Assembly (NCBI RefSeq): GCF_000519325.1
Contig: NZ_KI912613.1
Span: 1,946,090-2,005,122, forward strand
Reading direction: 5' to 3'
Length of the DNA: 59,033 bases
From: Patulibacter minatonensis DSM 18081
GTDB taxonomy: Bacteria > Actinomycetota > Thermoleophilia > Solirubrobacterales > Solirubrobacteraceae
The notes under the pieces are model-generated. The model did no database searches and was not told the DNA's origin. It worked only from the letters and a program-made list of their open reading frames with translations. Every line of letters begins with the position of its first letter. Within the stretch, counting starts at the first letter, position 1. This document shows, piece after piece, positions 1 to 59,033 of this stretch. The position numbers were made by a program, and so were the translations under genes.

Positions 1-1483
1 CGCCGGCCGTGCCGCCCCCGGTTCCCGCGCCGCTGCCGCCGCCCGGACCGGTGCCCGTCCCGCCGGCGCCGGTCCCGTCGGAGGCGCAGGTCGTCCGGCC
101 CGCGTCGGCGGACGCGGTGCCGGTCGTGCCGGACGTCGCCGCGCCGGCCGACGTCGCCGTGGCCGCGGTGCCGCTCGCGCGGGCGAGGACGACGCCCGTC
201 GCGGTCTGCCCGCACGCGTCGGTGACCGTGTAGCCGAAGCTGTCCAGGCCGTAGGCGCCGGAGGGCGCGGTGTAGCGGACCTTCCCGTCCGCGACCCGGG
301 CGGTCCCGCCGGCCTTCGTGGTCGCGTCGACCGCGGTCAGGGTCAGGGCCTGCGCGTTGGCGTCGTGGTCGTTGGCCAGGACGTCGACCGTCGTCGTCGT
401 GCCCGGGGCGACGTCGTCGGCGAGGTCCAGCGCGGCGTACGGCGGCAGGCCGGTGCTCGCCCAGCGGCCGAGGTCGTCGAGCACGTCCACGCGGGCCTTC
501 CGCGACGTCAGCATCGTCTGCAGCTCCGGCCCCGAGAACCGGGCGTACCCGTTGCCGTTCATGATCGTCGCGCCCTCGGCGTTCTCGGACTCGTTGTCGC
601 CGACGTTCCAGTTGTGGCCGATCTCGTGGCGCGTGACGACGTCGAACGGCCCGTCGTCGTCCGAGCCCGACCGGGCGTACGCGTAGTCGGGGCCGAAGGC
701 GACCCTGTACGCCACGCCGCCCCCGCCGGCGTCGACGACCAGCGCCTCGTCGCGGACCGCGTCGGTCTGGTTCGCCCGCCACTCGTCGCGGAACGCGCCG
801 AGGCCGGCGGTCGTCCCGCCGGGCGCGAACGGGTCGCGGGCGGCGACCGCGCGCACCACGACGCGACCGAGCCGCGGCATCGTCTCCGCATCGCGCATGT
901 AGATCGCCCGGACGTTGGAGAGCGAGTACTCGACCTGCTCGAGCGTCTTCGCGGCACTCGATCCGCCGCGACCGGCGTTCAGGTAGTACCCGGAGGTGAC
1001 GTCCACGCCGAGGTCCCAGGCCCGCATCCGGCCGTCGGCGAGTCCGGGGGAGAGCGTCGTCGTGCTCGGCCACTTCAAGGTCGGCGCGTCGAGGCCGCGG
1101 GTCCCGGTGACGGTGGTCCCGTCGGTGAACCACGTCGCGCCGCGGTCGAACGCGATCTGGCCGCGGAGGTCGCCGTCGTCGGCCACGATGCCCGAGGCGA
1201 CCGCGCCGGGCCGGCCGTCGACCGTCCCGAGGTACGCGCGGTCCGGGCCTGTGGGCGCGTACGCGTCGTAGCCGCCGAGGAGGTTCTGGACCCGCACCTC
1301 GAAGTGCGGGCCCCGGAGCGGCACCTTGTGGAGCCGCATCGTGAGGGTCTCGCCGTTCCGCGTGACGGTCTGGACGAGATCGGTGGCGTTCGGGTCCTGC
1401 GCCGAGGCGCTCGCGGGGACGGCCAGGAGACCGCAGGCGGCGAGCACGGCGACGCGGACCCGGGGGGACGGGCGCGACGACAT
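1..1483 (-). CDS. Secreted metzincin-like zinc metalloprotease with Ig-like domain (3' end outside window)
   Basis: The reading frame opens at an ATG at 1483 and runs off the window edge, so the C-terminus is missing. Residues 1-28 form a signal peptide ending in ASASAQ. Around residue 285 lies the zinc motif HEIGHNWNVGD, an HExxH helix with a downstream Asp as likely third ligand. A Met-turn-like segment (ATIMNG) follows about 20 residues later, so the fold is metzincin (reprolysin-like). Metzincins usually have Gly where this motif has Asn. Residues about 345-430 (VDVLANDHDANAQ onward) look like a bacterial Ig/cadherin-like repeat and are followed by a Gly/Thr/Ala-rich linker. It is probably an extracellular or wall-linked protease; the substrate is unknown. 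It is divergent from purK across 186 bp. Confidence 0.8.
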   Translation of the reverse strand, partial: MSSRPSPRVRVAVLAACGLLAVPASASAQDPNATDLVQTVTRNGETLTMRLHKVPLRGPHFEVRVQNLLGGYDAYAPTGPDRAYLGTVDGRPGAVASGIVADDGDLRGQIAFDRGATWFTDGTTVTGTRGLDAPTLKWPSTTTLSPGLADGRMRAWDLGVDVTSGYYLNAGRGGSSAAKTLEQVEYSLSNVRAIYMRDAETMPRLGRVVVRAVAARDPFAPGGTTAGLGAFRDEWRANQTDAVRDEALVVDAGGGGVAYRVAFGPDYAYARSGSDDDGPFDVVTRHEIGHNWNVGDNESENAEGATIMNGNGYARFSGPELQTMLTSRKARVDVLDDLGRWASTGLPPYAALDLADDVAPGTTTTVDVLANDHDANAQALTLTAVDATTKAGGTARVADGKVRYTAPSGAYGLDSFGYTVTDACGQTATGVVLARASGTAATATSAGAATSGTTGTASADAGRTTCASDGTGAGGTGTGPGGGSGAGTGGGTAG

Positions 1484-1669
1484 GCGCGCGAGCCTCCGCC
1501 CAGGTGGAGGCGGACGTCAAGTGCGGTGGCCGGACGTCGGACGGTGCGGCGTCGGCGCGCCCGCTCCCCGGAGGGACCGCCGCGTCGACCGCGCCGGGGC
1601 GACCGCCCGCGGCGTGGGCGCGGCACCTCCCGGACCCCGGCGTGGCGCAGGAACTACCCTTGCCCCCGC

Positions 1670-2842
1670 ATGGCCGAGCTCCTGAACCCGCGCCCGACCC
1701 CGCCGGACGACGCGCCCCGCCGACCGCGCCTCGGCGTCCTCGGGGCCGGGCAGCTCGCGCGGATGGACCAGCAGGCCGCGATCGCGCTCGACGTCGACCT
1801 GCGGCTCCTGGCCGACGGGCCCGGCGACGCGGCGGTCCTCGCGGGGGCCGAGGCCCTCGTCGGCGACCACGGGGACCTCGACGTCCTGCGGGCGTTCGCC
1901 TCCGGGGTCGACGTGGTGACGTTCGAGTTCGAGGGCGTCGACAACGCGCTGCTGCAGGCCCTGGTCGACGAGGGCCACCGGCTCGTCCCGGCGCCCACGG
2001 CGAAGCTCTTCGCGCAGGACAAGCTCCACCAGCGGCGCGGACTCGGCGACGCCGGGTTCCCGGTGCCGCCGTTCGAGCAGGCGCGCACCCCCGACGAGGT
2101 CGCCGCGTTCGCCGCGACCCACGGCTGGCCCGTGGTGCTGAAGGCGCCGCGCGGCGGATACGACGGCCGGGGCGTCGGCGTCGTCGACGACGTCGAGGAG
2201 GCCGCGGCCTTCCTCGAGCCGCTCCCCGACGGGGCGCTCGTCGAGCCGAAGGTCGTGATCGAGCGCGAGATCGCCGTGCAGGTCGCGCGGACCTCGGACG
2301 GCCGCAGCGTCGCGTACCCGGTGGTCGAGACGGTCCAGCACGAGGCGATGCTCCGCGAGCTCGTCGCGCCGGCGGAGATCCCGGAGGCGCTGGCGCGCGA
2401 GGCCGTCGACCTGGCCGTCGCGATCGTCGACCACATCGGCGCGACCGGCCTCGTCGCCGTCGAGCTCTTCGTCACGCCCGACGGGCTGCGGATCAACGAG
2501 CTCGCGATGCGCCCGCACAACTCGGGCCACTACTCGATCGAGGGCGCCGTGACGTCGCAGTTCGAGCAGCACCTGCGGGCCGCGCTCGACTGGCCGCTGG
2601 GCTCCACGGCGCTCGTCGCCCCGGCCGCCGTGACCGTCAACGTCGTCGGGCCGGAGGACGGCAGCGACCCGCGGTCGCGGCTGCGCGACGCGCTCGCCGT
2701 CGTCGGCGCGCACGTCCACCTCTACGGCAAGGGCGCCCGCGCCGGCCGCAAGCTCGGCCACGTGACGGCGCTCGGCCCCGACGTCGCGACCGCGAAGCGG
2801 ATCGCGTGGCGGGCCGTGGACATCCTCGAGGGGCGCGCGTGA
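1670..2842 (+). CDS. purK: N5-carboxyaminoimidazole ribonucleotide synthase PurK
   Basis: A 390-residue ATP-grasp enzyme of purine synthesis. It converts AIR, ATP and bicarbonate into N5-CAIR, which PurE then rearranges. The N-terminal dinucleotide-like motif [11 protein letters not shown], the ATP-grasp glycine loop [12 protein letters not shown] and the C-terminal [13 protein letters not shown] motif are all present, and the length is normal. The ATG at 1670 was chosen because PurK homology begins just after it; the frame is open further upstream but that part is not protein-like. A TACCCT hexamer ends 9 nt before the ATG, so the mRNA is leaderless or nearly so. purE follows 34 bp downstream, forming the usual two-gene operon. 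Confidence 0.95.
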
Positions 2843-2876
2843 CCCGCGTCCAGCACTCCACACCCAGGAGCACCGC

Positions 2877-3383
2877 ATGAGCCAGCCCGTCGTCGGCATC
2901 GTCATGGGTAGCGACTCCGACCTGCCGACCATGCTCGGCGCGGCCGAGGCGCTCGGCGAGTTCGGCATCGCGCACGAGGTCCGCGTGGTCTCCGCCCACC
3001 GCGCGCCGCGCGACATGATCGCCTACGGCACCGAGGCCCACGAGCGCGGGATCCAGGTGATCATCGCCGGCGCCGGCGGGGCCGCGCACCTGCCGGGCAT
3101 GCTCGCCTCGACGACGCCGCTGCCGGTGATCGGCGTGCCCGTCCCGCTGCAGCACCTCGACGGGATGGACTCGCTGCTGTCGATCGTGCAGATGCCCGCG
3201 GGCGTCCCGGTCGCGACGGTCGGGATCGGCAACGCGCGGAACGCCGGCCTGCTCGCCGCCCGCATCCTCGCCACGGGCGACCCCGAGCGCACCGCGGCGA
3301 TCCTCCGCGCGCAGGAGGAGCTGCTGGCGTCCTCGCACGAGAAGGACGCGCGGGTCGCGCGGGAGACCGGCCGGGTCGACTGA
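2877..3383 (+). CDS. purE: N5-carboxyaminoimidazole ribonucleotide mutase PurE
   Basis: A 168-residue class I PurE that moves the carboxylate of N5-CAIR to give CAIR. The signature GSDSD sits near the N-terminus, followed by SAHR and the HLPGMLAS loop; these are the substrate-phosphate and active-site motifs of the family. The start has a clear ribosome site (caggagcaccgc then ATG), as expected for the second gene of the purK-purE operon. It converges on the DUF202 gene, with 35 bp between stops. Confidence 0.96.
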
Positions 3384-3418
3384 GCGCCGGCCGCCGCGCG
3401 CGGTCCCGCGTCCGCCGC

Positions 3419-3889
3419 CTACGGGCCGACGACGATCAGCGCCAGCATCCCGACGCCGATCAGGACGCCGAGCCCCGAGAGCACCCCGGTGACGACCGGG
3501 CTCATCGGGGGGAACGTCCCGGTCCGCAGTCCGTCCTCGACCGCCTTGCGGCGGCGGTGGCCGTAGGTGATGGCGACGACCCCGGCGATCGCGCAGGCGA
3601 CCCCGAGCAGCGAGTACGGCCAGCGATGGTCGGCGTCGGCCAGCTCCGGGACCACCCGGGCGGCCGCCAGCGCCGCCGCGAGCGCGGTCAGGCCGGTCCG
3701 CCACCACGCCAGGAACGTCCGCTCGTTCGCCAGCAGCGTGCGGCGGCTGTAGTCGCGCGGGTCCAGTGGCCGGTCCGCCCACGCGGCCTCGGCGGCCGCG
3801 TCCGGATCGGGGGACGGCGGACGCTCGTCGCCGGACGGGTCCGGCCCGGCCGCCGCGTGGTTCCGGGAGGCGGGATCAGCGGCGGCCAC
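3419..3889 (-). CDS. DUF202 (YidH-like) small integral membrane protein
   Basis: A 156-residue protein. An acidic, proline-rich N-terminus is followed by the DUF202 core: the LLANERTFLAWWRTGL signature at about residues 52-67, then three membrane helices at about 62-79, 92-110 and 132-155. DUF202 proteins are inner-membrane proteins of unknown biochemical function. The GTG at 3889 was chosen because a TACCGT hexamer lies exactly 6 nt upstream, a pattern shared by many genes here that implies a leaderless mRNA. The upstream extension of the frame is not protein-like. Confidence 0.85.
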   Translation of the reverse strand: MAAADPASRNHAAAGPDPSGDERPPSPDPDAAAEAAWADRPLDPRDYSRRTLLANERTFLAWWRTGLTALAAALAAARVVPELADADHRWPYSLLGVACAIAGVVAITYGHRRRKAVEDGLRTGTFPPMSPVVTGVLSGLGVLIGVGMLALIVVGP

Positions 3890-3895
3890 GACCCC

Positions 3896-3901
3896 ACGGT
3901 A
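3896..3901 (-). promoter_or_regulatory. Leaderless -10 hexamer of the DUF202 gene
   Basis: TACCGT (minus strand) is separated by exactly 6 nt from the GTG at 3889, so transcription would begin at or next to the start codon. Confidence 0.55.
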
Positions 3902-3953
3902 CGCCCCGTCGGCGACCGCCGCGTGAGGAACCGGTGGCCGGCGGCGTCCCGCC

Positions 3954-4937
3954 CTACGCCACTCGCCCGCGCCAGCGCACGCCGAGGCCCAGCGCCGTCG
4001 CGAGGGCGAGGAACGCCGCGAGCGCGAAGATCCAGGTGATCTCCCGCTGCTCGGCCTCGGTCGCCACGCGGGTCCCGAGGCTCTTGTAGATCTCCTCCAG
4101 CTGGCCCGCATCGCCCACGCTGAACGACTCGCCGCCGGAGGTCTGGGCGATCTGCTGCATCAGCTGGGGGTCCGGCGGCACCGGCTGGAAACCCCCCTGC
4201 CCGTCGGGGACGACCCCGTCCGGGGTGCCGAGGGACACCGTGTAGATCGGCACCCGTTGCGCCTTGGCCGTCGTCGCCACGGCGAGCGGGTCCTCGTCGC
4301 CCGGGGACGGCTTGCCGTCGGACAGCAGGATGATCGCTCCCGGCGGACGGACCCCGTCGTTCTTCGCCGGGTCGCCCTCGGCCCGGACCGCGTCGAGGGC
4401 GACCGCCAGCGCCGACCCGGTGAACGTGCTGCCGCCAGGGACCAGCGCGTCGACCTGCCGGTTCACGACTCCGCGGTCCGTGGTCGGCTCCTGCACGATG
4501 CTCGGGGTCTCGGCGTACCCCACGAGCCCGACCCGGGTCTGCTTCGGAACGCCCTTCAGGAAGCGCCTGGCCGCGTTCTGGACGGCCTCCATGCGCGTGG
4601 GCTGCACGTCCTCCGAGCCCATCGACCCGGACGAGTCGATCACGAGCTCGACCGTCGACCGCGACTCCGGCGACGTCTTCGTCACCTCCGGCCGCGTCAG
4701 GCCGACCGACATCAGGGCGAGCGCCAGCGCCAGCAGGGCGATCGGGATCCAGCGGCGGTGCGACGGCTGCGCCGCGACGACGGCCTTCAGCGTCGCCGTC
4801 GCCGGCATGCGGATCGCGTTCCTGCGTCGCCGTGCCCGCGACGCGTGGATCGCGTAGAGGCCCGCCGGGATCAGCAGCAGGGTGACGAGGAACAGCGGCG
4901 CGTCGAGCGCGATCGCCAGGGGCGGGCCGACGCTCAT
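3954..4937 (-). CDS. Von Willebrand factor A domain membrane protein (BatA-like)
   Basis: A 327-residue protein with N-terminal membrane helices at about 8-28 and 63-80 and a C-terminal helix at about 303-320. The VWA domain between them carries a complete MIDAS start, DSSGS at 101-105, plus the later Thr and LLSDGKP segments. BatA/BatB-type proteins display a metal-dependent adhesion module at the membrane and work with MoxR ATPases in complex assembly or envelope stress. Its ATG overlaps the stop of the upstream DUF58 gene by 4 bp, so the two are translationally coupled. It is the last gene of the MoxR-DUF58-VWA operon. Confidence 0.9.
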   Translation of the reverse strand: MSVGPPLAIALDAPLFLVTLLLIPAGLYAIHASRARRRRNAIRMPATATLKAVVAAQPSHRRWIPIALLALALALMSVGLTRPEVTKTSPESRSTVELVIDSSGSMGSEDVQPTRMEAVQNAARRFLKGVPKQTRVGLVGYAETPSIVQEPTTDRGVVNRQVDALVPGGSTFTGSALAVALDAVRAEGDPAKNDGVRPPGAIILLSDGKPSPGDEDPLAVATTAKAQRVPIYTVSLGTPDGVVPDGQGGFQPVPPDPQLMQQIAQTSGGESFSVGDAGQLEEIYKSLGTRVATEAEQREITWIFALAAFLALATALGLGVRWRGRVA

Positions 4938-5845
4938 CGCAGCGCCCGTCCCAGGTCGCGGAGCCAGTCGCCTTCCGTGCTGACCTGCAGGTGCTGGACG
5001 CGGCTGCGGCGCAGCCGCTCGGCGACGTCGGCGCGGCGCTCGGCCTCGGCGGCCGCGAACGCGTCGCGGACGCGGGCCGACGACGTGTCGACCTCGACGT
5101 GGTCGCCGTTCTCCGGGTCGACGACGACGACGATCCCGGCGTCCGGCAGCGCGTGCTCGCGCGGGTCGGAGACCTCGGCGACGAGCACCCGGTGCTGCCG
5201 GGCCAGCAGCGACAGCGGGCGGTGCCACCGGGAGTCGTCGCGCAGGTCCGACGCCACGACGATCAGGCCCGGGCGCCGGGCGACGCGGTGCAGGCGCTCG
5301 AGCGCGTCGGCGAACGACTCGGTGCGGATCGAGCGGTCGGCGGCGACGCCCTCGGCCAGCGCCCGGTCGATGCCGCCCAGCGCGGCGCGCCCGCCCTTCG
5401 GCGGCAGGACGCGGGTGGCCGACGTCGTGGCACCCCAGCGCAGCAGGGCGACGCGGCCGCCGCGACGGACGCCCAGTCGCGAGACGACGCGCACCACGCC
5501 CTCGGCGACGTCGGACTTCAGACGCCGCGTGGTCCCGAACGCCATCGAGGCGGAGACGTCGAGCGCGACCCACGTCGTCAGCGTGCGCTCGGGGACGTGG
5601 AGCCGCACGTGCGGCTCGCCGGTCCGGGCGCTCGCCGCCGGATCGAGGTGGCGGACGTCGTCGCCCTCCACGTACGGCCGGAGCTGGCTCAGCTCGGTGC
5701 CCGACCCGAGGCCGGCGGAGCGGTGCTCGCCCGGCAGGACGCCCGCGCTGCGCTTCGTGATCGCGAGCTCGAGCGCACGGACGGCGTGCCCGCCGATCTG
5801 GCCGGGACCCTGCCGGCCGGGCGGGTCGATGAGGAGGTCGCTCAC
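4934..5845 (-). CDS. DUF58 domain protein
   Basis: A 303-residue soluble protein. The DUF58 signature RPYVEGDDVRHLDPAASAR lies at about 56-74, and a VWA-like strand with LDVSASM follows at about 94. DUF58 proteins are standard partners of MoxR ATPases. It lies 7 bp after the MoxR gene and overlaps the next VWA gene by 4 bp, so the three form one operon. The specific client complex is unknown. Confidence 0.92.
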   Translation of the reverse strand: MSDLLIDPPGRQGPGQIGGHAVRALELAITKRSAGVLPGEHRSAGLGSGTELSQLRPYVEGDDVRHLDPAASARTGEPHVRLHVPERTLTTWVALDVSASMAFGTTRRLKSDVAEGVVRVVSRLGVRRGGRVALLRWGATTSATRVLPPKGGRAALGGIDRALAEGVAADRSIRTESFADALERLHRVARRPGLIVVASDLRDDSRWHRPLSLLARQHRVLVAEVSDPREHALPDAGIVVVVDPENGDHVEVDTSSARVRDAFAAAEAERRADVAERLRRSRVQHLQVSTEGDWLRDLGRALR

Positions 5846-5852
5846 GGGCGGC

Positions 5853-6989
5853 TCAGGACGACTCGGCGGCCCGGCGGCCGTTGTGGCGCTCCGGCGGGGC
5901 CGCCTGCGCCTGCTGCGGCTCGCTCCAGCGGCCGTCCCCGGGGCCGGGGGCGCGGCTCTCGATCAGCGGCGGGGCCTCGCCCCCGTTGGGGTCCACGGCG
6001 CGCAGCACGCGGTCGAGGACGTCGTCGGGCGTCAGGCCGTCGGCGTGCGCCTCGTACGACAGGATCAGGCGGTGGCGGAGGACGTCGAGCGCGAGGGCGC
6101 GCACGTCGCGGGTCGTCACGTAGTCGCGGCCGCGGAGCACCGCGAGGGCCTGCGCGGCCTGGACGAGCCCGATCGGCCCGCGGGGGCTGGCGCCGACGTC
6201 GATCGCGCCGCGGAGCTCGCCGATGCCGTAGCGATCGGGGTGCCGGGTCGCGTCGGCCAGTGCGACGGCGAAGCGCACGACCTGCGGGTCGACGTGGGCG
6301 CTGCGCACGGTCTCGCGGTGACGGAGGAGCTTCTCGGGGGTGATGACCTGCCGGACGTCCTCGGCGGCACCGACCGACGCGTGGACGACGGAGGCCTCGT
6401 CCTCGATCGTCGGGTAGCCGACGACGACCTTCAGGAGGAAGCGGTCGACCTGGGCCTCCGGCAGCGGATAGGTGCCCTCGGACTCGATCGGGTTCTGCGT
6501 CGCGAGCACCAGGAACGGGCTGGGCAGCGGGAACGTGTCGCCGCCGAGGGTGACCTGACGCTCCTGCATGACCTCGAGCAGCGCCGACTGCACCTTGGCG
6601 GGGGCGCGGTTGATCTCGTCCGCGAGCAGCAGGTTGCCGAAGACCGGACCGAGCTGGGTCTCGAACGTGCCGGTGTCGGGGCGCCAGATCCGGGTGCCGA
6701 CGAGGTCGGCCGGCACGAGGTCGGGGGTGAACTGCACGCGGCGGAACTCGCCGCCGAGGACCGTGGAGAGCGTCTTCACCGTCAGCGTCTTCGCCAGGCC
6801 CGGGACGCCCTCGAGGAGGACGTGGCCGCCGGACAGGAGCGCGACGAGCACGCGCTCGAGCATCGCGTCCTGGCCGATGACGACCCGCTTGACCTCGTGG
6901 AGGACGGCCTCGAGGTCGCGCGCGGCCTCGTCGATCGGCGACGCCGCGGTCTGCTGCTGAGGGTCGGTCGGGGGGATCGGCGTGCTCAC
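5853..6989 (-). CDS. MoxR-family AAA+ ATPase
   Basis: A 378-residue AAA+ ATPase. Walker A is GVPGLAKT at 61-68, Walker B is LLADEINRAP at about 121-130, and the sensor segment ATQNPIESEG lies near 160; a helical lid follows. MoxR ATPases act as chaperones that load metals or assemble complexes together with VWA proteins, which fits the DUF58 and VWA genes directly downstream. The GTG at 6989 was chosen because a GGAG-like ribosome site precedes it and the upstream frame is low-complexity intergenic DNA. The C-terminal 45 residues are a variable polar tail. Confidence 0.93.
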   Translation of the reverse strand: MSTPIPPTDPQQQTAASPIDEAARDLEAVLHEVKRVVIGQDAMLERVLVALLSGGHVLLEGVPGLAKTLTVKTLSTVLGGEFRRVQFTPDLVPADLVGTRIWRPDTGTFETQLGPVFGNLLLADEINRAPAKVQSALLEVMQERQVTLGGDTFPLPSPFLVLATQNPIESEGTYPLPEAQVDRFLLKVVVGYPTIEDEASVVHASVGAAEDVRQVITPEKLLRHRETVRSAHVDPQVVRFAVALADATRHPDRYGIGELRGAIDVGASPRGPIGLVQAAQALAVLRGRDYVTTRDVRALALDVLRHRLILSYEAHADGLTPDDVLDRVLRAVDPNGGEAPPLIESRAPGPGDGRWSEPQQAQAAPPERHNGRRAAESS

Positions 6990-7475
6990 GGGTGTGGTCT
7001 CCGGCGGTACGGGCGGAACGTCAGGGACCACGGTAGGTCGTCGGTCGTCACCTGGGGATAAGGAGCTCCCGGTGGTGCGGACCGGCGACCGGTGGCCGAC
7101 GGTGGCGGCGGTCGGGAGGGCGGGGCCCTCCTTCGTGCGTACGCTCCTTCCTACCCGATGGACGCGCCCGGCGTGCCGGGTCCCGGGCGGACCGCCCCGA
7201 TCGGTCCCGATCACCGGACCGGGAACGGCGGAGGTCGTCGCCGGTCGGGCGCCGACCACGATCGACCGCGCCCCTCGACCCCCGGCCGGCACGGCGTCGC
7301 TCGTGGTCGTGGGCCCCACGGGTGTCCCCGCCGTCCGAGCCGGGACCGGACCCGGACGACGGGCGGTCGCTCCCGGTCGGATACCGACCATCCGTGACCC
7401 CCGGACCTGTGCCGGACCCCGACCCGACCCGAACCGGCCGGCCCCACCCCCGACCAGGCGCCGGGTCCAGGGCGC
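6990..7475. other. 486-bp intergenic region with palindromic repeat; no gene seen
   Basis: No frame here shows protein-like composition. The stretch separates the MoxR operon promoter from the stop of the TetR-PP2C gene, both minus strand. It contains a 26-bp palindromic element at 7375-7400 that recurs about 17 kb away. Confidence 0.6.
7375..7400 (-). repeat. Dispersed palindromic repeat, solitary copy
   Basis: GGTCGG-ATA-CCGACC followed by ATCCGTGACCC. Its reverse complement is identical over 26 bp to the junction of two units in the 61-bp tandem array at 24269-24484. The 6-bp arms could form a small hairpin, or each could bind a dimeric protein. Confidence 0.75.
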
Positions 7476-8972
7476 TCAGTCCGACGCCCGGGTGGCGTCG
7501 ACGCCGGTGGGGGAGAGGACGACGAGGGTCGCGTCGTCGGTCAGCGGCTCGCCGGACGCGCCGAGGACGGCCTCCTCGATCGCGTTGACCGTGTTGGCGG
7601 CGGTCGGGTTGGGGGCCGTCCGGGCCGCGGCGACGATCCCCGCGACGCCGAAGGTCGAGCCGTCGGCGCGCACGCGATCACGGATGCCGTCGGAGTAGAT
7701 GATCACGCGGTCGTCCGGCTCGAGCCGGCGGCGGTTGACGGGCGGTCCGGAGCCGTCGGCGTCCTGCGGGCCGACGACGCCCATGATCTCGCCGACGGCG
7801 CCCTCCAGCTCCTCCACGCGGCCGTCGGCGGTGATCAGCAGCGGTGCGGGATGCGCGCGATTGATCCAGGTGAACTCCGACGCCAGGGCGTCCCACCGGG
7901 CGATCACCGCGGTCGCGACGGCGCCGTCGATCGTGAGGTCGGTCAGCGTGCGGTCCATCAGCCCGACGGTCTCCGGCAGGTCGCGGGCGTTGCGGCGTCC
8001 GGCGCGGAACGCCCCGAGCAGCACGGCCGCGAGCCCCGCGGCGCGCGGGCCGGTGCCCTCGCAGTCGGCCAGGCCGATCCAGGCGCCGTCGGAGTTCTCG
8101 GCGTAGTCGAACCAGTCGCCCCCGACGTCGTAGGAGGGCAGGACGTTGCCGGCCAGCCCGGCCCCGCCGATGCGGGCGACGCGGGGCGGCAGCAGGTTCT
8201 GCTGCATCTCCGACGCGGGCGAGATCCGCTGCCTGCGTGCCGCCTGCGCGTACACGTCGGTGTAGGGGCCGCCCAGTCCGAGGGCGGCGGCACCCTGGCG
8301 GGCGAGCTCCTGCAGGGCGTCCTCGCGCGCACCGACGGCGATCAGCGCGCCCGTCGCGCGGCCGCGCAGGTACATCGGGACGACGGCGGCGCCGGGCATC
8401 TGCTCTCCGACGACGTGCCGCAGGCTCGCGATCGCGCTGCGCGGCAGCTCGGGACCGACGCCGAGGGACACCGGCAGCTCGGCCGGGAACTCGGCGGGTC
8501 CGTGCAGGCGCAGGAGCCGCGAGCCGTCGATGTCGACGACGTAGAGCGCGACCGAGGCGACGCCGCCCAGCCGCTGGGCCTCCGCGACGATCTGCTCGCC
8601 GAGCAGGTGGGGTGGGACCTTGTTCAGCACGTCCGCGACGTCGAGCACCGCGGGGGTCGTGCTGCCGAGCTCGCCGGCCGGACGCAGGACGTCGCGCTCG
8701 TTGGCCTCGGCGTCGTCGCGTGCCTGCTGCGCGGCGGCGGCGACGAGGTCGCTGCGGCGCGGGAAGTGGCGGTAGGCGGTGGCGCGTCCGACCCGGGCCT
8801 CGGCGGCGATCCGCTCCATCCCGGCGTCGGGCTGCTCGCGCAGGATCCGCATCGCCGCGGTGACGAGCCGCGTGTAGTTCAGCGCCGCGTCGCTGCGCTG
8901 CTTGCGCGCCCGCACCGATCCCGTGCGCTCCTGCGTGACGGGCTCGGGCGGCGGGTGGGGCTGGGCGGACAC
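7476..8972 (-). CDS. TetR-type HTH fused to GAF-like and SpoIIE/PP2C phosphatase domains
   Basis: A 498-residue protein with an unusual architecture. Residues 30-75 are a TetR N-terminal DNA-binding domain (MERIAAEARVGRATAYRHFP). Residues about 125-245 look like a GAF-type sensor (VALYVVDIDGSRLLRL, later TGALIAVG). Residues about 258-495 are a SpoIIE-type PP2C phosphatase: an SPASEMQQNLLPP entry helix, YDVGGDWFDY near 281-290, LADCEGTGPRAAG, IIYSDGIRDRV and LTDDATLVVL. The metal-binding Asp residues appear to be kept. The usual TetR ligand-binding helices are missing. SpoIIE-family phosphatases dephosphorylate Ser/Thr proteins such as anti-sigma antagonists. The GTG at 8972 follows an AGGAG site. 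The gene is divergent from a DUF2294 gene, with palindromic sites between them. Confidence 0.88.
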   Translation of the reverse strand: MSAQPHPPPEPVTQERTGSVRARKQRSDAALNYTRLVTAAMRILREQPDAGMERIAAEARVGRATAYRHFPRRSDLVAAAAQQARDDAEANERDVLRPAGELGSTTPAVLDVADVLNKVPPHLLGEQIVAEAQRLGGVASVALYVVDIDGSRLLRLHGPAEFPAELPVSLGVGPELPRSAIASLRHVVGEQMPGAAVVPMYLRGRATGALIAVGAREDALQELARQGAAALGLGGPYTDVYAQAARRQRISPASEMQQNLLPPRVARIGGAGLAGNVLPSYDVGGDWFDYAENSDGAWIGLADCEGTGPRAAGLAAVLLGAFRAGRRNARDLPETVGLMDRTLTDLTIDGAVATAVIARWDALASEFTWINRAHPAPLLITADGRVEELEGAVGEIMGVVGPQDADGSGPPVNRRRLEPDDRVIIYSDGIRDRVRADGSTFGVAGIVAAARTAPNPTAANTVNAIEEAVLGASGEPLTDDATLVVLSPTGVDATRASD

Positions 8973-9007
8973 GGTGGTGCTCCTGGTCGCTCGTGGACGC
9001 CGTCCGG

Positions 9008-9019
9008 CTCGGTACCGAG
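9008..9019. promoter_or_regulatory. 12-bp perfect palindrome, candidate TetR-type operator
   Basis: CTCGGTACCGAG is a perfect palindrome 36 bp upstream of the TetR-GAF-PP2C start. It shares the string CCGAGACAG with the second candidate site at 9127-9149 in the same divergent intergenic region. Confidence 0.5.
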
Positions 9020-9126
9020 ACAGCTCGTCCCAGAAGCGCGCCCAAAGCCTATCGGTCGGGCTTCTCGGCGGTGACGATCGGGATGGTGGGGCTAATCTGA
9101 GACACCAAGGACGGCGTACCCCGAGG

Positions 9127-9149
9127 AACCGAGACAGAACGTATCGGTT
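9127..9149. promoter_or_regulatory. AACCGA-N11-TCGGTT inverted repeat, candidate operator
   Basis: Perfect 6-bp arms are separated by 11 bp, 34 bp before the DUF2294 ATG. The left arm continues as CCGAGACAG, matching the site at 9008-9023. A pair of such sites between a TetR-type regulator and its divergent neighbour suggests autoregulation and co-regulation. Confidence 0.5.
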
Positions 9150-9182
9150 ACGTGCGACGTCCACACTTCCCTCCTTCCCACC

Positions 9183-9575
9183 ATGACGCAGCTCGAATCC
9201 CCGAATCCCGGGCAATCGCCCGCGCGCAGCCCGTTGCAGTCGATCGCGGACGCCGTGGCCCGGCACTACAAGGACCAGTTCGGTCGCGGCCCCCACCGGT
9301 GTCGCGCGCACTTCGCAGGACGCGACTCGGTCCTCGTCGTCCTCGAGGGGACGATGTCCCCGGCGGAGCGCCGCCTCGCCGAGCTGGGCGAGATCGACCG
9401 CGTCCGCGGCGCCCGGGCCGCCCTCCAGAGCGCGGTGCAGGACGACCTCCTCGACGCGGTCCGGGCCGTCGCGGGGCGCGGGGTCGAGTTCGCGGTCCCG
9501 GGCATGGACCTCGTGCGGGACGTCGCCACCGAGCTGTTCGTCCTGACGCCCGTCGAGGGCGTCGAGCGCGACTGA
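9183..9575 (+). CDS. DUF2294 domain protein
   Basis: A 130-residue soluble protein. The DUF2294 core begins at about residue 28 (ARHYKDQFGRGPHRCRAHFAGRDSVLV is the family's opening strand-loop, in part) and continues with LEGTMSPAERRLAELGE and a C-terminal VRDVATELFVLTP. The function of the family is unknown. It is transcribed away from the TetR-GAF-PP2C gene across 210 bp holding two palindromes, so it is the best candidate target of that regulator. Confidence 0.85.
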   Translation: MTQLESPNPGQSPARSPLQSIADAVARHYKDQFGRGPHRCRAHFAGRDSVLVVLEGTMSPAERRLAELGEIDRVRGARAALQSAVQDDLLDAVRAVAGRGVEFAVPGMDLVRDVATELFVLTPVEGVERD

Positions 9576-9600
9576 CCCCGGCGGGGACGTCCGCCACGGG

Positions 9601-10674
9601 TCAGCGGGCGGGCCCCGGCAGGCTGACGGTGACGTCGAGCCCGCCGGCCTCGGGTGCGTCGATCCGCGTGCTGCCGCCGTGGGCGTCGACGACGGCCCGC
9701 ACGATGGACAGCCCGAGCCCCGACCCGGTGCCGTGGCGTCCGAGCCGCTCGAACGGCTCGACGATCCGGTCGACGTCCTCGGGCGGGACGCGCGGGCCGC
9801 TGTTCTGGACCCGCAGCGTCGCCCACCGCCGGCCGTCCTGCTCGCGCTCCGCGGTCTCGACCCGCACCCAGCCGCCGTCCTCGTTGTAGCGGACGGCGTT
9901 GTCGACGAGGTTGAGCGCGACGCGGCCGAGCATCGTGCCGTCGCCCCACGCCCGTGCGGACGACGTCCGCGGGTGGACGGACAGCTTCAGCGTCGGGCAG
10001 GAGGGGGCGGCGGCGACGGCCTCCCGGGCGGTCCGCAGCAGGTCGACGTCCTCGTGGCGGTCGACCCCGCGGCGACTGCGCGCGAGCACGAGGAGGCCCT
10101 CGAGCAGGTCGTCGAGCTCGTCGGTGCCGGCGAGCACCCGCTCCCCCATCGCCCGGAGCTCGGCGGTCGTCGCGTCGGGGTCCGACAGGGTGACGTCGAC
10201 CTCGGTGCGGATCGCCGTCAGCGGCGTGCGGAGCTCGTGGCTGGCGTTCTGCACGAAGCGGCGCTGCGCCTGCATCCCGGCCGCGATCCGGTCGAGCATC
10301 GCGTCGAACGTGTCGGCCAGCTCGCGGACCTCGTCGTCGGGCCCGTCGAGGCCCAGCCGCTCGTCGAGCCGCTCGTCGGAGACGCGCCGCGCCGTCGCGG
10401 TCACCCGGCCGATCGGGCGCAGGGCGCGACGGGCCGCGATCCAGCCGAGGGCGATCGCCAGGAGCGTCGTGCCGACGAGGACGAGGGCGAGCTGCACCGC
10501 GACGCGGTCCAGGATCGGGTCGGCGAGGTCGTCCGGCAGCGTGCGGTGCAGGTGCCCGCCGAGCAGGCCGTAGGCGACCGCGAGGACGACGAGCGTGGAG
10601 GCCGCGAAGAGGCTCGCGTAGAGCGCCGTCAGCCGGGCGCGGAGCGTCAGGCGCGGCCGGCGCACGGCCCTCAC
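9601..10674 (-). CDS. Sensor histidine kinase
   Basis: A 357-residue membrane kinase with helices at about 18-40 and 58-80, a HAMP domain at about 80-132, and a HisKA domain with phospho-acceptor H146 in ASHELRTPL. The ATPase domain has an N box (LVDNAVRYN) and G boxes ending GSGLGLSIVRAVVDAHGG. The extracytoplasmic loop between the helices is short (about 20 residues), so it probably senses an intramembrane or envelope signal. The ATG at 10674 overlaps the stop of the upstream response regulator by 4 bp. Confidence 0.94.
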   Translation of the reverse strand: MRAVRRPRLTLRARLTALYASLFAASTLVVLAVAYGLLGGHLHRTLPDDLADPILDRVAVQLALVLVGTTLLAIALGWIAARRALRPIGRVTATARRVSDERLDERLGLDGPDDEVRELADTFDAMLDRIAAGMQAQRRFVQNASHELRTPLTAIRTEVDVTLSDPDATTAELRAMGERVLAGTDELDDLLEGLLVLARSRRGVDRHEDVDLLRTAREAVAAAPSCPTLKLSVHPRTSSARAWGDGTMLGRVALNLVDNAVRYNEDGGWVRVETAEREQDGRRWATLRVQNSGPRVPPEDVDRIVEPFERLGRHGTGSGLGLSIVRAVVDAHGGSTRIDAPEAGGLDVTVSLPGPAR

Positions 10675-11324
10675 ATCCGGTAGCCGGCGCCGCGCACGGT
10701 CTGGATCACCGCGGGCTCGCCGACCTTGCGCCGCAGGGTCACGAGGACCATCCGGACGGTGTTGGTGAACGGGTCGACGTTCTCGTCCCAGACCCGCTCG
10801 AGCAGCTGCTCGGTGGTGACGACCTGGCCGTCGGCGGCGAGCAGCTCGTGGAGGACGCCGAACTCCTTCGGCGAGAGCTCCAGGTCGCGACCGGCCCGCG
10901 TGGCGACGTGGCGCGCGGGGTCGAGCTCGAGGTCGCCGTGGGTCAGGACGCTCGGCCGGACCCGGCCGCTGCGGCGCCCGAGGGCGTCGACGCGGGCCGC
11001 CAGCTCCGCGAAGCGGAACGGCTTGGTCATGTAGTCGTCGGCGCCGAGCGCGAGCCCCTCGACCATGTCGTCGAGCGCGCCTGCCGCGGTCAGCATGAGG
11101 ATCTTCGTGCCGGGCTGCTCGGCGTTCAGCGTGCGACAGACGACGTCGCCGTGGGTGCGCGGCAGGTCGCGGTCGAGGACCACGACGTCGTACGGGTTGA
11201 CGCGCGCCTTGTAGAGCGCGGCCTCCCCGTCGGCGGCGATGTCGACCGCCAGGCCGCCGCGGCGCAGGCCGCGTGCGACGGCGTCCGCGACCCGCTCGTG
11301 GTCCTCGGCGACGAGCACGCGCAT
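10671..11324 (-). CDS. OmpR/PhoB-family response regulator
   Basis: A 217-residue protein. The receiver domain has acidic pocket residues E7/D8, phospho-acceptor D51 (VVVLDRDLP) and the KPF Lys of MTKPFRF. The C-terminal winged helix ends RKVGEPAVIQTVRGAGYRM, typical of OmpR-type regulators. It is coupled to the kinase gene by a 4-bp overlap, and its ATG follows the stop of the small upstream gene by 1 bp, so all three are one operon. Confidence 0.95.
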   Translation of the reverse strand: MRVLVAEDHERVADAVARGLRRGGLAVDIAADGEAALYKARVNPYDVVVLDRDLPRTHGDVVCRTLNAEQPGTKILMLTAAGALDDMVEGLALGADDYMTKPFRFAELAARVDALGRRSGRVRPSVLTHGDLELDPARHVATRAGRDLELSPKEFGVLHELLAADGQVVTTEQLLERVWDENVDPFTNTVRMVLVTLRRKVGEPAVIQTVRGAGYRM

Positions 11325-11325
11325 C

Positions 11326-11610
11326 TCAGACCTCGCCCCGGCGGTGGGCCCGGTCCTGCTCCTGCGGGCAGTCGACGTCCTGCAACGTGACGTCCGGTGC
11401 CGACCGGGGCGTGGTGCGGTCCGGCGACGGGGCGTCGGGCGTGCTGCGGTCCGGGGCGACCGGCGGGACGGACTGCCGCTCCTGCACCGTCCGCGCGGCG
11501 CGCTCGAGCTGCGGTTCCATGCCCGACAGTCCTCCGACGCCGAAGGTGAGCAGCGCGATGCCGCTCGTACCGGTGAGGACCAACGGGACGACGCCGCGCA
11601 GCGAGACCAT
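11326..11610 (-). CDS. Small membrane-anchored or secreted protein ahead of the two-component system
   Basis: A 94-residue protein from the ATG at 11610; a GTG at 11631 would add seven residues. The N-terminal segment VVPLVLTGTSGIALLTFGVGG is hydrophobic, and the rest is a Pro/Asp/Arg-rich tail with a single Cys (DVDCPQEQD). It ends 1 bp before the response regulator start, so co-expression is near certain. It could be a sensor-accessory protein, but no family is recognised. Confidence 0.6.
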   Translation of the reverse strand: MVSLRGVVPLVLTGTSGIALLTFGVGGLSGMEPQLERAARTVQERQSVPPVAPDRSTPDAPSPDRTTPRSAPDVTLQDVDCPQEQDRAHRRGEV

Positions 11611-11715
11611 GACGGGAACAGCCAATCGCACGCTGCTGAGCCGGGCGTAAACGTGGGCATCGGGTCGCCGAAGGGTCGCGTGCGCGGGCGGTGCGGCACG
11701 CCGCATCGGCCCGGG

Positions 11716-12672
11716 TCAGACGATCCGGCCGGTGAGCCGGAGCGCGACGCCGGCGCCGGCGACGAGCAGCACGAGGGCGATGCCGACGGGGATCGAGGTC
11801 AGCTGGTCCTTGCCGGGGCGCTCGGCGACCTCGGACCCGAGGTCCGCGTAGACCTTCTTGAGGGCGTCGGTCGTCACGGCGTCGGCCGTCGTGCCCCCGG
11901 ACGCCTCGGCGATCTGGGCCATCGCCCGGCGGTCGGGCGGCACCGTCTCGGTCTTCGTCGTGCCGTCCTTGCGGGTCGACGTCAGCGTGCCGGTGTCGGT
12001 GCCCAGCGCGATCGTGAAGACCCGGACGCCGAGTCGTCCGGCCCGGCGGGCCAGGCGGACGGGGTCGCGCCCGCGGACGTTCTTGCCGTCGGACAGCAGG
12101 ATCACCGCCGCGGGGGTGCGCGGACTCGCGTCCCCCTGCGGCCGGAGGATCGCCAGGGCCGCGGCGAGGGCGTCGCCCGTCGCGGTCGACCCGGCGCCGG
12201 TCAGCGTCGCGAGCTGCCGCTTGACGCGGTCGCGGTCGGTCGTGGGGGACGCCAGGAGCTGGGTCCGCTGGTTGAAGGCGATCGCCCCGACCTGGATCTG
12301 GGAGGGGACCTGGTCGAGGAACTCGGTCGCGGCCGACTTGACGGCCTCCATGCGGCTGGGGGCGACGTCCTCGGAGCGCATCGACCCGGAGCGGTCGGTC
12401 ACGAGCATCACGGAGGCCTGCTCGATCTTCTTCTGGACGTCGTGCTGCGGCCGGGCGAGGGCCACGATCAGCGCGACCGCGGCCAGCAGGTAGATCGCGG
12501 GCGCCACGTGGCGGTGCCACCCGGTGGTCCCCTTCGTGACCGACGGCATCAGCGCCGCCGACGCCCACGGCTCGGCGCCCCGGGTCCTGCGCCGCTCCCA
12601 CCAGACGTAGAGCAGGACGGCCGCCGGCACCAGGAGCAGCGCCAGCAGGAACCACGGGGCGACGAAGCTCAC
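11716..12672 (-). CDS. Von Willebrand factor A domain membrane protein (second copy)
   Basis: A 318-residue paralogue in layout of the VWA gene at 3954: N-terminal helices at about 5-24 and 57-74, a VWA domain with MIDAS DRSGS at 93-97, LLSDGKN, and a C-terminal helix at about 293-312. It lacks its own MoxR/DUF58 partners and instead overlaps the HtrA-type protease gene by 4 bp (GTG start inside the stop). The protease and this protein may therefore act together at the membrane. Confidence 0.9.
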   Translation of the reverse strand: MSFVAPWFLLALLLVPAAVLLYVWWERRRTRGAEPWASAALMPSVTKGTTGWHRHVAPAIYLLAAVALIVALARPQHDVQKKIEQASVMLVTDRSGSMRSEDVAPSRMEAVKSAATEFLDQVPSQIQVGAIAFNQRTQLLASPTTDRDRVKRQLATLTGAGSTATGDALAAALAILRPQGDASPRTPAAVILLSDGKNVRGRDPVRLARRAGRLGVRVFTIALGTDTGTLTSTRKDGTTKTETVPPDRRAMAQIAEASGGTTADAVTTDALKKVYADLGSEVAERPGKDQLTSIPVGIALVLLVAGAGVALRLTGRIV

Positions 12673-14027
12673 GGGATCGAGGGGTTCAGCGGGTTCGAGG
12701 GGCTCGACGGCGAGGTCGGCATCGACTGCGTCGGTGCCGTCTGGCTGGACTCGGGGCGGTTCCCGAGCGTCACGTCGACGCTCCGGGTCTTGCCCTTCAG
12801 CCGCACCTCGAGCGTGATCCTGTCGCCCGGCTTCTTCTCGTTGACCGTGCTCGTGACGTCGCTGGGCTGGACGACGTCCTTGCCGTCGATCTTCACGATC
12901 ACGTCGCCGTCGGGCTCGGCCAGCCCGCGCTGGGCGCCGTCGCTGTTGACGCGCAGCCCCGCCCGCGACGCGGGGCTGCCCGCGGTGACGCCGCCCACCA
13001 TCGCGCCGTCGCCGGACCGGAGCGGACCGACCTGGACGCCGAGGTACGGGTGCGGCACCGCCCTGCCCTGCTCGAGCGTCGGGACGGCGTCGCGGACGGT
13101 GTCCGACGGGATGGCGAAGCCGATGCCGATGCTGCCGCCGCTCGTCCCCGTCGTCTGGATCTGCGAGTTGACGCCGACGACCTCGCCCTTCGTGTTCAGG
13201 AGCGGGCCACCGGAGTTGCCGCGGTTGATCGGCGCGTCGGTCTGGAGGACCTTCTCGATCTGGAAGTTGTTCTGCGCCGGGATCTCGCGTCCGACGCCCG
13301 AGATGATCCCGGCGGTCGTCGTCTGGTCCTGCCCGAGCGGGTAGCCGATCGCGATCACGGGATCGCCGGTCTGCACGTCGTCGGACTCGGCGATCTTCAG
13401 CGGCACGAGCTTCGGGGCGTCCTTCGGGTCGACGCGCAGGACCGCGAGGTCCGACGAGATGTCGGTCCCCAGGACCTTCGCGGGGGTGAGCCCGCCGTCG
13501 TCCTTGAACCGCACCTGGACCGTGCCGCCCTTGCCGGCGTCGGAGACGACGTGGTTGTTCGTGACGATCGTGCCCTTGTCGTCGTAGACCCAGCCGCTGC
13601 CGATCGCGTCGCCGGTCTCGATCCGGACCACGCCCTCGTGCGCGACCTCGTACGCCGCCTTGATCTGGCCGGGGGAGCCACCGTTGCCCGAGACGACGGT
13701 GCGCTCGACGGTCTTCGTGTCCGCGAACCGCGTGCCGATCGCGATGCCGCCGACCAGGAGCGCCGCGACGCACAGGGCGACGATCGGCCAGCGCATCGCG
13801 CCGACGAAGGTCGCCCAGGCCGAAGGGCCCTCACGTCGCGGCGGCGCGGGCCGGTCGCCGACCGGTAGGGGTGGCGTGCGGTCCTCGGCGCGATGGACCT
13901 TCGTGGCGGGCGCGTGGTCCGAGGACAGCGGGCGTCCGGCGGGGGCGGGCTGCTTCTCGGCGTCCAGCCAGCCGTGGTGTTCGTCCTCGGAGGGACCGTC
14001 GGACCAGAGGGAGCGGTTGTCGGGCAT
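12669..14027 (-). CDS. HtrA/DegP-type membrane-anchored serine protease with PDZ domain
   Basis: A 452-residue protein. A disordered cytoplasmic segment (1-77) is followed by a membrane helix at 80-98. The trypsin-like domain has catalytic H159 (TNNHVV), D193 (SSDLAVLRV) and S272 (RGNSGGP). A PDZ domain spans about 325-425 and a Ser/Pro/Asn-rich tail closes the protein. It presumably degrades misfolded envelope proteins outside the membrane. The ATG at 14027 was chosen because protein-like sequence begins there. It is coupled to the downstream VWA gene and divergent from a metallo-hydrolase gene across 203 bp. Confidence 0.94.
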   Translation of the reverse strand: MPDNRSLWSDGPSEDEHHGWLDAEKQPAPAGRPLSSDHAPATKVHRAEDRTPPLPVGDRPAPPRREGPSAWATFVGAMRWPIVALCVAALLVGGIAIGTRFADTKTVERTVVSGNGGSPGQIKAAYEVAHEGVVRIETGDAIGSGWVYDDKGTIVTNNHVVSDAGKGGTVQVRFKDDGGLTPAKVLGTDISSDLAVLRVDPKDAPKLVPLKIAESDDVQTGDPVIAIGYPLGQDQTTTAGIISGVGREIPAQNNFQIEKVLQTDAPINRGNSGGPLLNTKGEVVGVNSQIQTTGTSGGSIGIGFAIPSDTVRDAVPTLEQGRAVPHPYLGVQVGPLRSGDGAMVGGVTAGSPASRAGLRVNSDGAQRGLAEPDGDVIVKIDGKDVVQPSDVTSTVNEKKPGDRITLEVRLKGKTRSVDVTLGNRPESSQTAPTQSMPTSPSSPSNPLNPSIP

Positions 14028-14230
14028 CAAGGCAGACGTTCGGGGTGTGCGCCGCGGGGGCGGAGTCCGGAGGAGCATCCCGCAGACCGCGTCAGCGGTG
14101 CGTAAGGACCCCCGGTGCGCACGCCGTGTCCGCGCGGGTGCCTCGCGGACGACCACGCGCGCCGTCCCGGTCCCCGCGTGGGTCGCGGCACAAACGCCGG
14201 GGTGGGGGCCTTGTACCGTCGGTCGCGAGC

Positions 14231-15250
14231 ATGAGCACCGCCGCCGACCAGCCAGCCCCCGCCGTGCAGCTCCCCGACGGGATCGTCACGTTCGAGGTCC
14301 CGACGCCCTTCGGCGTCGGCCCGGTGAACGTGTACGTCGTGGAGGGGCCGCTGACCCTCGTCGACACCGGTCCGGCGACCGCCCTGGCGCTGGAGACGCT
14401 GGAGCGCGAGCTCGGCGCCCGGGGGCATCGCGTGGAGGACCTCGAGCGGATCGTCCTGACCCACCACCACGTCGACCACTTCGGCCTCGCGGGGCAGCTC
14501 GTGCGGCGCTCGGGCGCCGAGGTGCACGCGTTCGGCGGCATCGCCGGCTGGCTCGGCGATTACGCCGCCCGGGCGACCGCGGAGATGCGGTTCATCGAGA
14601 AGCGCCTGATCCGCCACGGGCTCCCGCCGGAGGTCGCGCTGGGTGCGCGCGCGGCCGACACGCTCGTCCGCGGGTACGCCGAGTCGGTGGCCGTCGACCA
14701 CGAGCTCGCGGAGGGCGGCGTCCTGCGGTTCGACGACCGCGAGTGGCAGGTCCACCACCGGCCCGGGCACTCGACGAGCGACACCGTCTTCCACGACCGC
14801 GCCGCGCGCACGCTCGTCGCGGGCGACCACCTCCTGGCGCAGGTGTCCTCCAACGCGGTGCTCTCCGAGCCGCTCGGGACGGACGAGGCCGGGGCCGACC
14901 CCACGGAGCGCCTGACCCCCCTGCGCGACTATGCGGCGTCGCTCGACCTGACGCACGCTATGGACGTCGACCTCGTCCTCGCCGGGCACGGCCCGCCCGT
15001 GACCGACCACCGGGAGCTGATCGAGCGGCGCGTCGCGTCCCGGGAGAAGCGCCTGGACCGGATCGTCGGCGAGGTCGCGGCGGGGCACGCGACGGCGTTC
15101 GACGTCGGCCGGGTCATCTGGGGCCGCACCGCGTTCGTGCAGGTCCACCTCGTGATGTCGGAGGTCATCGGGCACCTCGAGCTGCTGGAGGGCGCCGGCC
15201 GGATCGTCGGCGAGGAGCAGGACGGCGTCCTGCGCTTCCGGGTCGCCTGA
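14231..15250 (+). CDS. Metallo-beta-lactamase fold hydrolase
   Basis: A 339-residue cytoplasmic hydrolase. The metal signature HHHVDH lies at 78-83 (LTHHHVDHFGLAG), and later ligands are in HRPGHSTSD, AGDHLL and AGHGPP. A helical C-terminal region (ELIERRVASREKRLDRI onward) is typical of MBL-fold thioesterase/hydrolase-like proteins, so a glyoxalase II- or acyl-hydrolase-like role is possible. A TACCGT hexamer ends 11 nt before the ATG at 14231, giving a very short leader. Confidence 0.88.
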   Translation: MSTAADQPAPAVQLPDGIVTFEVPTPFGVGPVNVYVVEGPLTLVDTGPATALALETLERELGARGHRVEDLERIVLTHHHVDHFGLAGQLVRRSGAEVHAFGGIAGWLGDYAARATAEMRFIEKRLIRHGLPPEVALGARAADTLVRGYAESVAVDHELAEGGVLRFDDREWQVHHRPGHSTSDTVFHDRAARTLVAGDHLLAQVSSNAVLSEPLGTDEAGADPTERLTPLRDYAASLDLTHAMDVDLVLAGHGPPVTDHRELIERRVASREKRLDRIVGEVAAGHATAFDVGRVIWGRTAFVQVHLVMSEVIGHLELLEGAGRIVGEEQDGVLRFRVA

Positions 15251-15274
15251 GGGCGCGGGCGACCCGGTCAGCGA

Positions 15275-15826
15275 TCAGTCGCAGACGGGGATCGTCGGGA
15301 TCCCGAGCTGCCCGACGCGCTTCCCCGACCCCTCCGCGAAGCCGGCGAGGACGTCGTCGCCGCCCTTCGTGACGTGCACGAACGTGCCGCCGAAGGTCTC
15401 CGAGGGCTCGAGCTTCGCCTTGAACCCCGCCGCCTTCGACTTCGCGACCATCGCGCTCGTCGTCGTGCCGACCGTCACGCCCGTCGTCGTCCGGACGCCC
15501 TTGGTGAAGGTCATGACGTTGAGCTTGCCGCCGACGAACTCGACCGTCCCGCGGAGCCCGGACGGGGCCTTGGAGCCCTTGAGCGCGTAGGTGATCGGGT
15601 AGGGCTTGCCGCCGAGCGGGCAGCCCGTCCCGCGGTTCGACAGCCAGCCGGTCTTCACCGCGGCCGAGCGCGACATCCCGAGCTTCAGCGGCCCGACGGC
15701 GGTGGTGCCGAGCGTCGTCGGGGTCGCCGCCGCGCCGGCGGGCCCGGCGGGGCTGACGACCGCCCAGCCGGCGACCGCGATCGCGGCGGTGGAGGCGGTG
15801 GCGACGAGGCGGCGGGCTGAACGCAT
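15275..15826 (-). CDS. Secreted hypothetical protein
   Basis: A 183-residue protein with a signal peptide of about 33 residues (Arg-rich start, hydrophobic core, PAGAAA end). The mature part contains VGPLKLGMSRSAAVKTGWL, a short helix-strand motif common in secreted actinobacterial proteins, and two Cys residues (GTGCPLGG and the C-terminal VCD) that may pair. No enzyme family is recognised. The ATG at 15826 has a TACGGT hexamer exactly 6 nt upstream. Confidence 0.75.
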   Translation of the reverse strand: MRSARRLVATASTAAIAVAGWAVVSPAGPAGAAATPTTLGTTAVGPLKLGMSRSAAVKTGWLSNRGTGCPLGGKPYPITYALKGSKAPSGLRGTVEFVGGKLNVMTFTKGVRTTTGVTVGTTTSAMVAKSKAAGFKAKLEPSETFGGTFVHVTKGGDDVLAGFAEGSGKRVGQLGIPTIPVCD

Positions 15827-15832
15827 GGCGGC

Positions 15833-15838
15833 ACCGTA
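15833..15838 (-). promoter_or_regulatory. Leaderless -10 hexamer of the secreted protein gene
   Basis: TACGGT (minus strand) is exactly 6 nt upstream of the ATG at 15826. Confidence 0.55.
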
Positions 15839-15891
15839 CCGCCGGGGCGTCCCGTCGCCCGCGGCCGGGACCGGTCCGGGACCGCAGAGGA

Positions 15892-15966
15892 GAAACTTAG
15901 AAAATCGGATCAACTTTGTGCTTTTCTGTGTGCGGGGTGGCGGGACGACGCACCTCGCCACCCCGC
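15892..15966 (+). promoter_or_regulatory. A+T-rich promoter patch and 11-bp-stem hairpin before the flavin monooxygenase gene
   Basis: Bases 15892-15930 are strikingly A+T-rich for this genome and hold 6-bp inverted arms AGAAAA/TTTTCT. Then 15932-15942 (GCGGGGTGGCG) and 15956-15966 form a perfect 11-bp inverted repeat with a 13-nt loop, ending 26 bp before the ATG at 15993. The hairpin would lie in the 5' UTR or act as an operator. Confidence 0.5.
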
Positions 15967-15992
15967 TCGCCCTTCTCCCGCCGAGGATCGAC

Positions 15993-17207
15993 ATGACCCA
16001 GACCACCGTCACGCCCGCCGTCCGCCCGGGCTCCCCCGAGCTCGCCGCGCTGCTGGCCCGCATCGCCGAGGGCACGGAGCAGCGCGAGCGCGACCTCACG
16101 CGGCCGTTCGAGCAGATCGGCTGGATCAAGGAGGCCGGTCTCGGCCGCCTGCGGCTCCCGGTGGAGAACGGCGGCGCGGGCGCGTCGGTCCGCGAGCTCT
16201 TCGAGACCGTGATCGCGCTGGCCGAGGCCGACTCGAACGTCGCGCACGTCCTGCGGGCGCACTTCTGGTTCGTCGAGCAGCAGCTCGCCGTGGCGGACCC
16301 GGAGGCCCGGGCCCGCGGTCTCGCGTTCGTGGCGTCCGACGCGCTCGTCGGCAATGGCTTCAGCGAGCAGAGCCGCCACCCGACCGGCCTCTACTTCGAC
16401 ACCGCGTTCACGCCCGACCCTGCCGGCGGCCACCGCCTGAACGGCGAGAAGTACTACTCGACCGGCACGCTCTACGCCGACTACACGCAGATCTGGGCCG
16501 CGGCACCCGGGGGCCGGATCGCCGGGGCCGTCGTCCCGATCGACCGCGACGGCGTGACGATCGAGGACGACTGGGACGGCTTCGGCCAGCGCCTGACCGG
16601 GACGGGCACGACGCGCCTCACGGACGTCCACGTCGCCGACGACGAGTATTTCGACATCGGCGAGCCCGACGGCCCGCTGCCCCCGAGCTACCACGGCGCG
16701 TTCCTCCAGCTCTACCTCCAGGCCGTGACCGCCGGGGTGCTGCGCAGCGTGCGCAACGACGCGGCCCTGCTGACCCGGAACCGGAAGCGCAACTTCAGCC
16801 ACGCGACCACGCCGCAGGCCGCGAGCGACGACCGTCAGGTGCTGCAGGTGGTCGGCGAGATCTCGGCCGACGTCTTCGCGACCGAGGCGATCGTCCTCGC
16901 GGCGGCCGACCGGATCCAGGGCGCCTACGACTCGATCGTCGACGGCGCCCCGACGGAGGAGGCCGCCGAGGCCGCGCAGCTCGCCGCGGCCGAGGCGAAG
17001 ATCGCCGTCGACCGCTTCGCCCCGTCGACCGCGGCGAAGCTCTTCGACGTCGGCGGCGCGTCGGCCACGCAGGCGGTCCGCAACCTCGACCGCCACTGGC
17101 GCAACGTCCGCACGATCTCGACGCACAACCCGACGTTCCTCAAGGCGTCGGCGGTCGGCGACAACGTCGTCAACGGCGCGGCGTTCCCCGCGAACGCCTA
17201 CTTCTGA
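15993..17207 (+). CDS. DszC/SfnB-like FMNH2-dependent monooxygenase (acyl-CoA dehydrogenase fold)
   Basis: A 404-residue protein with the acyl-CoA dehydrogenase fold, most like the sulfur-acquisition/desulfurisation branch (DszC, SfnB): QIGWIKEAGLGRLRLPVENGG, HFWFVEQQLA, GEKYYSTGTLYADYT, DDWDGFGQRLTGTGT and the C-terminal NLDRHWRNVRTISTHNP. These enzymes use reduced flavin and O2 to oxidise sulfur or nitrogen compounds, rather than acyl-CoA thioesters. No flavin reductase or sulfonate genes are adjacent. The upstream A+T-rich patch and hairpin suggest specific regulation, perhaps by sulfur status. A GC-rich palindrome follows the stop. Confidence 0.85.
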   Translation: MTQTTVTPAVRPGSPELAALLARIAEGTEQRERDLTRPFEQIGWIKEAGLGRLRLPVENGGAGASVRELFETVIALAEADSNVAHVLRAHFWFVEQQLAVADPEARARGLAFVASDALVGNGFSEQSRHPTGLYFDTAFTPDPAGGHRLNGEKYYSTGTLYADYTQIWAAAPGGRIAGAVVPIDRDGVTIEDDWDGFGQRLTGTGTTRLTDVHVADDEYFDIGEPDGPLPPSYHGAFLQLYLQAVTAGVLRSVRNDAALLTRNRKRNFSHATTPQAASDDRQVLQVVGEISADVFATEAIVLAAADRIQGAYDSIVDGAPTEEAAEAAQLAAAEAKIAVDRFAPSTAAKLFDVGGASATQAVRNLDRHWRNVRTISTHNPTFLKASAVGDNVVNGAAFPANAYF

Positions 17208-17217
17208 TCGCCGCCCG

Positions 17218-17241
17218 GGCGGCGGCGCCGGCGCCGCCGCC
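17218..17241. terminator. 24-bp perfect palindrome between convergent genes
   Basis: GGCGGCGGCGCC followed directly by its reverse complement, 10 bp after the monooxygenase stop and 12 bp before the enoyl-CoA hydratase stop. It is likely a bidirectional terminator; there is no T-tract. Confidence 0.5.
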
Positions 17242-17253
17242 GGCGTTCGCGCG

Positions 17254-18084
17254 TCAGGCGCCCTCGGGCACCGGCAGCAGCGGGCCGTACTCGCCGGGCT
17301 GCTGCGTCATCGCGGCGGTCGACGCGGCGATCTGGTTGGGCGAGCCGATCAGCGGGCGCTGGAGCTTCGACTCCAGCAGCAGCCGCGTGGCGTCGTCGCC
17401 CTCCCAGGCGTCCTGCAGCAGGCGCTTGCCGAAGCGGATGGCGTCGGGCGACTTGCCGGCGATCTCCGCGGCCAGGGCCTTCGCGGCGGCGAGCGGGTCG
17501 GCGTCGGTGCGCGTGACGACGCCGTAGCCGACGGCCTCCTCGCCGCTGAAGATCCGCCCGGTGAACGTCAGCTCCTTGACGACGTCCTGGCGGGCCAGCG
17601 GCGGTAGCGTGACCATGAGGCCCATGTCGGGCACGAGGCCCCACTTGATCTCCATGATCGAGAGCTTCGACTCCGGCGTCGCGATCCGGATGTCGGCGCC
17701 CAGGGCGATCTGGAGCCCGCCGCCGAAGCAGTTGCCGTGGATCGCGCAGATCACGGGCACCGGCACGGTCCGCCAGGAGTACGCGACCGACTGGTAGATG
17801 TTCGACAGCTCGCCGTCGAGGCGCTCCTCGAGCTTCGCGGCGTTGGCGATCGCCCCGTTCTGGACGGCGTCCTGCACGTCGAGGCCGGCGCAGAAGCTCT
17901 TCCCCTCGCCGGACAGCACGACGGCGCGCACGTCGTCCTCGCCGCGCAGGCGGACCGCCGCCTCGTGCAGGCCCTGGAACATGGCCACGTCGAGGCCGTT
18001 GTGCTTGTCGGCGCGGTTCAGGCGCACGTCGGCGACGTGGTCCTCGATCGTCACGGTCACCCGGTCGTTGCTCATGCCGTGCAT
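17254..18084 (-). CDS. Enoyl-CoA hydratase/isomerase family protein
   Basis: A 276-residue crotonase-fold enzyme (M4 at 18075 is an alternative start). The oxyanion-hole segments are SFCAGLDVQD and IHGNCFGGGLQIALGAD, and the later EIKWGLVPDMG carries the Glu typical of hydratases. It probably hydrates 2-enoyl-CoA in beta-oxidation; the family also includes isomerases, so the substrate is uncertain. It stands alone, convergent with the monooxygenase gene. Confidence 0.9.
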   Translation of the reverse strand: MHGMSNDRVTVTIEDHVADVRLNRADKHNGLDVAMFQGLHEAAVRLRGEDDVRAVVLSGEGKSFCAGLDVQDAVQNGAIANAAKLEERLDGELSNIYQSVAYSWRTVPVPVICAIHGNCFGGGLQIALGADIRIATPESKLSIMEIKWGLVPDMGLMVTLPPLARQDVVKELTFTGRIFSGEEAVGYGVVTRTDADPLAAAKALAAEIAGKSPDAIRFGKRLLQDAWEGDDATRLLLESKLQRPLIGSPNQIAASTAAMTQQPGEYGPLLPVPEGA

Positions 18085-18214
18085 CGTCGCGCTTCCGCGC
18101 GCGTCGTGCCATCGCGGTGACGGGACCGTCAGGTTCGGGGGTCACCGGCTCGTGACATCGACGTGCGCGTACGCCCCTACCGTCGGCGGCCGTTCCCCTC
18201 GACCGAGAGCCCCG

Positions 18215-19066
18215 ATGCCCCGCACCACCACCCTCCTGTCCGCCACCGTCACCGCGGCGGTCTCCGCGATCGCCCTGCTCCCCGCGGGCGCCGGCGCCGC
18301 CGCGAACATGACCCCGGACTACGAGGTCAAGCTGCTGATGAACCCCGCGACGACGCTCGGCAGCGACAACAAGCCGACGCCCGCGGTGCTGTCCGCGTTC
18401 GGCGCGCCGTCGACCGTGACGAAGATGAACGTGCAGTTCCTCGACACCTCCGCGAAGGACATCTACGACGCCGGCTGGAGCCCGCGGATCCGGAAGACCG
18501 AGGGCGAGAGCGGCTTCGAGCTGACGTACAAGAAGCGCTACCCGGTCGGGGCGGGCGGCATCGACGGGGCGCTGTCCGACGCCAACGCCGACGGCCTCGA
18601 CGCGAACGACACGACCTACGACGCGCAGATCGAGTGGGGGTACCAGAAGCAGACCCTCTCGATCAGCCGCAAGAAGTCCGCGACGAGGTCCGGCTACAGC
18701 GGCATGGACCTGCCGAACCAGAGCGACTCGCGCAGCATGCTGATCTCGAACGCGCCGGACCAGTTCGACGACTGGCTCGGCAACGGCTGGGGCACCGGCG
18801 AGCTCGCCTCGTCGCGGATCTTCGGCCCCGTCCTCGCGAAGCGCTCGGTCGGCACGTGGAAGGGCCGCGAGCTCGACATCGAGGTCTGGCCGATCAAGGC
18901 CGCCTCGGGCACCGGCACCGAGTACCTCGTCGAAGCGTCGTTCAAGACGACCAGCCGCGCGACCGCCTCGGCCGACCACGACGCCCTCCAGGCCTACCTC
19001 CAGTCGAAGGGCTGGTTCCTGGCGCAGGACTCGCTGAAGACGCAGCAGATCATGGACCGCTACTAG
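18215..19066 (+). CDS. Secreted protein with CYTH-like fold signature
   Basis: A 283-residue protein with a signal peptide of about 30 residues (PAGAGAAA). Just after it comes YEVKLLM (an ExK-like strand), then VQFLDTSAKDIYDAGWSPRI and FELTYKKRYPV. This order resembles CYTH/triphosphate-tunnel proteins: N-terminal ExExK strand, a DT-containing strand, then a basic strand. Family members hydrolyse triphosphates or thiamine triphosphate in the cytoplasm, so a secreted member would be unusual. The assignment is by motif only. TACCGT at about 18178 could serve as the -10. Confidence 0.65.
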   Translation: MPRTTTLLSATVTAAVSAIALLPAGAGAAANMTPDYEVKLLMNPATTLGSDNKPTPAVLSAFGAPSTVTKMNVQFLDTSAKDIYDAGWSPRIRKTEGESGFELTYKKRYPVGAGGIDGALSDANADGLDANDTTYDAQIEWGYQKQTLSISRKKSATRSGYSGMDLPNQSDSRSMLISNAPDQFDDWLGNGWGTGELASSRIFGPVLAKRSVGTWKGRELDIEVWPIKAASGTGTEYLVEASFKTTSRATASADHDALQAYLQSKGWFLAQDSLKTQQIMDRY

Positions 19067-19085
19067 GCGGGTGGAATCCACCCGC
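19067..19085 (+). terminator. Hairpin directly after the CYTH-like gene
   Basis: GCGGGTGGA-A-TCCACCCGC starts on the base after the TAG stop. It is a 9-bp inverted repeat without a T-tract and a likely terminator. Confidence 0.55.
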
Positions 19086-19096
19086 GGGCGGCGGGT

Positions 19097-19102
19097 CATG
19101 AT
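19097..19102 (+). promoter_or_regulatory. Leaderless -10 hexamer (CATGAT) before the frameshifted gene
   Basis: CATGAT lies exactly 6 nt before the ATG at 19109, the same spacing and hexamer as at the SnoaL-like gene (51791). This supports 19109 as the true start. Confidence 0.45.
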
Positions 19103-19108
19103 GGGGCC

Positions 19109-19685
19109 ATGACCGCCGCGTGTCGGGCCATGATCTCGTGCGTCTGTGCGGCCACGGTCGTCGGCGGCGTCGCGCGCCCGGGCCGCGCGCGGCCCGGCGC
19201 TGCTCGCGCCGCCGCTGGTCGTCGGGAGCGTCGACGGCGGCGAGCTCGACCTCCGGATGCGCCTCCGGTTCGGGCGCCGCATCCCCATCGGGCACACCAC
19301 CTCCGGGCTGGACCGCGGCGGACACCTGGGCCACACGCGGGGGCGGGTCGTCCTCGCGGGGTTCCGCCCGGCGTCCGGTGCTGCGCTGCACCGGCTCGCC
19401 GCGTTCGACGTGGGGGACGACCACGGGTTCACGCCGAACGGCCGTTCGCCGCTCGACGGCTGGTGCTACGGCACCGAGGTGCTGCTCCGGCTGCGCGGCG
19501 TCCCCGAGGCCCGGTCGCTCGCCGCCCTCCCGAGCGGCGCGCCGCGCACGGTCCGGGTCGCGGTCATGGCGAAGGGCGGCGGCATGACGACGTACGACGT
19601 GCCGAACTACAACGACCGGGACCGCCGAACGTCACGGGCCGCTCGGGCGACGGGCTGCGACGCGCCGTACGTCAGCGGTCCCTGA
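19109..19685 (+). pseudogene. Secreted hypothetical protein, apparently frameshifted
   Basis: The promoter-supported ATG at 19109 opens a frame with a signal-peptide-like start (MISCVCAATVVGGVA). The protein-like body lies in a different frame, reachable from a GTG at 19146 and ending at 19685: LLAPPLVVGSVDGGELDL, GHTRGRVVLAGFRP, SPLDGWCYGTEVLLRL and VPNYNDRDRR. Joining them needs one frame change between about 19150 and 19215. Either the gene is broken, the sequence has an indel error, or the GTG start is real and makes a cytoplasmic protein. No family is recognised. The 3' end overlaps the convergent membrane-protein gene by 14 bp. Confidence 0.55.
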
Positions 19686-20151
19686 CGGGAGGACCGGCCG
19701 GGGAGTCGGAGGGTGGGTCCGACGGGTCGTCGTCCCGCTCACCCGTGGCCGCCGTCCGCAGGAACGCGCCGGCGATCGCTCCCAGCCCGACGAGGCCGAT
19801 CAGGCCGAAGGCGAGCAGCAGGCCGCCGTAGATGAGGAGCGACAGCAGCTCGTCGGCGAGGTGGTCGAACGAGGTGTCGCCCTGCAGGTCGTCGTCGCGC
19901 GCGGCGATGAACCACGTGATCGCGAAGCCGACGGCCGCGACCGCGGTCACCGTCCCGCCGAAGATCTGCCGGCGAGCGATCCAGCCGAACAGCACGCCGA
20001 GCAGGAGCGGGGCGCCGATCCACAGCGCGACCGCGGCCCAGTCGGTCTCGACGAGGTAGCTCTTGTTCTCCTCGGTGCCGCCGACGGCCCGCTCGGCGAG
20101 GACGACGCCGTGCGTGAGCGTCGGGTCGAGGGCGATCGGGACGGTCAACAC
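19672..20151 (-). CDS. Integral membrane hypothetical protein
   Basis: A 159-residue protein from a GTG at 20151, with TACGGT 8 nt upstream. Hydrophobic helices lie at about 40-58, 66-84 and 104-131. The N-terminal segment before the first helix (DPTLTHGVVLAERAV) is polar and the C-terminal tail is Asp/Ser/Pro-rich. No family is recognised. It converges on and slightly overlaps the gene at 19109-19685. Confidence 0.7.
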   Translation of the reverse strand: MLTVPIALDPTLTHGVVLAERAVGGTEENKSYLVETDWAAVALWIGAPLLLGVLFGWIARRQIFGGTVTAVAAVGFAITWFIAARDDDLQGDTSFDHLADELLSLLIYGGLLLAFGLIGLVGLGAIAGAFLRTAATGERDDDPSDPPSDSPAGPPVRDR

Positions 20152-20197
20152 CGACGTGCACCGTACACGCGGAGGCCCTCCGTGTCGCGCGCGTCGC

Positions 20198-20638
20198 TCA
20201 GCCGCCGACGCGGTGGCCGTGGATCCCGGCCTGGAGGAGGATGAGCTCCAGCGAACGGACGGGGTCGGCCGGGCGGACCAGGACCTCGAAGCCGCCCGAG
20301 CGGGAGCGGTGGAACAGGCCGGCGTCGGCCACGATCAGGAGACCGCGACCATCGGCCGTGATCGTCAGCGACGCCATGCGCGGGTCGGCCCACGGGACGT
20401 TGACGAGCGGGCCGCGCCGGCCGTGGACGGCCAGCCGCCCGCGGGTGACGACGAGCACGGCGCGGATCCAGTCGCGACGCCAGGTCGCGCGCTCGCCGGG
20501 TGCGCGCCAGTGGCGCCGCGTCACGTGCCCGCGGAGGCCCTCCTCGAGCAGGAGGATCCCCTCGCCCTGCAGGGCCGTCCGGGCGTCGGGCCGGAGCGTG
20601 CCCGATCCGAGGAGCAGCCTGGCGACGGGGTGCACCAC
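20198..20638 (-). CDS. Conserved hypothetical protein, PH-like
   Basis: A 146-residue soluble protein, basic in its first half and with regular strand-like segments later (GGFEVLVRPADPVRSLELI). The overall pattern resembles a PH-like small domain, but this is weak. The start is GTG at 20638 (GTG at 20635 is equally possible); TAGCGT lies 7 nt upstream. It is divergent from the DUF6882 gene with 89 bp between starts. Confidence 0.6.
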   Translation of the reverse strand: MVHPVARLLLGSGTLRPDARTALQGEGILLLEEGLRGHVTRRHWRAPGERATWRRDWIRAVLVVTRGRLAVHGRRGPLVNVPWADPRMASLTITADGRGLLIVADAGLFHRSRSGGFEVLVRPADPVRSLELILLQAGIHGHRVGG

Positions 20639-20727
20639 GGTGCGGACGCTAGCCGCCGGCGCGGTCGCCACGTGACGGTCCGGTGAAGGGCGTTCGCGGC
20701 CGCGCGCGGGACGGGTACCGGCGCGGC

Positions 20728-21531
20728 ATGGACGTCCGCGAGCTCGTCGACCACCACGCGCTCGCCGCGATCGAGCGCCAGATGGTCTTCGCCGACATCC
20801 TCGGCGACCAGCGCTACGCGGTCGACCTCCAGGCCGGGACGGTCGTGATCGGGGACGACCTCGAGCTGCAGGTCGGTCTCCTCGGGTCGGCGGCGCCCGG
20901 ACCGGGCACGTGGCTCTGGGGCTGGGCGAACCCGGGCGGCTACCCGGCGGCGGTGCTCGCCACGGCGGAGCGCGTCCGGGCGTTCGGCGGCGAGCACGAG
21001 ATCGCGGAGCTCGCGGACCCGGAGGTCCCGCTCGACGCGGACCGGGACGCGACGCGCGCCGGCGTCGCGGCCGTCGGTGCCACGGGCCTGCAGGCGTGGC
21101 TGCCGGTCGAGGCCGACGGCGGCACCCAGGTGATGCTCGGCATCGAGAGCGACCTCCCGACGGCACCGCCGACCGTCGAGCCGACGCGGCTCGGGCCCGT
21201 CCTGAACCAGGCGCTGACCTCGGGCCTCGTCAGCGACTGGCGGCGGGCGCTCGCGGCGTACGCACGACATCGCGGCGGCGGTCTGCGGGACGAGGGCGAC
21301 ACGCTCGTCCTCGAGCCGGCCGGGGGAGATCGCGGGGCGACCGTCGGGCTCGACGACGTCGGCCGGATCACGTCGCTGGCCCTGACCCGCAGCGCGGAGC
21401 CCTACGACCCCGGGGCGTCCGACGGTCCCGGCGACGCGGGCGGGCCGGTGGGGCCGGGCACGCCGCCCGCGACGGACACGCAGCCGCCGGCGGAGCCCCG
21501 CAGGCGCGGGCTGCTCCGTCGGCGACGCTGA
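20728..21531 (+). CDS. DUF6882-type protein
   Basis: A 267-residue protein. The N-terminal two thirds match the DUF6882 pattern: HHALAAIERQMVFADILGD, then a strand pair with IGDDLELQVGLLGS, the WLWGWANP motif, and LATAERVRAFG. The tail is Pro/Gly-rich and ends in a basic run of six Arg-rich residues. The function is unknown; the family appears in bacteria as a stand-alone domain. The ATG at 20728 was preferred over an in-frame ATG 45 bp earlier because TACCGG lies 6 nt before it and homology starts there. Confidence 0.8.
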   Translation: MDVRELVDHHALAAIERQMVFADILGDQRYAVDLQAGTVVIGDDLELQVGLLGSAAPGPGTWLWGWANPGGYPAAVLATAERVRAFGGEHEIAELADPEVPLDADRDATRAGVAAVGATGLQAWLPVEADGGTQVMLGIESDLPTAPPTVEPTRLGPVLNQALTSGLVSDWRRALAAYARHRGGGLRDEGDTLVLEPAGGDRGATVGLDDVGRITSLALTRSAEPYDPGASDGPGDAGGPVGPGTPPATDTQPPAEPRRRGLLRRRR

Positions 21532-21624
21532 CCGCGCGGCAGGGTCGATCGGGCTGCCGCGGACGGCGCGCCGTCCGTCCCCGGTCGACGTCCGTGGGAC
21601 GTCGCCGGGGGACGGCCGTGACCC

Positions 21625-22755
21625 TCAGGCCGGGACGACTCCGGCCATCAGCTCGCCGGCGACGCGGTCGGTCGCGCCGCTCGCCCCGCCCAGCAGGCGT
21701 CGCGAGAGCTGCGCCCGGCGGAAGTACAGCGGGGCGTCGTGCTCCCACGTCGCGCCGATGCCGCCGTGCACCGAGATCTGGACCCGGGTGGCGACGTCGA
21801 GCGCGTGCTCGGCGCCGGAGCGCGCGGCGGCGGTGGCCAGCGCGAGCTCGCCCGGAGCGTTCTCGAACGCCCACGCCGCGTAGATCAGGAGCGACTTCGC
21901 GTTCTCGAGGAGGCGCAGGACCTCGACGAGCTGGTGCTTGACCGCCTGGTACGAGCCGATGGCGCGCCCGAACGTGTGGCGCTCCTTCGCGTAGGCGATC
22001 GCGATCGGCAGCAGCGCGTCGACCGTGCCGACGGCCTCGGCGGCCAGGAGGCCCTGGGCGACCTGCCAGGCGCGGCGGATGGCGGTCTCGTCGGCCTGGA
22101 CCACGCGGCCCTGGACGTCCTTCAGCGTCACGTGGCCGAGCGGGCGCGTGGCGTCGTAGCGCCAGAGGCCCTCGACGGTCACGCCGGTGGCGGTCGCGTC
22201 GACGAGCACGGCGACCGGGCCCTCGGGGCCGCTCGCGGTGACGAGCAGCTGCTCGGCCTGCGCGGCGTCGGGGACCCAGTGGACGGTGCCGTTCAGCGTG
22301 GCGGCATCGCCGTCGAGCTCCGCCGTCGGCAGGTCGGCCCGCAGGACGCCGCGGTGCGGGTCGCTCGTCCAGCGCGGCTCCTGGTCGGTCGGCGGCGCGG
22401 CGGGCAACCACGCGATGCGGGTCTCGCCGCCGGCGACGACCTCGGCGGCCTGGTCGTCGGCCGCGTCGAGGATCGTCGCGGCGGGCAGCGTCGAGACGAG
22501 CGGCACGGGGGCCAGCACGCGGCCGGCCTCCTGCGCCACGAGCATCGCGTCGTACAGGCCGAGGCCGGCACCGCCCTGGTCCTCGCTCGTCAACAGGCCG
22601 GTCCAGCCGGCCTCGACGATCGTCTTCCACAGGTCGGGGCGCTTGCTCTCGTCCTCGAGCGCCTCGCGGGCGGCGGCGACGGTGTCGACGCGCTTCAGCG
22701 CACCGCGGGCGGCCTCGCGCAGGAACTCCTGCTCGTCGGTCAGCGACAGGTCCAT
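21625..22755 (-). CDS. Acyl-CoA dehydrogenase family protein, second subunit of a pair
   Basis: A 376-residue protein with a shortened acyl-CoA dehydrogenase fold: MDLSLTDEQEFLREAARGAL at the start, a divergent middle, then AYAKERHTFGRAIGSYQAVK and VQISVHGGIGATWEHD near the end. In actinobacteria, adjacent dissimilar acyl-CoA dehydrogenases such as FadE26/FadE27 form alpha2beta2 complexes acting on branched or ring-derived acyl-CoAs. The start lies 1 bp after the stop of the upstream dehydrogenase, so coupled expression and a heteromer are likely. The substrate is unknown. Confidence 0.87.
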   Translation of the reverse strand: MDLSLTDEQEFLREAARGALKRVDTVAAAREALEDESKRPDLWKTIVEAGWTGLLTSEDQGGAGLGLYDAMLVAQEAGRVLAPVPLVSTLPAATILDAADDQAAEVVAGGETRIAWLPAAPPTDQEPRWTSDPHRGVLRADLPTAELDGDAATLNGTVHWVPDAAQAEQLLVTASGPEGPVAVLVDATATGVTVEGLWRYDATRPLGHVTLKDVQGRVVQADETAIRRAWQVAQGLLAAEAVGTVDALLPIAIAYAKERHTFGRAIGSYQAVKHQLVEVLRLLENAKSLLIYAAWAFENAPGELALATAAARSGAEHALDVATRVQISVHGGIGATWEHDAPLYFRRAQLSRRLLGGASGATDRVAGELMAGVVPA

Positions 22756-22756
22756 C

Positions 22757-23971
22757 TCAGGCCACCTTCTCGTTCTCGCGGGCCTTCAGTTCGCTGAAGG
22801 GGACGCCCTTGTCGGACCGGGGCTCGGGCGGGAGGCCCAGCACGCGCTCGCCGATGGTGTTGCGGAGGATCTCCTCGGTGCCGCCGGCCGACTTCAGGCC
22901 CGGCAGGAACGAGATCATGTAACCCCACTCGGAGCCCTCGTCCAGCGCATCGGGACCGAGGACGTCGGCGATCAGGTCCCCCGCGTCGATCGCGGACTTC
23001 ACGACCGTGACCTTGCCCAGGCCGAACTCCGGCCCGGGCAGCTGGCCGCCGGCCAGGTCGGACAGCAGGCGATGGCCCGCGAAGCGCGAGGCGATCATCT
23101 CGGTGCCGATGTGGCCGAGGCGCTGGCGGACCTCGGGGTCCTCCTGCGCGCCGGGGGCGGACTTCACGCCGGCGGCGAAGCGCTCGGCGGAGTAGCCGAT
23201 CGACGTCGTGCCGATCGAGAGCCGCTCGAACATCAGGACGGTCAGGGCGGTGCCCCAGCCGTTCCCGACCTGGCCGAGGACCGTGTCCGCGGGGACGTGG
23301 ACGTCGTCGAGGAAGACCTCGTTGAACTCGGCCTCGCCGGAGATCTGCCGCAGGCCGCGGATCGTGATGCCCGGCGCGTCCATCGGGACGATGAACATCG
23401 TCAGGCCCTTGTGCTTGGGCACGTCCGCGTCGGTGCGGGCGAGCAGCACGCCGAAGGCGGAGAACTGCGCGTTGGTGGTCCAGACCTTCTGGCCGGAGAT
23501 CTTGAACGAGCCGTCCTCCTGCTCGACCGCGCGGGCGGTGACGCCGGCCAGGTCGGAGCCCGCGGCGGGCTCGGAGAACAGCTGGCAGCAGACCTCGTCG
23601 CCGTGGAGCATCGGGCCGAGGTAGCGGCGCTTCTGCTCCTCGGTGCCGTGGACGATGATCGCCGGGCCCATCATGCCCAGGCCGATGAAGTCCAGGGCGC
23701 CCGGGACCTTCGCGCGGGCGAGCTCCTGGTTGACGATGACCTGCTCGATCGGGCCCTTGCCGGCGCCGCCGAACTCCTCGGGCCACGTGACGCCGCAGAG
23801 GCCGCCCTCGGCCAGCTTGCGCTGCCAGCCGCGCCACGCCTCGATGCGCTCGTGCTCGTCCTCGATCTGGCCCTCGCCGAGCACGATCGGCGCCTCGGCC
23901 TTGTGCTCGTCCAGCCATCCGCGCACCTGCGCGCGGAACGCCGCCTGCTGCGGGTCGTCGTTCAGATCCAC
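22757..23971 (-). CDS. Acyl-CoA dehydrogenase family protein, first subunit of a pair
   Basis: A 404-residue acyl-CoA dehydrogenase. Landmarks are EGGLCGVTWPEEFGGAGKGP, the FAD/substrate loop CCQLFSEPAAGSDLAG, KVWTTNAQFSAFGVLLART, and LPGLKSAGGTEEILRNTIGE near the C-terminus. The GTG at 23971 has a strong AAGGAG ribosome site. A 20-bp palindromic operator lies 44-63 bp upstream and overlaps a TTGACT -35-like hexamer, so a TetR-type repressor probably controls the pair. Confidence 0.92.
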   Translation of the reverse strand: MDLNDDPQQAAFRAQVRGWLDEHKAEAPIVLGEGQIEDEHERIEAWRGWQRKLAEGGLCGVTWPEEFGGAGKGPIEQVIVNQELARAKVPGALDFIGLGMMGPAIIVHGTEEQKRRYLGPMLHGDEVCCQLFSEPAAGSDLAGVTARAVEQEDGSFKISGQKVWTTNAQFSAFGVLLARTDADVPKHKGLTMFIVPMDAPGITIRGLRQISGEAEFNEVFLDDVHVPADTVLGQVGNGWGTALTVLMFERLSIGTTSIGYSAERFAAGVKSAPGAQEDPEVRQRLGHIGTEMIASRFAGHRLLSDLAGGQLPGPEFGLGKVTVVKSAIDAGDLIADVLGPDALDEGSEWGYMISFLPGLKSAGGTEEILRNTIGERVLGLPPEPRSDKGVPFSELKARENEKVA

Positions 23972-24014
23972 CGTGTGCTCCTTCGCGTCCGCGGGGGACG
24001 CTCGCCGGGTTCTC

Positions 24015-24034
24015 GACTGGCCGACCAGCCAGTC
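24015..24034 (-). promoter_or_regulatory. GACTGGC-N6-GCCAGTC operator of the acyl-CoA dehydrogenase pair
   Basis: Perfect 7-bp inverted arms with a 6-bp spacer. On the minus strand the repeat is preceded by TT, making TTGACT, so it overlaps the likely -35 box. Its size and symmetry fit a TetR-family dimer. The cognate regulator is not adjacent. Confidence 0.6.
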
Positions 24035-24173
24035 AACGCAAGGGTAGCGCGCGAAGCGAGAAGTGGCACCTCTTGCTTTCTGTGCGGTGCGTCCGGCCCG
24101 GTGGGGCTGGGGCCCACCGGATCTCGGGTGGCCGGAACCCGGGTGCAGTGCGGTCGGGCGCGCGGTCCTCCAC

Positions 24174-24484
24174 GGTCGGCGTGCCGACCGAGGACGACCT
24201 CCGGTCGGACGGGACACCGGACCCGTGACCCGGGAAGCGGAGGGTTCGGGGTTGCGGCGGTCGATCGTGGTCGGTATCCGACCACTGGTGACCGTCGGTC
24301 GGACGGTCCCACCGTCGCGGGTCACGGATGGTCGGTATCCGACCACTGGTGACCTCCGGTCGGACGGTCCCACCGTCGCGGGTCACGGATGGTCGGCATC
24401 CGACCACTGGTGGCCTCCGGTCGGACGGTCCCACCGTCGCGGGTCACGGATGGTCGGCATCCGACCACTGGTGACCTCCGGCCG
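24174..24484. repeat. 61-bp tandem repeat array (four near-identical cores plus one degenerate copy)
   Basis: Copies of GGTCGG-(T/C)AT-CCGACC-ACTGGTG begin at 24269, 24330, 24391 and 24452, exactly 61 bp apart; the first at 24174 is degenerate (GGTCGGC-GT-GCCGACC). Each 61-bp unit also carries CCGGTCGGACGG, a CCCACCGTCGC run and GGTCACGGATG. The palindrome arms are invariant while the loop varies. It fills the gap between the acyl-CoA dehydrogenase promoter and the stop of the MarR gene. It is not CRISPR, because the units are contiguous with no unique spacers. The fixed 61-bp period does not preserve any reading frame. Confidence 0.85.
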
Positions 24485-24531
24485 GCGTGAGCCGCGAGCC
24501 CGAGTCGCGCCGGCTCGGCGGCCGCCCCGCG

Positions 24532-25122
24532 TCAGCGCGCGTCGAGGTGCGCGGCGATCGCCGCCAGGGTGCGGGCCGTGGCCGCCAGGTCCTCGGCCGG
24601 CAGCTCCGCGAGGTCCTCGGCCCACTCCGCCTGCCATGCGGCGACGCGTCGGGCGACGGTCTCGCGGCCCTCCGGGGTCAGGGCGACGCGGACGACGCGG
24701 CGGTCGTCGGTGTCGCGGACGCGGGTCGCCAGGCCGTCGGCCTCGAGGCGGTCGACCGTCGCCGACGTCGACGCCGGGTTCAGGCCGGCGGAGCGTCCGA
24801 GCTCGCCGATCGAGACGGGCGTGCTCGCGCCGTCGGCCCCGCAGAACGTGCCGAGCTGCCCCAGGACGCGGAGCTCGCCCGTCCCGAGGCCCTCGCCGGT
24901 GTGCGCGCGGCGGGACTTCAGGCGCCGGATCGCGCCGAGGAGCGACCAGACGGCGTCGGCGACGTCGGCCGCGGCGGTGTCGGCGCGGGCATCGCCGGCC
25001 GGAGAGGCACCGATCGCGTCGGGCCCCGCGTCGTCCGGGCCCGTCGCGACGGCGCCCGTCGCCGCTCCGGCTCCACCCGCCGCCGCTCCGACCCCGGACG
25101 GCGCCGCGCTCGTCGTGCTCAC
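24532..25122 (-). CDS. MarR-family transcriptional regulator
   Basis: A 196-residue protein. An Ala/Gly/Asp-rich N-terminal extension of about 50 residues precedes the winged helix: LGTGELRVLGQLGTF, IGELGRSAGLNPASTSATVD (recognition helix) and the wing ATRVRDTDDRRVVRVALTPEG. The GTG start overlaps the stop of the efflux transporter gene by 4 bp, so the regulator is made with the pump it presumably represses. Confidence 0.9.
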   Translation of the reverse strand: MSTTSAAPSGVGAAAGGAGAATGAVATGPDDAGPDAIGASPAGDARADTAAADVADAVWSLLGAIRRLKSRRAHTGEGLGTGELRVLGQLGTFCGADGASTPVSIGELGRSAGLNPASTSATVDRLEADGLATRVRDTDDRRVVRVALTPEGRETVARRVAAWQAEWAEDLAELPAEDLAATARTLAAIAAHLDAR

Positions 25123-26657
25123 GCGAGCGCCTCCAGGGCCTCCGCGGCACGGTCTCCGGACCGCGGGTCGTCGTCGCCCGACCCGGGTGCGGCGGGGCCT
25201 CCGGGGCCGTCGCCCGCGGCGTCGGCCTCGCGCTTGCGCCGACGCTCGACCGTCATGAGGATGAACGCGGGGATCAGCGCGACGATCGTCACGCCGATGA
25301 CCCACCAGTAGACGTCGCCGAACGCCCCCGCCAGCGCCGCCTTGTCGGCGGCCCGGCTGCCGAGGTCCTCGGTGTTGCGCTGCAGGACGACCGTCAGGAC
25401 CGCGACGCCGATCGAGCCGCCGACGCGCTGGAGCGTGTTCAGCTGCGGGGACGCGTGGTTGATCTCCGACGGCTTCAGGACCGAGAAGGCCGCGGTCATC
25501 GCGGGCATCATCGAGAGGCCGACGCCGAGCCCGCGGACGACCATCGCGGCGCTCGTCAGGCCGTACGACGTGTTCTCGGTCAGCAGCATGAACGGGACCG
25601 TCGCCAGCGCCGTGATCGAGACGCCGATCACGGTCAGGCGGCCCGCGCCGAAGCGCTCCGTGAGGCGACCGGAGAGGCCCATCGCGACCATCGCGCCGAC
25701 GCCCTGGGGGCCGACGAGGAGGCCCGTCGAGATCGCGCCCTGGCCGCGCACCTGCTGGAAGTACAGCGGGATGATCACCATCGCGCCGAACAGCGCGGCG
25801 CCGAGCGCGAACGTCGTCAGCGACGCCGCGGCGAACGCGCGGTTGCCGTAGAGCCGGACGTTCAGGAGCGGGTTGGGGATCCGCAGCGCCCGCGCGACGA
25901 ACAGCGCGACGAGGACGAGCCCGAGGACGATCGGCAGCACGACGTGGACCGAGCCGAGGTCCTTCGTGGCGGTCTCCGCCAGGCCGTAGGTGACGGCGGT
26001 GACGCCGACCGCGACGAGGCCGAGGCCGATCGCGTCGAGCTTGCCGGCGGCCTCCGGGGCCGCCTCGTCCTTCGGCAGGAGGCGCATCGTCGCGAACACG
26101 GCGAGGACGCCGATCGGGACGTTGACGAGGAAGATCGACTCCCAGCTCACGTGCTCGAGCAGCAGTCCGCCGATGGTCGGCCCGAAGACCGGCGCCAGGA
26201 CGATCGGCACGCCGATGAAGCTCATGATCCGCGCGAGGTTCTGCGGTCCGGCGGCACGGACGAGGATCATCTGGCCGACCGGCATGATCATGCCGCCGCC
26301 GATGCCCTGGAGCACGCGGAACGCGATCAGCGACCCGCTCGACCACGCGAGCCCGCAGAGCGCCGAGCCCACGGTGAAGATGATCAGCGAGACGACGTAG
26401 AGGCGCCTGGCACCGAACCGCGTCGACGCCCAGCCGGTGATCGGGATCACCGCCGCCAGCGAGAGCAGGTAGCCCGTGGCCACCCACTGGATGTCGCTCA
26501 GCGGCGAGTTCAGGTCCCGCGACAGCGTGTCGAGCGCGACGTTGACGATCGTCGTGTCGAGCACGGACATGATCGCGCCGAGCACGATCACGACGGCGAT
26601 CTTCTTGACGTGGGGCTCGATCGGCGCGGGGCGCGCCTTCGCGGCGGTGGTGGACAT
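25119..26657 (-). CDS. DHA2-family MFS multidrug exporter (EmrB/QacA type)
   Basis: A 512-residue transporter with about 14 membrane helices. Family motifs include LDTTIVNVALDTLSRDL in helix 1, GWASTRFGARRLY in loop 2-3 and GPTIGGLLLEHVSWESIFLVN (motif C/5 region). It would export toxic hydrophobic compounds using the proton gradient. The ATG at 26657 has an AGGAG site; an upstream in-frame ATG at 26708 lies inside the candidate operator region and is unlikely. Co-operonic with the MarR gene. Confidence 0.93.
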   Translation of the reverse strand: MSTTAAKARPAPIEPHVKKIAVVIVLGAIMSVLDTTIVNVALDTLSRDLNSPLSDIQWVATGYLLSLAAVIPITGWASTRFGARRLYVVSLIIFTVGSALCGLAWSSGSLIAFRVLQGIGGGMIMPVGQMILVRAAGPQNLARIMSFIGVPIVLAPVFGPTIGGLLLEHVSWESIFLVNVPIGVLAVFATMRLLPKDEAAPEAAGKLDAIGLGLVAVGVTAVTYGLAETATKDLGSVHVVLPIVLGLVLVALFVARALRIPNPLLNVRLYGNRAFAAASLTTFALGAALFGAMVIIPLYFQQVRGQGAISTGLLVGPQGVGAMVAMGLSGRLTERFGAGRLTVIGVSITALATVPFMLLTENTSYGLTSAAMVVRGLGVGLSMMPAMTAAFSVLKPSEINHASPQLNTLQRVGGSIGVAVLTVVLQRNTEDLGSRAADKAALAGAFGDVYWWVIGVTIVALIPAFILMTVERRRKREADAAGDGPGGPAAPGSGDDDPRSGDRAAEALEALA

Positions 26658-26672
26658 CGGTGCTCCTGATCC

Positions 26673-26720
26673 TTCGGTGCCGAAACTTCGTTCCCGAAAG
26701 ATTAGCAAGCAAATGACTTG
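26673..26720 (-). promoter_or_regulatory. Palindrome-rich promoter region of the efflux/MarR operon
   Basis: Three inverted repeats occur within 48 bp upstream of the transporter: TTCGG-TG-CCGAA (26673-26684), TTCG-TTCC-CGAA (26687-26698) and CAAG-N7-CTTG (26706-26720). The last lies in an A+T-rich patch. These are candidate sites for the operon's own MarR protein. Confidence 0.45.
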
Positions 26721-26745
26721 GCGCGTAGACGCTCGCCGCGACGCG

Positions 26746-27366
26746 TCAGGCGTCGTCGTCCTCCCGCGGGTCCGCGGGCTCGAGGTCGACGGAGCGCAGG
26801 AGGCCCTCGACGCCCCGGTCGAACGTCCGGCGAGCGAGGTCCGGATCGTCGAGGGAGCCGGCGGTCATCGCGCCGTCGCGGAGCATCACGAAGTGCCGGG
26901 CGGCGTTGCCCGGGAGTCGGTGGCCGGCCTGCTCGAAGCCCCGCCGCACGAGGTCGAGGTACCAGCGGCGGTGCTCGGCGACGACGCGTCGCACCGGGCT
27001 CCCGGGGTCCTCGAACTCGGATGCCGCGTTCACGAACGCGCAGCCGCGGAAGCCGGGTCGGGCGGTCTGGGCGGTGACGTCCCGGCCGAGGGCGCGGACC
27101 AGCTCGCGGCCCCAGTGATCGTCCTCCAGGGTCGCGGCGCCCGCGGCGATCGCGTCGTGCACGCCGTCGAGGTAGGCGACGACGAGGTCCTCCTTCGTCG
27201 GGAAGTGGCGGTAGAAGGTCGCGAGGGTCACCCGGCCGGCGGTGACGATCCGGTTGACGCCGACGCTGCCGATCCCCTCGGCGTAGAAGAGCCCCGATGC
27301 CGCGGCCAGCAGACGCTCGCGGGCCTCGGAGCGCTTCGCAGGGCGGGGCTCGGGCGGGGTGGACAT
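26746..27366 (-). CDS. TetR-family transcriptional regulator
   Basis: A 206-residue repressor. The N-terminal HTH spans about 13-62 (LLAAASGLFYAEGIGSVGV, then TLATFYRHFPTKEDLVVAY), followed by an all-helical ligand/dimerisation domain containing GCAFVNAASEF, as in the AcrR/YcdC-like group. TAGGAT lies exactly 6 nt before the ATG, so the mRNA is leaderless. It is divergent from a membrane-protein gene, and the 148-bp gap has two closely similar palindromes. Confidence 0.92.
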   Translation of the reverse strand: MSTPPEPRPAKRSEARERLLAAASGLFYAEGIGSVGVNRIVTAGRVTLATFYRHFPTKEDLVVAYLDGVHDAIAAGAATLEDDHWGRELVRALGRDVTAQTARPGFRGCAFVNAASEFEDPGSPVRRVVAEHRRWYLDLVRRGFEQAGHRLPGNAARHFVMLRDGAMTAGSLDDPDLARRTFDRGVEGLLRSVDLEPADPREDDDA

Positions 27367-27372
27367 GACGCC

Positions 27373-27378
27373 ATCCTA
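27373..27378 (-). promoter_or_regulatory. Leaderless -10 hexamer of the TetR gene
   Basis: TAGGAT (minus strand) is exactly 6 nt upstream of the ATG at 27366, and just downstream, in transcription terms, of the palindrome at 27389-27402. Confidence 0.6.
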
Positions 27379-27388
27379 CCCGCAAGAG

Positions 27389-27402
27389 AGAGCGATCGCT
27401 CT
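27389..27402. promoter_or_regulatory. TetR operator 1 (AGAGCGATCGCTCT)
   Basis: A perfect 14-bp palindrome immediately upstream of the TetR gene's -10 box, where binding would block its transcription. On the plus strand it overlaps the start of TTGACA (27402-27407), a -35 candidate for the divergent gene. Confidence 0.65.
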
Positions 27403-27444
27403 TGACACGATCGTCGAGGCGTGGTTGGCTTCCGTCCACAAGAG

Positions 27445-27462
27445 AGAGAGCGATCGTTCTCT
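27445..27462. promoter_or_regulatory. TetR operator 2 (AGAGAG-CGATCG-TTCTCT)
   Basis: An 18-bp near-palindrome with one mismatch, sharing the GCGATCG core and flanking AGAGAG with operator 1. It lies 56 bp downstream of operator 1 and 53 bp before the membrane-protein ATG. Confidence 0.6.
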
Positions 27463-27514
27463 TTCCTCCTGGGACGCGATCTTCGCGCCCCGCATCCGAC
27501 CACGAGAGCCACGC

Positions 27515-28084
27515 ATGTCCATCCCCGTCACCGCCGGCCGTCCGGCGCCCGCCCTGTCCTCGCCCCGCCGGATCGCCGTCGGACGAGCCGTCCTCGCCCT
27601 CCTGTGGGCCGCCGCCGTGGTGCTCGCCGTCGGCGGCGAGGCGCCGCGCACCGACTCCGACGTCCCGGTGGCGGCCGCGGTCCTCCTCGCGACCTACCCG
27701 CTGATCGACGTCGTCGCGTCGCTCCTGAGCGCCGGCGCAGGGGCGGGGGACCGCGTCCTGCGCCTCAACGCCGCGATCAGCGCGGTGGCGGTGGTGGCCG
27801 TCGGCGTCGCGGCCCTGGGGTCCGACGCCGGGGCGACCCTGGCGGCGTTCGGTGCGTGGGCGGCGGTCTCGGGTGCGCTGCAGCTCGGCGTCGCGGTCCG
27901 CGACCGTGCCCGCGGACGGCAGCTGCCGATGATGGTCAGCGGCGGCGTGTCGACCGTGGCCGGGCTGATGTTCGTCGCGGCGTCGTCGCGCACCGATGCC
28001 GACCTCGCCACGCTCGGCGGCTACATGGCCGCCGGGGCGGTCCTCTACCTCGTCTGGACCGCCCGCGGCACGTCGGCGCGGTAG
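27515..28084 (+). CDS. Six-helix membrane protein (DUF308/HdeD-like)
   Basis: A 189-residue protein with about six membrane helices at 22-40, 51-70, 80-100, 105-121, 139-155 and 165-182. The pattern of paired short helices with Gly-rich segments resembles DUF308/HdeD-like proteins, whose role is unclear. It is the evident target of the divergent TetR regulator, given the two operators between them, so it may respond to the same small molecule. Confidence 0.75.
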   Translation: MSIPVTAGRPAPALSSPRRIAVGRAVLALLWAAAVVLAVGGEAPRTDSDVPVAAAVLLATYPLIDVVASLLSAGAGAGDRVLRLNAAISAVAVVAVGVAALGSDAGATLAAFGAWAAVSGALQLGVAVRDRARGRQLPMMVSGGVSTVAGLMFVAASSRTDADLATLGGYMAAGAVLYLVWTARGTSAR

Positions 28085-28114
28085 GCCCGGATCAGCTGCG
28101 CGACGGCCCGCCGG

Positions 28115-29911
28115 TCAGCCGCGCGGCGCCCGCGCCGGCCCGATCGCCCGGCGCGCGGGCCGCAGCGACAGGGCGCGCGGGAACGGGACGCTGGGCAGGC
28201 GGATCTGGCCCTCGACGAGCATCGCCGCCCACATCGTGCGGAGCTGCGCGGTGCGGCCGTCGTAGAGCATGTAGCGCGGGACCCAGGCCGGGTCGAACTT
28301 CTTGTTGAAGCGGTACAGGCGCTCGATCTGGAAGTAGCGGTCGAGGAACTTCACGACCGGGCCCATCGTGCGCTCCCAGCGGGTGCGGGGCTCGTGGATC
28401 CACTGTCGGTAGGCGGCGAAGTTCAGCGAGACGCGCTCCATGCCCCGCGCCTTCGCCTCCTCGATCATCTTCACGACGAGGAAGTCGACGACGCCGTTGG
28501 GCAGGCCGCGCTCGTGCGGCGTGGAGGACAGCGACCAGTTGCCGCCGGCGGGGCTCGGGACGACGTGGATCAGCGCCCGGACGCGACCGTCGGCGTCCCG
28601 CGCGAGCACGGCGAGGGAGTCGGCGGAGGCGGCGTCGGCGAGCGGCATCTCCATGCAGAAGCCGTGGGCCTCCTTCTCGCCCCAGGCGGTGATCACGGCG
28701 GCGACGTCGGCGCGCGTGGCGGTGTCCATGTCGCCGATCCGCACGACCTCCGACGTGTAGCCCTCCCGCTCGACGCGCCCGACGGCCTGGCGGACCTTCT
28801 TCAGCGGGCGGCCCTTCGTCGTGAAGCTCGCGACGTCGATCATCGCCTCGTCGCCGATGTACATCGCCTTCATGCGGGTGCGGCCGCAGACGCGGTCGGC
28901 GAGCTCCTGCCCGGCGCAGAGGACGGCCATCCGGACGTCGTGGTGGTCGGCGATCCCGCGGAGCTCGTCGAGGAGCTCGTCGACGGCGTCGTCGGGACCG
29001 CTCGGGGCGCCGCCGACGAAGAGCACGCCGGCGCGGATCGAGAACGTGCCGGCCGCGCGGCCGTCGGCGGTCACGTGCGGGATCACGTCGGTCCGGCGCG
29101 CGAAGCCGCTGAGGGTGTCGGTGCCGTGGCGGGCGATGACCGCGCCGGCGCGCTCGCGGGCGCCGTAGTCGGCGTCGACCGGCGGGCGGCGGAAGAGCAG
29201 GACCAACGCGAGGAGGAGCGTCATCAGGCCGGTGACGCCGATGGCGCCCGGCAGCCAGCCCATGTGGTGGGGCATCGGCAACGTCGTGTCGCGGGCCAGC
29301 GTCAGGAGCGCGAGGGACTCGTGGACGATCGTGCCGAAGGACGCGTCGCCGCCGTCGCGCCAGGTGACCAGGGCGAGCGCCGCGACGGTGGCGGCGAGCA
29401 CGCCGACGGCCATCCGGGCGATCGTGCCGATCGTCGACGTCCATCGCTCCTGGAGCGGCTCGACGTCGAACGCCCCGCGCGCGCCCCAGAGCACGAGGGC
29501 GACGCCGCCGGTCGCGATGCCGGTGGCGACGTCGAGGCCCTTCACGACGTTCAGGACGGCGAGGATCGCGAGCGAGCCGACGGCGACGTCGAGCGCGCGG
29601 CGGTGGCGCCGGGCGAGGTAGCGGCCAGCCAGCAGCAGCGTGATCCCGACCGGGACCGCGAGCGCGCGGGCCATGTCGGGGACGCCGGCGCCGACGGTCT
29701 CCCGCAGCAGCTCGAGCCGGCCGTCGTCCGACGGGTTCAGCGTCGACGCGAGGTTGGCGAACCCCGACGCCGCGACGGCGACCCCGGCGACGAGCGGCAC
29801 GTGCACGCTGCGTCGCCGCGAGAGGTGCGCCAGGACGGCGAGCACCACGACGATGAGCAGCAGGCCGAGACCGGCGGTGAGCAGATGGGACTGCGACGGC
29901 ACGCGCGGCAT
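28115..29911 (-). CDS. MprF-like membrane protein with DUF2156 aminoacyl-phosphatidylglycerol synthase domain
   Basis: A 598-residue protein. The first about 270 residues hold six or seven membrane helices, and the C-terminal part is DUF2156 (from about 280), ending in the conserved LNFAAYRQWIHE, KFLDRYFQIERLYRFN and KFDPAWVPRYMLY. In MprF and LysX this domain transfers an amino acid from aminoacyl-tRNA to phosphatidylglycerol. Full MprF is about 850 residues with an additional flippase half, so this is a shorter form. The ATG at 29911 is followed directly by the first hydrophobic segment. Confidence 0.85.
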   Translation of the reverse strand: MPRVPSQSHLLTAGLGLLLIVVVLAVLAHLSRRRSVHVPLVAGVAVAASGFANLASTLNPSDDGRLELLRETVGAGVPDMARALAVPVGITLLLAGRYLARRHRRALDVAVGSLAILAVLNVVKGLDVATGIATGGVALVLWGARGAFDVEPLQERWTSTIGTIARMAVGVLAATVAALALVTWRDGGDASFGTIVHESLALLTLARDTTLPMPHHMGWLPGAIGVTGLMTLLLALVLLFRRPPVDADYGARERAGAVIARHGTDTLSGFARRTDVIPHVTADGRAAGTFSIRAGVLFVGGAPSGPDDAVDELLDELRGIADHHDVRMAVLCAGQELADRVCGRTRMKAMYIGDEAMIDVASFTTKGRPLKKVRQAVGRVEREGYTSEVVRIGDMDTATRADVAAVITAWGEKEAHGFCMEMPLADAASADSLAVLARDADGRVRALIHVVPSPAGGNWSLSSTPHERGLPNGVVDFLVVKMIEEAKARGMERVSLNFAAYRQWIHEPRTRWERTMGPVVKFLDRYFQIERLYRFNKKFDPAWVPRYMLYDGRTAQLRTMWAAMLVEGQIRLPSVPFPRALSLRPARRAIGPARAPRG

Positions 29912-30170
29912 GGTGGCAGGGCCGCATGAACGGAGGCTGAGAGCGTCTGGACGCCAGTGGACGGCGTCCTCCGCGGGCGGCGATGTGTGCCGTTCCTCCT
30001 GCTCAGCGGCGGTTTCCTGCACACGACGCCGTGGTCGTGGCGCGTCGGCGGTTGGACGGATGGCGGGGCGCCGCGGCGGGCGGGGTCGGACGCGGCGCGG
30101 CGCCGCACCGCCCCCGCGTCGTCGTCGGCCCCCGGGCACCGCGTCGTCGCGGGCCCGGTCCCGCGGAGGC

Positions 30171-30890
30171 TCAGGGCTTGAACGCCACGCCGCTGAGGCC
30201 GATCTGGGCGGTGCCGTCGGGGCCGGGCCCCGCGGTGAGCAGGCGTCCCGAGGCGGGATCCAGCGCGGCGAACGACGGCGAGGTCTCGTAGTCGCTGCCG
30301 AGCAGCACCTGCTGCTTCTTCGCGCCCTTCGCCTGCGGCGTCCTGGTCGGCGAGCACGTCGAACCAGATGTCGCCGCGCCTGGACGTCCGGACCTTCTTC
30401 GCCTTGCCCAGCGTCGTGCCCCGCATCGGGGCCTGCCACAGGGCCGCGGTCGAGCACGACGTCGGGTTCTTCCGGTACAGCGTGAACCAGGCGGTGCCGT
30501 GGTCCAGCGCGAAGCCGCCGACGAGCAGGCCGTCCCGGGTGGTGGGGAGCTGCGACGTCTTCCCGGTCCGCAGGTCCATGGCGGTGGTGCGGTCCGGAGG
30601 CATGTCGTTCTTGCCGGAGGTCCGGATCAGCGCGACCGGGGTGCCGGCGGCGTTCTTGCCGACCTCGAGCGTCGACGGGGCGGAGATCCCGGACTGCTCG
30701 TTGTAGAAGCCGGTGTCGGGGATCGAGCCCGCCTTCACCGGCGCCCCGTCGGTGCGCCACCAGACGTCGATCGTCAGCTTCTTCGCGCCGGGCTCCAGGT
30801 GCTTCGTCGTCCGCGCCTGGACGCCCTCGCCGGTGGCGACTGCGGCGACGTCGCCGGCGGGCTGCAGCGGCTGCTCGGGTCGACCCGTGG
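30171..30890 (-). pseudogene. Remnant of a repeat-rich extracytoplasmic protein (5' truncated, one frameshift)
   Basis: Protein-like sequence runs from the end of the thioesterase gene (PLQPAGDVAAVATGEGVQAR, then AKKLTIDVWWRTDGAPVK) through DRTTAMDLRTGKTSQLP and CSTAALWQAPM to DIWFDVLADQDA near 30350. The frame then changes and continues as AKKQQVLLGSDYETSPSFAA to a TGA at 30171. No ATG or GTG exists in the first frame upstream of a GTG at 30738, and the preserved sequence extends about 150 bp further upstream, so the 5' end has been lost. The pattern of short DLxTG/LDPASG motifs suggests a beta-propeller-like protein. Confidence 0.6.
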
Positions 30891-30892
30891 GG

Positions 30893-31414
30893 TCAGGTGG
30901 GGGCGGACCCGGGCCCGCCGAGCCCGAGGTACCGCTCGCGCATCCAGCGGGGGAACGCGACGGACCGGCCTTCGCCCACGTGCGCGCAGACGTACGTGGT
31001 GCGGGCCTGCGCGCGGAGCTCGCCGTCGTCCCGGCCGAGGGCGCGGTAGCGGAGCGTCACCGACGAGCGACCGAGGCGCTCGAGGTCGAGCACGACGACG
31101 AGCTCCTCCTCGGCGCGCGCCGACTTCGCGAAGTCGACCTCGGTCTTCACCACGAGGGTCTCGATGCCGCCGCGCATCATGGCCGCGAACCCGCCCAGGC
31201 GGGTCGTGTTCAGCCGCATGTACGTGTCGTCGAAGAGGTCGAGGTACCGCGGGTGCGCGAGCACGCCCTGCGGGTCGCACTCGAGGAACCGCACCCGGAC
31301 GGGCAGCTCGATCGGGCCCGACGCGACGTCGGCGGCCGGCGGCGCCCACGGCGGCGGGGCGTCGGTCAGCGCCGTCGGGAACGCGCCGCCCGGGCCCGCG
31401 ACGGTGTCGCTCAC
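30893..31414 (-). CDS. 4-hydroxybenzoyl-CoA thioesterase (hot-dog) family protein
   Basis: A 173-residue hot-dog-fold acyl-CoA thioesterase. The catalytic segment ECDPQGVLAHPRYLDLFDD holds the family's Asp, followed by FAAMMRGGIETLVVKTEVDF and AQARTTYVCAHVGEGR. The first about 30 residues are a Pro/Ala-rich extension. The GTG start overlaps the lipA stop by 4 bp, so it is co-translated with lipA; it may recycle acyl-CoA or acyl-ACP in the same operon. Confidence 0.88.
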   Translation of the reverse strand: MSDTVAGPGGAFPTALTDAPPPWAPPAADVASGPIELPVRVRFLECDPQGVLAHPRYLDLFDDTYMRLNTTRLGGFAAMMRGGIETLVVKTEVDFAKSARAEEELVVVLDLERLGRSSVTLRYRALGRDDGELRAQARTTYVCAHVGEGRSVAFPRWMRERYLGLGGPGSAPT

Positions 31415-32433
31415 GCGGCGCCGGTGGTGGCCAGCGGCCCGATGCCGGGCCGGTCCTGGTCGATGTGCTCGTCCGCGTGGTAGCTGGAGCGCACCAGCGG
31501 ACCGGCGGCGACGTGGGAGAAGCCGAGCTCCTCCATGCCGATGCGGGCGAGCTCGTCGAACTCCGACGGCTGCCAGTACCGGACGATCGGCAGGTGGTTC
31601 TCCGTCGGTCGCAGGTACTGCCCGATCGTGAGGATGTCGACGTCGACCGCGCGCAGCATCTTCATCGTCTCGACGACCTCCGCGAACGTCTCGCCGAGTC
31701 CGACCATCAGCCCGGACTTCGTCTTCATCCCCGGCCGGCCCATCCCGGACGCGTTCATCTCCGACGCGTTCTTCAGGACGCGGCAGGAGCGGATGAACGT
31801 CGAGCCGCGGCGCGCGACCTGGTAGAGCCGCGGGACGACCTCGACGTTGTGGTTGAAGACGTCCGGACCCGCAGCGATCACCGTCGCCAGCGGCATCTCC
31901 TCACCGCGGAAGTCCGGCGTCAGGGTCTCGATCTTCGTGTCCGGCGACTGGCGGCGGATCTGCTGGATCGTCGCCGCCCAGATGCGGGAGCCGTAGTCGG
32001 GGAGGTCGTCGCGGTCCACCGAGGTGACGACCGCGTGGCGAAGGCCCATCATCGAGATCGACCGGGCCACGCGGGCGGGCTCCAGCGGGTCGTCCCACGT
32101 CGGGGTGCCGGTCATCACGTGGCAGAAGCCGCACCGGCGGGTGCACGTGTCGCCGAGGATCATGAACGTCGCGGTGCCGCGCTCCCAGCACTCCCCGATG
32201 TTCGGGCACGCGGCCTCCTGGCAGACCGTGTTGAGGTTGTTCTCCTTGATCGTGTCGCGCAGCTCGCGGTACTTCGGCGACCCCGGGGCGGGGACCTTGA
32301 ACCACGACGGCTTGCGCTCGCGATAGCCGACGGTCTGGTTGCCCAGCACCTTCGTGACGTCCATCCCGCCCGGCTTCGCCCGCGAACGGGTCTGACGGAC
32401 GGGGAGCTGTGCGCTGGACGGAGCCTCGGACAC
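31411..32433 (-). CDS. lipA: Lipoyl synthase LipA
   Basis: A 340-residue radical-SAM enzyme that inserts two sulfur atoms into octanoyl-lipoyl domains. The auxiliary [4Fe-4S] cluster cysteines are in CQEAACPNIGECW, the radical-SAM cluster is CTRRCGFC, and the C-terminal RSSYHA motif is present. The first about 23 residues are a variable extension. The start is GTG at 32433 with TACGCT 7 nt upstream. It acts with LipB, encoded 75 bp upstream, on the E2 encoded nearby. Confidence 0.96.
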   Translation of the reverse strand: MSEAPSSAQLPVRQTRSRAKPGGMDVTKVLGNQTVGYRERKPSWFKVPAPGSPKYRELRDTIKENNLNTVCQEAACPNIGECWERGTATFMILGDTCTRRCGFCHVMTGTPTWDDPLEPARVARSISMMGLRHAVVTSVDRDDLPDYGSRIWAATIQQIRRQSPDTKIETLTPDFRGEEMPLATVIAAGPDVFNHNVEVVPRLYQVARRGSTFIRSCRVLKNASEMNASGMGRPGMKTKSGLMVGLGETFAEVVETMKMLRAVDVDILTIGQYLRPTENHLPIVRYWQPSEFDELARIGMEELGFSHVAAGPLVRSSYHADEHIDQDRPGIGPLATTGAA

Positions 32434-32508
32434 GCCTTCCAGCGTAGCGCGATGCCCCTGCCGGTCCGGTGGGCACGGTCACGGCTCCCGGACGGTGGTC
32501 GGCGGCGC

Positions 32509-33258
32509 TCAGCCCGCGGCGGTCGCGCGCGCCGCCGCCGCGGCCCGCACCTCGTCGGCGTCCGCGGGGGCGACGTCGACGCCGAGCTCGGCGCCGAGGG
32601 CCACGGCGAACCGCTCGCCGGCCGCGCGCACGGCGGCGGGGCCGTCCAGGGCCGGGTCCTGCTCGAGGTCGGGCGCACCCGTCTCGCGGGCCAGCGAGGT
32701 CATCGGCGCCGTCAGGCCGCACGGGACGACCCACGAGAACGGCGTCAGGTCCGTCACCACGTTCAGGCCGACCCCGTGGGTGGTCACGCCGCGGGAGAGG
32801 TGGAGGCCGATCGAGCCGAGCTTGCGGTCCTCCACCCACACGCCGGTGTACTCGATGCCCTCGTCGTTGCGCCCGCGGGCGTCGACCCCGTCCTCGCGCG
32901 CGAGCACGACCATCGCGCGCTCGAGCGCCCGGACGACGCCGATGACGTCGGCGGTCCCGGCCACGAGGTACCCGACGAGCTGCCCGGGACCGTGGAAGGT
33001 GACCTTCCCGCCGCGGCGGACGTCGACGATCTCGATGCCCCGCTCCGCGTACCAGTCGGCGCCCAGCGGCAGCTCGTCCGGCGTGGCGCGGCGGCCCCGC
33101 GTGTAGACGGCCGGGTGCTCGAGCAGCAGCAGCAGGTCGCCGACCTCGCCGGCGACCCGGGCCTCGCGCAGGCGCTCCTGCAGGTCCAGGGCCTCCGCGT
33201 ACGGGACGCTGCCGAGCCACGCCACGCCGAGCGTGCCGTCGCCGGTGAGGAGGCTCAC
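32509..33258 (-). CDS. lipB: Octanoyl-ACP:protein octanoyltransferase LipB
   Basis: A 249-residue acyltransferase that moves octanoate from ACP to lipoyl-domain lysines. Landmarks are GGKVTFHGPGQLVGY, catalytic Lys in EDRKLGSIGLHLSRGVTTHG and catalytic Cys in VVPCGLTAPMTSL. The C-terminus continues about 50 residues as an Ala-rich helical tail. The GTG start overlaps the stop of the polysaccharide deacetylase gene by 4 bp. Confidence 0.95.
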   Translation of the reverse strand: MSLLTGDGTLGVAWLGSVPYAEALDLQERLREARVAGEVGDLLLLLEHPAVYTRGRRATPDELPLGADWYAERGIEIVDVRRGGKVTFHGPGQLVGYLVAGTADVIGVVRALERAMVVLAREDGVDARGRNDEGIEYTGVWVEDRKLGSIGLHLSRGVTTHGVGLNVVTDLTPFSWVVPCGLTAPMTSLARETGAPDLEQDPALDGPAAVRAAGERFAVALGAELGVDVAPADADEVRAAAAARATAAG

Positions 33259-34565
33259 GACGACGCCTTGCCCGGCGTGAGGTCGACGTCGCAGCCGTCG
33301 TAGCCCTTGCGCAGCTGGGCCTCCGACGGACCGTCGCTCGCCAGCATGCGCGAGATCGTCACCGGCTTCAGGTTCCGCTCCTTCAGCGCGGCGATGATCC
33401 GGGGCATCGCGGTCAGCGTGTTCGGCTTGACCTCGTGCATGAGGATGATCGAGCCGGGCTTCATGCCCTTCTTGGCCGTCTCGACGATCTGGTCGACCGA
33501 GGTGCCGCCGAGCGAGTCCTGCGTGTCGACGTTCCAGAGGACCTCGACGTCGCCGCGCTCCTTGACGATCCGGTCGGTCTGGGCGTTGTGGGACTCGTAC
33601 GGCGGCCGGAACAGCTGCGGCGGCCGGCCGAGGACCCGCTGGCTGGCGAAGATCCCCTTGACGATCTCGTCGCGCTGGTCCTTCGGGCTGAGCGACGCGA
33701 GCGGCGGGTGGGTCTGGGTGTGCGACCCGGAGTCCCAGCCGAGGTTGCGCTGGACCCGCACGTACTCCTCGTTCCCGGGGATGTTCCGGCCGATCCTGAA
33801 CAGCGTCATCGGGACGCCCTCCTTGGCCATCAGCGAGATCCACTTCGGGGACAGCTCCGGGCTCGGGCCGTCGTCGAACGTGAGGGCCACCCAGGGCTTC
33901 TTCCCGGCGCCGCAGTAGATCGGCAGGCCGATCCGCGCGTACTTCTCGACCGCGGCCGACCGCTCGAGCATGTCGGAGCTCGCCCGGGCCGCGACGCCGG
34001 TGAGGTTCTGCAGCTGCCCGCCGTCGGCCTTCGGTGCCTGCGGGTCGTCGTCGCCCCCGCCGCCGGCGATGGCGGTCGCGCCGAGCACGACCAGGAGGAG
34101 CGCCACGACACCGCCGCCGACGGCCGTCGCGCGGCGCCGGCGCACGACGGTGCTGCTGAGCGTGGCGGGACGCGTGCGCGGGGCGTCGAGCGCCGGGTGC
34201 GGCGCGGCGTCGTCGGGGTCGAGGTCGCCGGTCGCCGCCGCGCCGGACCGGCGGGACCGGTGGTCGGCGTCGCGGTCGTCGGGACGGTCGCCGCGGGGCC
34301 CGTGACCGTCGGCGTCGCGCCCGTCCGAGGACCGGCCGCGGCCGGTCCGGCCACCGCGGCCGGAAGCGCGGTCGGCCTGTCCGCCCCTGCGGTCCTGCGG
34401 GCCCGCCGCGGAGTCCCCGCGCGCCGCGCGCTGCCGGTCGGTCCCGAGGGCGTCGTCGCCGGCCGGGTCGTCCCAGTCGCCGCCCCAGTCCCAGTCCGAG
34501 ACCTCCCGGCTGCGCGGGTCGTCGGGACGGTCGGGCGGGTCGGAGGGCGGTCCGGCGGGAGCCAC
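33255..34565 (-). CDS. Membrane-anchored polysaccharide deacetylase (NodB domain)
   Basis: A 436-residue protein. A long disordered Asp/Arg/Gly-rich cytoplasmic segment (about 1-150) precedes one membrane helix (VVALLLVVLGATAIAGGG). The external NodB domain has TFDDGPSP (catalytic base and metal Asp), SHTQTHPPL (metal His residues), RPPYESHN and ILMHEVKPNT. It likely de-N-acetylates cell-wall or capsule glycans. The GTG at 34565 has TACCGT exactly 6 nt upstream. It is divergent from the gene at 34610; the starts are only 44 bp apart, with back-to-back -10 boxes. Confidence 0.9.
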   Translation of the reverse strand: MAPAGPPSDPPDRPDDPRSREVSDWDWGGDWDDPAGDDALGTDRQRAARGDSAAGPQDRRGGQADRASGRGGRTGRGRSSDGRDADGHGPRGDRPDDRDADHRSRRSGAAATGDLDPDDAAPHPALDAPRTRPATLSSTVVRRRRATAVGGGVVALLLVVLGATAIAGGGGDDDPQAPKADGGQLQNLTGVAARASSDMLERSAAVEKYARIGLPIYCGAGKKPWVALTFDDGPSPELSPKWISLMAKEGVPMTLFRIGRNIPGNEEYVRVQRNLGWDSGSHTQTHPPLASLSPKDQRDEIVKGIFASQRVLGRPPQLFRPPYESHNAQTDRIVKERGDVEVLWNVDTQDSLGGTSVDQIVETAKKGMKPGSIILMHEVKPNTLTAMPRIIAALKERNLKPVTISRMLASDGPSEAQLRKGYDGCDVDLTPGKASS

Positions 34566-34571
34566 ACGACC

Positions 34572-34577
34572 ACGGTA
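34572..34577 (-). promoter_or_regulatory. Leaderless -10 hexamer of the polysaccharide deacetylase gene
   Basis: TACCGT (minus strand) is exactly 6 nt upstream of the GTG at 34565. Confidence 0.55.
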
Positions 34578-34597
34578 GACCACGGGCCATCCGTGCA

Positions 34598-34603
34598 TAG
34601 ACT
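34598..34603 (+). promoter_or_regulatory. Leaderless -10 hexamer of the three-helix membrane protein gene
   Basis: TAGACT is exactly 6 nt upstream of the ATG at 34610. The opposing -10 at 34572 is only 20 bp away, so the two divergent promoters overlap and may compete. Confidence 0.6.
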
Positions 34604-34609
34604 CCACCG

Positions 34610-35239
34610 ATGCGCCGGCCCCGATCCGCCCGCCGGGCGGAGCCCCCGTTCTGGCTCGCGCGCCTGCGGTGGAAGGTCCGTGGGCAGAGCGCCCGGATCG
34701 CCTACGTCGCGGCGGTCGCCGCGGGCGTCCTGATCCTCGCGGTGCTCCCGCCGACGGGCGATCCGGGCGTCACCGGACGCGGGATCCTCCTGTTGCTGGG
34801 CCTGGTGGCGGTCCTCTCGGCGGTCGGGGGCATCGTCATCGCGCGGGTCCTGCGTCGTCGCGACCCGTCGCTGCCCCGGATCGTCGCCCGCGACCGCGCG
34901 GCGTCCGTGGCGGTCGGCCTCGGCGTGCTCGGGCTGTGCGTGGGCGGGATCCTGCACCGCCCGGCCGTCGTCGAGAAGCAGCAGCGCTTCGACGCCCAGG
35001 TCGCCGAGGCCCGCCGCCTGGCGGAGCGCCGAGCCCCCGCCTACGCGATCCAGCGCCTCGACGAGGCGAACGTCCGACGCCTCTCGGTCGACGTCCTCCG
35101 CGTCTGCTTCCCGGTCGGGCGCCCCGACCGCGCGTGGTGCGCGATCGTCGGCGAGGACCGCGGCGTCCCGCGGGCGAGGGCCGACAGCGACCCCCGCTCC
35201 AACGCGGTCGCCGCCCGGGAGGCCGACGACGGGTCGTGA
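34610..35239 (+). CDS. Three-helix membrane hypothetical protein
   Basis: A 209-residue protein. A basic N-terminus leads to membrane helices at about 29-48, 57-80 and 98-116, and then a polar C-terminal domain with two Cys (VCFPVGRPDRAWCAI). No family is recognised. It is convergent with the E2-like gene (15 bp between stops). Confidence 0.75.
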   Translation: MRRPRSARRAEPPFWLARLRWKVRGQSARIAYVAAVAAGVLILAVLPPTGDPGVTGRGILLLLGLVAVLSAVGGIVIARVLRRRDPSLPRIVARDRAASVAVGLGVLGLCVGGILHRPAVVEKQQRFDAQVAEARRLAERRAPAYAIQRLDEANVRRLSVDVLRVCFPVGRPDRAWCAIVGEDRGVPRARADSDPRSNAVAAREADDGS

Positions 35240-35254
35240 GGGGTCGGGGCGCCG

Positions 35255-35986
35255 TCAGCCCTCGAGCACCCGGCGCGGGTCCTCGAGGAGGTCGGCCACG
35301 GTGCGCAGGAACGCGCCGCCGTGCGACGGGTAGATCGCGCGGTGGTCGGCGGTCAGGGTCAGCGTCACGACGTGCCGGGGCTCGATCGCCCGGCCGATCA
35401 CCCACGGCCGCAGCCGCGGCGAGCCGACCGCCAGCGCCGCCCCGACCCCCGGCGGCATGATCGCGTCGAAGCGGTCCGGGCCGTGGTCCCCGCCGTCGAT
35501 CAGCGCGAACGTCGGACCCGCGCTGTCCGGCGCGCGGAGCGACCCGTCGCGCGCCTTCAGCTGCAGCTCGGCACGACGGGCGGCGATCCCGCCGAGCGAC
35601 TGCCCACCGGCGTCCTGGATCGTCGGCAGCACGATCGACTCGCCGTCCAGGTCGACCGCCAGCGCCACGTTCGCCTGCGTCCAGCTCTCGAGCTTCCCGT
35701 CCCGCCACGCCCCGTTGACCCGCGGGTGCTCGACCAGCGCCAGGCCGGCCGCGCGGATCACGGCGTCGACGAGCCGCACCTCGCCCGACAGCGCGACCGT
35801 GAGCTCCTCGACGTCGGCGTCGACGGACGCGGTCCAGGTCGGCACCGTCGCCCGGACCTCGGCCATCCGCCGCGCGATGGCGGTCTGCACCTTCGAGGGG
35901 ATCTTCGACGTCGACGTGCCGCGCTTGGTGCCCTCCACGACCGAGACGTCGGCGGTCGGGGTGACGAGGTCGGTGGGCTCGCTCAT
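35255..35986 (-). CDS. 2-oxo acid dehydrogenase acyltransferase (E2) catalytic-domain protein without lipoyl domain
   Basis: A 243-residue protein made only of the E2 catalytic fold: SKVQTAIARRMAEVRATVPT, DAVIRAAGLALVEHPRVNGAW, NVALAVDLDGESIVLPTIQD and a C-terminal LTADHRAIYPSHGGAFL. There is no lipoyl or subunit-binding domain. The active-site His-Arg pair is present, but the residues after it differ from the neighbouring full-length E2 (HRVIYGA). It may be a structural or regulatory partner of that E2, or act with a lipoyl domain in trans. A GGAGG ribosome site precedes the ATG. It lies 54 bp downstream of the E2 gene on the same strand. Confidence 0.85.
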   Translation of the reverse strand: MSEPTDLVTPTADVSVVEGTKRGTSTSKIPSKVQTAIARRMAEVRATVPTWTASVDADVEELTVALSGEVRLVDAVIRAAGLALVEHPRVNGAWRDGKLESWTQANVALAVDLDGESIVLPTIQDAGGQSLGGIAARRAELQLKARDGSLRAPDSAGPTFALIDGGDHGPDRFDAIMPPGVGAALAVGSPRLRPWVIGRAIEPRHVVTLTLTADHRAIYPSHGGAFLRTVADLLEDPRRVLEG

Positions 35987-36040
35987 GCTCCTCCGAGCAT
36001 GGCACGTCGGGTCCGTCGTCCCCCGGCCCGGCCCGCGGGG

Positions 36041-37201
36041 TCAGAAGGCGAGGGCGCCGGGGTGCTCGAGGATCGTGCGGAGACGGTCGAGGAACGCGGC
36101 GGCGTGGGCACCGTAGATGACGCGGTGGTCGCTGCTCAGCGTGACCGTGCAGACCGGGCGGAGGACGGGGGCGCCGTCGACCGGGACGAAGCGGTCGACC
36201 GCGGCGCCGATCGCGAGGATCGCGCCCTGACCGGGACCGATGATCGCGGTGAAGTGCGTGACGCCCATCGCCCCGAGGTTGCTGATCGAGAACGTGGCGC
36301 CGGCCATCTCGGCCGGCGTGATCCGGCCCTTCCGCGCGCGGCCCGTGAGGTCGCGGGTCTCGGCCGCCAGCGACGCGAGCCCCAGGCGGTCGGCGCCGCG
36401 GACGACCGGGACGACGAGCCCGCCGTCGTCGGTGGCGACGGCCACGCCGACGTCGATCCGCTCGTGCTGCAGCACGCCCTCGTCGGTCCAGGCGCTCCGG
36501 ACGCGGGGATGGTCGACGAGCGCGAGCGCGCACGCCTTGACGAAGAGGTCGTTGACCGACGGGGTGCGGCCGCCACCGCCGGGCGCGCCGACGGTCTTCA
36601 GGTCGCTCCGCAGCCGCAGCGCCGCGGCGAGGTCGATGTCCACCGAGGCGGTGAACTCCGGGATCTCCGTGCGGCTCTGCACCATCCGCTCCGAGACGAG
36701 ACGCTCGATGCGGGTGGGCTCGCGGAGCGTCGGGGCGCCGGGGGCCGCGTCGTCGTCGGCGCCGTCGGTGGGCCTTGCCTTCGCCGCCGCGCCGTCGCCG
36801 GGCGCGCCGTCGCCCGGCGACACGCCCTTGGCCGTGACGCCGTCGGCGGCCGGGCCCTGCGTGGCCGTCTGGTCGGTGGCCTCGGCGCCGTTGGTCGCTG
36901 CGCCGTCGGTGGTCGCCTTGCCGTTGCCCGTCGCGCCGTTCGTCCCGGCGCCGGTGGTCCCGCCCGCCGGCCCGTCGCCGATCCGGGCGATCGCCGTGCC
37001 GGGGCACACGGTGCGGCCCGCGGGGATCGCGATCGACAGGACGCCCTCGTGGTCGGCCGGCCACGCGGTGGTGGCCTTGTCGGTCTCGATCTCGACGACC
37101 TCGTCGCCGACGCGCACGAGGGTGCCGTCCGGGACGAGCCAGGCGACGATCGTGGCTTCCGCGGTGGCGTCGGAGAGCCGGGGCATGAGGACCTCGGGCA
37201 T
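36041..37201 (-). CDS. Dihydrolipoamide acyltransferase (E2) with one lipoyl domain
   Basis: A 386-residue E2 subunit of a 2-oxo acid dehydrogenase complex. The N-terminal lipoyl domain (about 1-77) has the lysine to be lipoylated in EIETDKATTAW. A long Gly/Ala/Thr/Asn-rich linker (about 78-155) follows, then the catalytic domain with DLFVKACALALVDHPRVRSAW, SNLGAMGVTHF and SSDHRVIYGAHAAAF. The HRVIYGA form is also known from cyanobacterial and plastid E2. No clear E1/E3-binding domain is seen between linker and core. The ATG at 37201 is preferred; a TTG three codons earlier is possible. LipA/LipB are encoded nearby and E3 (lpd) about 2 kb upstream; no E1. Confidence 0.9.
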   Translation of the reverse strand: MPEVLMPRLSDATAEATIVAWLVPDGTLVRVGDEVVEIETDKATTAWPADHEGVLSIAIPAGRTVCPGTAIARIGDGPAGGTTGAGTNGATGNGKATTDGAATNGAEATDQTATQGPAADGVTAKGVSPGDGAPGDGAAAKARPTDGADDDAAPGAPTLREPTRIERLVSERMVQSRTEIPEFTASVDIDLAAALRLRSDLKTVGAPGGGGRTPSVNDLFVKACALALVDHPRVRSAWTDEGVLQHERIDVGVAVATDDGGLVVPVVRGADRLGLASLAAETRDLTGRARKGRITPAEMAGATFSISNLGAMGVTHFTAIIGPGQGAILAIGAAVDRFVPVDGAPVLRPVCTVTLSSDHRVIYGAHAAAFLDRLRTILEHPGALAF

Positions 37202-37303
37202 GACCACCAAAGGTAGGCGCGCTCTCCGCGCGCGCGGCGGCGGGCCGCCCGAGGACCAGACGACCGTGGGGGAGGCGGACGGGGGGTCGGGCGTCGCGGG
37301 GCG

Positions 37304-37846
37304 TCAGTCGGGCAGGTCGAGGAGCCCGAAGGCCGCGACGCCGTCCCGGACCACGAGCTCGCCCATCGTGTGCACCGGCCAGCGCCCGCGATGGTCGGTG
37401 GCGCTGCCGGGGTTCACGATCTGGAAGCCGTCCTCGGCCTCTTCGTGCAGCGGGATGTGGCTGTGGCCGAAGACGACCACGTCGTGGTCCGGGAAGCGTC
37501 GGCGCAGCCGTCGGAGGCGTCCGGACCGGGGGCCCGCGTCGTGGACGACGCCGATGCGGACGCCCGCGATCACGGCGGTGAGCTGCTCCGGGAGTCGCCC
37601 GCGCAGGGCCGCGTCGTTGTTCCCGAGGACCGCGTGGACAGGCGGGCCGACGGCCTCGAGCTCCTCCAGCGCCGGCCCGTCGCAGAAGTCGCCGGCGTGG
37701 ATGATCGCCGTGGCGTCGTGCAGTCGCGCGACGACCGCGTCGCAGAGCGTCCGCCCGCGCTGGGGGAAGTGGGTGTCGCTCAGGATGGCGATCCGCGCGT
37801 CGGGTGACGCGACCTGACCGTCGGCGGAGGAGGGCACCGCGCTCAC
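37304..37846 (-). CDS. YfcE/MJ0936-type metallophosphoesterase
   Basis: A 180-residue metal-dependent phosphodiesterase: ILSDTHFP (first metal Asp and His), HAGDFCDG, VLGNNDAAL, GVVHDAGP, VFGHSHIPLHEE and VNPGSATDHRG. These enzymes cleave model phosphodiesters and cyclic nucleotides; the natural substrate is unknown. The GTG at 37846 has TACTTC 6 nt upstream, so it is plausible but not certain. The segment between it and the E2 gene (37202-37303) holds nothing obvious. Confidence 0.88.
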   Translation of the reverse strand: MSAVPSSADGQVASPDARIAILSDTHFPQRGRTLCDAVVARLHDATAIIHAGDFCDGPALEELEAVGPPVHAVLGNNDAALRGRLPEQLTAVIAGVRIGVVHDAGPRSGRLRRLRRRFPDHDVVVFGHSHIPLHEEAEDGFQIVNPGSATDHRGRWPVHTMGELVVRDGVAAFGLLDLPD

Positions 37847-38025
37847 GGTGGCGAAGTATCGACGGCGTGAGGTTGTTGTTCTGTGAACAATCGCGTGCGA
37901 TCGGGTCGGACCGGACCGCACGCTCGCACGTCCGTGGGCGCCCGCCGGCCGGACCGGTCGAACCCCACCCGCCCGCGTCCGGCCGCCGGCGGGGTTCGGA
38001 CTGCCGCTGCGTCCGGTCGACCGTC

Positions 38026-38031
38026 TAGCCT
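38026..38031 (+). promoter_or_regulatory. Leaderless -10 hexamer of the 85-residue protein gene
   Basis: TAGCCT is exactly 6 nt upstream of the GTG at 38038, nearly identical in sequence and spacing to the argF promoter at 53856. Confidence 0.6.
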
Positions 38032-38037
38032 CGCCGC

Positions 38038-38295
38038 GTGCGTCGGGCGCCCATCGAGACGGGGGACATCGTCGAGGTCGACAAGAAGGGTCGCCGGTTC
38101 ATGGCGCTCGTCCTCGGCGTCGATCCCGGCGGGGACCTGCGGGTCGAGCCCGTGTGCCGCGGCGTCTCGTGGCGGGCGGCGACGTCGCGCGAGATCGTCC
38201 GGCACTGGAAGAAGGCGGCCCGCCGGCGTCGACAGGCCGACCCGGACGAGCACGAGGAGCAGCTCGACCTCGGCCTGGACCTCGACGAGGGCTGA
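38038..38295 (+). CDS. Small basic/acidic conserved hypothetical protein
   Basis: An 85-residue soluble protein. The first half has a small beta-barrel-like pattern (ETGDIVEVDKKGRRFMALVL, then GDLRVEPVCRGVSWRAA), similar in feel to KOW/SH3-like domains. A helical REIVRHWKKAARRRR segment and a strongly acidic tail follow. A role with nucleic acid or ribosome is possible but unproven. The GTG start is backed by the leaderless promoter. Confidence 0.7.
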   Translation: MRRAPIETGDIVEVDKKGRRFMALVLGVDPGGDLRVEPVCRGVSWRAATSREIVRHWKKAARRRRQADPDEHEEQLDLGLDLDEG

Positions 38296-38385
38296 GCCCG
38301 GGGGCCGCCGCGACGCCCGGACCGGCGGAGGCGACGGGACGACGTCGGACCGGTCGCGCCGCAGGCGGGGCACTGAGCGGCGACG

Positions 38386-39150
38386 TCAGGACGCGGCGGC
38401 ACGGGCCGCGAAGAACGCCGCGGCCTCGTCGACGCCGGCGTCGCCGTGGAAGACGCGGTCGCCCGTCCAGATCGCCGGGGTCGAGCGGACGCCGCGCTCG
38501 ATCGCCCGGTCCGTCGCCGCGGCCAGGGCGTCGATCACCGGTGCTCGTCCGAGGGACTGGAGGACCGCTCGGGGGTGCATCTCGGCCGCGGACGCGGAGA
38601 TCAGGACGAACGCCTCGGTCGAGAGGTCGTGCCCGCCGGCGTACGCCTGGCGGAACGCCGGGAGGCTGAGCGAGACGACGCGCCCGAGGCCCTTGGCGTA
38701 CCAGGCGGCCCGCAGCGCGAGGGTGCTGTCGAACGGCAGCTCGGCCGGCCAGCGGAGGGGCTGCATGCCGCGCTCGGCGGCGATCCGCTCGACGCGCTCA
38801 CGGGCGGCAGCGGCGTCGCTCTCGCACCGGAAGCCGTCCCACACATGCGGCCCGGGCAGCCGCGTCGAGTCGATCGGCACCCAGGGCGCGGGCACGCCGA
38901 TCGTGCGCATCACGCGCTCGGCGGCGAGGTACGACTCGGGGTCGCGGAAGTCGAAGTAGAAGGCCGGCGGGCCCTCCGGATCGGGGACGCCGTCGTCGGC
39001 GCCACCGGCCCCGTGGTCGTCGCCGACGTGCCCCTCGCCGTGGTCGTGGCCGCCCGGGGGGTGGAGGGGCTCGTCGGCGGCCGGCGCACCGGGCGACCAC
39101 TGCGACAGCGGCAGCGCCGCGTCGCCCGGGCCCGGTGCGTCGGTGCTCAC
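38386..39150 (-). CDS. DsbA-fold oxidoreductase / 2-hydroxychromene-2-carboxylate isomerase-like protein
   Basis: A 254-residue protein of the DsbA/kappa-GST thioredoxin fold: FYFDFRDPESYLAAERVM at the first strand, LPFDSTLALRAAWYAKG, and cis-Pro GVRSTPAIWTGDRVFHG. The active-site position has no CxxC, so it is more like glutathione-dependent HCCA isomerases than a disulfide oxidase. A His/Asp/Gly-rich N-terminal segment (HDHGEGHVGDDHGAGG) may bind metal ions. The GTG start lies 7 bp after the lpd stop, so it is in an operon with E3. Confidence 0.82.
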   Translation of the reverse strand: MSTDAPGPGDAALPLSQWSPGAPAADEPLHPPGGHDHGEGHVGDDHGAGGADDGVPDPEGPPAFYFDFRDPESYLAAERVMRTIGVPAPWVPIDSTRLPGPHVWDGFRCESDAAAARERVERIAAERGMQPLRWPAELPFDSTLALRAAWYAKGLGRVVSLSLPAFRQAYAGGHDLSTEAFVLISASAAEMHPRAVLQSLGRAPVIDALAAATDRAIERGVRSTPAIWTGDRVFHGDAGVDEAAAFFAARAAAS

Positions 39151-39157
39151 GCGCTGC

Positions 39158-40537
39158 TCAGCCGTGGATGAGCCAGCCGTCGGCGGCGCGGGCGGCCTCG
39201 AGGACGGCCTCGCTGAGCGTCGGGTGGCCGTGGACCGAGCGGGCGACCTCGGCGTAACCGCCCTCGAGCGCCTTGACGTTGACGAGCTCCTGGATCATCT
39301 CGGTCGCCTTCGCGCCGACGATGTGGCCGCCCAAGAGCTCGCCGTACTTCTTGTCGCCGATGATCTTGATCGTGCCGGACTCGCCGTAGACGGTGCCGCC
39401 GCCGACCGAGCCGTACGGGACCTTGCCGACGGTGACGTCGTAGCCCTGCTCCTTGGCCTGCGCCTCGGTCAGCCCGAACGACGCGACGTTCGGCTTGCAG
39501 AACGTCGCGCGCGGGATGTCGACGTGCGAGATCGGGTGCGTCTTCTCCCCGGCGATGTCCTCGGCGGCGATGACGCCCTCGTCGGACGCCTTGTGCGCGA
39601 GCGCGGGGCCGGGGACGAGGTCGCCGATCGCCCAGATGCCCTTCACCGAGGTCCGCAGGCGCCCGTCGACGTCGATCAGGCCACGGTCGTTGAGCTTCAC
39701 GCCGGCGGCGTCGAGGCCGAGCGCCTCGACGTCGGGGCCGCGGCCTGTCGCGATGATCAGCCAGTCGGCCTGGCCCTGCTGCTTCTCGTTCTCGCCCTTC
39801 TGGAACGTGAACGACACGCCGCTGTCGGACGTCTGGACGTCGGCGACCTTCGTCGAGACGTGGACGTCGATGTCCTGCTTCTTGAACTCGCGGTTCGCGA
39901 CACGGGAGATGTCGACGTCCTCGGACGGCAGCACGCGGTCGAGGAACTCGAACAGCTGCACCTTCGACCCCAGGCGCGCGTACGCGGAGGCGATCTCGGT
40001 CCCCGACGCGCCGGCGCCGACGACCGCGATCGATCCGGGGAGCTCGGTGAACGCCCAGGCCTCCTCGGTGCCGATCACGCGGCCGCCGTACTCGACCCCC
40101 GGGATCGAGCGACGGACGGAACCCGTCGCCAGCAGGACGCCCTTGGAGGCGGTGTGGGTCTCGCCGTTCACCGTCACGCCGCCGTCGGCGTTGAGGGAGG
40201 CTTCGCCCTCGAGGTACTCGATGTCGTTCTTCTTCAGGAGCTGCGCGACACCACCGGTGAGCTGGCCGATGACCTTGTCGCGACGCTCCGCGATGCCGGC
40301 GAAGTCGACCTCGATGCCGGAGATCTTCAGCCCGAACTCGCCGGCGTCACGCGCCTCGGTGAGGATGTCCGCCGACCGCAGGACGACCTTCGCCGGGATG
40401 CACGCGACGGTCGGGCAGCGCCCGCCGACGACGGCCTTCTCGATGACGAGGGTCTTCAGCCCCAGCTGCGCCGCACGGATCGCGGCGACGTAGCCACCCG
40501 GTCCGGAACCGATGACGATCGTGTCGTACTGCGCCAT
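39158..40537 (-). CDS. lpd: Dihydrolipoyl dehydrogenase (E3)
   Basis: A 459-residue flavoprotein disulfide reductase that re-oxidises dihydrolipoyl groups with NAD+. The FAD motif is VIGSGPGGYVAA, the redox-active disulfide is C41/C46 in GGRCPTVACIPAK (usual GGTCLNVGC, so the loop differs but both Cys remain), and the C-terminal HGHPTLSE supplies the catalytic His-Glu. An AGGAGAG ribosome site precedes the ATG. It serves 2-oxo acid dehydrogenase complexes and fits the E2, lipA and lipB genes nearby. Confidence 0.94.
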   Translation of the reverse strand: MAQYDTIVIGSGPGGYVAAIRAAQLGLKTLVIEKAVVGGRCPTVACIPAKVVLRSADILTEARDAGEFGLKISGIEVDFAGIAERRDKVIGQLTGGVAQLLKKNDIEYLEGEASLNADGGVTVNGETHTASKGVLLATGSVRRSIPGVEYGGRVIGTEEAWAFTELPGSIAVVGAGASGTEIASAYARLGSKVQLFEFLDRVLPSEDVDISRVANREFKKQDIDVHVSTKVADVQTSDSGVSFTFQKGENEKQQGQADWLIIATGRGPDVEALGLDAAGVKLNDRGLIDVDGRLRTSVKGIWAIGDLVPGPALAHKASDEGVIAAEDIAGEKTHPISHVDIPRATFCKPNVASFGLTEAQAKEQGYDVTVGKVPYGSVGGGTVYGESGTIKIIGDKKYGELLGGHIVGAKATEMIQELVNVKALEGGYAEVARSVHGHPTLSEAVLEAARAADGWLIHG

Positions 40538-40644
40538 GTGTGGGGCCTCTCTCCTGCGGTGAAGCGTCGTTTGCAGACTCTTCCCTCGACCCTACCGATC
40601 CGCCCCGGATCGCCCGTCCCGCCTAGGGATTCCGGTCCGGGCGA

Positions 40645-40663
40645 CCACCCGTCCGGTGGGTGG
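40645..40663 (-). terminator. Hairpin after the 207-residue membrane protein gene
   Basis: CCACCC-N7-GGGTGG lies just past the stop codon at 40665 in the direction of minus-strand transcription. It is a weak 6-bp stem without a T-tract. Confidence 0.4.
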
Positions 40664-40664
40664 C

Positions 40665-41288
40665 TCAGGTGCCGGGCGCGGTCTCGTCGAGCTCGCCGCG
40701 GCGGATGAGCTCCATCTTCTGGACGCGCGCCATGACGTTGATCATCCGGTAGAAGATCCATCCCGTGATCAGGCCCGAGACGGCGAGGCCGATCGACAGC
40801 AGGACCTTGTCGCTGAAGACGGCGGCGAGGATCGTGAAGACGAACGCCAGGGCGAACAGCGTCTGGGTACCGAGGATCGCCCAGGGCCGCAGGCGGAACG
40901 TGCCCCAGACCGCGACGAGGACGACGGCGAGCATCAGGGCGTTGCCGAAGCGCTGGCCGAGCGCGCCCTTGCCGTCGGCGGTGATGATCGAGACGACGAG
41001 GCTGACGCACGCCAGGAGCAGCCAGGCGCAGGCGATCAGGACGATCCGCGGGCGGTTCTCCGCGCTGATCGGCTCGAGCGCCTTGCGGGCCTCGATGTTC
41101 TTCAGCTCGGCCTTGGCGTAGCCGCGCTTCATCGCGTCGTTCCCGCCTCCGCGGGCGGGACGCGCGGCGCCCTGACCGGTCGACCGGGCGGCGGGCGACG
41201 GGGCGGTCCGGGTCGCGGTCTGGGTCGGCTTCTTCGCGGGTCCCTGCGCGCCCGCGTGACGCTTGCGCTTGCGCTTGCGATCGGCCAT
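40665..41288 (-). CDS. Four-helix membrane hypothetical protein with basic N-terminus
   Basis: A 207-residue protein. A very basic N-terminus (RKRKRKRH) and polar linker lead to helices at about 80-100, 112-128, 132-155 and 160-180, then KMELIRRGELDE. No family is recognised. The ATG at 41288 follows a GGAGG-type site; a GTG one codon earlier is an alternative. It lies between the lpd and thiE genes on the same strand without overlap. Confidence 0.75.
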   Translation of the reverse strand: MADRKRKRKRHAGAQGPAKKPTQTATRTAPSPAARSTGQGAARPARGGGNDAMKRGYAKAELKNIEARKALEPISAENRPRIVLIACAWLLLACVSLVVSIITADGKGALGQRFGNALMLAVVLVAVWGTFRLRPWAILGTQTLFALAFVFTILAAVFSDKVLLSIGLAVSGLITGWIFYRMINVMARVQKMELIRRGELDETAPGT

Positions 41289-41426
41289 CACCCTCCATCA
41301 TGCCGGGAGGCGGCCGGCGGCGGGGCCGCGCCCCGTCCGCCCGGTCCGCCGCCGTGCCGGCGGGGACCTCGGTGGCCTGCGTCGATCGCGTCGCGCGGCG
41401 GCGGCCCCGCCGCGCCGGGCGCGAGC

Positions 41427-42095
41427 TCAGCGGCGGGCGTCGATGGCGCCGCGCAGCAGGGCCGCGGCGGCGCGCGGGTCGTCCGCGTCGGCGATCGCAC
41501 GGACGACCGCGACGCGGGGCGCGCCGGCCCGCAGCACCGCCCCGATCGTCGTCGCGTCGATGCCGCCGATCGCGACGAAGGGCAGGTCGCCGGCGGCGGC
41601 GTGGCCGATCAGCCCGGTCCCGATCGGCGCGGTGCCCTCCTTGGTGGGGGTCGCGTGGATCGGGCCGACGCCGATGTGGTCGGGCGTCGCGCGCGGGTCG
41701 CCGTCCGGGCCCCCGGCGTTCGCCAGGTCGATCTGCTCGGCGCTGTGCGTCGAGAGGCCGACGAGGAGGTCGTCGCCGACGATGGCGCGGGCGTCGGCGA
41801 CGGCCAGATCGTCCTGGCCGACGTGGACCGCGTCGGCACCGCCCGCCGCGGCCAGGTCGGGGCGGTCGTTCAGCACCAGCAGCGTGCCCGTGATGTCGCA
41901 GAGCTGCCGCAGGCCGCGGAGCGCCACGACGATCTCCTCGTCGGTCGCGGTCTTGTCCCGCAGCTGGAGCGCGTCGACCCCGCCGGCGATCGCGTGGGTG
42001 GCGACGTCGAGGAGGGTGCGGCCGTTCGGCGCGAGCGGGGCCACCAGGTACAGGTGCACGGCGGCAAAGCGCGCCCGGCGCTCCTCGGGGGTCAT
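41427..42095 (-). CDS. thiE: Thiamine-phosphate synthase ThiE
   Basis: A 222-residue TIM-barrel enzyme that joins HMP-diphosphate and thiazole phosphate. Landmarks are VDALQLRDKTATDEEI (diphosphate site), LLVLNDRPDLA, DAVHVGQDDL, GLSTHSAEQI, HIGVGPIHATPTKEG and FVAIGGID. CAGACT 7 nt before the ATG gives a short or no leader, and no TPP riboswitch is visible here, unlike the divergent thiO transcript about 600 bp away. Confidence 0.94.
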   Translation of the reverse strand: MTPEERRARFAAVHLYLVAPLAPNGRTLLDVATHAIAGGVDALQLRDKTATDEEIVVALRGLRQLCDITGTLLVLNDRPDLAAAGGADAVHVGQDDLAVADARAIVGDDLLVGLSTHSAEQIDLANAGGPDGDPRATPDHIGVGPIHATPTKEGTAPIGTGLIGHAAAGDLPFVAIGGIDATTIGAVLRAGAPRVAVVRAIADADDPRAAAALLRGAIDARR

Positions 42096-42206
42096 GGCGC
42101 GGAGTCTGCCACCCCGGCCGCCCGGGGAGACCGGGCGTCGACGGGTGGCCGGTGCGGCTCGGGCGCGCGGGGTGCCGGGCTTCCCGTCCCGCCGGTCGGA
42201 CGACGC

Positions 42207-42566
42207 TCAGGCCGGCGGATCGTCCCGTGGGTCGCCGTGCCGGCCGGCCGGGCGGTCCCGTTCGCGGCGCTCGAGCTCCTCCGGGGTCAGGCGTCCGTCG
42301 TCCCGGTCCTTCGGGTCGATCCACGGCTCCGGCTCGTCGTGCGGGTTCGCGCCGGGCATCTGGAAGAAGCGGTCGGGCAGCGCCGCCCAGATCCACGCGG
42401 TCCAGCCGACGAGGATCACGAACTCGAGCAGCAGCGCGGTGCCGCCGGAGATGTCGATGATGCGGACGGCGAGCTGCGCCAGGAGGACGCCGACGAACAG
42501 CCCGAGCCCCGCGATGACGGCGGCGCCGAGGTGCGTCGGCATGCGCGTGGCCCGGCGCTGGGTCAC
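42207..42566 (-). CDS. Two-helix membrane hypothetical protein
   Basis: A 119-residue protein with helices at about 12-34 and 42-62, then an acidic/arginine-rich tail (PWIDPKDRDDGRLTPEELE). The GTG at 42566 was chosen; an ATG eight codons on is possible. No family is recognised. It is divergent from the TPP riboswitch-thiO transcript. Confidence 0.7.
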   Translation of the reverse strand: MTQRRATRMPTHLGAAVIAGLGLFVGVLLAQLAVRIIDISGGTALLLEFVILVGWTAWIWAALPDRFFQMPGANPHDEPEPWIDPKDRDDGRLTPEELERRERDRPAGRHGDPRDDPPA

Positions 42567-42683
42567 GGGGCGATGGCGGGTCGGGCATCACGCACGGCCG
42601 CAGCCTCGCACGGACGGTCCGCGATGTGCGGCGGGTGCCGCGGCGGTCGGGCCGGCCGAGCCGCTCGGGCAACTCCGCCGAGC

Positions 42684-42689
42684 TACCAT
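42684..42689 (+). promoter_or_regulatory. -10 hexamer of the thiO-thiS transcript
   Basis: TACCAT lies about 12 nt before the first conserved bases of the TPP riboswitch, placing the transcript start near 42696. Confidence 0.45.
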
Positions 42690-42701
42690 CGGGCCGAGCC
42701 A

Positions 42702-42782
42702 TCCGTGACGGGAGCCCGACCGGGCTGAGAGGGGGAAGGTCCCCGACCGCCGAGCCGCCCGGTCATGCGGGCGCGCGACACG
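42702..42782 (+). promoter_or_regulatory. TPP riboswitch (THI element) upstream of thiO
   Basis: ACGGGAGCCC-N3-GGGCTGAGAGGG at 42708-42732 is the highly conserved pyrimidine-sensing arm (P2/J3-2). The GACCGCC then GGTCATGCGGGCGCGCGAC segment at about 42744-42779 fits the pyrophosphate arm and P1 closing strand. The thiO ATG follows at 42785, so ligand binding would most simply hide the start region and act on translation. Confidence 0.85.
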
Positions 42783-42784
42783 CC

Positions 42785-44083
42785 ATGCCCGCCCGCCCGT
42801 CGACCGACCGCCCCACCGACGTCCTCGTCGTCGGCGCCGGGCTCGCCGGGCTGCCGGTCGCCTGGGAGCTCGCCCGGCGCGGGGCGTCCGTCCGCGTCGT
42901 CGACCGCGGGGCCCCCGGGGGCGCGACGAGCCGCGTCGCGGCCGGCATGCTCGCCCCCGTCACCGAGACCGAGCCGGACGATCCGGGGCACCTGGCCGTC
43001 GGGCGCGCCGGCCTGGAGCGCTGGCCCGCGTTCGCGGCGGCGCTCCACGCGGCGTCCGGGATCGAGGTGCCCCTGCACGCGGCGGGGACGCTGGCGCTGG
43101 CCCGCGACCGCGACGAGGCCGAGGCGCTCGGGCGCTTCGCGGACGTCTGCGCGCGCTTCGCCCTGCCCGTCGAGCGCCTGCTGCCGAGCGCCGTGCGACG
43201 CCTGGAGCCCGCGCTGGCCCCGACGCTCCGCGGCGCGCTCGCGATCCCGGGCGACGCCGCCGTCGATCCGCGCGTGGTCGTCCGGGCGCTCACGGGCGCG
43301 CTCGCCGGGCACGGCGTCGAGGTCGTGCGGGCGGGCGTCGAGCGGCTGCTGGTCGACGGACGCGGCACCTCCCGCGCGTCCCCGGCCGATGAGCAGCGCG
43401 CCGGCGCGCGCCGGGCGCCGCGCGCGACCGGGGTCGCCCTCGACGACGGGCGCGTCCTGCGCGCCGGGGCGGTCGTGCTGGCGACCGGCGCGTGGAGCGT
43501 CGACGGCGTCCCCGACACCGCGCGCGTGCCCGTCCGCCCGGTCAAGGGGCAGCTCCTGGTGCTGCGGGACCCGTCCGGGCCCGGGCTGCTCGAGCGCGTC
43601 CTGCGGTTCGGGACGGGCTACGTCGTCCCGCGGGGCGACGGCCGCTACGTCCTCGGCGCGACCACCGAGGAGCGCGGGTTCGACCTCGCGACGACGGCGT
43701 GGGCGCTGCACGACCTGCTCCGCGACGGGTACGAGCTCGTGCCCGGACTGCTCGACCTGGAGGTCGAGGAGACGCTCGCCGGCCTTCGGCCCACGACGCC
43801 CGACGCGCTGCCGGCGATCGGCCCGGCGGCGGGGGTCGACGCGCTCTGGTGGGCGACGGGACACCACCGCAACGGGGTGCTGCTGGCCCCGCTCACCGGG
43901 GCGGTGCTGGCGGAGCAGATCGCCGGTGCGGGGTCGTCCGGCGAGCCGATCCTCGACGGGGCCCGGGTCGCGGGCCTGGTCGCGCCCGCGCGGTTCGCCG
44001 TCGCACCGGACGATCCGACACCCGCGGTTCCACCTGCACCACCCACCCCACGCCCGACCGTCCCGGAGGACGCCCGTGCCTGA
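42785..44083 (+). CDS. thiO: Glycine oxidase ThiO
   Basis: A 432-residue FAD-dependent amine oxidase that makes the imine used by ThiG for the thiamine thiazole. The FAD motif is VLVVGAGLAGLPVAWELA, followed by GATSRVAAGMLAPVTETE, VRPVKGQLLVL, YVVPRGDGRYVLGAT and the C-terminal TGHHRNGVLLAPLTG. An insert at about 200-230 (Arg/Ala-rich) and a proline-rich tail are unusual but in frame. The ATG at 42785 was chosen because family homology begins there, directly after the riboswitch. Confidence 0.93.
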   Translation: MPARPSTDRPTDVLVVGAGLAGLPVAWELARRGASVRVVDRGAPGGATSRVAAGMLAPVTETEPDDPGHLAVGRAGLERWPAFAAALHAASGIEVPLHAAGTLALARDRDEAEALGRFADVCARFALPVERLLPSAVRRLEPALAPTLRGALAIPGDAAVDPRVVVRALTGALAGHGVEVVRAGVERLLVDGRGTSRASPADEQRAGARRAPRATGVALDDGRVLRAGAVVLATGAWSVDGVPDTARVPVRPVKGQLLVLRDPSGPGLLERVLRFGTGYVVPRGDGRYVLGATTEERGFDLATTAWALHDLLRDGYELVPGLLDLEVEETLAGLRPTTPDALPAIGPAAGVDALWWATGHHRNGVLLAPLTGAVLAEQIAGAGSSGEPILDGARVAGLVAPARFAVAPDDPTPAVPPAPPTPRPTVPEDARA

Positions 44084-44285
44084 GACCGTCCACGTCAACG
44101 GCGAGCCCCGCGAGGCCGCGGGCCGCTCCGTCACCGACCTCGTGGTCTCGATGGGGCTGCCGGCCGACGGCCGCGGCGTCGCGGTCGCGATCGGCGGCGA
44201 GGTCGTGGCCCGCGGCACCTGGGCGACCCGGGCGCTGGTCGCGGGCGAGCACGTCGAGGTGCTCGTCGCGATGCAGGGCGGCTGA
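44076..44285 (+). CDS. thiS: Sulfur carrier protein ThiS
   Basis: A 69-residue ubiquitin-like carrier that delivers thiocarboxylate sulfur to ThiG. It begins ETVHVNGEPREAAG, contains VAVAIGGEVVARGTW, and ends in the required Gly-Gly. The GTG start overlaps the thiO stop by 8 bp, so the two are coupled. The thiamine thiazole partner thiG is not next to it but at 50119. Confidence 0.94.
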   Translation: MPETVHVNGEPREAAGRSVTDLVVSMGLPADGRGVAVAIGGEVVARGTWATRALVAGEHVEVLVAMQGG

Positions 44286-44298
44286 CCGCGGACGCCGG

Positions 44299-45078
44299 TC
44301 AGTTGCAGCCGGGGGCCGGCGTGGCCTCCGCCTCGTAGTAGCCGAAGTACTCGCCGGGCACGCCCTCGACCGGCGGGATGACGAGCCGCTGCGAGATCGT
44401 GCCGCCGCACTCGTCGGTCTCGCTGTCGTCGAGGAACCGGAGCCCGTCCACCAACCCGGGGGCGAGCGCCGCGCCCACGTCGCGCAGGCCGTAGATCGCG
44501 CCCACGTGGAAGGCCTGCGATCCGTCGGATCGGGCCGGGACCTTGTTCGGGAACGGGACGCGGAGCGCCACGCGACCGCGGGACGTGACCCAGGCGATCG
44601 CCTGCCCGTCGGTCCGCAGCGTCAGGACCGTGTCGGCGGCCGCCGGGGTCGTGGGGCTCGTCGCGACGGCGGCCTTCGTCACGGTCAGGACCCGCCGGCC
44701 GCTGCTCGTCTCGATGGCACGGACGACGTCGGCCGCGGTCCCGTCCGGCGCCGTGGTCCGTGCCGTCCAGACGAGCAGCCCGTACTGGGCTGCCACCTGC
44801 GTCTCGGCGGTCCATGGGCCGAGCACGCGGATGCGCCGGGCCTTCCCGGCCTGGCGGGTGCACGCGCGCAGCTCGTCGCCGACGCGGTAGACCCGGAGCC
44901 CGATCGGTGCGTACTTCGACGCGCGGTAGAGCGTCGTCCCGTTCGTCGGGCAGGGCGCGTGGCGCTTCTTGGCCGCGGCCGGGGCGGCCGTCGGGACGGC
45001 GAGCGCCGCGGCGGCCACGGCGGCGGCGAGGAACGGGGCGGGCGCCGCGAGCCGGGCGGCGGGACGACGTGGGCGCAT
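44299..45078 (-). CDS. Secreted hypothetical protein
   Basis: A 259-residue protein with a signal peptide of about 35 residues (Arg/Ala-rich, ending PAAAKK). The mature part contains repeated strand pairs (YRVGDELRACTRQAGKARR; LLVWTARTTAPDGTAADVV; GQAIAWVTSRGRVALRV) and four Cys, consistent with a beta-rich extracellular domain with disulfides. No family is recognised. It converges on thiS with 13 bp between stops. An AGAGAGG-like ribosome site precedes the ATG. Confidence 0.75.
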   Translation of the reverse strand: MRPRRPAARLAAPAPFLAAAVAAAALAVPTAAPAAAKKRHAPCPTNGTTLYRASKYAPIGLRVYRVGDELRACTRQAGKARRIRVLGPWTAETQVAAQYGLLVWTARTTAPDGTAADVVRAIETSSGRRVLTVTKAAVATSPTTPAAADTVLTLRTDGQAIAWVTSRGRVALRVPFPNKVPARSDGSQAFHVGAIYGLRDVGAALAPGLVDGLRFLDDSETDECGGTISQRLVIPPVEGVPGEYFGYYEAEATPAPGCN

Positions 45079-45328
45079 CAGGACCTCTCTCGGATGGGGT
45101 GGCGCACGGCGGTGCACGGAAGGAGTGGCCGCGAGCGGCCGGCGTCGGCGCAGCGTACGCCGCGCATTCGCGGGACGGAAGGGCGCGCGGTCCCGATGCG
45201 GTCCCGTCCCCTGGTACACCTCGGGGATCCCGACATCCAGCGACCTCCCCGACCGGCGCCGGGGTCCCCTGTCGTTCCTCCGCCGACGTGCAGCGCCCGC
45301 CGAGTCCGCGGCCCCACCCGAGCTCGGC

Positions 45329-46201
45329 GTGAACCTCGTGGCGTTCACGCCCGACGACTTCGCGCGCGCCGAGGCGACGGGGGCGATCGACCGGCTCCGC
45401 CACGGGCTGCGGGCCGACCGCGCCGTCCTGGTACCGACCTTCTACACCGACGACGCCGCGGGGGAGCGCGTGGTCGCGCACCCGCAGAAGACGTCGACGC
45501 TCGCGGCGCTGGAGGACGCCGTGCGGGCGGCGGGCGCCCGTGGGCTCCGGGTCGCGCTGAAGCCGCACGTCGACCGGGTCGACGAGGGCTTCCGGGGGGA
45601 GATCGCGCCGTCCGGCGCGGCGCGGGAGCGCTTCTTCGCCGACTACCGGGCCCGCGTCCTGGAGCCCCTCGCCGCCGTCGCGGCGCGGCACCCCGGCGTC
45701 GTCGACCGGTTCGTCGTCGCCACCGAGCTCTGCGCCCTGGCCGGGGCCGACCGCGAGTGGCGGGCGTGCGTCGACGTGGTCCGACGCGGCGCGCCCGGGG
45801 TCCGGGTCGGCGTGGCGTGCAACTACGACGCGCTCGTCCCCGGCGACCGGCGTCCCGCGCCGACCGGGTGGCTCGACGCGCTGGACTTCGTCGGGGTGGA
45901 CTGGTTCCCCGGCGAGTCCGACCGGGACCGTCCGCCGGGCCGGCTCGCCCGCGACCTCGACGCGGTCCGTCGCCGCAGCGGGCTGCCGGTCTGCTTCACC
46001 GAGCTCGGCAGCCGGGCCGACCTGCCGGGCGGGGACGACGCGCAGCGGGACCGCGTGGCCGCCACGATCGAGGACTTCAGAGGGCGGGTCGACGGGTTCT
46101 GGCTCTACAACCGGTTCGCCGACGACCCCGGGTCCGACGTCGAGCGCTACACCCTGGCGCAGCCGCTGATGCTGCACCTGCTCGAGCGGTTCCCGCGCTG
46201 A
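45329..46201 (+). CDS. TIM-barrel glycoside hydrolase-like protein
   Basis: A 290-residue protein from the GTG at 45329. Segments fit a beta/alpha barrel glycosidase, close in style to GH113-type proteins: RVALKPHVD, FVVATELCAL (acid Glu at the end of a strand), CNYDALVP, DFVGVDWFPGE and VCFTELGS (second Glu). Protein-like sequence appears to extend at least 20 residues upstream in frame (RRAAPAESAAPPELG), so the true start may be an upstream non-ATG codon such as CTG near 45272 or GTG at 45125. No signal peptide is seen in this version. It converges on the M48 gene. Confidence 0.7.
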   Translation: MNLVAFTPDDFARAEATGAIDRLRHGLRADRAVLVPTFYTDDAAGERVVAHPQKTSTLAALEDAVRAAGARGLRVALKPHVDRVDEGFRGEIAPSGAARERFFADYRARVLEPLAAVAARHPGVVDRFVVATELCALAGADREWRACVDVVRRGAPGVRVGVACNYDALVPGDRRPAPTGWLDALDFVGVDWFPGESDRDRPPGRLARDLDAVRRRSGLPVCFTELGSRADLPGGDDAQRDRVAATIEDFRGRVDGFWLYNRFADDPGSDVERYTLAQPLMLHLLERFPR

Positions 46202-46218
46202 TCGCGCGGTGCGCCGGC

Positions 46219-47229
46219 TCAGTTCTTGTCGCCGAGGTTCTTGTTCAGCCAGTCGCCGATCGACTTCGCGGCGCCCTCGGCCTGCCCGGCGACGTCCTTG
46301 AACGCGCCCTGGAACTTCTCGCGGTAGTGGTCGGCGGCGGCCTTCGCCTCCTCGCGGACGTTCGGGTCCTCCTGGCCGCGCTTCGGGTACACGCCGTCGC
46401 GGATGCGCTCGTAGTCGCCGCTCTTGACCCAGTCCATCAGCTCGTGCGCGCGCTGCACCGACAGCGGGTGCGTGCCGCCGAGCTGGAGGTTGATCTTCGT
46501 CCACGTGCCCGGCAGGCCCCGGCTGCGCTTGCCGAAGTCGTCCGCCTGGGCGAGGAACGCGCCGAGGTCGAGGCGGTCGCTGGCGGTGCCGGCGGCCAGC
46601 GACATCAGGGTCTTGCAGACGAGCAGCGGGTCGCGGACGGCGAGCGCCGCGATCCGGTCGCACGTCAGCTCCGCGGCGCGGGACCACTCGAGCAGCGCGT
46701 TCTGGATCGCGATGAACGGCAGCGCGGTCGGCAGCGACTTGCTCAGCAGGCCACCGCTCAGGCGCAGGACGATCTGCAGCACCGTGCCGTAGAGGACGTG
46801 GTCGCACATCACGTGCGCGGCCTCGTGGGCGAACACGACCCGCTGCTGCTGCGCGTCGAGGCCCTCCACGAGCCGCGAGTGGACGAGCACGAGCGGCTCC
46901 TGCGAACCGACCGTCATCGCGTTCGACCTCGGGTGCTCGGCGAGGTACAGCTCGGGCGTGGTCCTCAGGTCGAGCGTCGTGTACGCGCTGCGGTGCCGGT
47001 CGTAGACGTCCGGGAGCTGCTGCAGCGACAGCCGCACCGACGACGCGAGGAGCTGCTGGCGGAGCGCCCGCTCGTACCCGAGCTCGATCAGCATCCGGAC
47101 GATCCTGTTGACCCCGGGGATCGTGGAGAGCGCGGCGGTCGCGGCCTTGTCGGCCGGATGGCGGAGGACGTTCGGATCCAGCTCCTTCAGGACGTAGCCG
47201 GGGACCGGGAGGTCGTCGTCGCCGCTCAT
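46219..47229 (-). CDS. M48-family zinc metalloprotease
   Basis: A 336-residue protein. The zinc helix HEAAH is in VVFAHEAAHVMCDHVLYG and the third ligand Glu in EWSRAAELTCDRIAA. There is a hydrophobic segment (VLQIVLRLSGGLL) but no strong multi-helix membrane region. The last 70 residues are polar and helical (KAAADHYREKFQGAF, IGDWLNKNLGDKN). TAGCCT lies exactly 6 nt before the ATG at 47229, indicating a leaderless mRNA. It sits inside the gap that splits thiS from thiG. Confidence 0.9.
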   Translation of the reverse strand: MSGDDDLPVPGYVLKELDPNVLRHPADKAATAALSTIPGVNRIVRMLIELGYERALRQQLLASSVRLSLQQLPDVYDRHRSAYTTLDLRTTPELYLAEHPRSNAMTVGSQEPLVLVHSRLVEGLDAQQQRVVFAHEAAHVMCDHVLYGTVLQIVLRLSGGLLSKSLPTALPFIAIQNALLEWSRAAELTCDRIAALAVRDPLLVCKTLMSLAAGTASDRLDLGAFLAQADDFGKRSRGLPGTWTKINLQLGGTHPLSVQRAHELMDWVKSGDYERIRDGVYPKRGQEDPNVREEAKAAADHYREKFQGAFKDVAGQAEGAAKSIGDWLNKNLGDKN

Positions 47230-47235
47230 GCGGCG

Positions 47236-47241
47236 AGGCTA
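47236..47241 (-). promoter_or_regulatory. Leaderless -10 hexamer of the M48 protease gene
   Basis: TAGCCT (minus strand) is exactly 6 nt upstream of the ATG at 47229. Confidence 0.6.
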
Positions 47242-47455
47242 CTGGCCGGTGAGCGCCTGCACGCCACCGCGGGGTGAAGGCGGGCGATTCGGCGGACGAC
47301 CGGGGAATGCGCAGGTTCCGGTGGATTCCCGGCCGGCCCGCCTGATCGTCGGTGCGCGCCGGCCAGGCGCGGGCGGCCTGCGCCGGAGGGCGGCCGCGAG
47401 GCGCGGCCGGCCTGCCTGGAGGGCGCCGGCGACGAACTGGCGCGGTGCCCGTCCT

Positions 47456-48961
47456 TCAGGCGACCGGCGGGTCCTGGCCGTATCCCGCCGGCAGCACCCG
47501 GATCGTGCGCAGCGCCGGGTCGGCCGCGCCGTGGAGCCGGGCGCCCGCCTCGACCAGCCGCCGCAGGTAGCCGACGATCTCCGGCGTGACGCGCTCGCCG
47601 GGGAGCAGCGCGGGGATCCCCGGTGGGTAGCCGGCGATCGACTCGCACGAGATCCGGCCCTCGTCGGCCGCGCGGTCGGCGTCGATCGTCTCGCCGGGGC
47701 CGAGGAAGGCCTCGCGCGGCGGCAGGACCGCGACGGCGGCGGGGGCCCGCGGTGCGGGGACGGTCGTGCCGTCGCCCGGCCGGCGCAGGCGCCGCGCGAT
47801 CTCGTCGAGGTCGCCGCCGACGCGGTGCAGCGCGACCGGGTCCTCGCCGATCCCGAGCAGCAGCACGACGACCGCGTGGGTGGCGAGCTCGACGTTGACG
47901 TCGTAGCGCTCCCGGAGGGCGTCGGCGACCTCGTAGCCGGTGCGGCCGATCCCGCGGACGTCGACGACGACGCGGAGCGGGTCCCAGCCGCCGACGCCGG
48001 GACGGGTGCGGAGCCGGTCGTCGAGGACGTCCAGGCCGGGCGTCCGGCGGATCTTCGCGTGGAGCGTCGCGACGGACGCGATCGTCTCGTGCAGCAGGGC
48101 CTCGCCGTGCACCGCGATCTGGCGGCGGGACGCGTCGAGCGAGCCCATCAGCAGCGACGACGGCGACGTCGACCGCAGCAGCCGCAGCGACCGGGCGACC
48201 GCCTCGATCGACACGCGCTCGGTGTCGGCGACGTGGAGCATCGCGCTCTGCGTCAGCGACCCCGCGATCTTGTGGGTGCTCGTCAGGACGGCGTCGGCGC
48301 CCAGCCGCAGCGCGCTCTCGGGCACCCCGGGGTGGAAGCCGAAGTGCGGCCCCCACGACTGGTCGACGATCAGCGGGACGTCGTGCCGGTGCGCGACCGC
48401 GGCCAGCGACGAGATGTCGGCGGCGATGCCGTAGTAGGTGGGGGAGACGACGAAGATCGCGCGGGGTGGGGCGTGCCCGGCGAGCACCGCGCGCAGGGCC
48501 TCCGCGTCGACCCCGAGCGCCATGCCGAGGTCGTCGTCGTACTCGGGCGCCACGAACGTCGGGGTCCCGCCCGACAGGACGAGCCCGTCGACGATCGACG
48601 CGTGCGAGTTGCGCTGGACCACGACGCGGGCGCCCTGCGGTGCCAGGGCGAGGGTCAGCGCGTGGTTGCCCTGGGTCGCGCCGTTGGTCAGGAAGAACGT
48701 CCGCGCCGCGCCGTGCGCCTCGGCGGCCAGCGCCTCCGCCCGCTCGTACGGCGTGGGGGAGGACCCGGCGTCGATCCCGTGGATGTCCTGCGGGATGTCG
48801 AGGCCCAGCGCGTTGTCCCCGATCGCGTGCCGCAACCCGGGATCGGCGCTCCGGCCGCCCTTGTGCCCGGGTACGTGGAACCGCGACGCCCCGCGCAGCC
48901 CGTAGGCGACGAGCGCGTCGAAGTACGGGGCGGTCGGCTGCGGGTCGGACGGGGCGGGCAC
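47456..48961 (-). CDS. Orn/Lys/Arg decarboxylase (PLP-dependent, short form)
   Basis: A 501-residue fold-type I PLP enzyme. It starts with VPGHKGG, then FLTNGATQGNHAL, SPTYYGIAADI, VDQSWGPHFGFH and the PLP lysine in STHKIAGSLTQ. The C-terminal domain holds ISCESIAGYPPGIPALLPGE. It lacks the N-terminal wing domain of the large inducible decarboxylases and matches the roughly 480-500 residue bacterial form that decarboxylates arginine, lysine or ornithine to make polyamines. The GTG at 48961 was chosen because homology starts just after it. Confidence 0.9.
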   Translation of the reverse strand: MPAPSDPQPTAPYFDALVAYGLRGASRFHVPGHKGGRSADPGLRHAIGDNALGLDIPQDIHGIDAGSSPTPYERAEALAAEAHGAARTFFLTNGATQGNHALTLALAPQGARVVVQRNSHASIVDGLVLSGGTPTFVAPEYDDDLGMALGVDAEALRAVLAGHAPPRAIFVVSPTYYGIAADISSLAAVAHRHDVPLIVDQSWGPHFGFHPGVPESALRLGADAVLTSTHKIAGSLTQSAMLHVADTERVSIEAVARSLRLLRSTSPSSLLMGSLDASRRQIAVHGEALLHETIASVATLHAKIRRTPGLDVLDDRLRTRPGVGGWDPLRVVVDVRGIGRTGYEVADALRERYDVNVELATHAVVVLLLGIGEDPVALHRVGGDLDEIARRLRRPGDGTTVPAPRAPAAVAVLPPREAFLGPGETIDADRAADEGRISCESIAGYPPGIPALLPGERVTPEIVGYLRRLVEAGARLHGAADPALRTIRVLPAGYGQDPPVA

Positions 48962-49100
48962 GTTCCCACGGACGCTACGGGGACGGGCGGAGCCCGCGAG
49001 GTCGACGGACCGCGGTGGATCCGGCGCGGTGGGTCGGCAGAGCGTCGCGGCGAGGCGAGGCGGGACCTCGCGGCCTCCTGGCCTTCCGGAGGGGAGGGCC

Positions 49101-49220
49101 CCCGGGTCCGGCCGGCGGGGCGCTGCGGCTCGTTGCCGCTGGACGGCAGGAATCCGCGGCACCCGGGTCCGGCCGGCGGGGCGCTGCGGCTCGTTGCCGC
49201 TCGACAGCAGGAATCCGCAG
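49101..49220 (+). repeat. Two tandem 61-bp repeats between the decarboxylase and HAD genes
   Basis: CCCGGGTCCGGCCGGCGGGG begins at 49101 and again at 49162. Each copy continues with GCGCTGCGGCTCGTTGCCGCT, trimmed here to its key part, and a CAGGAATCCGC element. Copies differ at a few positions. The period equals that of the array at 24269, but the sequence is different. It lies in the 289-bp divergent intergenic region, close to the HAD start. Confidence 0.75.
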
Positions 49221-49250
49221 CGGCCGCCGTCGATCGCGAAGATCCTCGGC

Positions 49251-50949
<1,699 letters not shown>

Positions 50950-50964
50950 GGCCACCGCCCACCC

Positions 50965-51702
50965 GTGCCGACCCCCGACGTCCTCCCGCTCGCCGCCGCG
51001 ACCGTCACCGTCCCGCTCGGGCTCGACCTCGCCGCGGTCGCCGTCGGCGCGGTCTTCGGGGCGCTGGTCGCGGTCCGCCGGGACCTCGACCTGACCGGGA
51101 CGATCGGGCTGGCCGTGCTCGGCGGCCTGGGCGGCGGCGTGGTCCGCGACCTGCTGCTGAACCAGATGCCGGTCGCGCTGACGAGCGACTCGTACCTGCC
51201 GGTTGCCCTCGGCGTCGGCGTCGTGATGCTCGTGCTGCACCCGCACGCGGGACGCCTGGACGACCTGCTCGACCTCTTCGACGCGTTCGCCCTCGGCCTG
51301 TTCGCGATCGTCGGCGCGTCGAAGGCCCTGGACGCCGGGCTCGGCCCCGTGTCGTCGGCGGCGGTCGGGGTGGTCGCGGCGACGGCCGGCGGGGTGCTCT
51401 GCGACGTCCTCAGCGGGCAGCGGCCGTACATCTTCGGTCCCGGGCCGATCTACGGGCTGGCGGCCGCGGCGGGCAGCGCGACGTACGTGGCGGTCGACCG
51501 GCTCGCCGACAGCGTGGCGGCCGGCATCGCCGTCTCGATGGTCGTGACCGTCGGCCTGCGGCTCCTCGCCGTCCACCGCGGCCTGAGCACCCGCACCGCG
51601 GCGGAGGTCCGGCTCGGGCGGGGACGCCGGGGTGCGCCGGGGTCGGGTTCTCCGTCGGGGGGCGGCCCGGCGCCGGAGGACGCCCCGCCCGCCGATCACT
51701 GA
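50965..51702 (+). CDS. TRIC-family cation channel protein (UPF0126)
   Basis: A 245-residue membrane protein with about seven helices in two repeats. The pore motif GGxxRD is in GLGGGVVRDLL in the first repeat, and its second-repeat counterpart is TAGGVLCDVLSG, where Arg is replaced by Cys. Prokaryotic TRIC proteins conduct K+ and Na+. A Gly/Pro-rich tail follows the last helix. GTG start, 15 bp after thiG, so probably in the same transcript. Confidence 0.88.
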   Translation: MPTPDVLPLAAATVTVPLGLDLAAVAVGAVFGALVAVRRDLDLTGTIGLAVLGGLGGGVVRDLLLNQMPVALTSDSYLPVALGVGVVMLVLHPHAGRLDDLLDLFDAFALGLFAIVGASKALDAGLGPVSSAAVGVVAATAGGVLCDVLSGQRPYIFGPGPIYGLAAAAGSATYVAVDRLADSVAAGIAVSMVVTVGLRLLAVHRGLSTRTAAEVRLGRGRRGAPGSGSPSGGGPAPEDAPPADH

Positions 51703-51790
51703 CCCCGACGCGCCCCCCCCGGCCGGCGCCTCCCGCCCGCCGGTCGCCGCCCCGGAACACGTCCGGACCGACGCGTCCCGCCCGACCCGC

Positions 51791-51796
51791 CATGAT
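51791..51796 (+). promoter_or_regulatory. Leaderless -10 hexamer (CATGAT) of the SnoaL-like gene
   Basis: CATGAT is exactly 6 nt upstream of the ATG at 51803. Confidence 0.5.
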
Positions 51797-51802
51797 CCGT
51801 CC

Positions 51803-52294
51803 ATGAAGGAGATCGACGGCGAGGCCCTGCAGGGGCGCGTGATCCGCACGCTCGGCAGCCGCGACCGCCAGGCCGTCGCGGCGCTCGTCACCCACGACGT
51901 GCACTACGAGGACGCGTTCGCGTCCGCCCCGCTCCTCGGTCCCGAGCGCGTGGCCGACCACCTGGCGCTGATCTGGGCGGCGTTCCCGGACGCGTCCTTC
52001 GAGGCCACCGGCCCGGTCCTGCACGACGGCGACCGGATCGTCGCGCTGCCGATGCGCCTGGTCGGCAACCACACCGAGGCGCTCCTGGGCGTCCCGGCGA
52101 CGAACCGCTTCGTGCACGTCCACGGGATGCTCGTCCTCGAGCTCGACGCGACCGCCCACAAGGTCCACCGGGCCCGGCTGTTCGCCGACCGCTACGCCGC
52201 GTCGGTCCAGCTCGGCGTGCTGCCGCAGTCCGGCACCGTCGGCGACCGTGCGGTGCGGGCGATCCAGGGGTTCGGGCTGCTCTGGGGGAAGTGA
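51803..52294 (+). CDS. SnoaL-like (NTF2-fold) protein
   Basis: A 163-residue NTF2-like protein: LVTHDVHYEDAFASAPLLGPE at the cavity entrance, LALIWAAFPDASFEATGPVL, HVHGMLVLELDATAHKV. SnoaL-like members include polyketide cyclases and many stand-alone hydrolase-like proteins; the substrate is unknown. It starts at the ATG supported by CATGAT. Confidence 0.8.
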   Translation: MKEIDGEALQGRVIRTLGSRDRQAVAALVTHDVHYEDAFASAPLLGPERVADHLALIWAAFPDASFEATGPVLHDGDRIVALPMRLVGNHTEALLGVPATNRFVHVHGMLVLELDATAHKVHRARLFADRYAASVQLGVLPQSGTVGDRAVRAIQGFGLLWGK

Positions 52295-52399
52295 CCCCGG
52301 GCCGCGCCGACGTCCTGCGGGCCCGCCTCCGGGTGCCGACGCCGTCGGTCCCGCGGCGCGGACCGGACCGGACCGGACCGGGCCCGGCCCGGACCGGCC

Positions 52400-52840
52400 T
52401 CAGGCCTCGACGACCTTCAGCTTCCCCGTCATCCCCGGGTGCACCGAGCAGTCGTACGAGATCGTCCCGGCCTTCTTCGGCGTGAACGAGAACGAGCCGC
52501 CCTCACCGAAGAGCTCGGAGTGGAACGTCGCGCCCTTCAGGGCCCGCACGTCGTGCTGGACGCCCTCGCGGTTCGTCCACACGACCCGCTGACCGACCTT
52601 CACCGTCGCGACCTTCGGCTGGAACTCGATGTCCTTCATCGAGATGTCGACGACGGCCTCCTGCGGCTCGTCCGTCGTCGGGACCGGAGCGTTCGCGGTC
52701 GTCCCGGGCGCCTGCTCCTCGCCGCCGGTCGCCACCGGGTCGTCGTCGTCCCCGCACCCGGCGACGGTCAGCCCGAGGACCCCGATCGCCGCGATTCCGA
52801 GGAACGAGCGGCGGTGGAAGCGGTCCGTCGAAGCGGTCAT
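52400..52840 (-). CDS. Cupredoxin-domain lipoprotein (Tat-exported, plastocyanin/azurin-like)
   Basis: A 146-residue copper protein. The N-terminus has a twin-arginine motif (HRRSFLG), a hydrophobic stretch and a lipobox TVAGC, so it would be exported folded and lipid-anchored. The cupredoxin domain has the type 1 copper ligands: His in GVQHDV, then Cys, His and Met in YDCSVHPGM. It likely carries electrons outside the membrane. TAGGAT lies exactly 6 nt before the ATG. Confidence 0.92.
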   Translation of the reverse strand: MTASTDRFHRRSFLGIAAIGVLGLTVAGCGDDDDPVATGGEEQAPGTTANAPVPTTDEPQEAVVDISMKDIEFQPKVATVKVGQRVVWTNREGVQHDVRALKGATFHSELFGEGGSFSFTPKKAGTISYDCSVHPGMTGKLKVVEA

Positions 52841-52846
52841 GCGGGC

Positions 52847-52852
52847 ATCCTA
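52847..52852 (-). promoter_or_regulatory. Leaderless -10 hexamer of the cupredoxin gene
   Basis: TAGGAT (minus strand) is exactly 6 nt upstream of the ATG at 52840, identical to the TetR gene's hexamer. Confidence 0.6.
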
Positions 52853-52871
52853 GCCGCGGCGTACGCGGTTC

Positions 52872-53717
52872 TCAGGTCGGTGGTGGCGCACGAGCGACGA
52901 CCCGCAGCGACAGCGGCGGGTGGTCGGACAGCAGCCCCCCGTCGGCGAGCGTGCGGTCGGGGAACGACGCCGCGCCCACGGCCTGCGCGCCCCGCGCGGT
53001 GAGGTGGTCGACGTCCCGCGACGCCAGGCGCGACCAGCCCGCCGGGAGCGCGCCGTCGAGCTCGCCGGGCCGCAGGTTGAAGTCGCCCCCGAGCAGCACG
53101 GGTCGGCCGTCGTCGGGGCCCGTCCACCGGGCGAGGGCGTCGAACGCGACAGGGGCGTCCGCCGGGACGCCAGGCCCGTCCGGTCCGTCGTGGGTCGCGG
53201 CCGACGGCCCCTGGGCGTGCAGGTTCCCGACCCAGCAACCGGCGAACGCCCCGGACGACCCCGGGTCGGGGGACGTCGGATCCGCCGGTCGTCCGTCGAG
53301 CACCGACGGTCCGCCCGCGTGCCCGGACGCCGGCACCGCCAGCCGCACCGCGTGCACGATGCGCCGCTCGGGCCACGCCCGCAGGCGCCGCGCGGCGTGG
53401 GCGTCGATCCGCAGGCCGCCCCGGACGAGGATCGCGTCGGCGCCCCCGCCGTTCGCCTTCAGCAGGTCCGGTCGGCGGGACGCCACGGCACGTCGGGCCG
53501 GCAGGAGGGCGTTCCGCGACGTCCGGACGGCCCGATGGTCGGCACCCGCCGCCCGCGCGAGGAGCGGCGGCCACCACGGCGGGACCTCCTGCAGCAGCGC
53601 GACGTCCCACGGCCACGCGGCCAGCGTCGTGGCGAACTCGTGCAGCAGCGGTCGGCCGGCGGACGGCACCGCGCGGCCGTGGAAGAGGTTCCAGGTGAGG
53701 ACGCGCACGTCGGGCAT
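52872..53717 (-). CDS. Endonuclease/exonuclease/phosphatase (EEP) family protein
   Basis: A 281-residue protein of the EEP fold: RVLTWNLFHGR at the start, VALLQEVPPWW (metal Glu), GNLHAQGP, LLGGDFNLRPGEL (catalytic DxN) and LLSDHPPLSL at the C-terminus (SDH). The substrate could be nucleic acid or a phosphoester. The ATG at 53717 was chosen because homology begins there; the frame stays open upstream through an 8-bp repeat. Confidence 0.85.
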   Translation of the reverse strand: MPDVRVLTWNLFHGRAVPSAGRPLLHEFATTLAAWPWDVALLQEVPPWWPPLLARAAGADHRAVRTSRNALLPARRAVASRRPDLLKANGGGADAILVRGGLRIDAHAARRLRAWPERRIVHAVRLAVPASGHAGGPSVLDGRPADPTSPDPGSSGAFAGCWVGNLHAQGPSAATHDGPDGPGVPADAPVAFDALARWTGPDDGRPVLLGGDFNLRPGELDGALPAGWSRLASRDVDHLTARGAQAVGAASFPDRTLADGGLLSDHPPLSLRVVARAPPPT

Positions 53718-53723
53718 CCTCGC

Positions 53724-53787
53724 GGACGCCGGGACGCCGGGACGCCGGGACGCCGGGACGCCGGGACGCCGGGACGCCGGGACGCCG
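53724..53787. repeat. 8-bp tandem repeat, eight copies, upstream of the EEP gene
   Basis: GGACGCCG is repeated eight times with an exact 8-bp period, 7 bp before the EEP start (minus strand) and 81 bp before the argF start (plus strand). A period not divisible by 3 means copy-number change would shift any frame crossing it and would change promoter spacing. Confidence 0.85.
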
Positions 53788-53855
53788 CCGGGCCCGAACC
53801 CCGGAACGGCCGTTGCAGCCCGCCGCCCGCGACTCCTGTGGCCGCCGGGATCATC

Positions 53856-53861
53856 TAGCCT
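53856..53861 (+). promoter_or_regulatory. Leaderless -10 hexamer of argF
   Basis: TAGCCT is exactly 6 nt upstream of the GTG at 53868. Confidence 0.6.
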
Positions 53862-53867
53862 CGGCGG

Positions 53868-54815
53868 GTGACCACCACGCGCCACCTGCTGACCGGGACC
53901 GAGCTCTCCCGCGACGACCTGCTGGCGGTCCTGCGACGCGCCCACGAGCTGAAGGCCGCGGGGGTCGGGCCGGGCGCGACCGCGCCGAGCCACCCGGCGA
54001 GCCTCGCCGGCCTCTCCGTCGGCCTGATCTTCCAGAAGCCGTCGACGCGCACGCGGATCTCGATGGAGGTCGGGGTCCACGAGCTCGGCGCCCATCCGCT
54101 CCTGCTGCGGCCCGACGAGATGCAGCTCTCGCGCGGCGAGTCCGTCAAGGACACCGCCCGGATCCTGTCCCGGCACGTCCACGCCGTCGGCATCCGCACG
54201 AACAAGGACAGCCTGCTCGAGGAGCTCGCCGCCGAGGGAACGATCCCCGTCGTCAACCTCCTGACCGACGGCCACCACCCCTGCCAGGTCGTCGCCGACC
54301 TCCTGACGCTGCAGGAGGCCTTCCCCGAGCGGCTCTCCGACGACGGCGGGCTCGACGACCTCCACCTCGCGTACGTCGGCGACGGCAACAACGTCGCCCG
54401 CTCGATCGCGCTGGTCGGCGCGATCGCGGGGCTGCGGGTCACGGTCGTGGCGCCCGACGGGTACCAGCTCGACCCGGCCGAGACGACGGCGACGCTGAGC
54501 GACGACCCGCGGACCGGCGTCGCCGGTGCCGACTGCCTCTACGCCGACGTGTGGGTCTCGATGGGCGACACCGACAGCGACGAGCGCCGCGCGGCGCTGC
54601 GGGCCTACGGGCTCGACGACGCGCTGCTCGACGCCGCCGCACCGGGCGCGATCGCGCTGCACTGCCTGCCCGCGCACCCGGGCGAGGAGATCTCCGCGGA
54701 GGTCCTCTACGGCGACCGCCAGCGGATCTGGGACCAGGCCGAGAACCGCCGGCACGCCCAGAAGGCCCTGCTCGAGTGGGTGCTCCGGGCCGGGCCGTTC
54801 TCCGACGCCGCCTGA
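53868..54815 (+). CDS. argF: Ornithine carbamoyltransferase
   Basis: A 315-residue enzyme forming citrulline from ornithine and carbamoyl phosphate. The carbamoyl-phosphate site KPSTRTR lies at 57-63, then HPCQ near 137, DGNNVARS, and the ornithine-binding cysteine loop HCLPAHPGEEI. An unusual Gly/Ala/Pro insert (GVGPGATAPSHPAS) lies before the STRTR motif. No other arginine genes are adjacent, so it is a stand-alone gene. Confidence 0.94.
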   Translation: MTTTRHLLTGTELSRDDLLAVLRRAHELKAAGVGPGATAPSHPASLAGLSVGLIFQKPSTRTRISMEVGVHELGAHPLLLRPDEMQLSRGESVKDTARILSRHVHAVGIRTNKDSLLEELAAEGTIPVVNLLTDGHHPCQVVADLLTLQEAFPERLSDDGGLDDLHLAYVGDGNNVARSIALVGAIAGLRVTVVAPDGYQLDPAETTATLSDDPRTGVAGADCLYADVWVSMGDTDSDERRAALRAYGLDDALLDAAAPGAIALHCLPAHPGEEISAEVLYGDRQRIWDQAENRRHAQKALLEWVLRAGPFSDAA

Positions 54816-54865
54816 GACGTGGGATAGGCTCGCCCCATTCTCTGGATCACGGACGTGGTGACGCG

Positions 54866-55408
54866 ATGAACGACGGCCCCCCGAAGGACCCCACGGCCGG
54901 CGGCTCCACGTCCGGGCCGGGCGACGTCGACCCGGACGTCCGCGACGACCCCTTCCTCGCCCAGCTCGCGAACCTCCGCCGGTCCCTCGCCCAGAGCGTC
55001 ATCGAGACGGGCGAGCGCGTGCAGGAGACGATCGAGGACGCCGTCCGTCGCGGGCGCATGACCCGCCGCGACGCCCACGAGCTCGCCGCGGCGATCGTCG
55101 CCGCCAGCAAGCGGCAGAGCGACGAGATCCGTCAGGAGCTCGAGGCCCTGCTCGAACGCGGCCGCCGTCTCGGGCGCCGGGTCGACGAGGACATCGCCGT
55201 CACCGAGCCCGTCGTGATCCCGATCGAGCGCGGGACCGACGCGCCGCGCACGCTCCCGATCGAGCGCTACGACGAGCTGACCGCCGTCCTCGTCCGCAAG
55301 AGCCTGAAGGACCTGTCGCCCGACCAGCTCCGCGAGGTCCGGGAGCACGAGGCGTCGCACGCGAAGCGCAAGACGGTGCTCGACGCCGTCGACCGGCTGC
55401 TGAAGTAG
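54866..55408 (+). CDS. Helical (phasin-like) hypothetical protein
   Basis: A 180-residue soluble protein, mostly helical with heptad-like spacing: LAQLANLRRSLAQSVIETGE, EDAVRRGRMTRRDAHELAAA, DEIRQELEALLERGRRLGR, and a C-terminal LVRKSLKDLSPDQLREVREH. The layout resembles phasin-like or polymer-surface proteins, but no family is certain. TAGGCT (about 54825-54830) suggests a transcript start near 54837 with a roughly 29-nt leader. Confidence 0.7.
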   Translation: MNDGPPKDPTAGGSTSGPGDVDPDVRDDPFLAQLANLRRSLAQSVIETGERVQETIEDAVRRGRMTRRDAHELAAAIVAASKRQSDEIRQELEALLERGRRLGRRVDEDIAVTEPVVIPIERGTDAPRTLPIERYDELTAVLVRKSLKDLSPDQLREVREHEASHAKRKTVLDAVDRLLK

Positions 55409-55591
55409 CGCCGGTCGTCCGCGTCGCCGCGGGCCTCGGGAGGACGACGTCCGTCGCCCCCGGCCGATGACTCCTGGCCCGCAACGCGGTCCGTGCTCGT
55501 ACCGGGGCGCCGAGCGCCGGGTCCACGCGCGCGCCGCCGTGGAACCGGACCGTCGAGGCGCCCGACGAACGCGCCAGAGAGGAACGTCCCG

Positions 55592-56275
55592 ATGAGCACG
55601 CCGAAGCCGGACATCGTCACCCCCGAGGAGTGGGCCGCCGCCCGCTCGGAGCTCCTGGTCGAGGAGAAGGCCCACACCCGCGCGGGCGACGCCCTCGCCG
55701 CGAAGCGCCGGCGGATGCCGATGACGCCGGTCGATCCCGGATACCGCTTCGAGGGCCCCGAGGGGCGGGTCGGTCTGCTGGACCTCTTCCGCGGCCGGCG
55801 CCAGCTCGTCGTCTACCGGTTCTTCATGGACCCCGGCCAGGAGATGGGCGACTACCCCGAGCGCGGCTGCCCCGGGTGCTCCATGTACGCCGACCAGCTC
55901 GGCAACACGGTCCACCTGCAGGCGCGCGACGCGCGGTTCGTCGCGGTCTCGCGCGGCCCGCAGGAGGTCCTCCACGCCTACCGCGAGAAGATGGGCTGGC
56001 GCTTCCCCTGGTACACGCTGCTCGACGACTTCGACGCGCACCACGACGTCGGCGAGTGGCACGGGACCAACGTCTTCCTCCGCGACGGCGACGACGTCTA
56101 CCGCCCGTACTTCGTCGACGCCCGCGGCGACGAGAAGTTCGGGTCCGTGTGGAGCTTCCTCGACCACGCGCCGGACGGGCGCCAGGAGGAGTGGGAGGAC
56201 TCGCCCGACGGCTGGCCCCAGACGCCGGCGTACTCGTGGTGGGGGTACGCCGACCAGTACGAGGACATCGCCTGA
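55592..56275 (+). CDS. DUF899 thioredoxin-like protein
   Basis: A 227-residue protein of the DUF899 family: an N-terminal VTPEEWAAARSELLVEEKAH, RMPMTPVDPGYRFEGPEG, YRFFMDPGQEMGDYPERGCP with a GCPGCSMY cysteine pair, and the C-terminal WPQTPAYSWWGYADQYED. DUF899 has a thioredoxin-like fold; its reaction is unclear. A GAGAGGA ribosome site sits 8 nt before the ATG. A strong hairpin follows. Confidence 0.88.
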   Translation: MSTPKPDIVTPEEWAAARSELLVEEKAHTRAGDALAAKRRRMPMTPVDPGYRFEGPEGRVGLLDLFRGRRQLVVYRFFMDPGQEMGDYPERGCPGCSMYADQLGNTVHLQARDARFVAVSRGPQEVLHAYREKMGWRFPWYTLLDDFDAHHDVGEWHGTNVFLRDGDDVYRPYFVDARGDEKFGSVWSFLDHAPDGRQEEWEDSPDGWPQTPAYSWWGYADQYEDIA

Positions 56276-56304
56276 CCCGCCGCGCCCGGAGCACCGGGCC
56301 TCGC

Positions 56305-56336
56305 GGGGCTCCGGACACCACGGTGTCCGGAGCCCC
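56305..56336 (+). terminator. 15-bp perfect hairpin after DUF899 gene
   Basis: GGGGCTCCGGACACC-AC-GGTGTCCGGAGCCCC, 30 bp after the stop. It is a very stable stem with no T-tract, typical of terminators in high-GC genomes. Confidence 0.65.
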
Positions 56337-56712
56337 ACGCCCGCGAGTCCCTCAACACGCGGGGGCGGCCGGTTCCCTCGTCGCCGCCCGGCCCTCACAC
56401 CGGGGGTGGCGACGTGTCGTGATCGCGGAGAAGCGCGGGTCGCCCGTCGGCACCGTGCCCAGCGACCCCGTCACACCGCCCGACCTTCCGGTCGTGCGGC
56501 CTCATGGCGACGGGGGAGCACCGGGCTCATGCTCCGGGGCGGTCTCAGGGGAAGAGTTCGGTTACCCGAACTTCTCCGACCACGGGAGGAACATAGCGCA
56601 CGATCGCGCCGAATGCCAACGAGGTCGGTCGGGATTGGTTCGGGTCGCCTTCGTCGGTCCGGTGAACGCCCCGCGGAAGGCCGGTCGCGGCGGTTCGTGC
56701 GACTCTTCTCCG
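56337..56712 (+). other. 376-bp intergenic region with an inverted repeat; no gene seen
   Basis: Between the DUF899 terminator and the methyltransferase gene. AGTTCGG-N4-CCGAACT at 56555-56572 is a 7-bp inverted repeat in a locally less GC-rich stretch and could be an operator. No convincing frame is present. Confidence 0.5.
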
Positions 56713-58275
56713 ATGGCCGAAGACCCCGCGCAGAACGACCCCGCGATCGCGGCGGACCCCTCGGCCGACGCCCCGGCGGCCACCGCCGGCGCCGCGTCGC
56801 CCGAGACCGGCACGGTCGCCGACACGGCCACGTCGCCCGTCCCCGCGGAGGACGGCCCGCCGGCCGATCCGCGGGAGCAGCCGCAGAACGCCGCGCCCGC
56901 CAAGCGGCAGCGCCCGCCGCGCCCGCACCGCGGCGAGCAGGTGGAGCTCCGCGTCGAGACCCTCGCGCACGGCGGCAACGGCATCGCCCGCACCGAGGGC
57001 GGCTGGGTCGTCTTCGTCCGCGGCGGCATCCCCGGCGACCTCGTCCGCGGCACGATCACGAAGCGCAAGAAGGACTACGGCGAGTGCGTGATCGACGAGG
57101 TCCTCGAGCCCTCGCCGGAGCGCATCGCCGCCGTCGCCCCGCACCCGGGCGCGCCGTGGCAGGTCCTGCCGTACGAGCGGCAGCTCGAGATCAAGGCCGG
57201 CCAGGTCGAGGACGCCATGCGCCGGTTGGGCGGGCACACCGACGTCGAGATCGAGCCGATCGTCCCCGCCGAGGACCAGTGGCGCTACCGCAACAAGCTC
57301 GAGTACTCGTTCGGCGAGGACGGCGACGGCACGCTGAAGCTGGGCTTCCACGCGGCCGGCTCCTGGCAGGACATCGTCCACATCGAGGACTGCCTGCTGG
57401 CCACCGAGGTCGGCAACGAGGTCCGCAACCTCGTCTACGCCTGGTGCGTCGAGGAGGGCCTGAACGCCTACGACCGCAAGCTCCACCAGGGGCTCCTGCG
57501 CAACCTCGTCGTCCGCGAGGGCTTCCGCACGGACGAGATCCAGGTCCGGATCGTCACCTCCGTCGGCGAGTTCGACGTCCACGGGCTCGCCGCGCACCTC
57601 GAGGAGCACCTCAGCCGCCCGGTGACCGGCGTGCTGTGGACCCAGATGAGCCAGGTCGGCGAGACGACCTACGGCGGCGAGACCGAGCTGATCGCCGGCG
57701 GCGCGTACCTCCACGAGGAGATCTCGGGCCTGCGCCTGCGGATCTCCCCCGAGGGCTTCTTCCAGACGAACACCGTGATGGCCGAGCGGCTCTACGGCCT
57801 CGCCGCCGAGTTCGCGGGCCTCGAGGGCTGGGAGCGCCTGTTCGACCTCTACTGCGGCTCCGGGTCGCTCGGCCTGACGATGGCGTCGCGCGCCGGCGAG
57901 GTGATCGGGGTCGAGATCGTCGAGGAGTCGATCGCGGACGCCGCGACCAACGCGCACCTCAACGACATCCGCAACGCGAAGTTCCTGGCCTCCGACGCCC
58001 GCACCGGCCTGCCGGACGCGATCGAGCTCGCCGGCCGCCCGGACGTCCTGATCGTCGACCCGCCGCGCGCCGGCCTCGGTCCGCGCGTCTGCAAGCGGAT
58101 CGTCGAGGCCCAGCCCAAGCGGATCGTCTACGTCTCCTGCAACCCGACGACGCTCGCGCCCGACGCGCAGCGGATCGTCGAGGGCGGCTACGTCCTGCGG
58201 AAGGTCCGACCGGTCGACATGTTCCCGCAGACGCCCCACGTGGAGTGCGTCGCGGTGCTCGACCGCGTCGCCTGA
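56713..58275 (+). CDS. TrmA/RlmD-type 23S rRNA or tRNA (uracil-5-)-methyltransferase
   Basis: A 520-residue SAM-dependent enzyme. An Ala/Pro/Asp-rich tail (1-70) precedes a TRAM domain (VELRVETLAHGGNGIARTEG). The core has WRYRNKLEYSFGEDG, GFFQTNTVMAERLY, the SAM motif LFDLYCGSGSLGL, LIVDPPRAGLGP and the catalytic cysteine in YVSCNPTTLAPD. The region where RlmD has its [4Fe-4S] cysteines reads PHPGAPWQVLPYERQLEIKAG and has no Cys, so no cluster is expected. The target base is not certain. Confidence 0.88.
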   Translation: MAEDPAQNDPAIAADPSADAPAATAGAASPETGTVADTATSPVPAEDGPPADPREQPQNAAPAKRQRPPRPHRGEQVELRVETLAHGGNGIARTEGGWVVFVRGGIPGDLVRGTITKRKKDYGECVIDEVLEPSPERIAAVAPHPGAPWQVLPYERQLEIKAGQVEDAMRRLGGHTDVEIEPIVPAEDQWRYRNKLEYSFGEDGDGTLKLGFHAAGSWQDIVHIEDCLLATEVGNEVRNLVYAWCVEEGLNAYDRKLHQGLLRNLVVREGFRTDEIQVRIVTSVGEFDVHGLAAHLEEHLSRPVTGVLWTQMSQVGETTYGGETELIAGGAYLHEEISGLRLRISPEGFFQTNTVMAERLYGLAAEFAGLEGWERLFDLYCGSGSLGLTMASRAGEVIGVEIVEESIADAATNAHLNDIRNAKFLASDARTGLPDAIELAGRPDVLIVDPPRAGLGPRVCKRIVEAQPKRIVYVSCNPTTLAPDAQRIVEGGYVLRKVRPVDMFPQTPHVECVAVLDRVA

Positions 58276-58284
58276 GGGGAGACC

Positions 58285-58377
58285 GTGCGGGCCCCGCCCG
58301 GTGCGTCTCGGGTTCGGGCCGCACCGGACTGCGGCGGGGCACCGGGCACCCGCGGGGCGTGCGGGCCCCGCCCGGTG
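58285..58377 (+). repeat. Pair of 19-bp direct repeats in the convergent 3' region
   Basis: GTGCGGGCCCCGCCCGGTG occurs at 58285-58303 and 58359-58377. The region also has GC-rich inverted segments and may terminate transcription of the convergent methyltransferase and MarR genes. Confidence 0.5.
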
Positions 58378-58383
58378 GTCGCA

Positions 58384-58875
58384 CTATTTCGGCTGTTCGG
58401 TCTCCAGCGCGGTGGCGTCGGCGCCGCTCGCGCTCGCGAGCGTCTGGTTGAAGCGGTCGATCAGCTCGGCGAGCTGGGCGATGTCGTCCTCGTCCCAGTC
58501 CTCCAGGCGCCCCTTCAGGAACGTGATGCGCGCCTGGCGGACGTGCTCGCGCTCCTGGCGGCCGGCGTCGGTGATCGACACGATCGTCGCCCGGCGGTCC
58601 TCGGTGCTGCGGGTGCGCTCGACGAAGCCGCGGCGCTCGAGCGGGGCGATCTGCCGCGTCACCGTCGAGGCGTCGAGGTCGAAGGCGAGCGCGAGCTGGC
58701 TCATCGTCTGCTCGCCGCGGGACTCCAGCAGCGCCAGCAGCAGGTAGCCCGAGCGGTCCAGCGGTGACCGGGCGACGTCGAGCGACGCGACCCGCACGCG
58801 CTCCGATCGTCGCGCCAGGATCGCGAGCTCCAGCTGGAGATGGTCGATCGGGTCGTGCGCGCGCTTCCGGGCCAT
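58384..58875 (-). CDS. MarR-family transcriptional regulator
   Basis: A 163-residue protein: LDRSGYLLLALLESRGEQTM, MSQLALAFDLDASTVTRQIA (recognition helix), LERRGFVERTRSTEDRRATI (wing), and a C-terminal dimerisation helix region. A TTGCA-ggg-TGCAA palindrome lies 22 bp before the ATG and probably mediates autoregulation. No target gene is adjacent apart from what may lie beyond the window edge. Confidence 0.92.
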   Translation of the reverse strand: MARKRAHDPIDHLQLELAILARRSERVRVASLDVARSPLDRSGYLLLALLESRGEQTMSQLALAFDLDASTVTRQIAPLERRGFVERTRSTEDRRATIVSITDAGRQEREHVRQARITFLKGRLEDWDEDDIAQLAELIDRFNQTLASASGADATALETEQPK

Positions 58876-58896
58876 CGGTCGCGAAGCGTAGCGGAG

Positions 58897-58909
58897 TTGC
58901 AGGGTGCAA
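58897..58909. promoter_or_regulatory. TTGCA-N3-TGCAA palindrome, candidate MarR autoregulatory site
   Basis: Perfect 5-bp arms with a 3-bp spacer in the promoter region of the MarR gene. Confidence 0.5.
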
Positions 58910-59033
58910 GGACAGCGAACCGAGCGGCAGCGCGCCACGACCGGGGGCCGGCGTGTACGGCGCACCCCGGGACTCACGGGGCGCGGCACGCCACGCCCGT
59001 ACGGCGGCCGGGGCGGGCGGGGCCGGGGCGGGC
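58910..59033. other. Window end, no gene seen
   Basis: 124 bp of GC-rich sequence upstream of the MarR gene without a supported reading frame. Confidence 0.4.

What the first reader, a model, noticed from the sequence alone, without database searches (positions are those of the whole stretch)
7476..8972. TetR DNA-binding domain fused to a GAF-like sensor and a SpoIIE/PP2C phosphatase
One chain joins a TetR HTH (about 30-75), a GAF-like module (about 125-245) and a PP2C SpoIIE domain (about 258-495) with apparently intact metal-binding Asp residues; the normal TetR ligand domain is absent. TetR proteins are one-component repressors and SpoIIE-type phosphatases act in partner-switching. A single protein doing both would link ligand sensing, promoter binding and protein dephosphorylation. 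It may be a new class of signal-transduction protein.
Basis: partly seen in the sequence, partly recalled or inferred. Interest (0 to 1): 0.78.

Follow-up and report, generated by a model that had tools for sequence, protein, structure and literature searches.

The report
DNA-binding stress phosphatase in one protein
One protein of a soil actinobacterium (Patulibacter) joins a repressor-type DNA-binding head, a small sensor and a protein phosphatase; the same chain occurs across its bacterial class next to stress genes and behind conserved DNA-binding sites, so it probably couples gene repression with protein dephosphorylation, a combination I could not find described before.

Summary
Confirmed. 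The minus-strand ORF 7476-8972 (498 aa) is TetR_N (27.8 bits, cut-off 24), a GAF fold that Pfam misses but the model shows, and SpoIIE/PP2C (101 bits). It is no frameshift or join: 54 full-length homologues occur in 42 Thermoleophilia genomes. Of 31 aligned homologues all carry TetR_N (two with a PAS-type insertion or long insert), and the catalytic aspartates are kept (five invariant, one 29/31). The fusion looks single-origin; 18 HTH-less GAF-SpoIIE relatives fall outside it.

New evidence that the HTH works: two inverted repeats (GAC-N5-GTC core) in the divergent promoter region, conserved in Patulibacter and recurring before distant homologues. The genes sit beside stress genes (PRC-barrel/DUF2382, MpsC, DUF3618, holin, GlsB, STAS, SigB-type sigma). 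In the window's genome it is the only true SpoIIE phosphatase found.

Best reading: a GAF-controlled, autoregulating repressor that is also an RsbU-like stress phosphatase. Caveat: this genome has eight strong SigB/F/G-type sigma factors but no detectable RsbW kinase or RsbV-type STAS protein, so the substrate here is unknown and classical partner-switching unproven. No paper on this architecture was found. New variant of known kinds; DNA binding, catalysis and ligand need experiments.

The parts
7476..8972 (-). TetR-GAF-SpoIIE protein gene (498 aa, GTG start)
   Evidence: Pfam TetR_N and SpoIIE above cut-off; 54 full-length homologues in class search; RBS AGGAG at 8980-8984
8694..8900 (-). 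TetR-type helix-turn-helix domain, residues 25-93 (Pfam TetR_N 38-80 = 8733-8861)
   Evidence: HTH residues A56 A59 R63 T65 R68 H69 F70 invariant in all rows that reach them; purifying selection, dN 0.08-0.11 against dS 0.33-0.60
8262..8654 (-). GAF domain, residues 107-237
   Evidence: AlphaFold model and Foldseek/VIA matches to DevS GAF-B, KdpD GAF and phytochrome GAF domains
8187..8324 (-). alpha-helical linker region, residues 217-262 (last GAF helix plus short helices leading into the phosphatase)
   Evidence: secondary structure of the models; comparable to the linker that activates RsbU (PMC12143880); inference
7506..8186 (-). SpoIIE-type PP2C (PPM) phosphatase domain, residues 263-489; aspartates D286, D289, D303, D428, D479, D480
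9014..9034 (.). operator B, TCTGGGAC-N5-GTCTCGGT on the minus strand, in the leader of the TetR-GAF-SpoIIE gene
   Evidence: conserved in 5 Patulibacter upstream regions
9128..9148 (.). operator A, ACCGAGAC-N5-GTATCGGT, 35-55 bp before the divergent MpsC gene
   Evidence: conserved inverted repeat; best match to the operator in the 5.5-Mb genome
9046..9051 (-). TAGGCT, possible -10 element just upstream of operator B (TAGGAT/TAGCAT in relatives)
   Evidence: alignment; the sigma-70 scan found no consensus promoter; weak
9183..9575 (+). divergent gene: MpsC/DUF2294-family protein, probable co-regulated neighbour
   Evidence: PF10057 51 bits; synteny with the TetR-GAF-SpoIIE gene kept in all Patulibacter loci of this orthologue

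Best explanation
A two-output stress regulator in one chain. The protein works as a dimer. Its TetR-type HTH binds two GAC-N5-GTC inverted repeats in the shared promoter region and represses its own gene and the divergent stress/envelope gene (MpsC here, usually a PRC-barrel/DUF2382 gene elsewhere). Its GAF domain senses an unknown signal and passes it through a helical linker to the PP2C domain, which dephosphorylates a regulatory phosphoprotein: probably an RsbV-like STAS protein, freeing a SigB/F-type sigma factor, in lineages that have one; a still unidentified substrate in Patulibacter. Shown: domain architecture, conserved catalytic and HTH residues, conserved apparently single-origin fusion, conserved inverted repeats, stress-gene linkage. 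Inferred: DNA binding, repression, catalysis, dimerisation, signal relay, substrate.
For: Both domains pass curated cut-offs, keep their key residues across the family and are under purifying selection. Operators: two conserved inverted repeats in the Patulibacter intergenic region; a matrix built only from those sites finds sites before distant homologues (per-locus shuffle p values, combined by Fisher 3e-12); GAC-N5-GTC is present in 12 of 19 non-Patulibacter upstream regions against 65 of 547 background windows (binomial 2e-7). Context: 15 of 28 DUF2382 hits in 13 genomes lie within 2.5 kb of a TetR-GAF-SpoIIE gene, including all six in one genome and the only one in three genomes; MpsC divergent in the Patulibacter orthologues; a STAS antagonist next door in L014 (TIGR00377 over cut-off) and in Miltoncostaea oceani, where a GlsB-type stress protein gene is divergent; SigB/F/G-type sigma genes within 4.5 kb in L006, L010 and L128. 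It is the only true SpoIIE-type phosphatase detected in its genome. Linker-coupled activation has a tested precedent in RsbU and is proposed for GAF phosphatases (PMC12143880).
Against: No biochemical evidence. In the window's genome no convincing RsbW kinase (best PF13581 hit 36 bits; the frames read look like histidine-kinase ATPase domains) or RsbV-type STAS protein was found, whereas more distant relatives have RsbW hits of 70-95 bits, so the usual partner-switching targets are missing here. One Patulibacter homologue (P. americanus) has D428 changed to N. The sister group with eight aligned members does not share this operator (Fisher p 0.42). The linker between HTH and GAF (residues 89-106) is predicted disordered, so signal flow between them is unclear.
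Confidence: 0.55

Rival explanations
1. Mainly a transcription factor: in Patulibacter the PP2C domain serves as a sensor or dimerisation domain that gates DNA binding (or is a decaying relic), replacing the missing TetR ligand domain, and dephosphorylates nothing important.
For: No RsbW or RsbV partners in the genome; PP2C evolves faster than HTH and GAF within Patulibacter (dN 0.13-0.28 against 0.08-0.11 for the HTH); D428N in P. americanus; two well-placed inverted repeats.
Against: Five catalytic aspartates are invariant in 31/31 and D428 is kept in 29/31, including the window protein; the PP2C domain still evolves under constraint (dN/dS about 0.2-0.45); STAS and sigma genes sit next to homologues.
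Confidence: 0.22
2. Mainly a phosphatase: an RsbU-like GAF-PP2C enzyme in which the HTH no longer regulates genes and only helps dimerisation or positions the protein.
For: The nearest relatives are plain GAF-SpoIIE phosphatases without an HTH; NCBI annotates a homologue simply as SpoIIE family protein phosphatase.
Against: HTH residues are invariant and the domain is among the most constrained parts; conserved inverted repeats lie in the upstream regions; all 31 aligned members and the M. oceani homologue carry TetR_N.
Confidence: 0.15
3. Artefact: an assembly join or a frameshift that fuses two neighbouring genes.
For: None found.
Against: 54 full-length matches in 42 genomes, including complete chromosomes; one open frame with a good ribosome-binding site.
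Confidence: 0.01

Closest known systems
RsbU/RsbP/RsbZ/OsaC-type GAF- or PAS-PPM phosphatases of the general stress response (incl. M. tuberculosis Rv1364c)
   Same: SpoIIE-type PP2C domain at the C-terminus; sensor domain (GAF, in some members PAS-GAF) in front; helical linker; stress-gene and, in some relatives, STAS or SigB-type sigma neighbours
   Different: Has an N-terminal TetR DNA-binding domain and apparent operators; no RsbW/RsbV partners detectable in the window's genome
TetR-family one-component regulators (e.g. KstR, LfrR, Rv0078)
   Same: TetR_N HTH that superposes on DNA-bound KstR; divergent gene arrangement; inverted-repeat sites of about 19-21 bp
   Different: The helical ligand/dimerisation domain is replaced by GAF plus an intact PP2C enzyme domain
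GAF-SpoIIE phosphatases of other Actinomycetota (e.g. L050-L066) and of the same family (G005, L049)
   Same: Homologous GAF-PP2C core, about 400 aa; closest outgroup in the tree
   Different: No TetR domain in 18/18

Membership tests
TetR family (TetR_N DNA-binding domain) | N-terminal TetR_N HTH above the curated cut-off | tested here: met
   27.8 bits against 24; 29/31 aligned rows match, and the two whose aligned stretch began after the HTH carry TetR_N when read from their starts
TetR family (TetR_N DNA-binding domain) | all-helical C-terminal ligand-binding and dimerisation domain | tested here: not met
   Replaced by a GAF fold and PP2C in the model
TetR family (TetR_N DNA-binding domain) | palindromic operator near its own or a divergent promoter | tested here: met
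   Two conserved inverted repeats; recurrence before distant homologues. Binding itself not tested
SpoIIE/RsbU-type PPM phosphatases | PF07228 domain with metal-binding aspartates | tested here: met
   101 bits; D286, D289, D303, D479, D480 31/31 and D428 29/31; Z 26.3, rmsd 2.3 A, 220 residues to Rv1364c
SpoIIE/RsbU-type PPM phosphatases | N-terminal sensor joined by a helical linker | tested here: met
   GAF fold and helices 217-260 in the models
SpoIIE/RsbU-type PPM phosphatases | Mn2+/Mg2+-dependent phosphatase activity | not testable with these tools
   needs an assay
Partner-switching module (RsbU-RsbV-RsbW-sigma B/F) | STAS antagonist and RsbW kinase encoded in the same genome | tested here: not met
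   Window's genome: best PF13581 hit 36 bits, looking like a histidine-kinase ATPase domain; the only STAS hit above cut-off lies in a glutaminase-STAS-cNMP protein. Met in relatives: strong RsbW hits and adjacent STAS genes
Partner-switching module (RsbU-RsbV-RsbW-sigma B/F) | SigB/F/G-type sigma factor | tested here: met
   8 matches over 197 bits in the genome, four above cut-off

The most novel reading that the evidence does not exclude
A single protein is at once an operator-binding repressor and a catalytically active stress phosphatase, so promoter occupancy and protein dephosphorylation are set by the same GAF signal; and in Patulibacter the phosphatase has been rewired to a substrate outside the RsbV/RsbW system.
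Probability: 0.4. Interest if true: 0.8.

Novelty: new variant of a known kind. Interest (0 to 1): 0.62.

Why it matters
RsbU-type phosphatases act by protein-protein switching and TetR proteins by binding DNA. A conserved protein with both would put transcriptional feedback and post-translational control of a stress response into one allosteric machine, and would show how a GAF sensor can drive two outputs. The genomes also raise a testable question: what does the only SpoIIE-type phosphatase of this Patulibacter act on, when eight SigB-like sigma factors are present but no recognisable RsbW or RsbV?

Tried and rejected
Assembly or frameshift artefact: rejected. GAF by Pfam in the window protein: not found, settled by structure. 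A second SpoIIE phosphatase in the genome (2529569): it is a PP2C_2 plus ADP-ribosylglycohydrolase protein, with SpoIIE below cut-off when scanned as a protein. The genome's STAS hit at 4680610 is a glutaminase-STAS-cNMP protein, not RsbV. PF13581 hits in the genome look like histidine-kinase domains, not RsbW. Genome-wide operator search: 37 places at up to 3 mismatches against 10 for the reversed control pattern; apart from sites A and B they were not assigned to a regulon. A consensus scan of a looser pattern in the window is not enriched. De novo half-site counts in the distant group were not clearly above shuffles by themselves, so the operator claim rests on the Patulibacter alignment, the matrix scan and the GAC-N5-GTC count. 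Sigma-70 promoter scan: nothing. Foldseek on the whole model tests mostly the PP2C part, so the N-terminus was modelled apart. M. oceani upstream region: no clear inverted repeat by eye. Literature searches found no TetR-SpoIIE fusion described; the library holds open-licence papers only.

Full report
What is there. The minus-strand ORF 7476-8972 encodes 498 residues from a GTG with AGGAG seven bases upstream. Pfam gives TetR_N at 38-80 (27.8 bits, cut-off 24) and SpoIIE at 295-487 (101.3 bits). The middle has no Pfam hit, but AlphaFold (pLDDT 84, pTM 0.75; N-terminal model pLDDT 82) builds a GAF fold at about 107-237. Foldseek ranks DevS GAF-B first for it, with weak E-values, and VIA-align lists phytochrome GAF domains at Z 9-10. 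The HTH superposes on DNA-bound KstR (Z 11.6, rmsd 1.5 A over 69 residues) and the PP2C domain on Rv1364c (Z 26.3, rmsd 2.3 A over 220).

It is not an artefact. The genome is a single 5.52-Mb contig; the closest named relatives are Patulibacter. A profile search of 399 Thermoleophilia genomes gives 54 full-length matches in 42 genomes by my count of the table, including members of two families outside the window's order; a search of 396 genomes of the phylum at E 1e-40 gives only partial (C-terminal) matches outside the window's family. In a 31-row alignment every row has SpoIIE and 29 have TetR_N; the other two rows started after the HTH, and when read from their own starts they too carry TetR_N, as does a third such locus, L046, which has a PAS domain between HTH and GAF. 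Miltoncostaea oceani, of another order, has TetR_N at 41.8 bits and SpoIIE at 92. Eighteen HTH-less GAF-SpoIIE relatives have no TetR_N, and the TetR-bearing set is one side of a supported branch (95/96), as expected of a single fusion; since the set was picked by similarity, this is consistent with, not proof of, one origin.

Both ends look functional. HTH residues A56, A59, R63, T65, R68, H69 and F70 are identical in every row that reaches them; D286, D289, D303, D479 and D480 are identical in 31/31; D428 is N in two (one is P. americanus). Within Patulibacter the HTH has dN 0.08-0.11 against dS 0.33-0.60, GAF 0.04-0.15 against 0.39-0.69, and PP2C 0.13-0.28 against about 0.6.

Operators. The 210-bp divergent intergenic region carries two 21-bp inverted repeats, ACCGAGAC-N5-GTATCGGT (9128-9148) and TCTGGGAC-N5-GTCTCGGT (9014-9034, minus strand). 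Equivalent sites stand at matching places in four other Patulibacter loci, including fully symmetric versions such as ACCGATAC-N5-GTATCGGT and CCCGAGAC-N5-GTCTCGGG. A weight matrix from the Patulibacter sites only, scanned over upstream regions of 19 distant homologues, gives combined p about 3e-12, while the other eight-member clade gives 0.42. The core GAC-N5-GTC is present in 12 of 19 upstream regions against 65 of 547 background windows; homologues are related, so these p values are optimistic. In the 5.5-Mb genome site A is the best match to the ideal sequence. Operator B lies just downstream of a possible -10 (TAGGCT, 9046-9051), a repressor-like position; that promoter is a guess.

Gene context. 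In Patulibacter the divergent neighbour is an MpsC/DUF2294 gene, with conserved synteny on both sides. Elsewhere it is mostly a PRC-barrel/DUF2382 gene. In 13 genomes, 15 of 28 DUF2382 hits lie within 2.5 kb of a TetR-GAF-SpoIIE gene: all six in G181 flank its three copies, and the single hit in G182, G196 and G165 is next to one. Other neighbours are holin/DUF3618, a STAS antagonist (L014; M. oceani), a GlsB-type stress membrane protein, ferritin-like genes, and SigB/F/G-type sigma factors. In the window's genome five of ten MpsC genes lie within 2.2 kb of a SigB/F/G-type sigma gene. This is a stress-response neighbourhood by association.

The puzzle. The window's genome has eight SigB/F/G-type matches over 197 bits and only this SpoIIE-type phosphatase; the other PF07228 hit is a PP2C_2-ADP-ribosylglycohydrolase protein. 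No convincing RsbW (best 36 bits, histidine-kinase-like) or RsbV was found, while more distant relatives have RsbW hits of 70-95 bits. So the classical partner-switching substrate is not evident in this organism, unless its partners are too divergent for these models. Absence in a 95.5%-complete genome by single family models is not proof.

Mechanism. The best reading is a GAF-gated dual-output regulator: dimeric HTH repression of its own and the divergent gene, plus RsbU-like dephosphorylation relayed through the helical linker, by analogy with the linker mechanism shown for RsbU and proposed for GAF phosphatases (PMC12143880). Architecture, residue conservation, inverted repeats and linkage are shown; binding, repression, catalysis, ligand and substrate are inferred. 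The main rival is a transcription factor whose PP2C domain is only a regulatory domain in Patulibacter.

Relation to the known. It is TetR-like in DNA-binding domain and operator layout but lacks the defining TetR ligand domain; it is RsbU/SpoIIE-like in its enzyme and sensor but has an added DNA-binding domain. It may work like both and is best filed as a new variant of the GAF-PPM stress phosphatases. NCBI calls the M. oceani homologue simply SpoIIE family protein phosphatase, and searches of open-licence papers found no description of the fusion.

Noticed in passing
whole genome G000: Eight strong SigB/F/G-type sigma factors but no convincing RsbW kinase or RsbV antagonist; P. americanus (G069) likewise has no PF13581 hit at E 1e-8, unlike more distant relatives.
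   Followed up: partly
G000 MpsC/DUF2294 genes, e.g. C1:5084424-5084675 and C1:4571398-4572171: Ten MpsC-family genes; five lie within 2.2 kb of a SigB/F/G-type sigma gene, suggesting a link to the stress response.
   Followed up: partly
window 9093-9105 (minus strand GTGTCTCAGATTA): A third TGTCTCA element followed by TTTA/ATTA is conserved between the two operators in all Patulibacter upstream regions; a half-site or promoter element.
   Followed up: no
L039 and L046: TetR-PAS-GAF-SpoIIE variants: a PAS-type domain is inserted between the HTH and the GAF domain (PAS below cut-off in L039).
   Followed up: partly
L036-L038, L041-L045 upstream regions: A sister clade of TetR-GAF-SpoIIE proteins lacks the GAC-N5-GTC operator and shows many GGGACA half-sites instead; its operator is unsolved.
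   Followed up: no
L125 (G138:C2:339006-342731): A TetR-GAF-SpoIIE gene stands head to head with a second GAF-SpoIIE paralogue (41% identity).
   Followed up: no
L117:466-3204 (G000:C1 about 2528465-2531203): 912-aa protein joining a PP2C-type phosphatase domain with an ADP-ribosylglycohydrolase domain.
   Followed up: partly
window 3954-7391, minus strand: A MoxR-type ATPase gene and the DUF58-type and VWA-type ORFs after it follow downstream of the gene in the same orientation, with synteny kept in Patulibacter; the DUF58 and VWA names are from reading the sequence, not from a family search.
   Followed up: no
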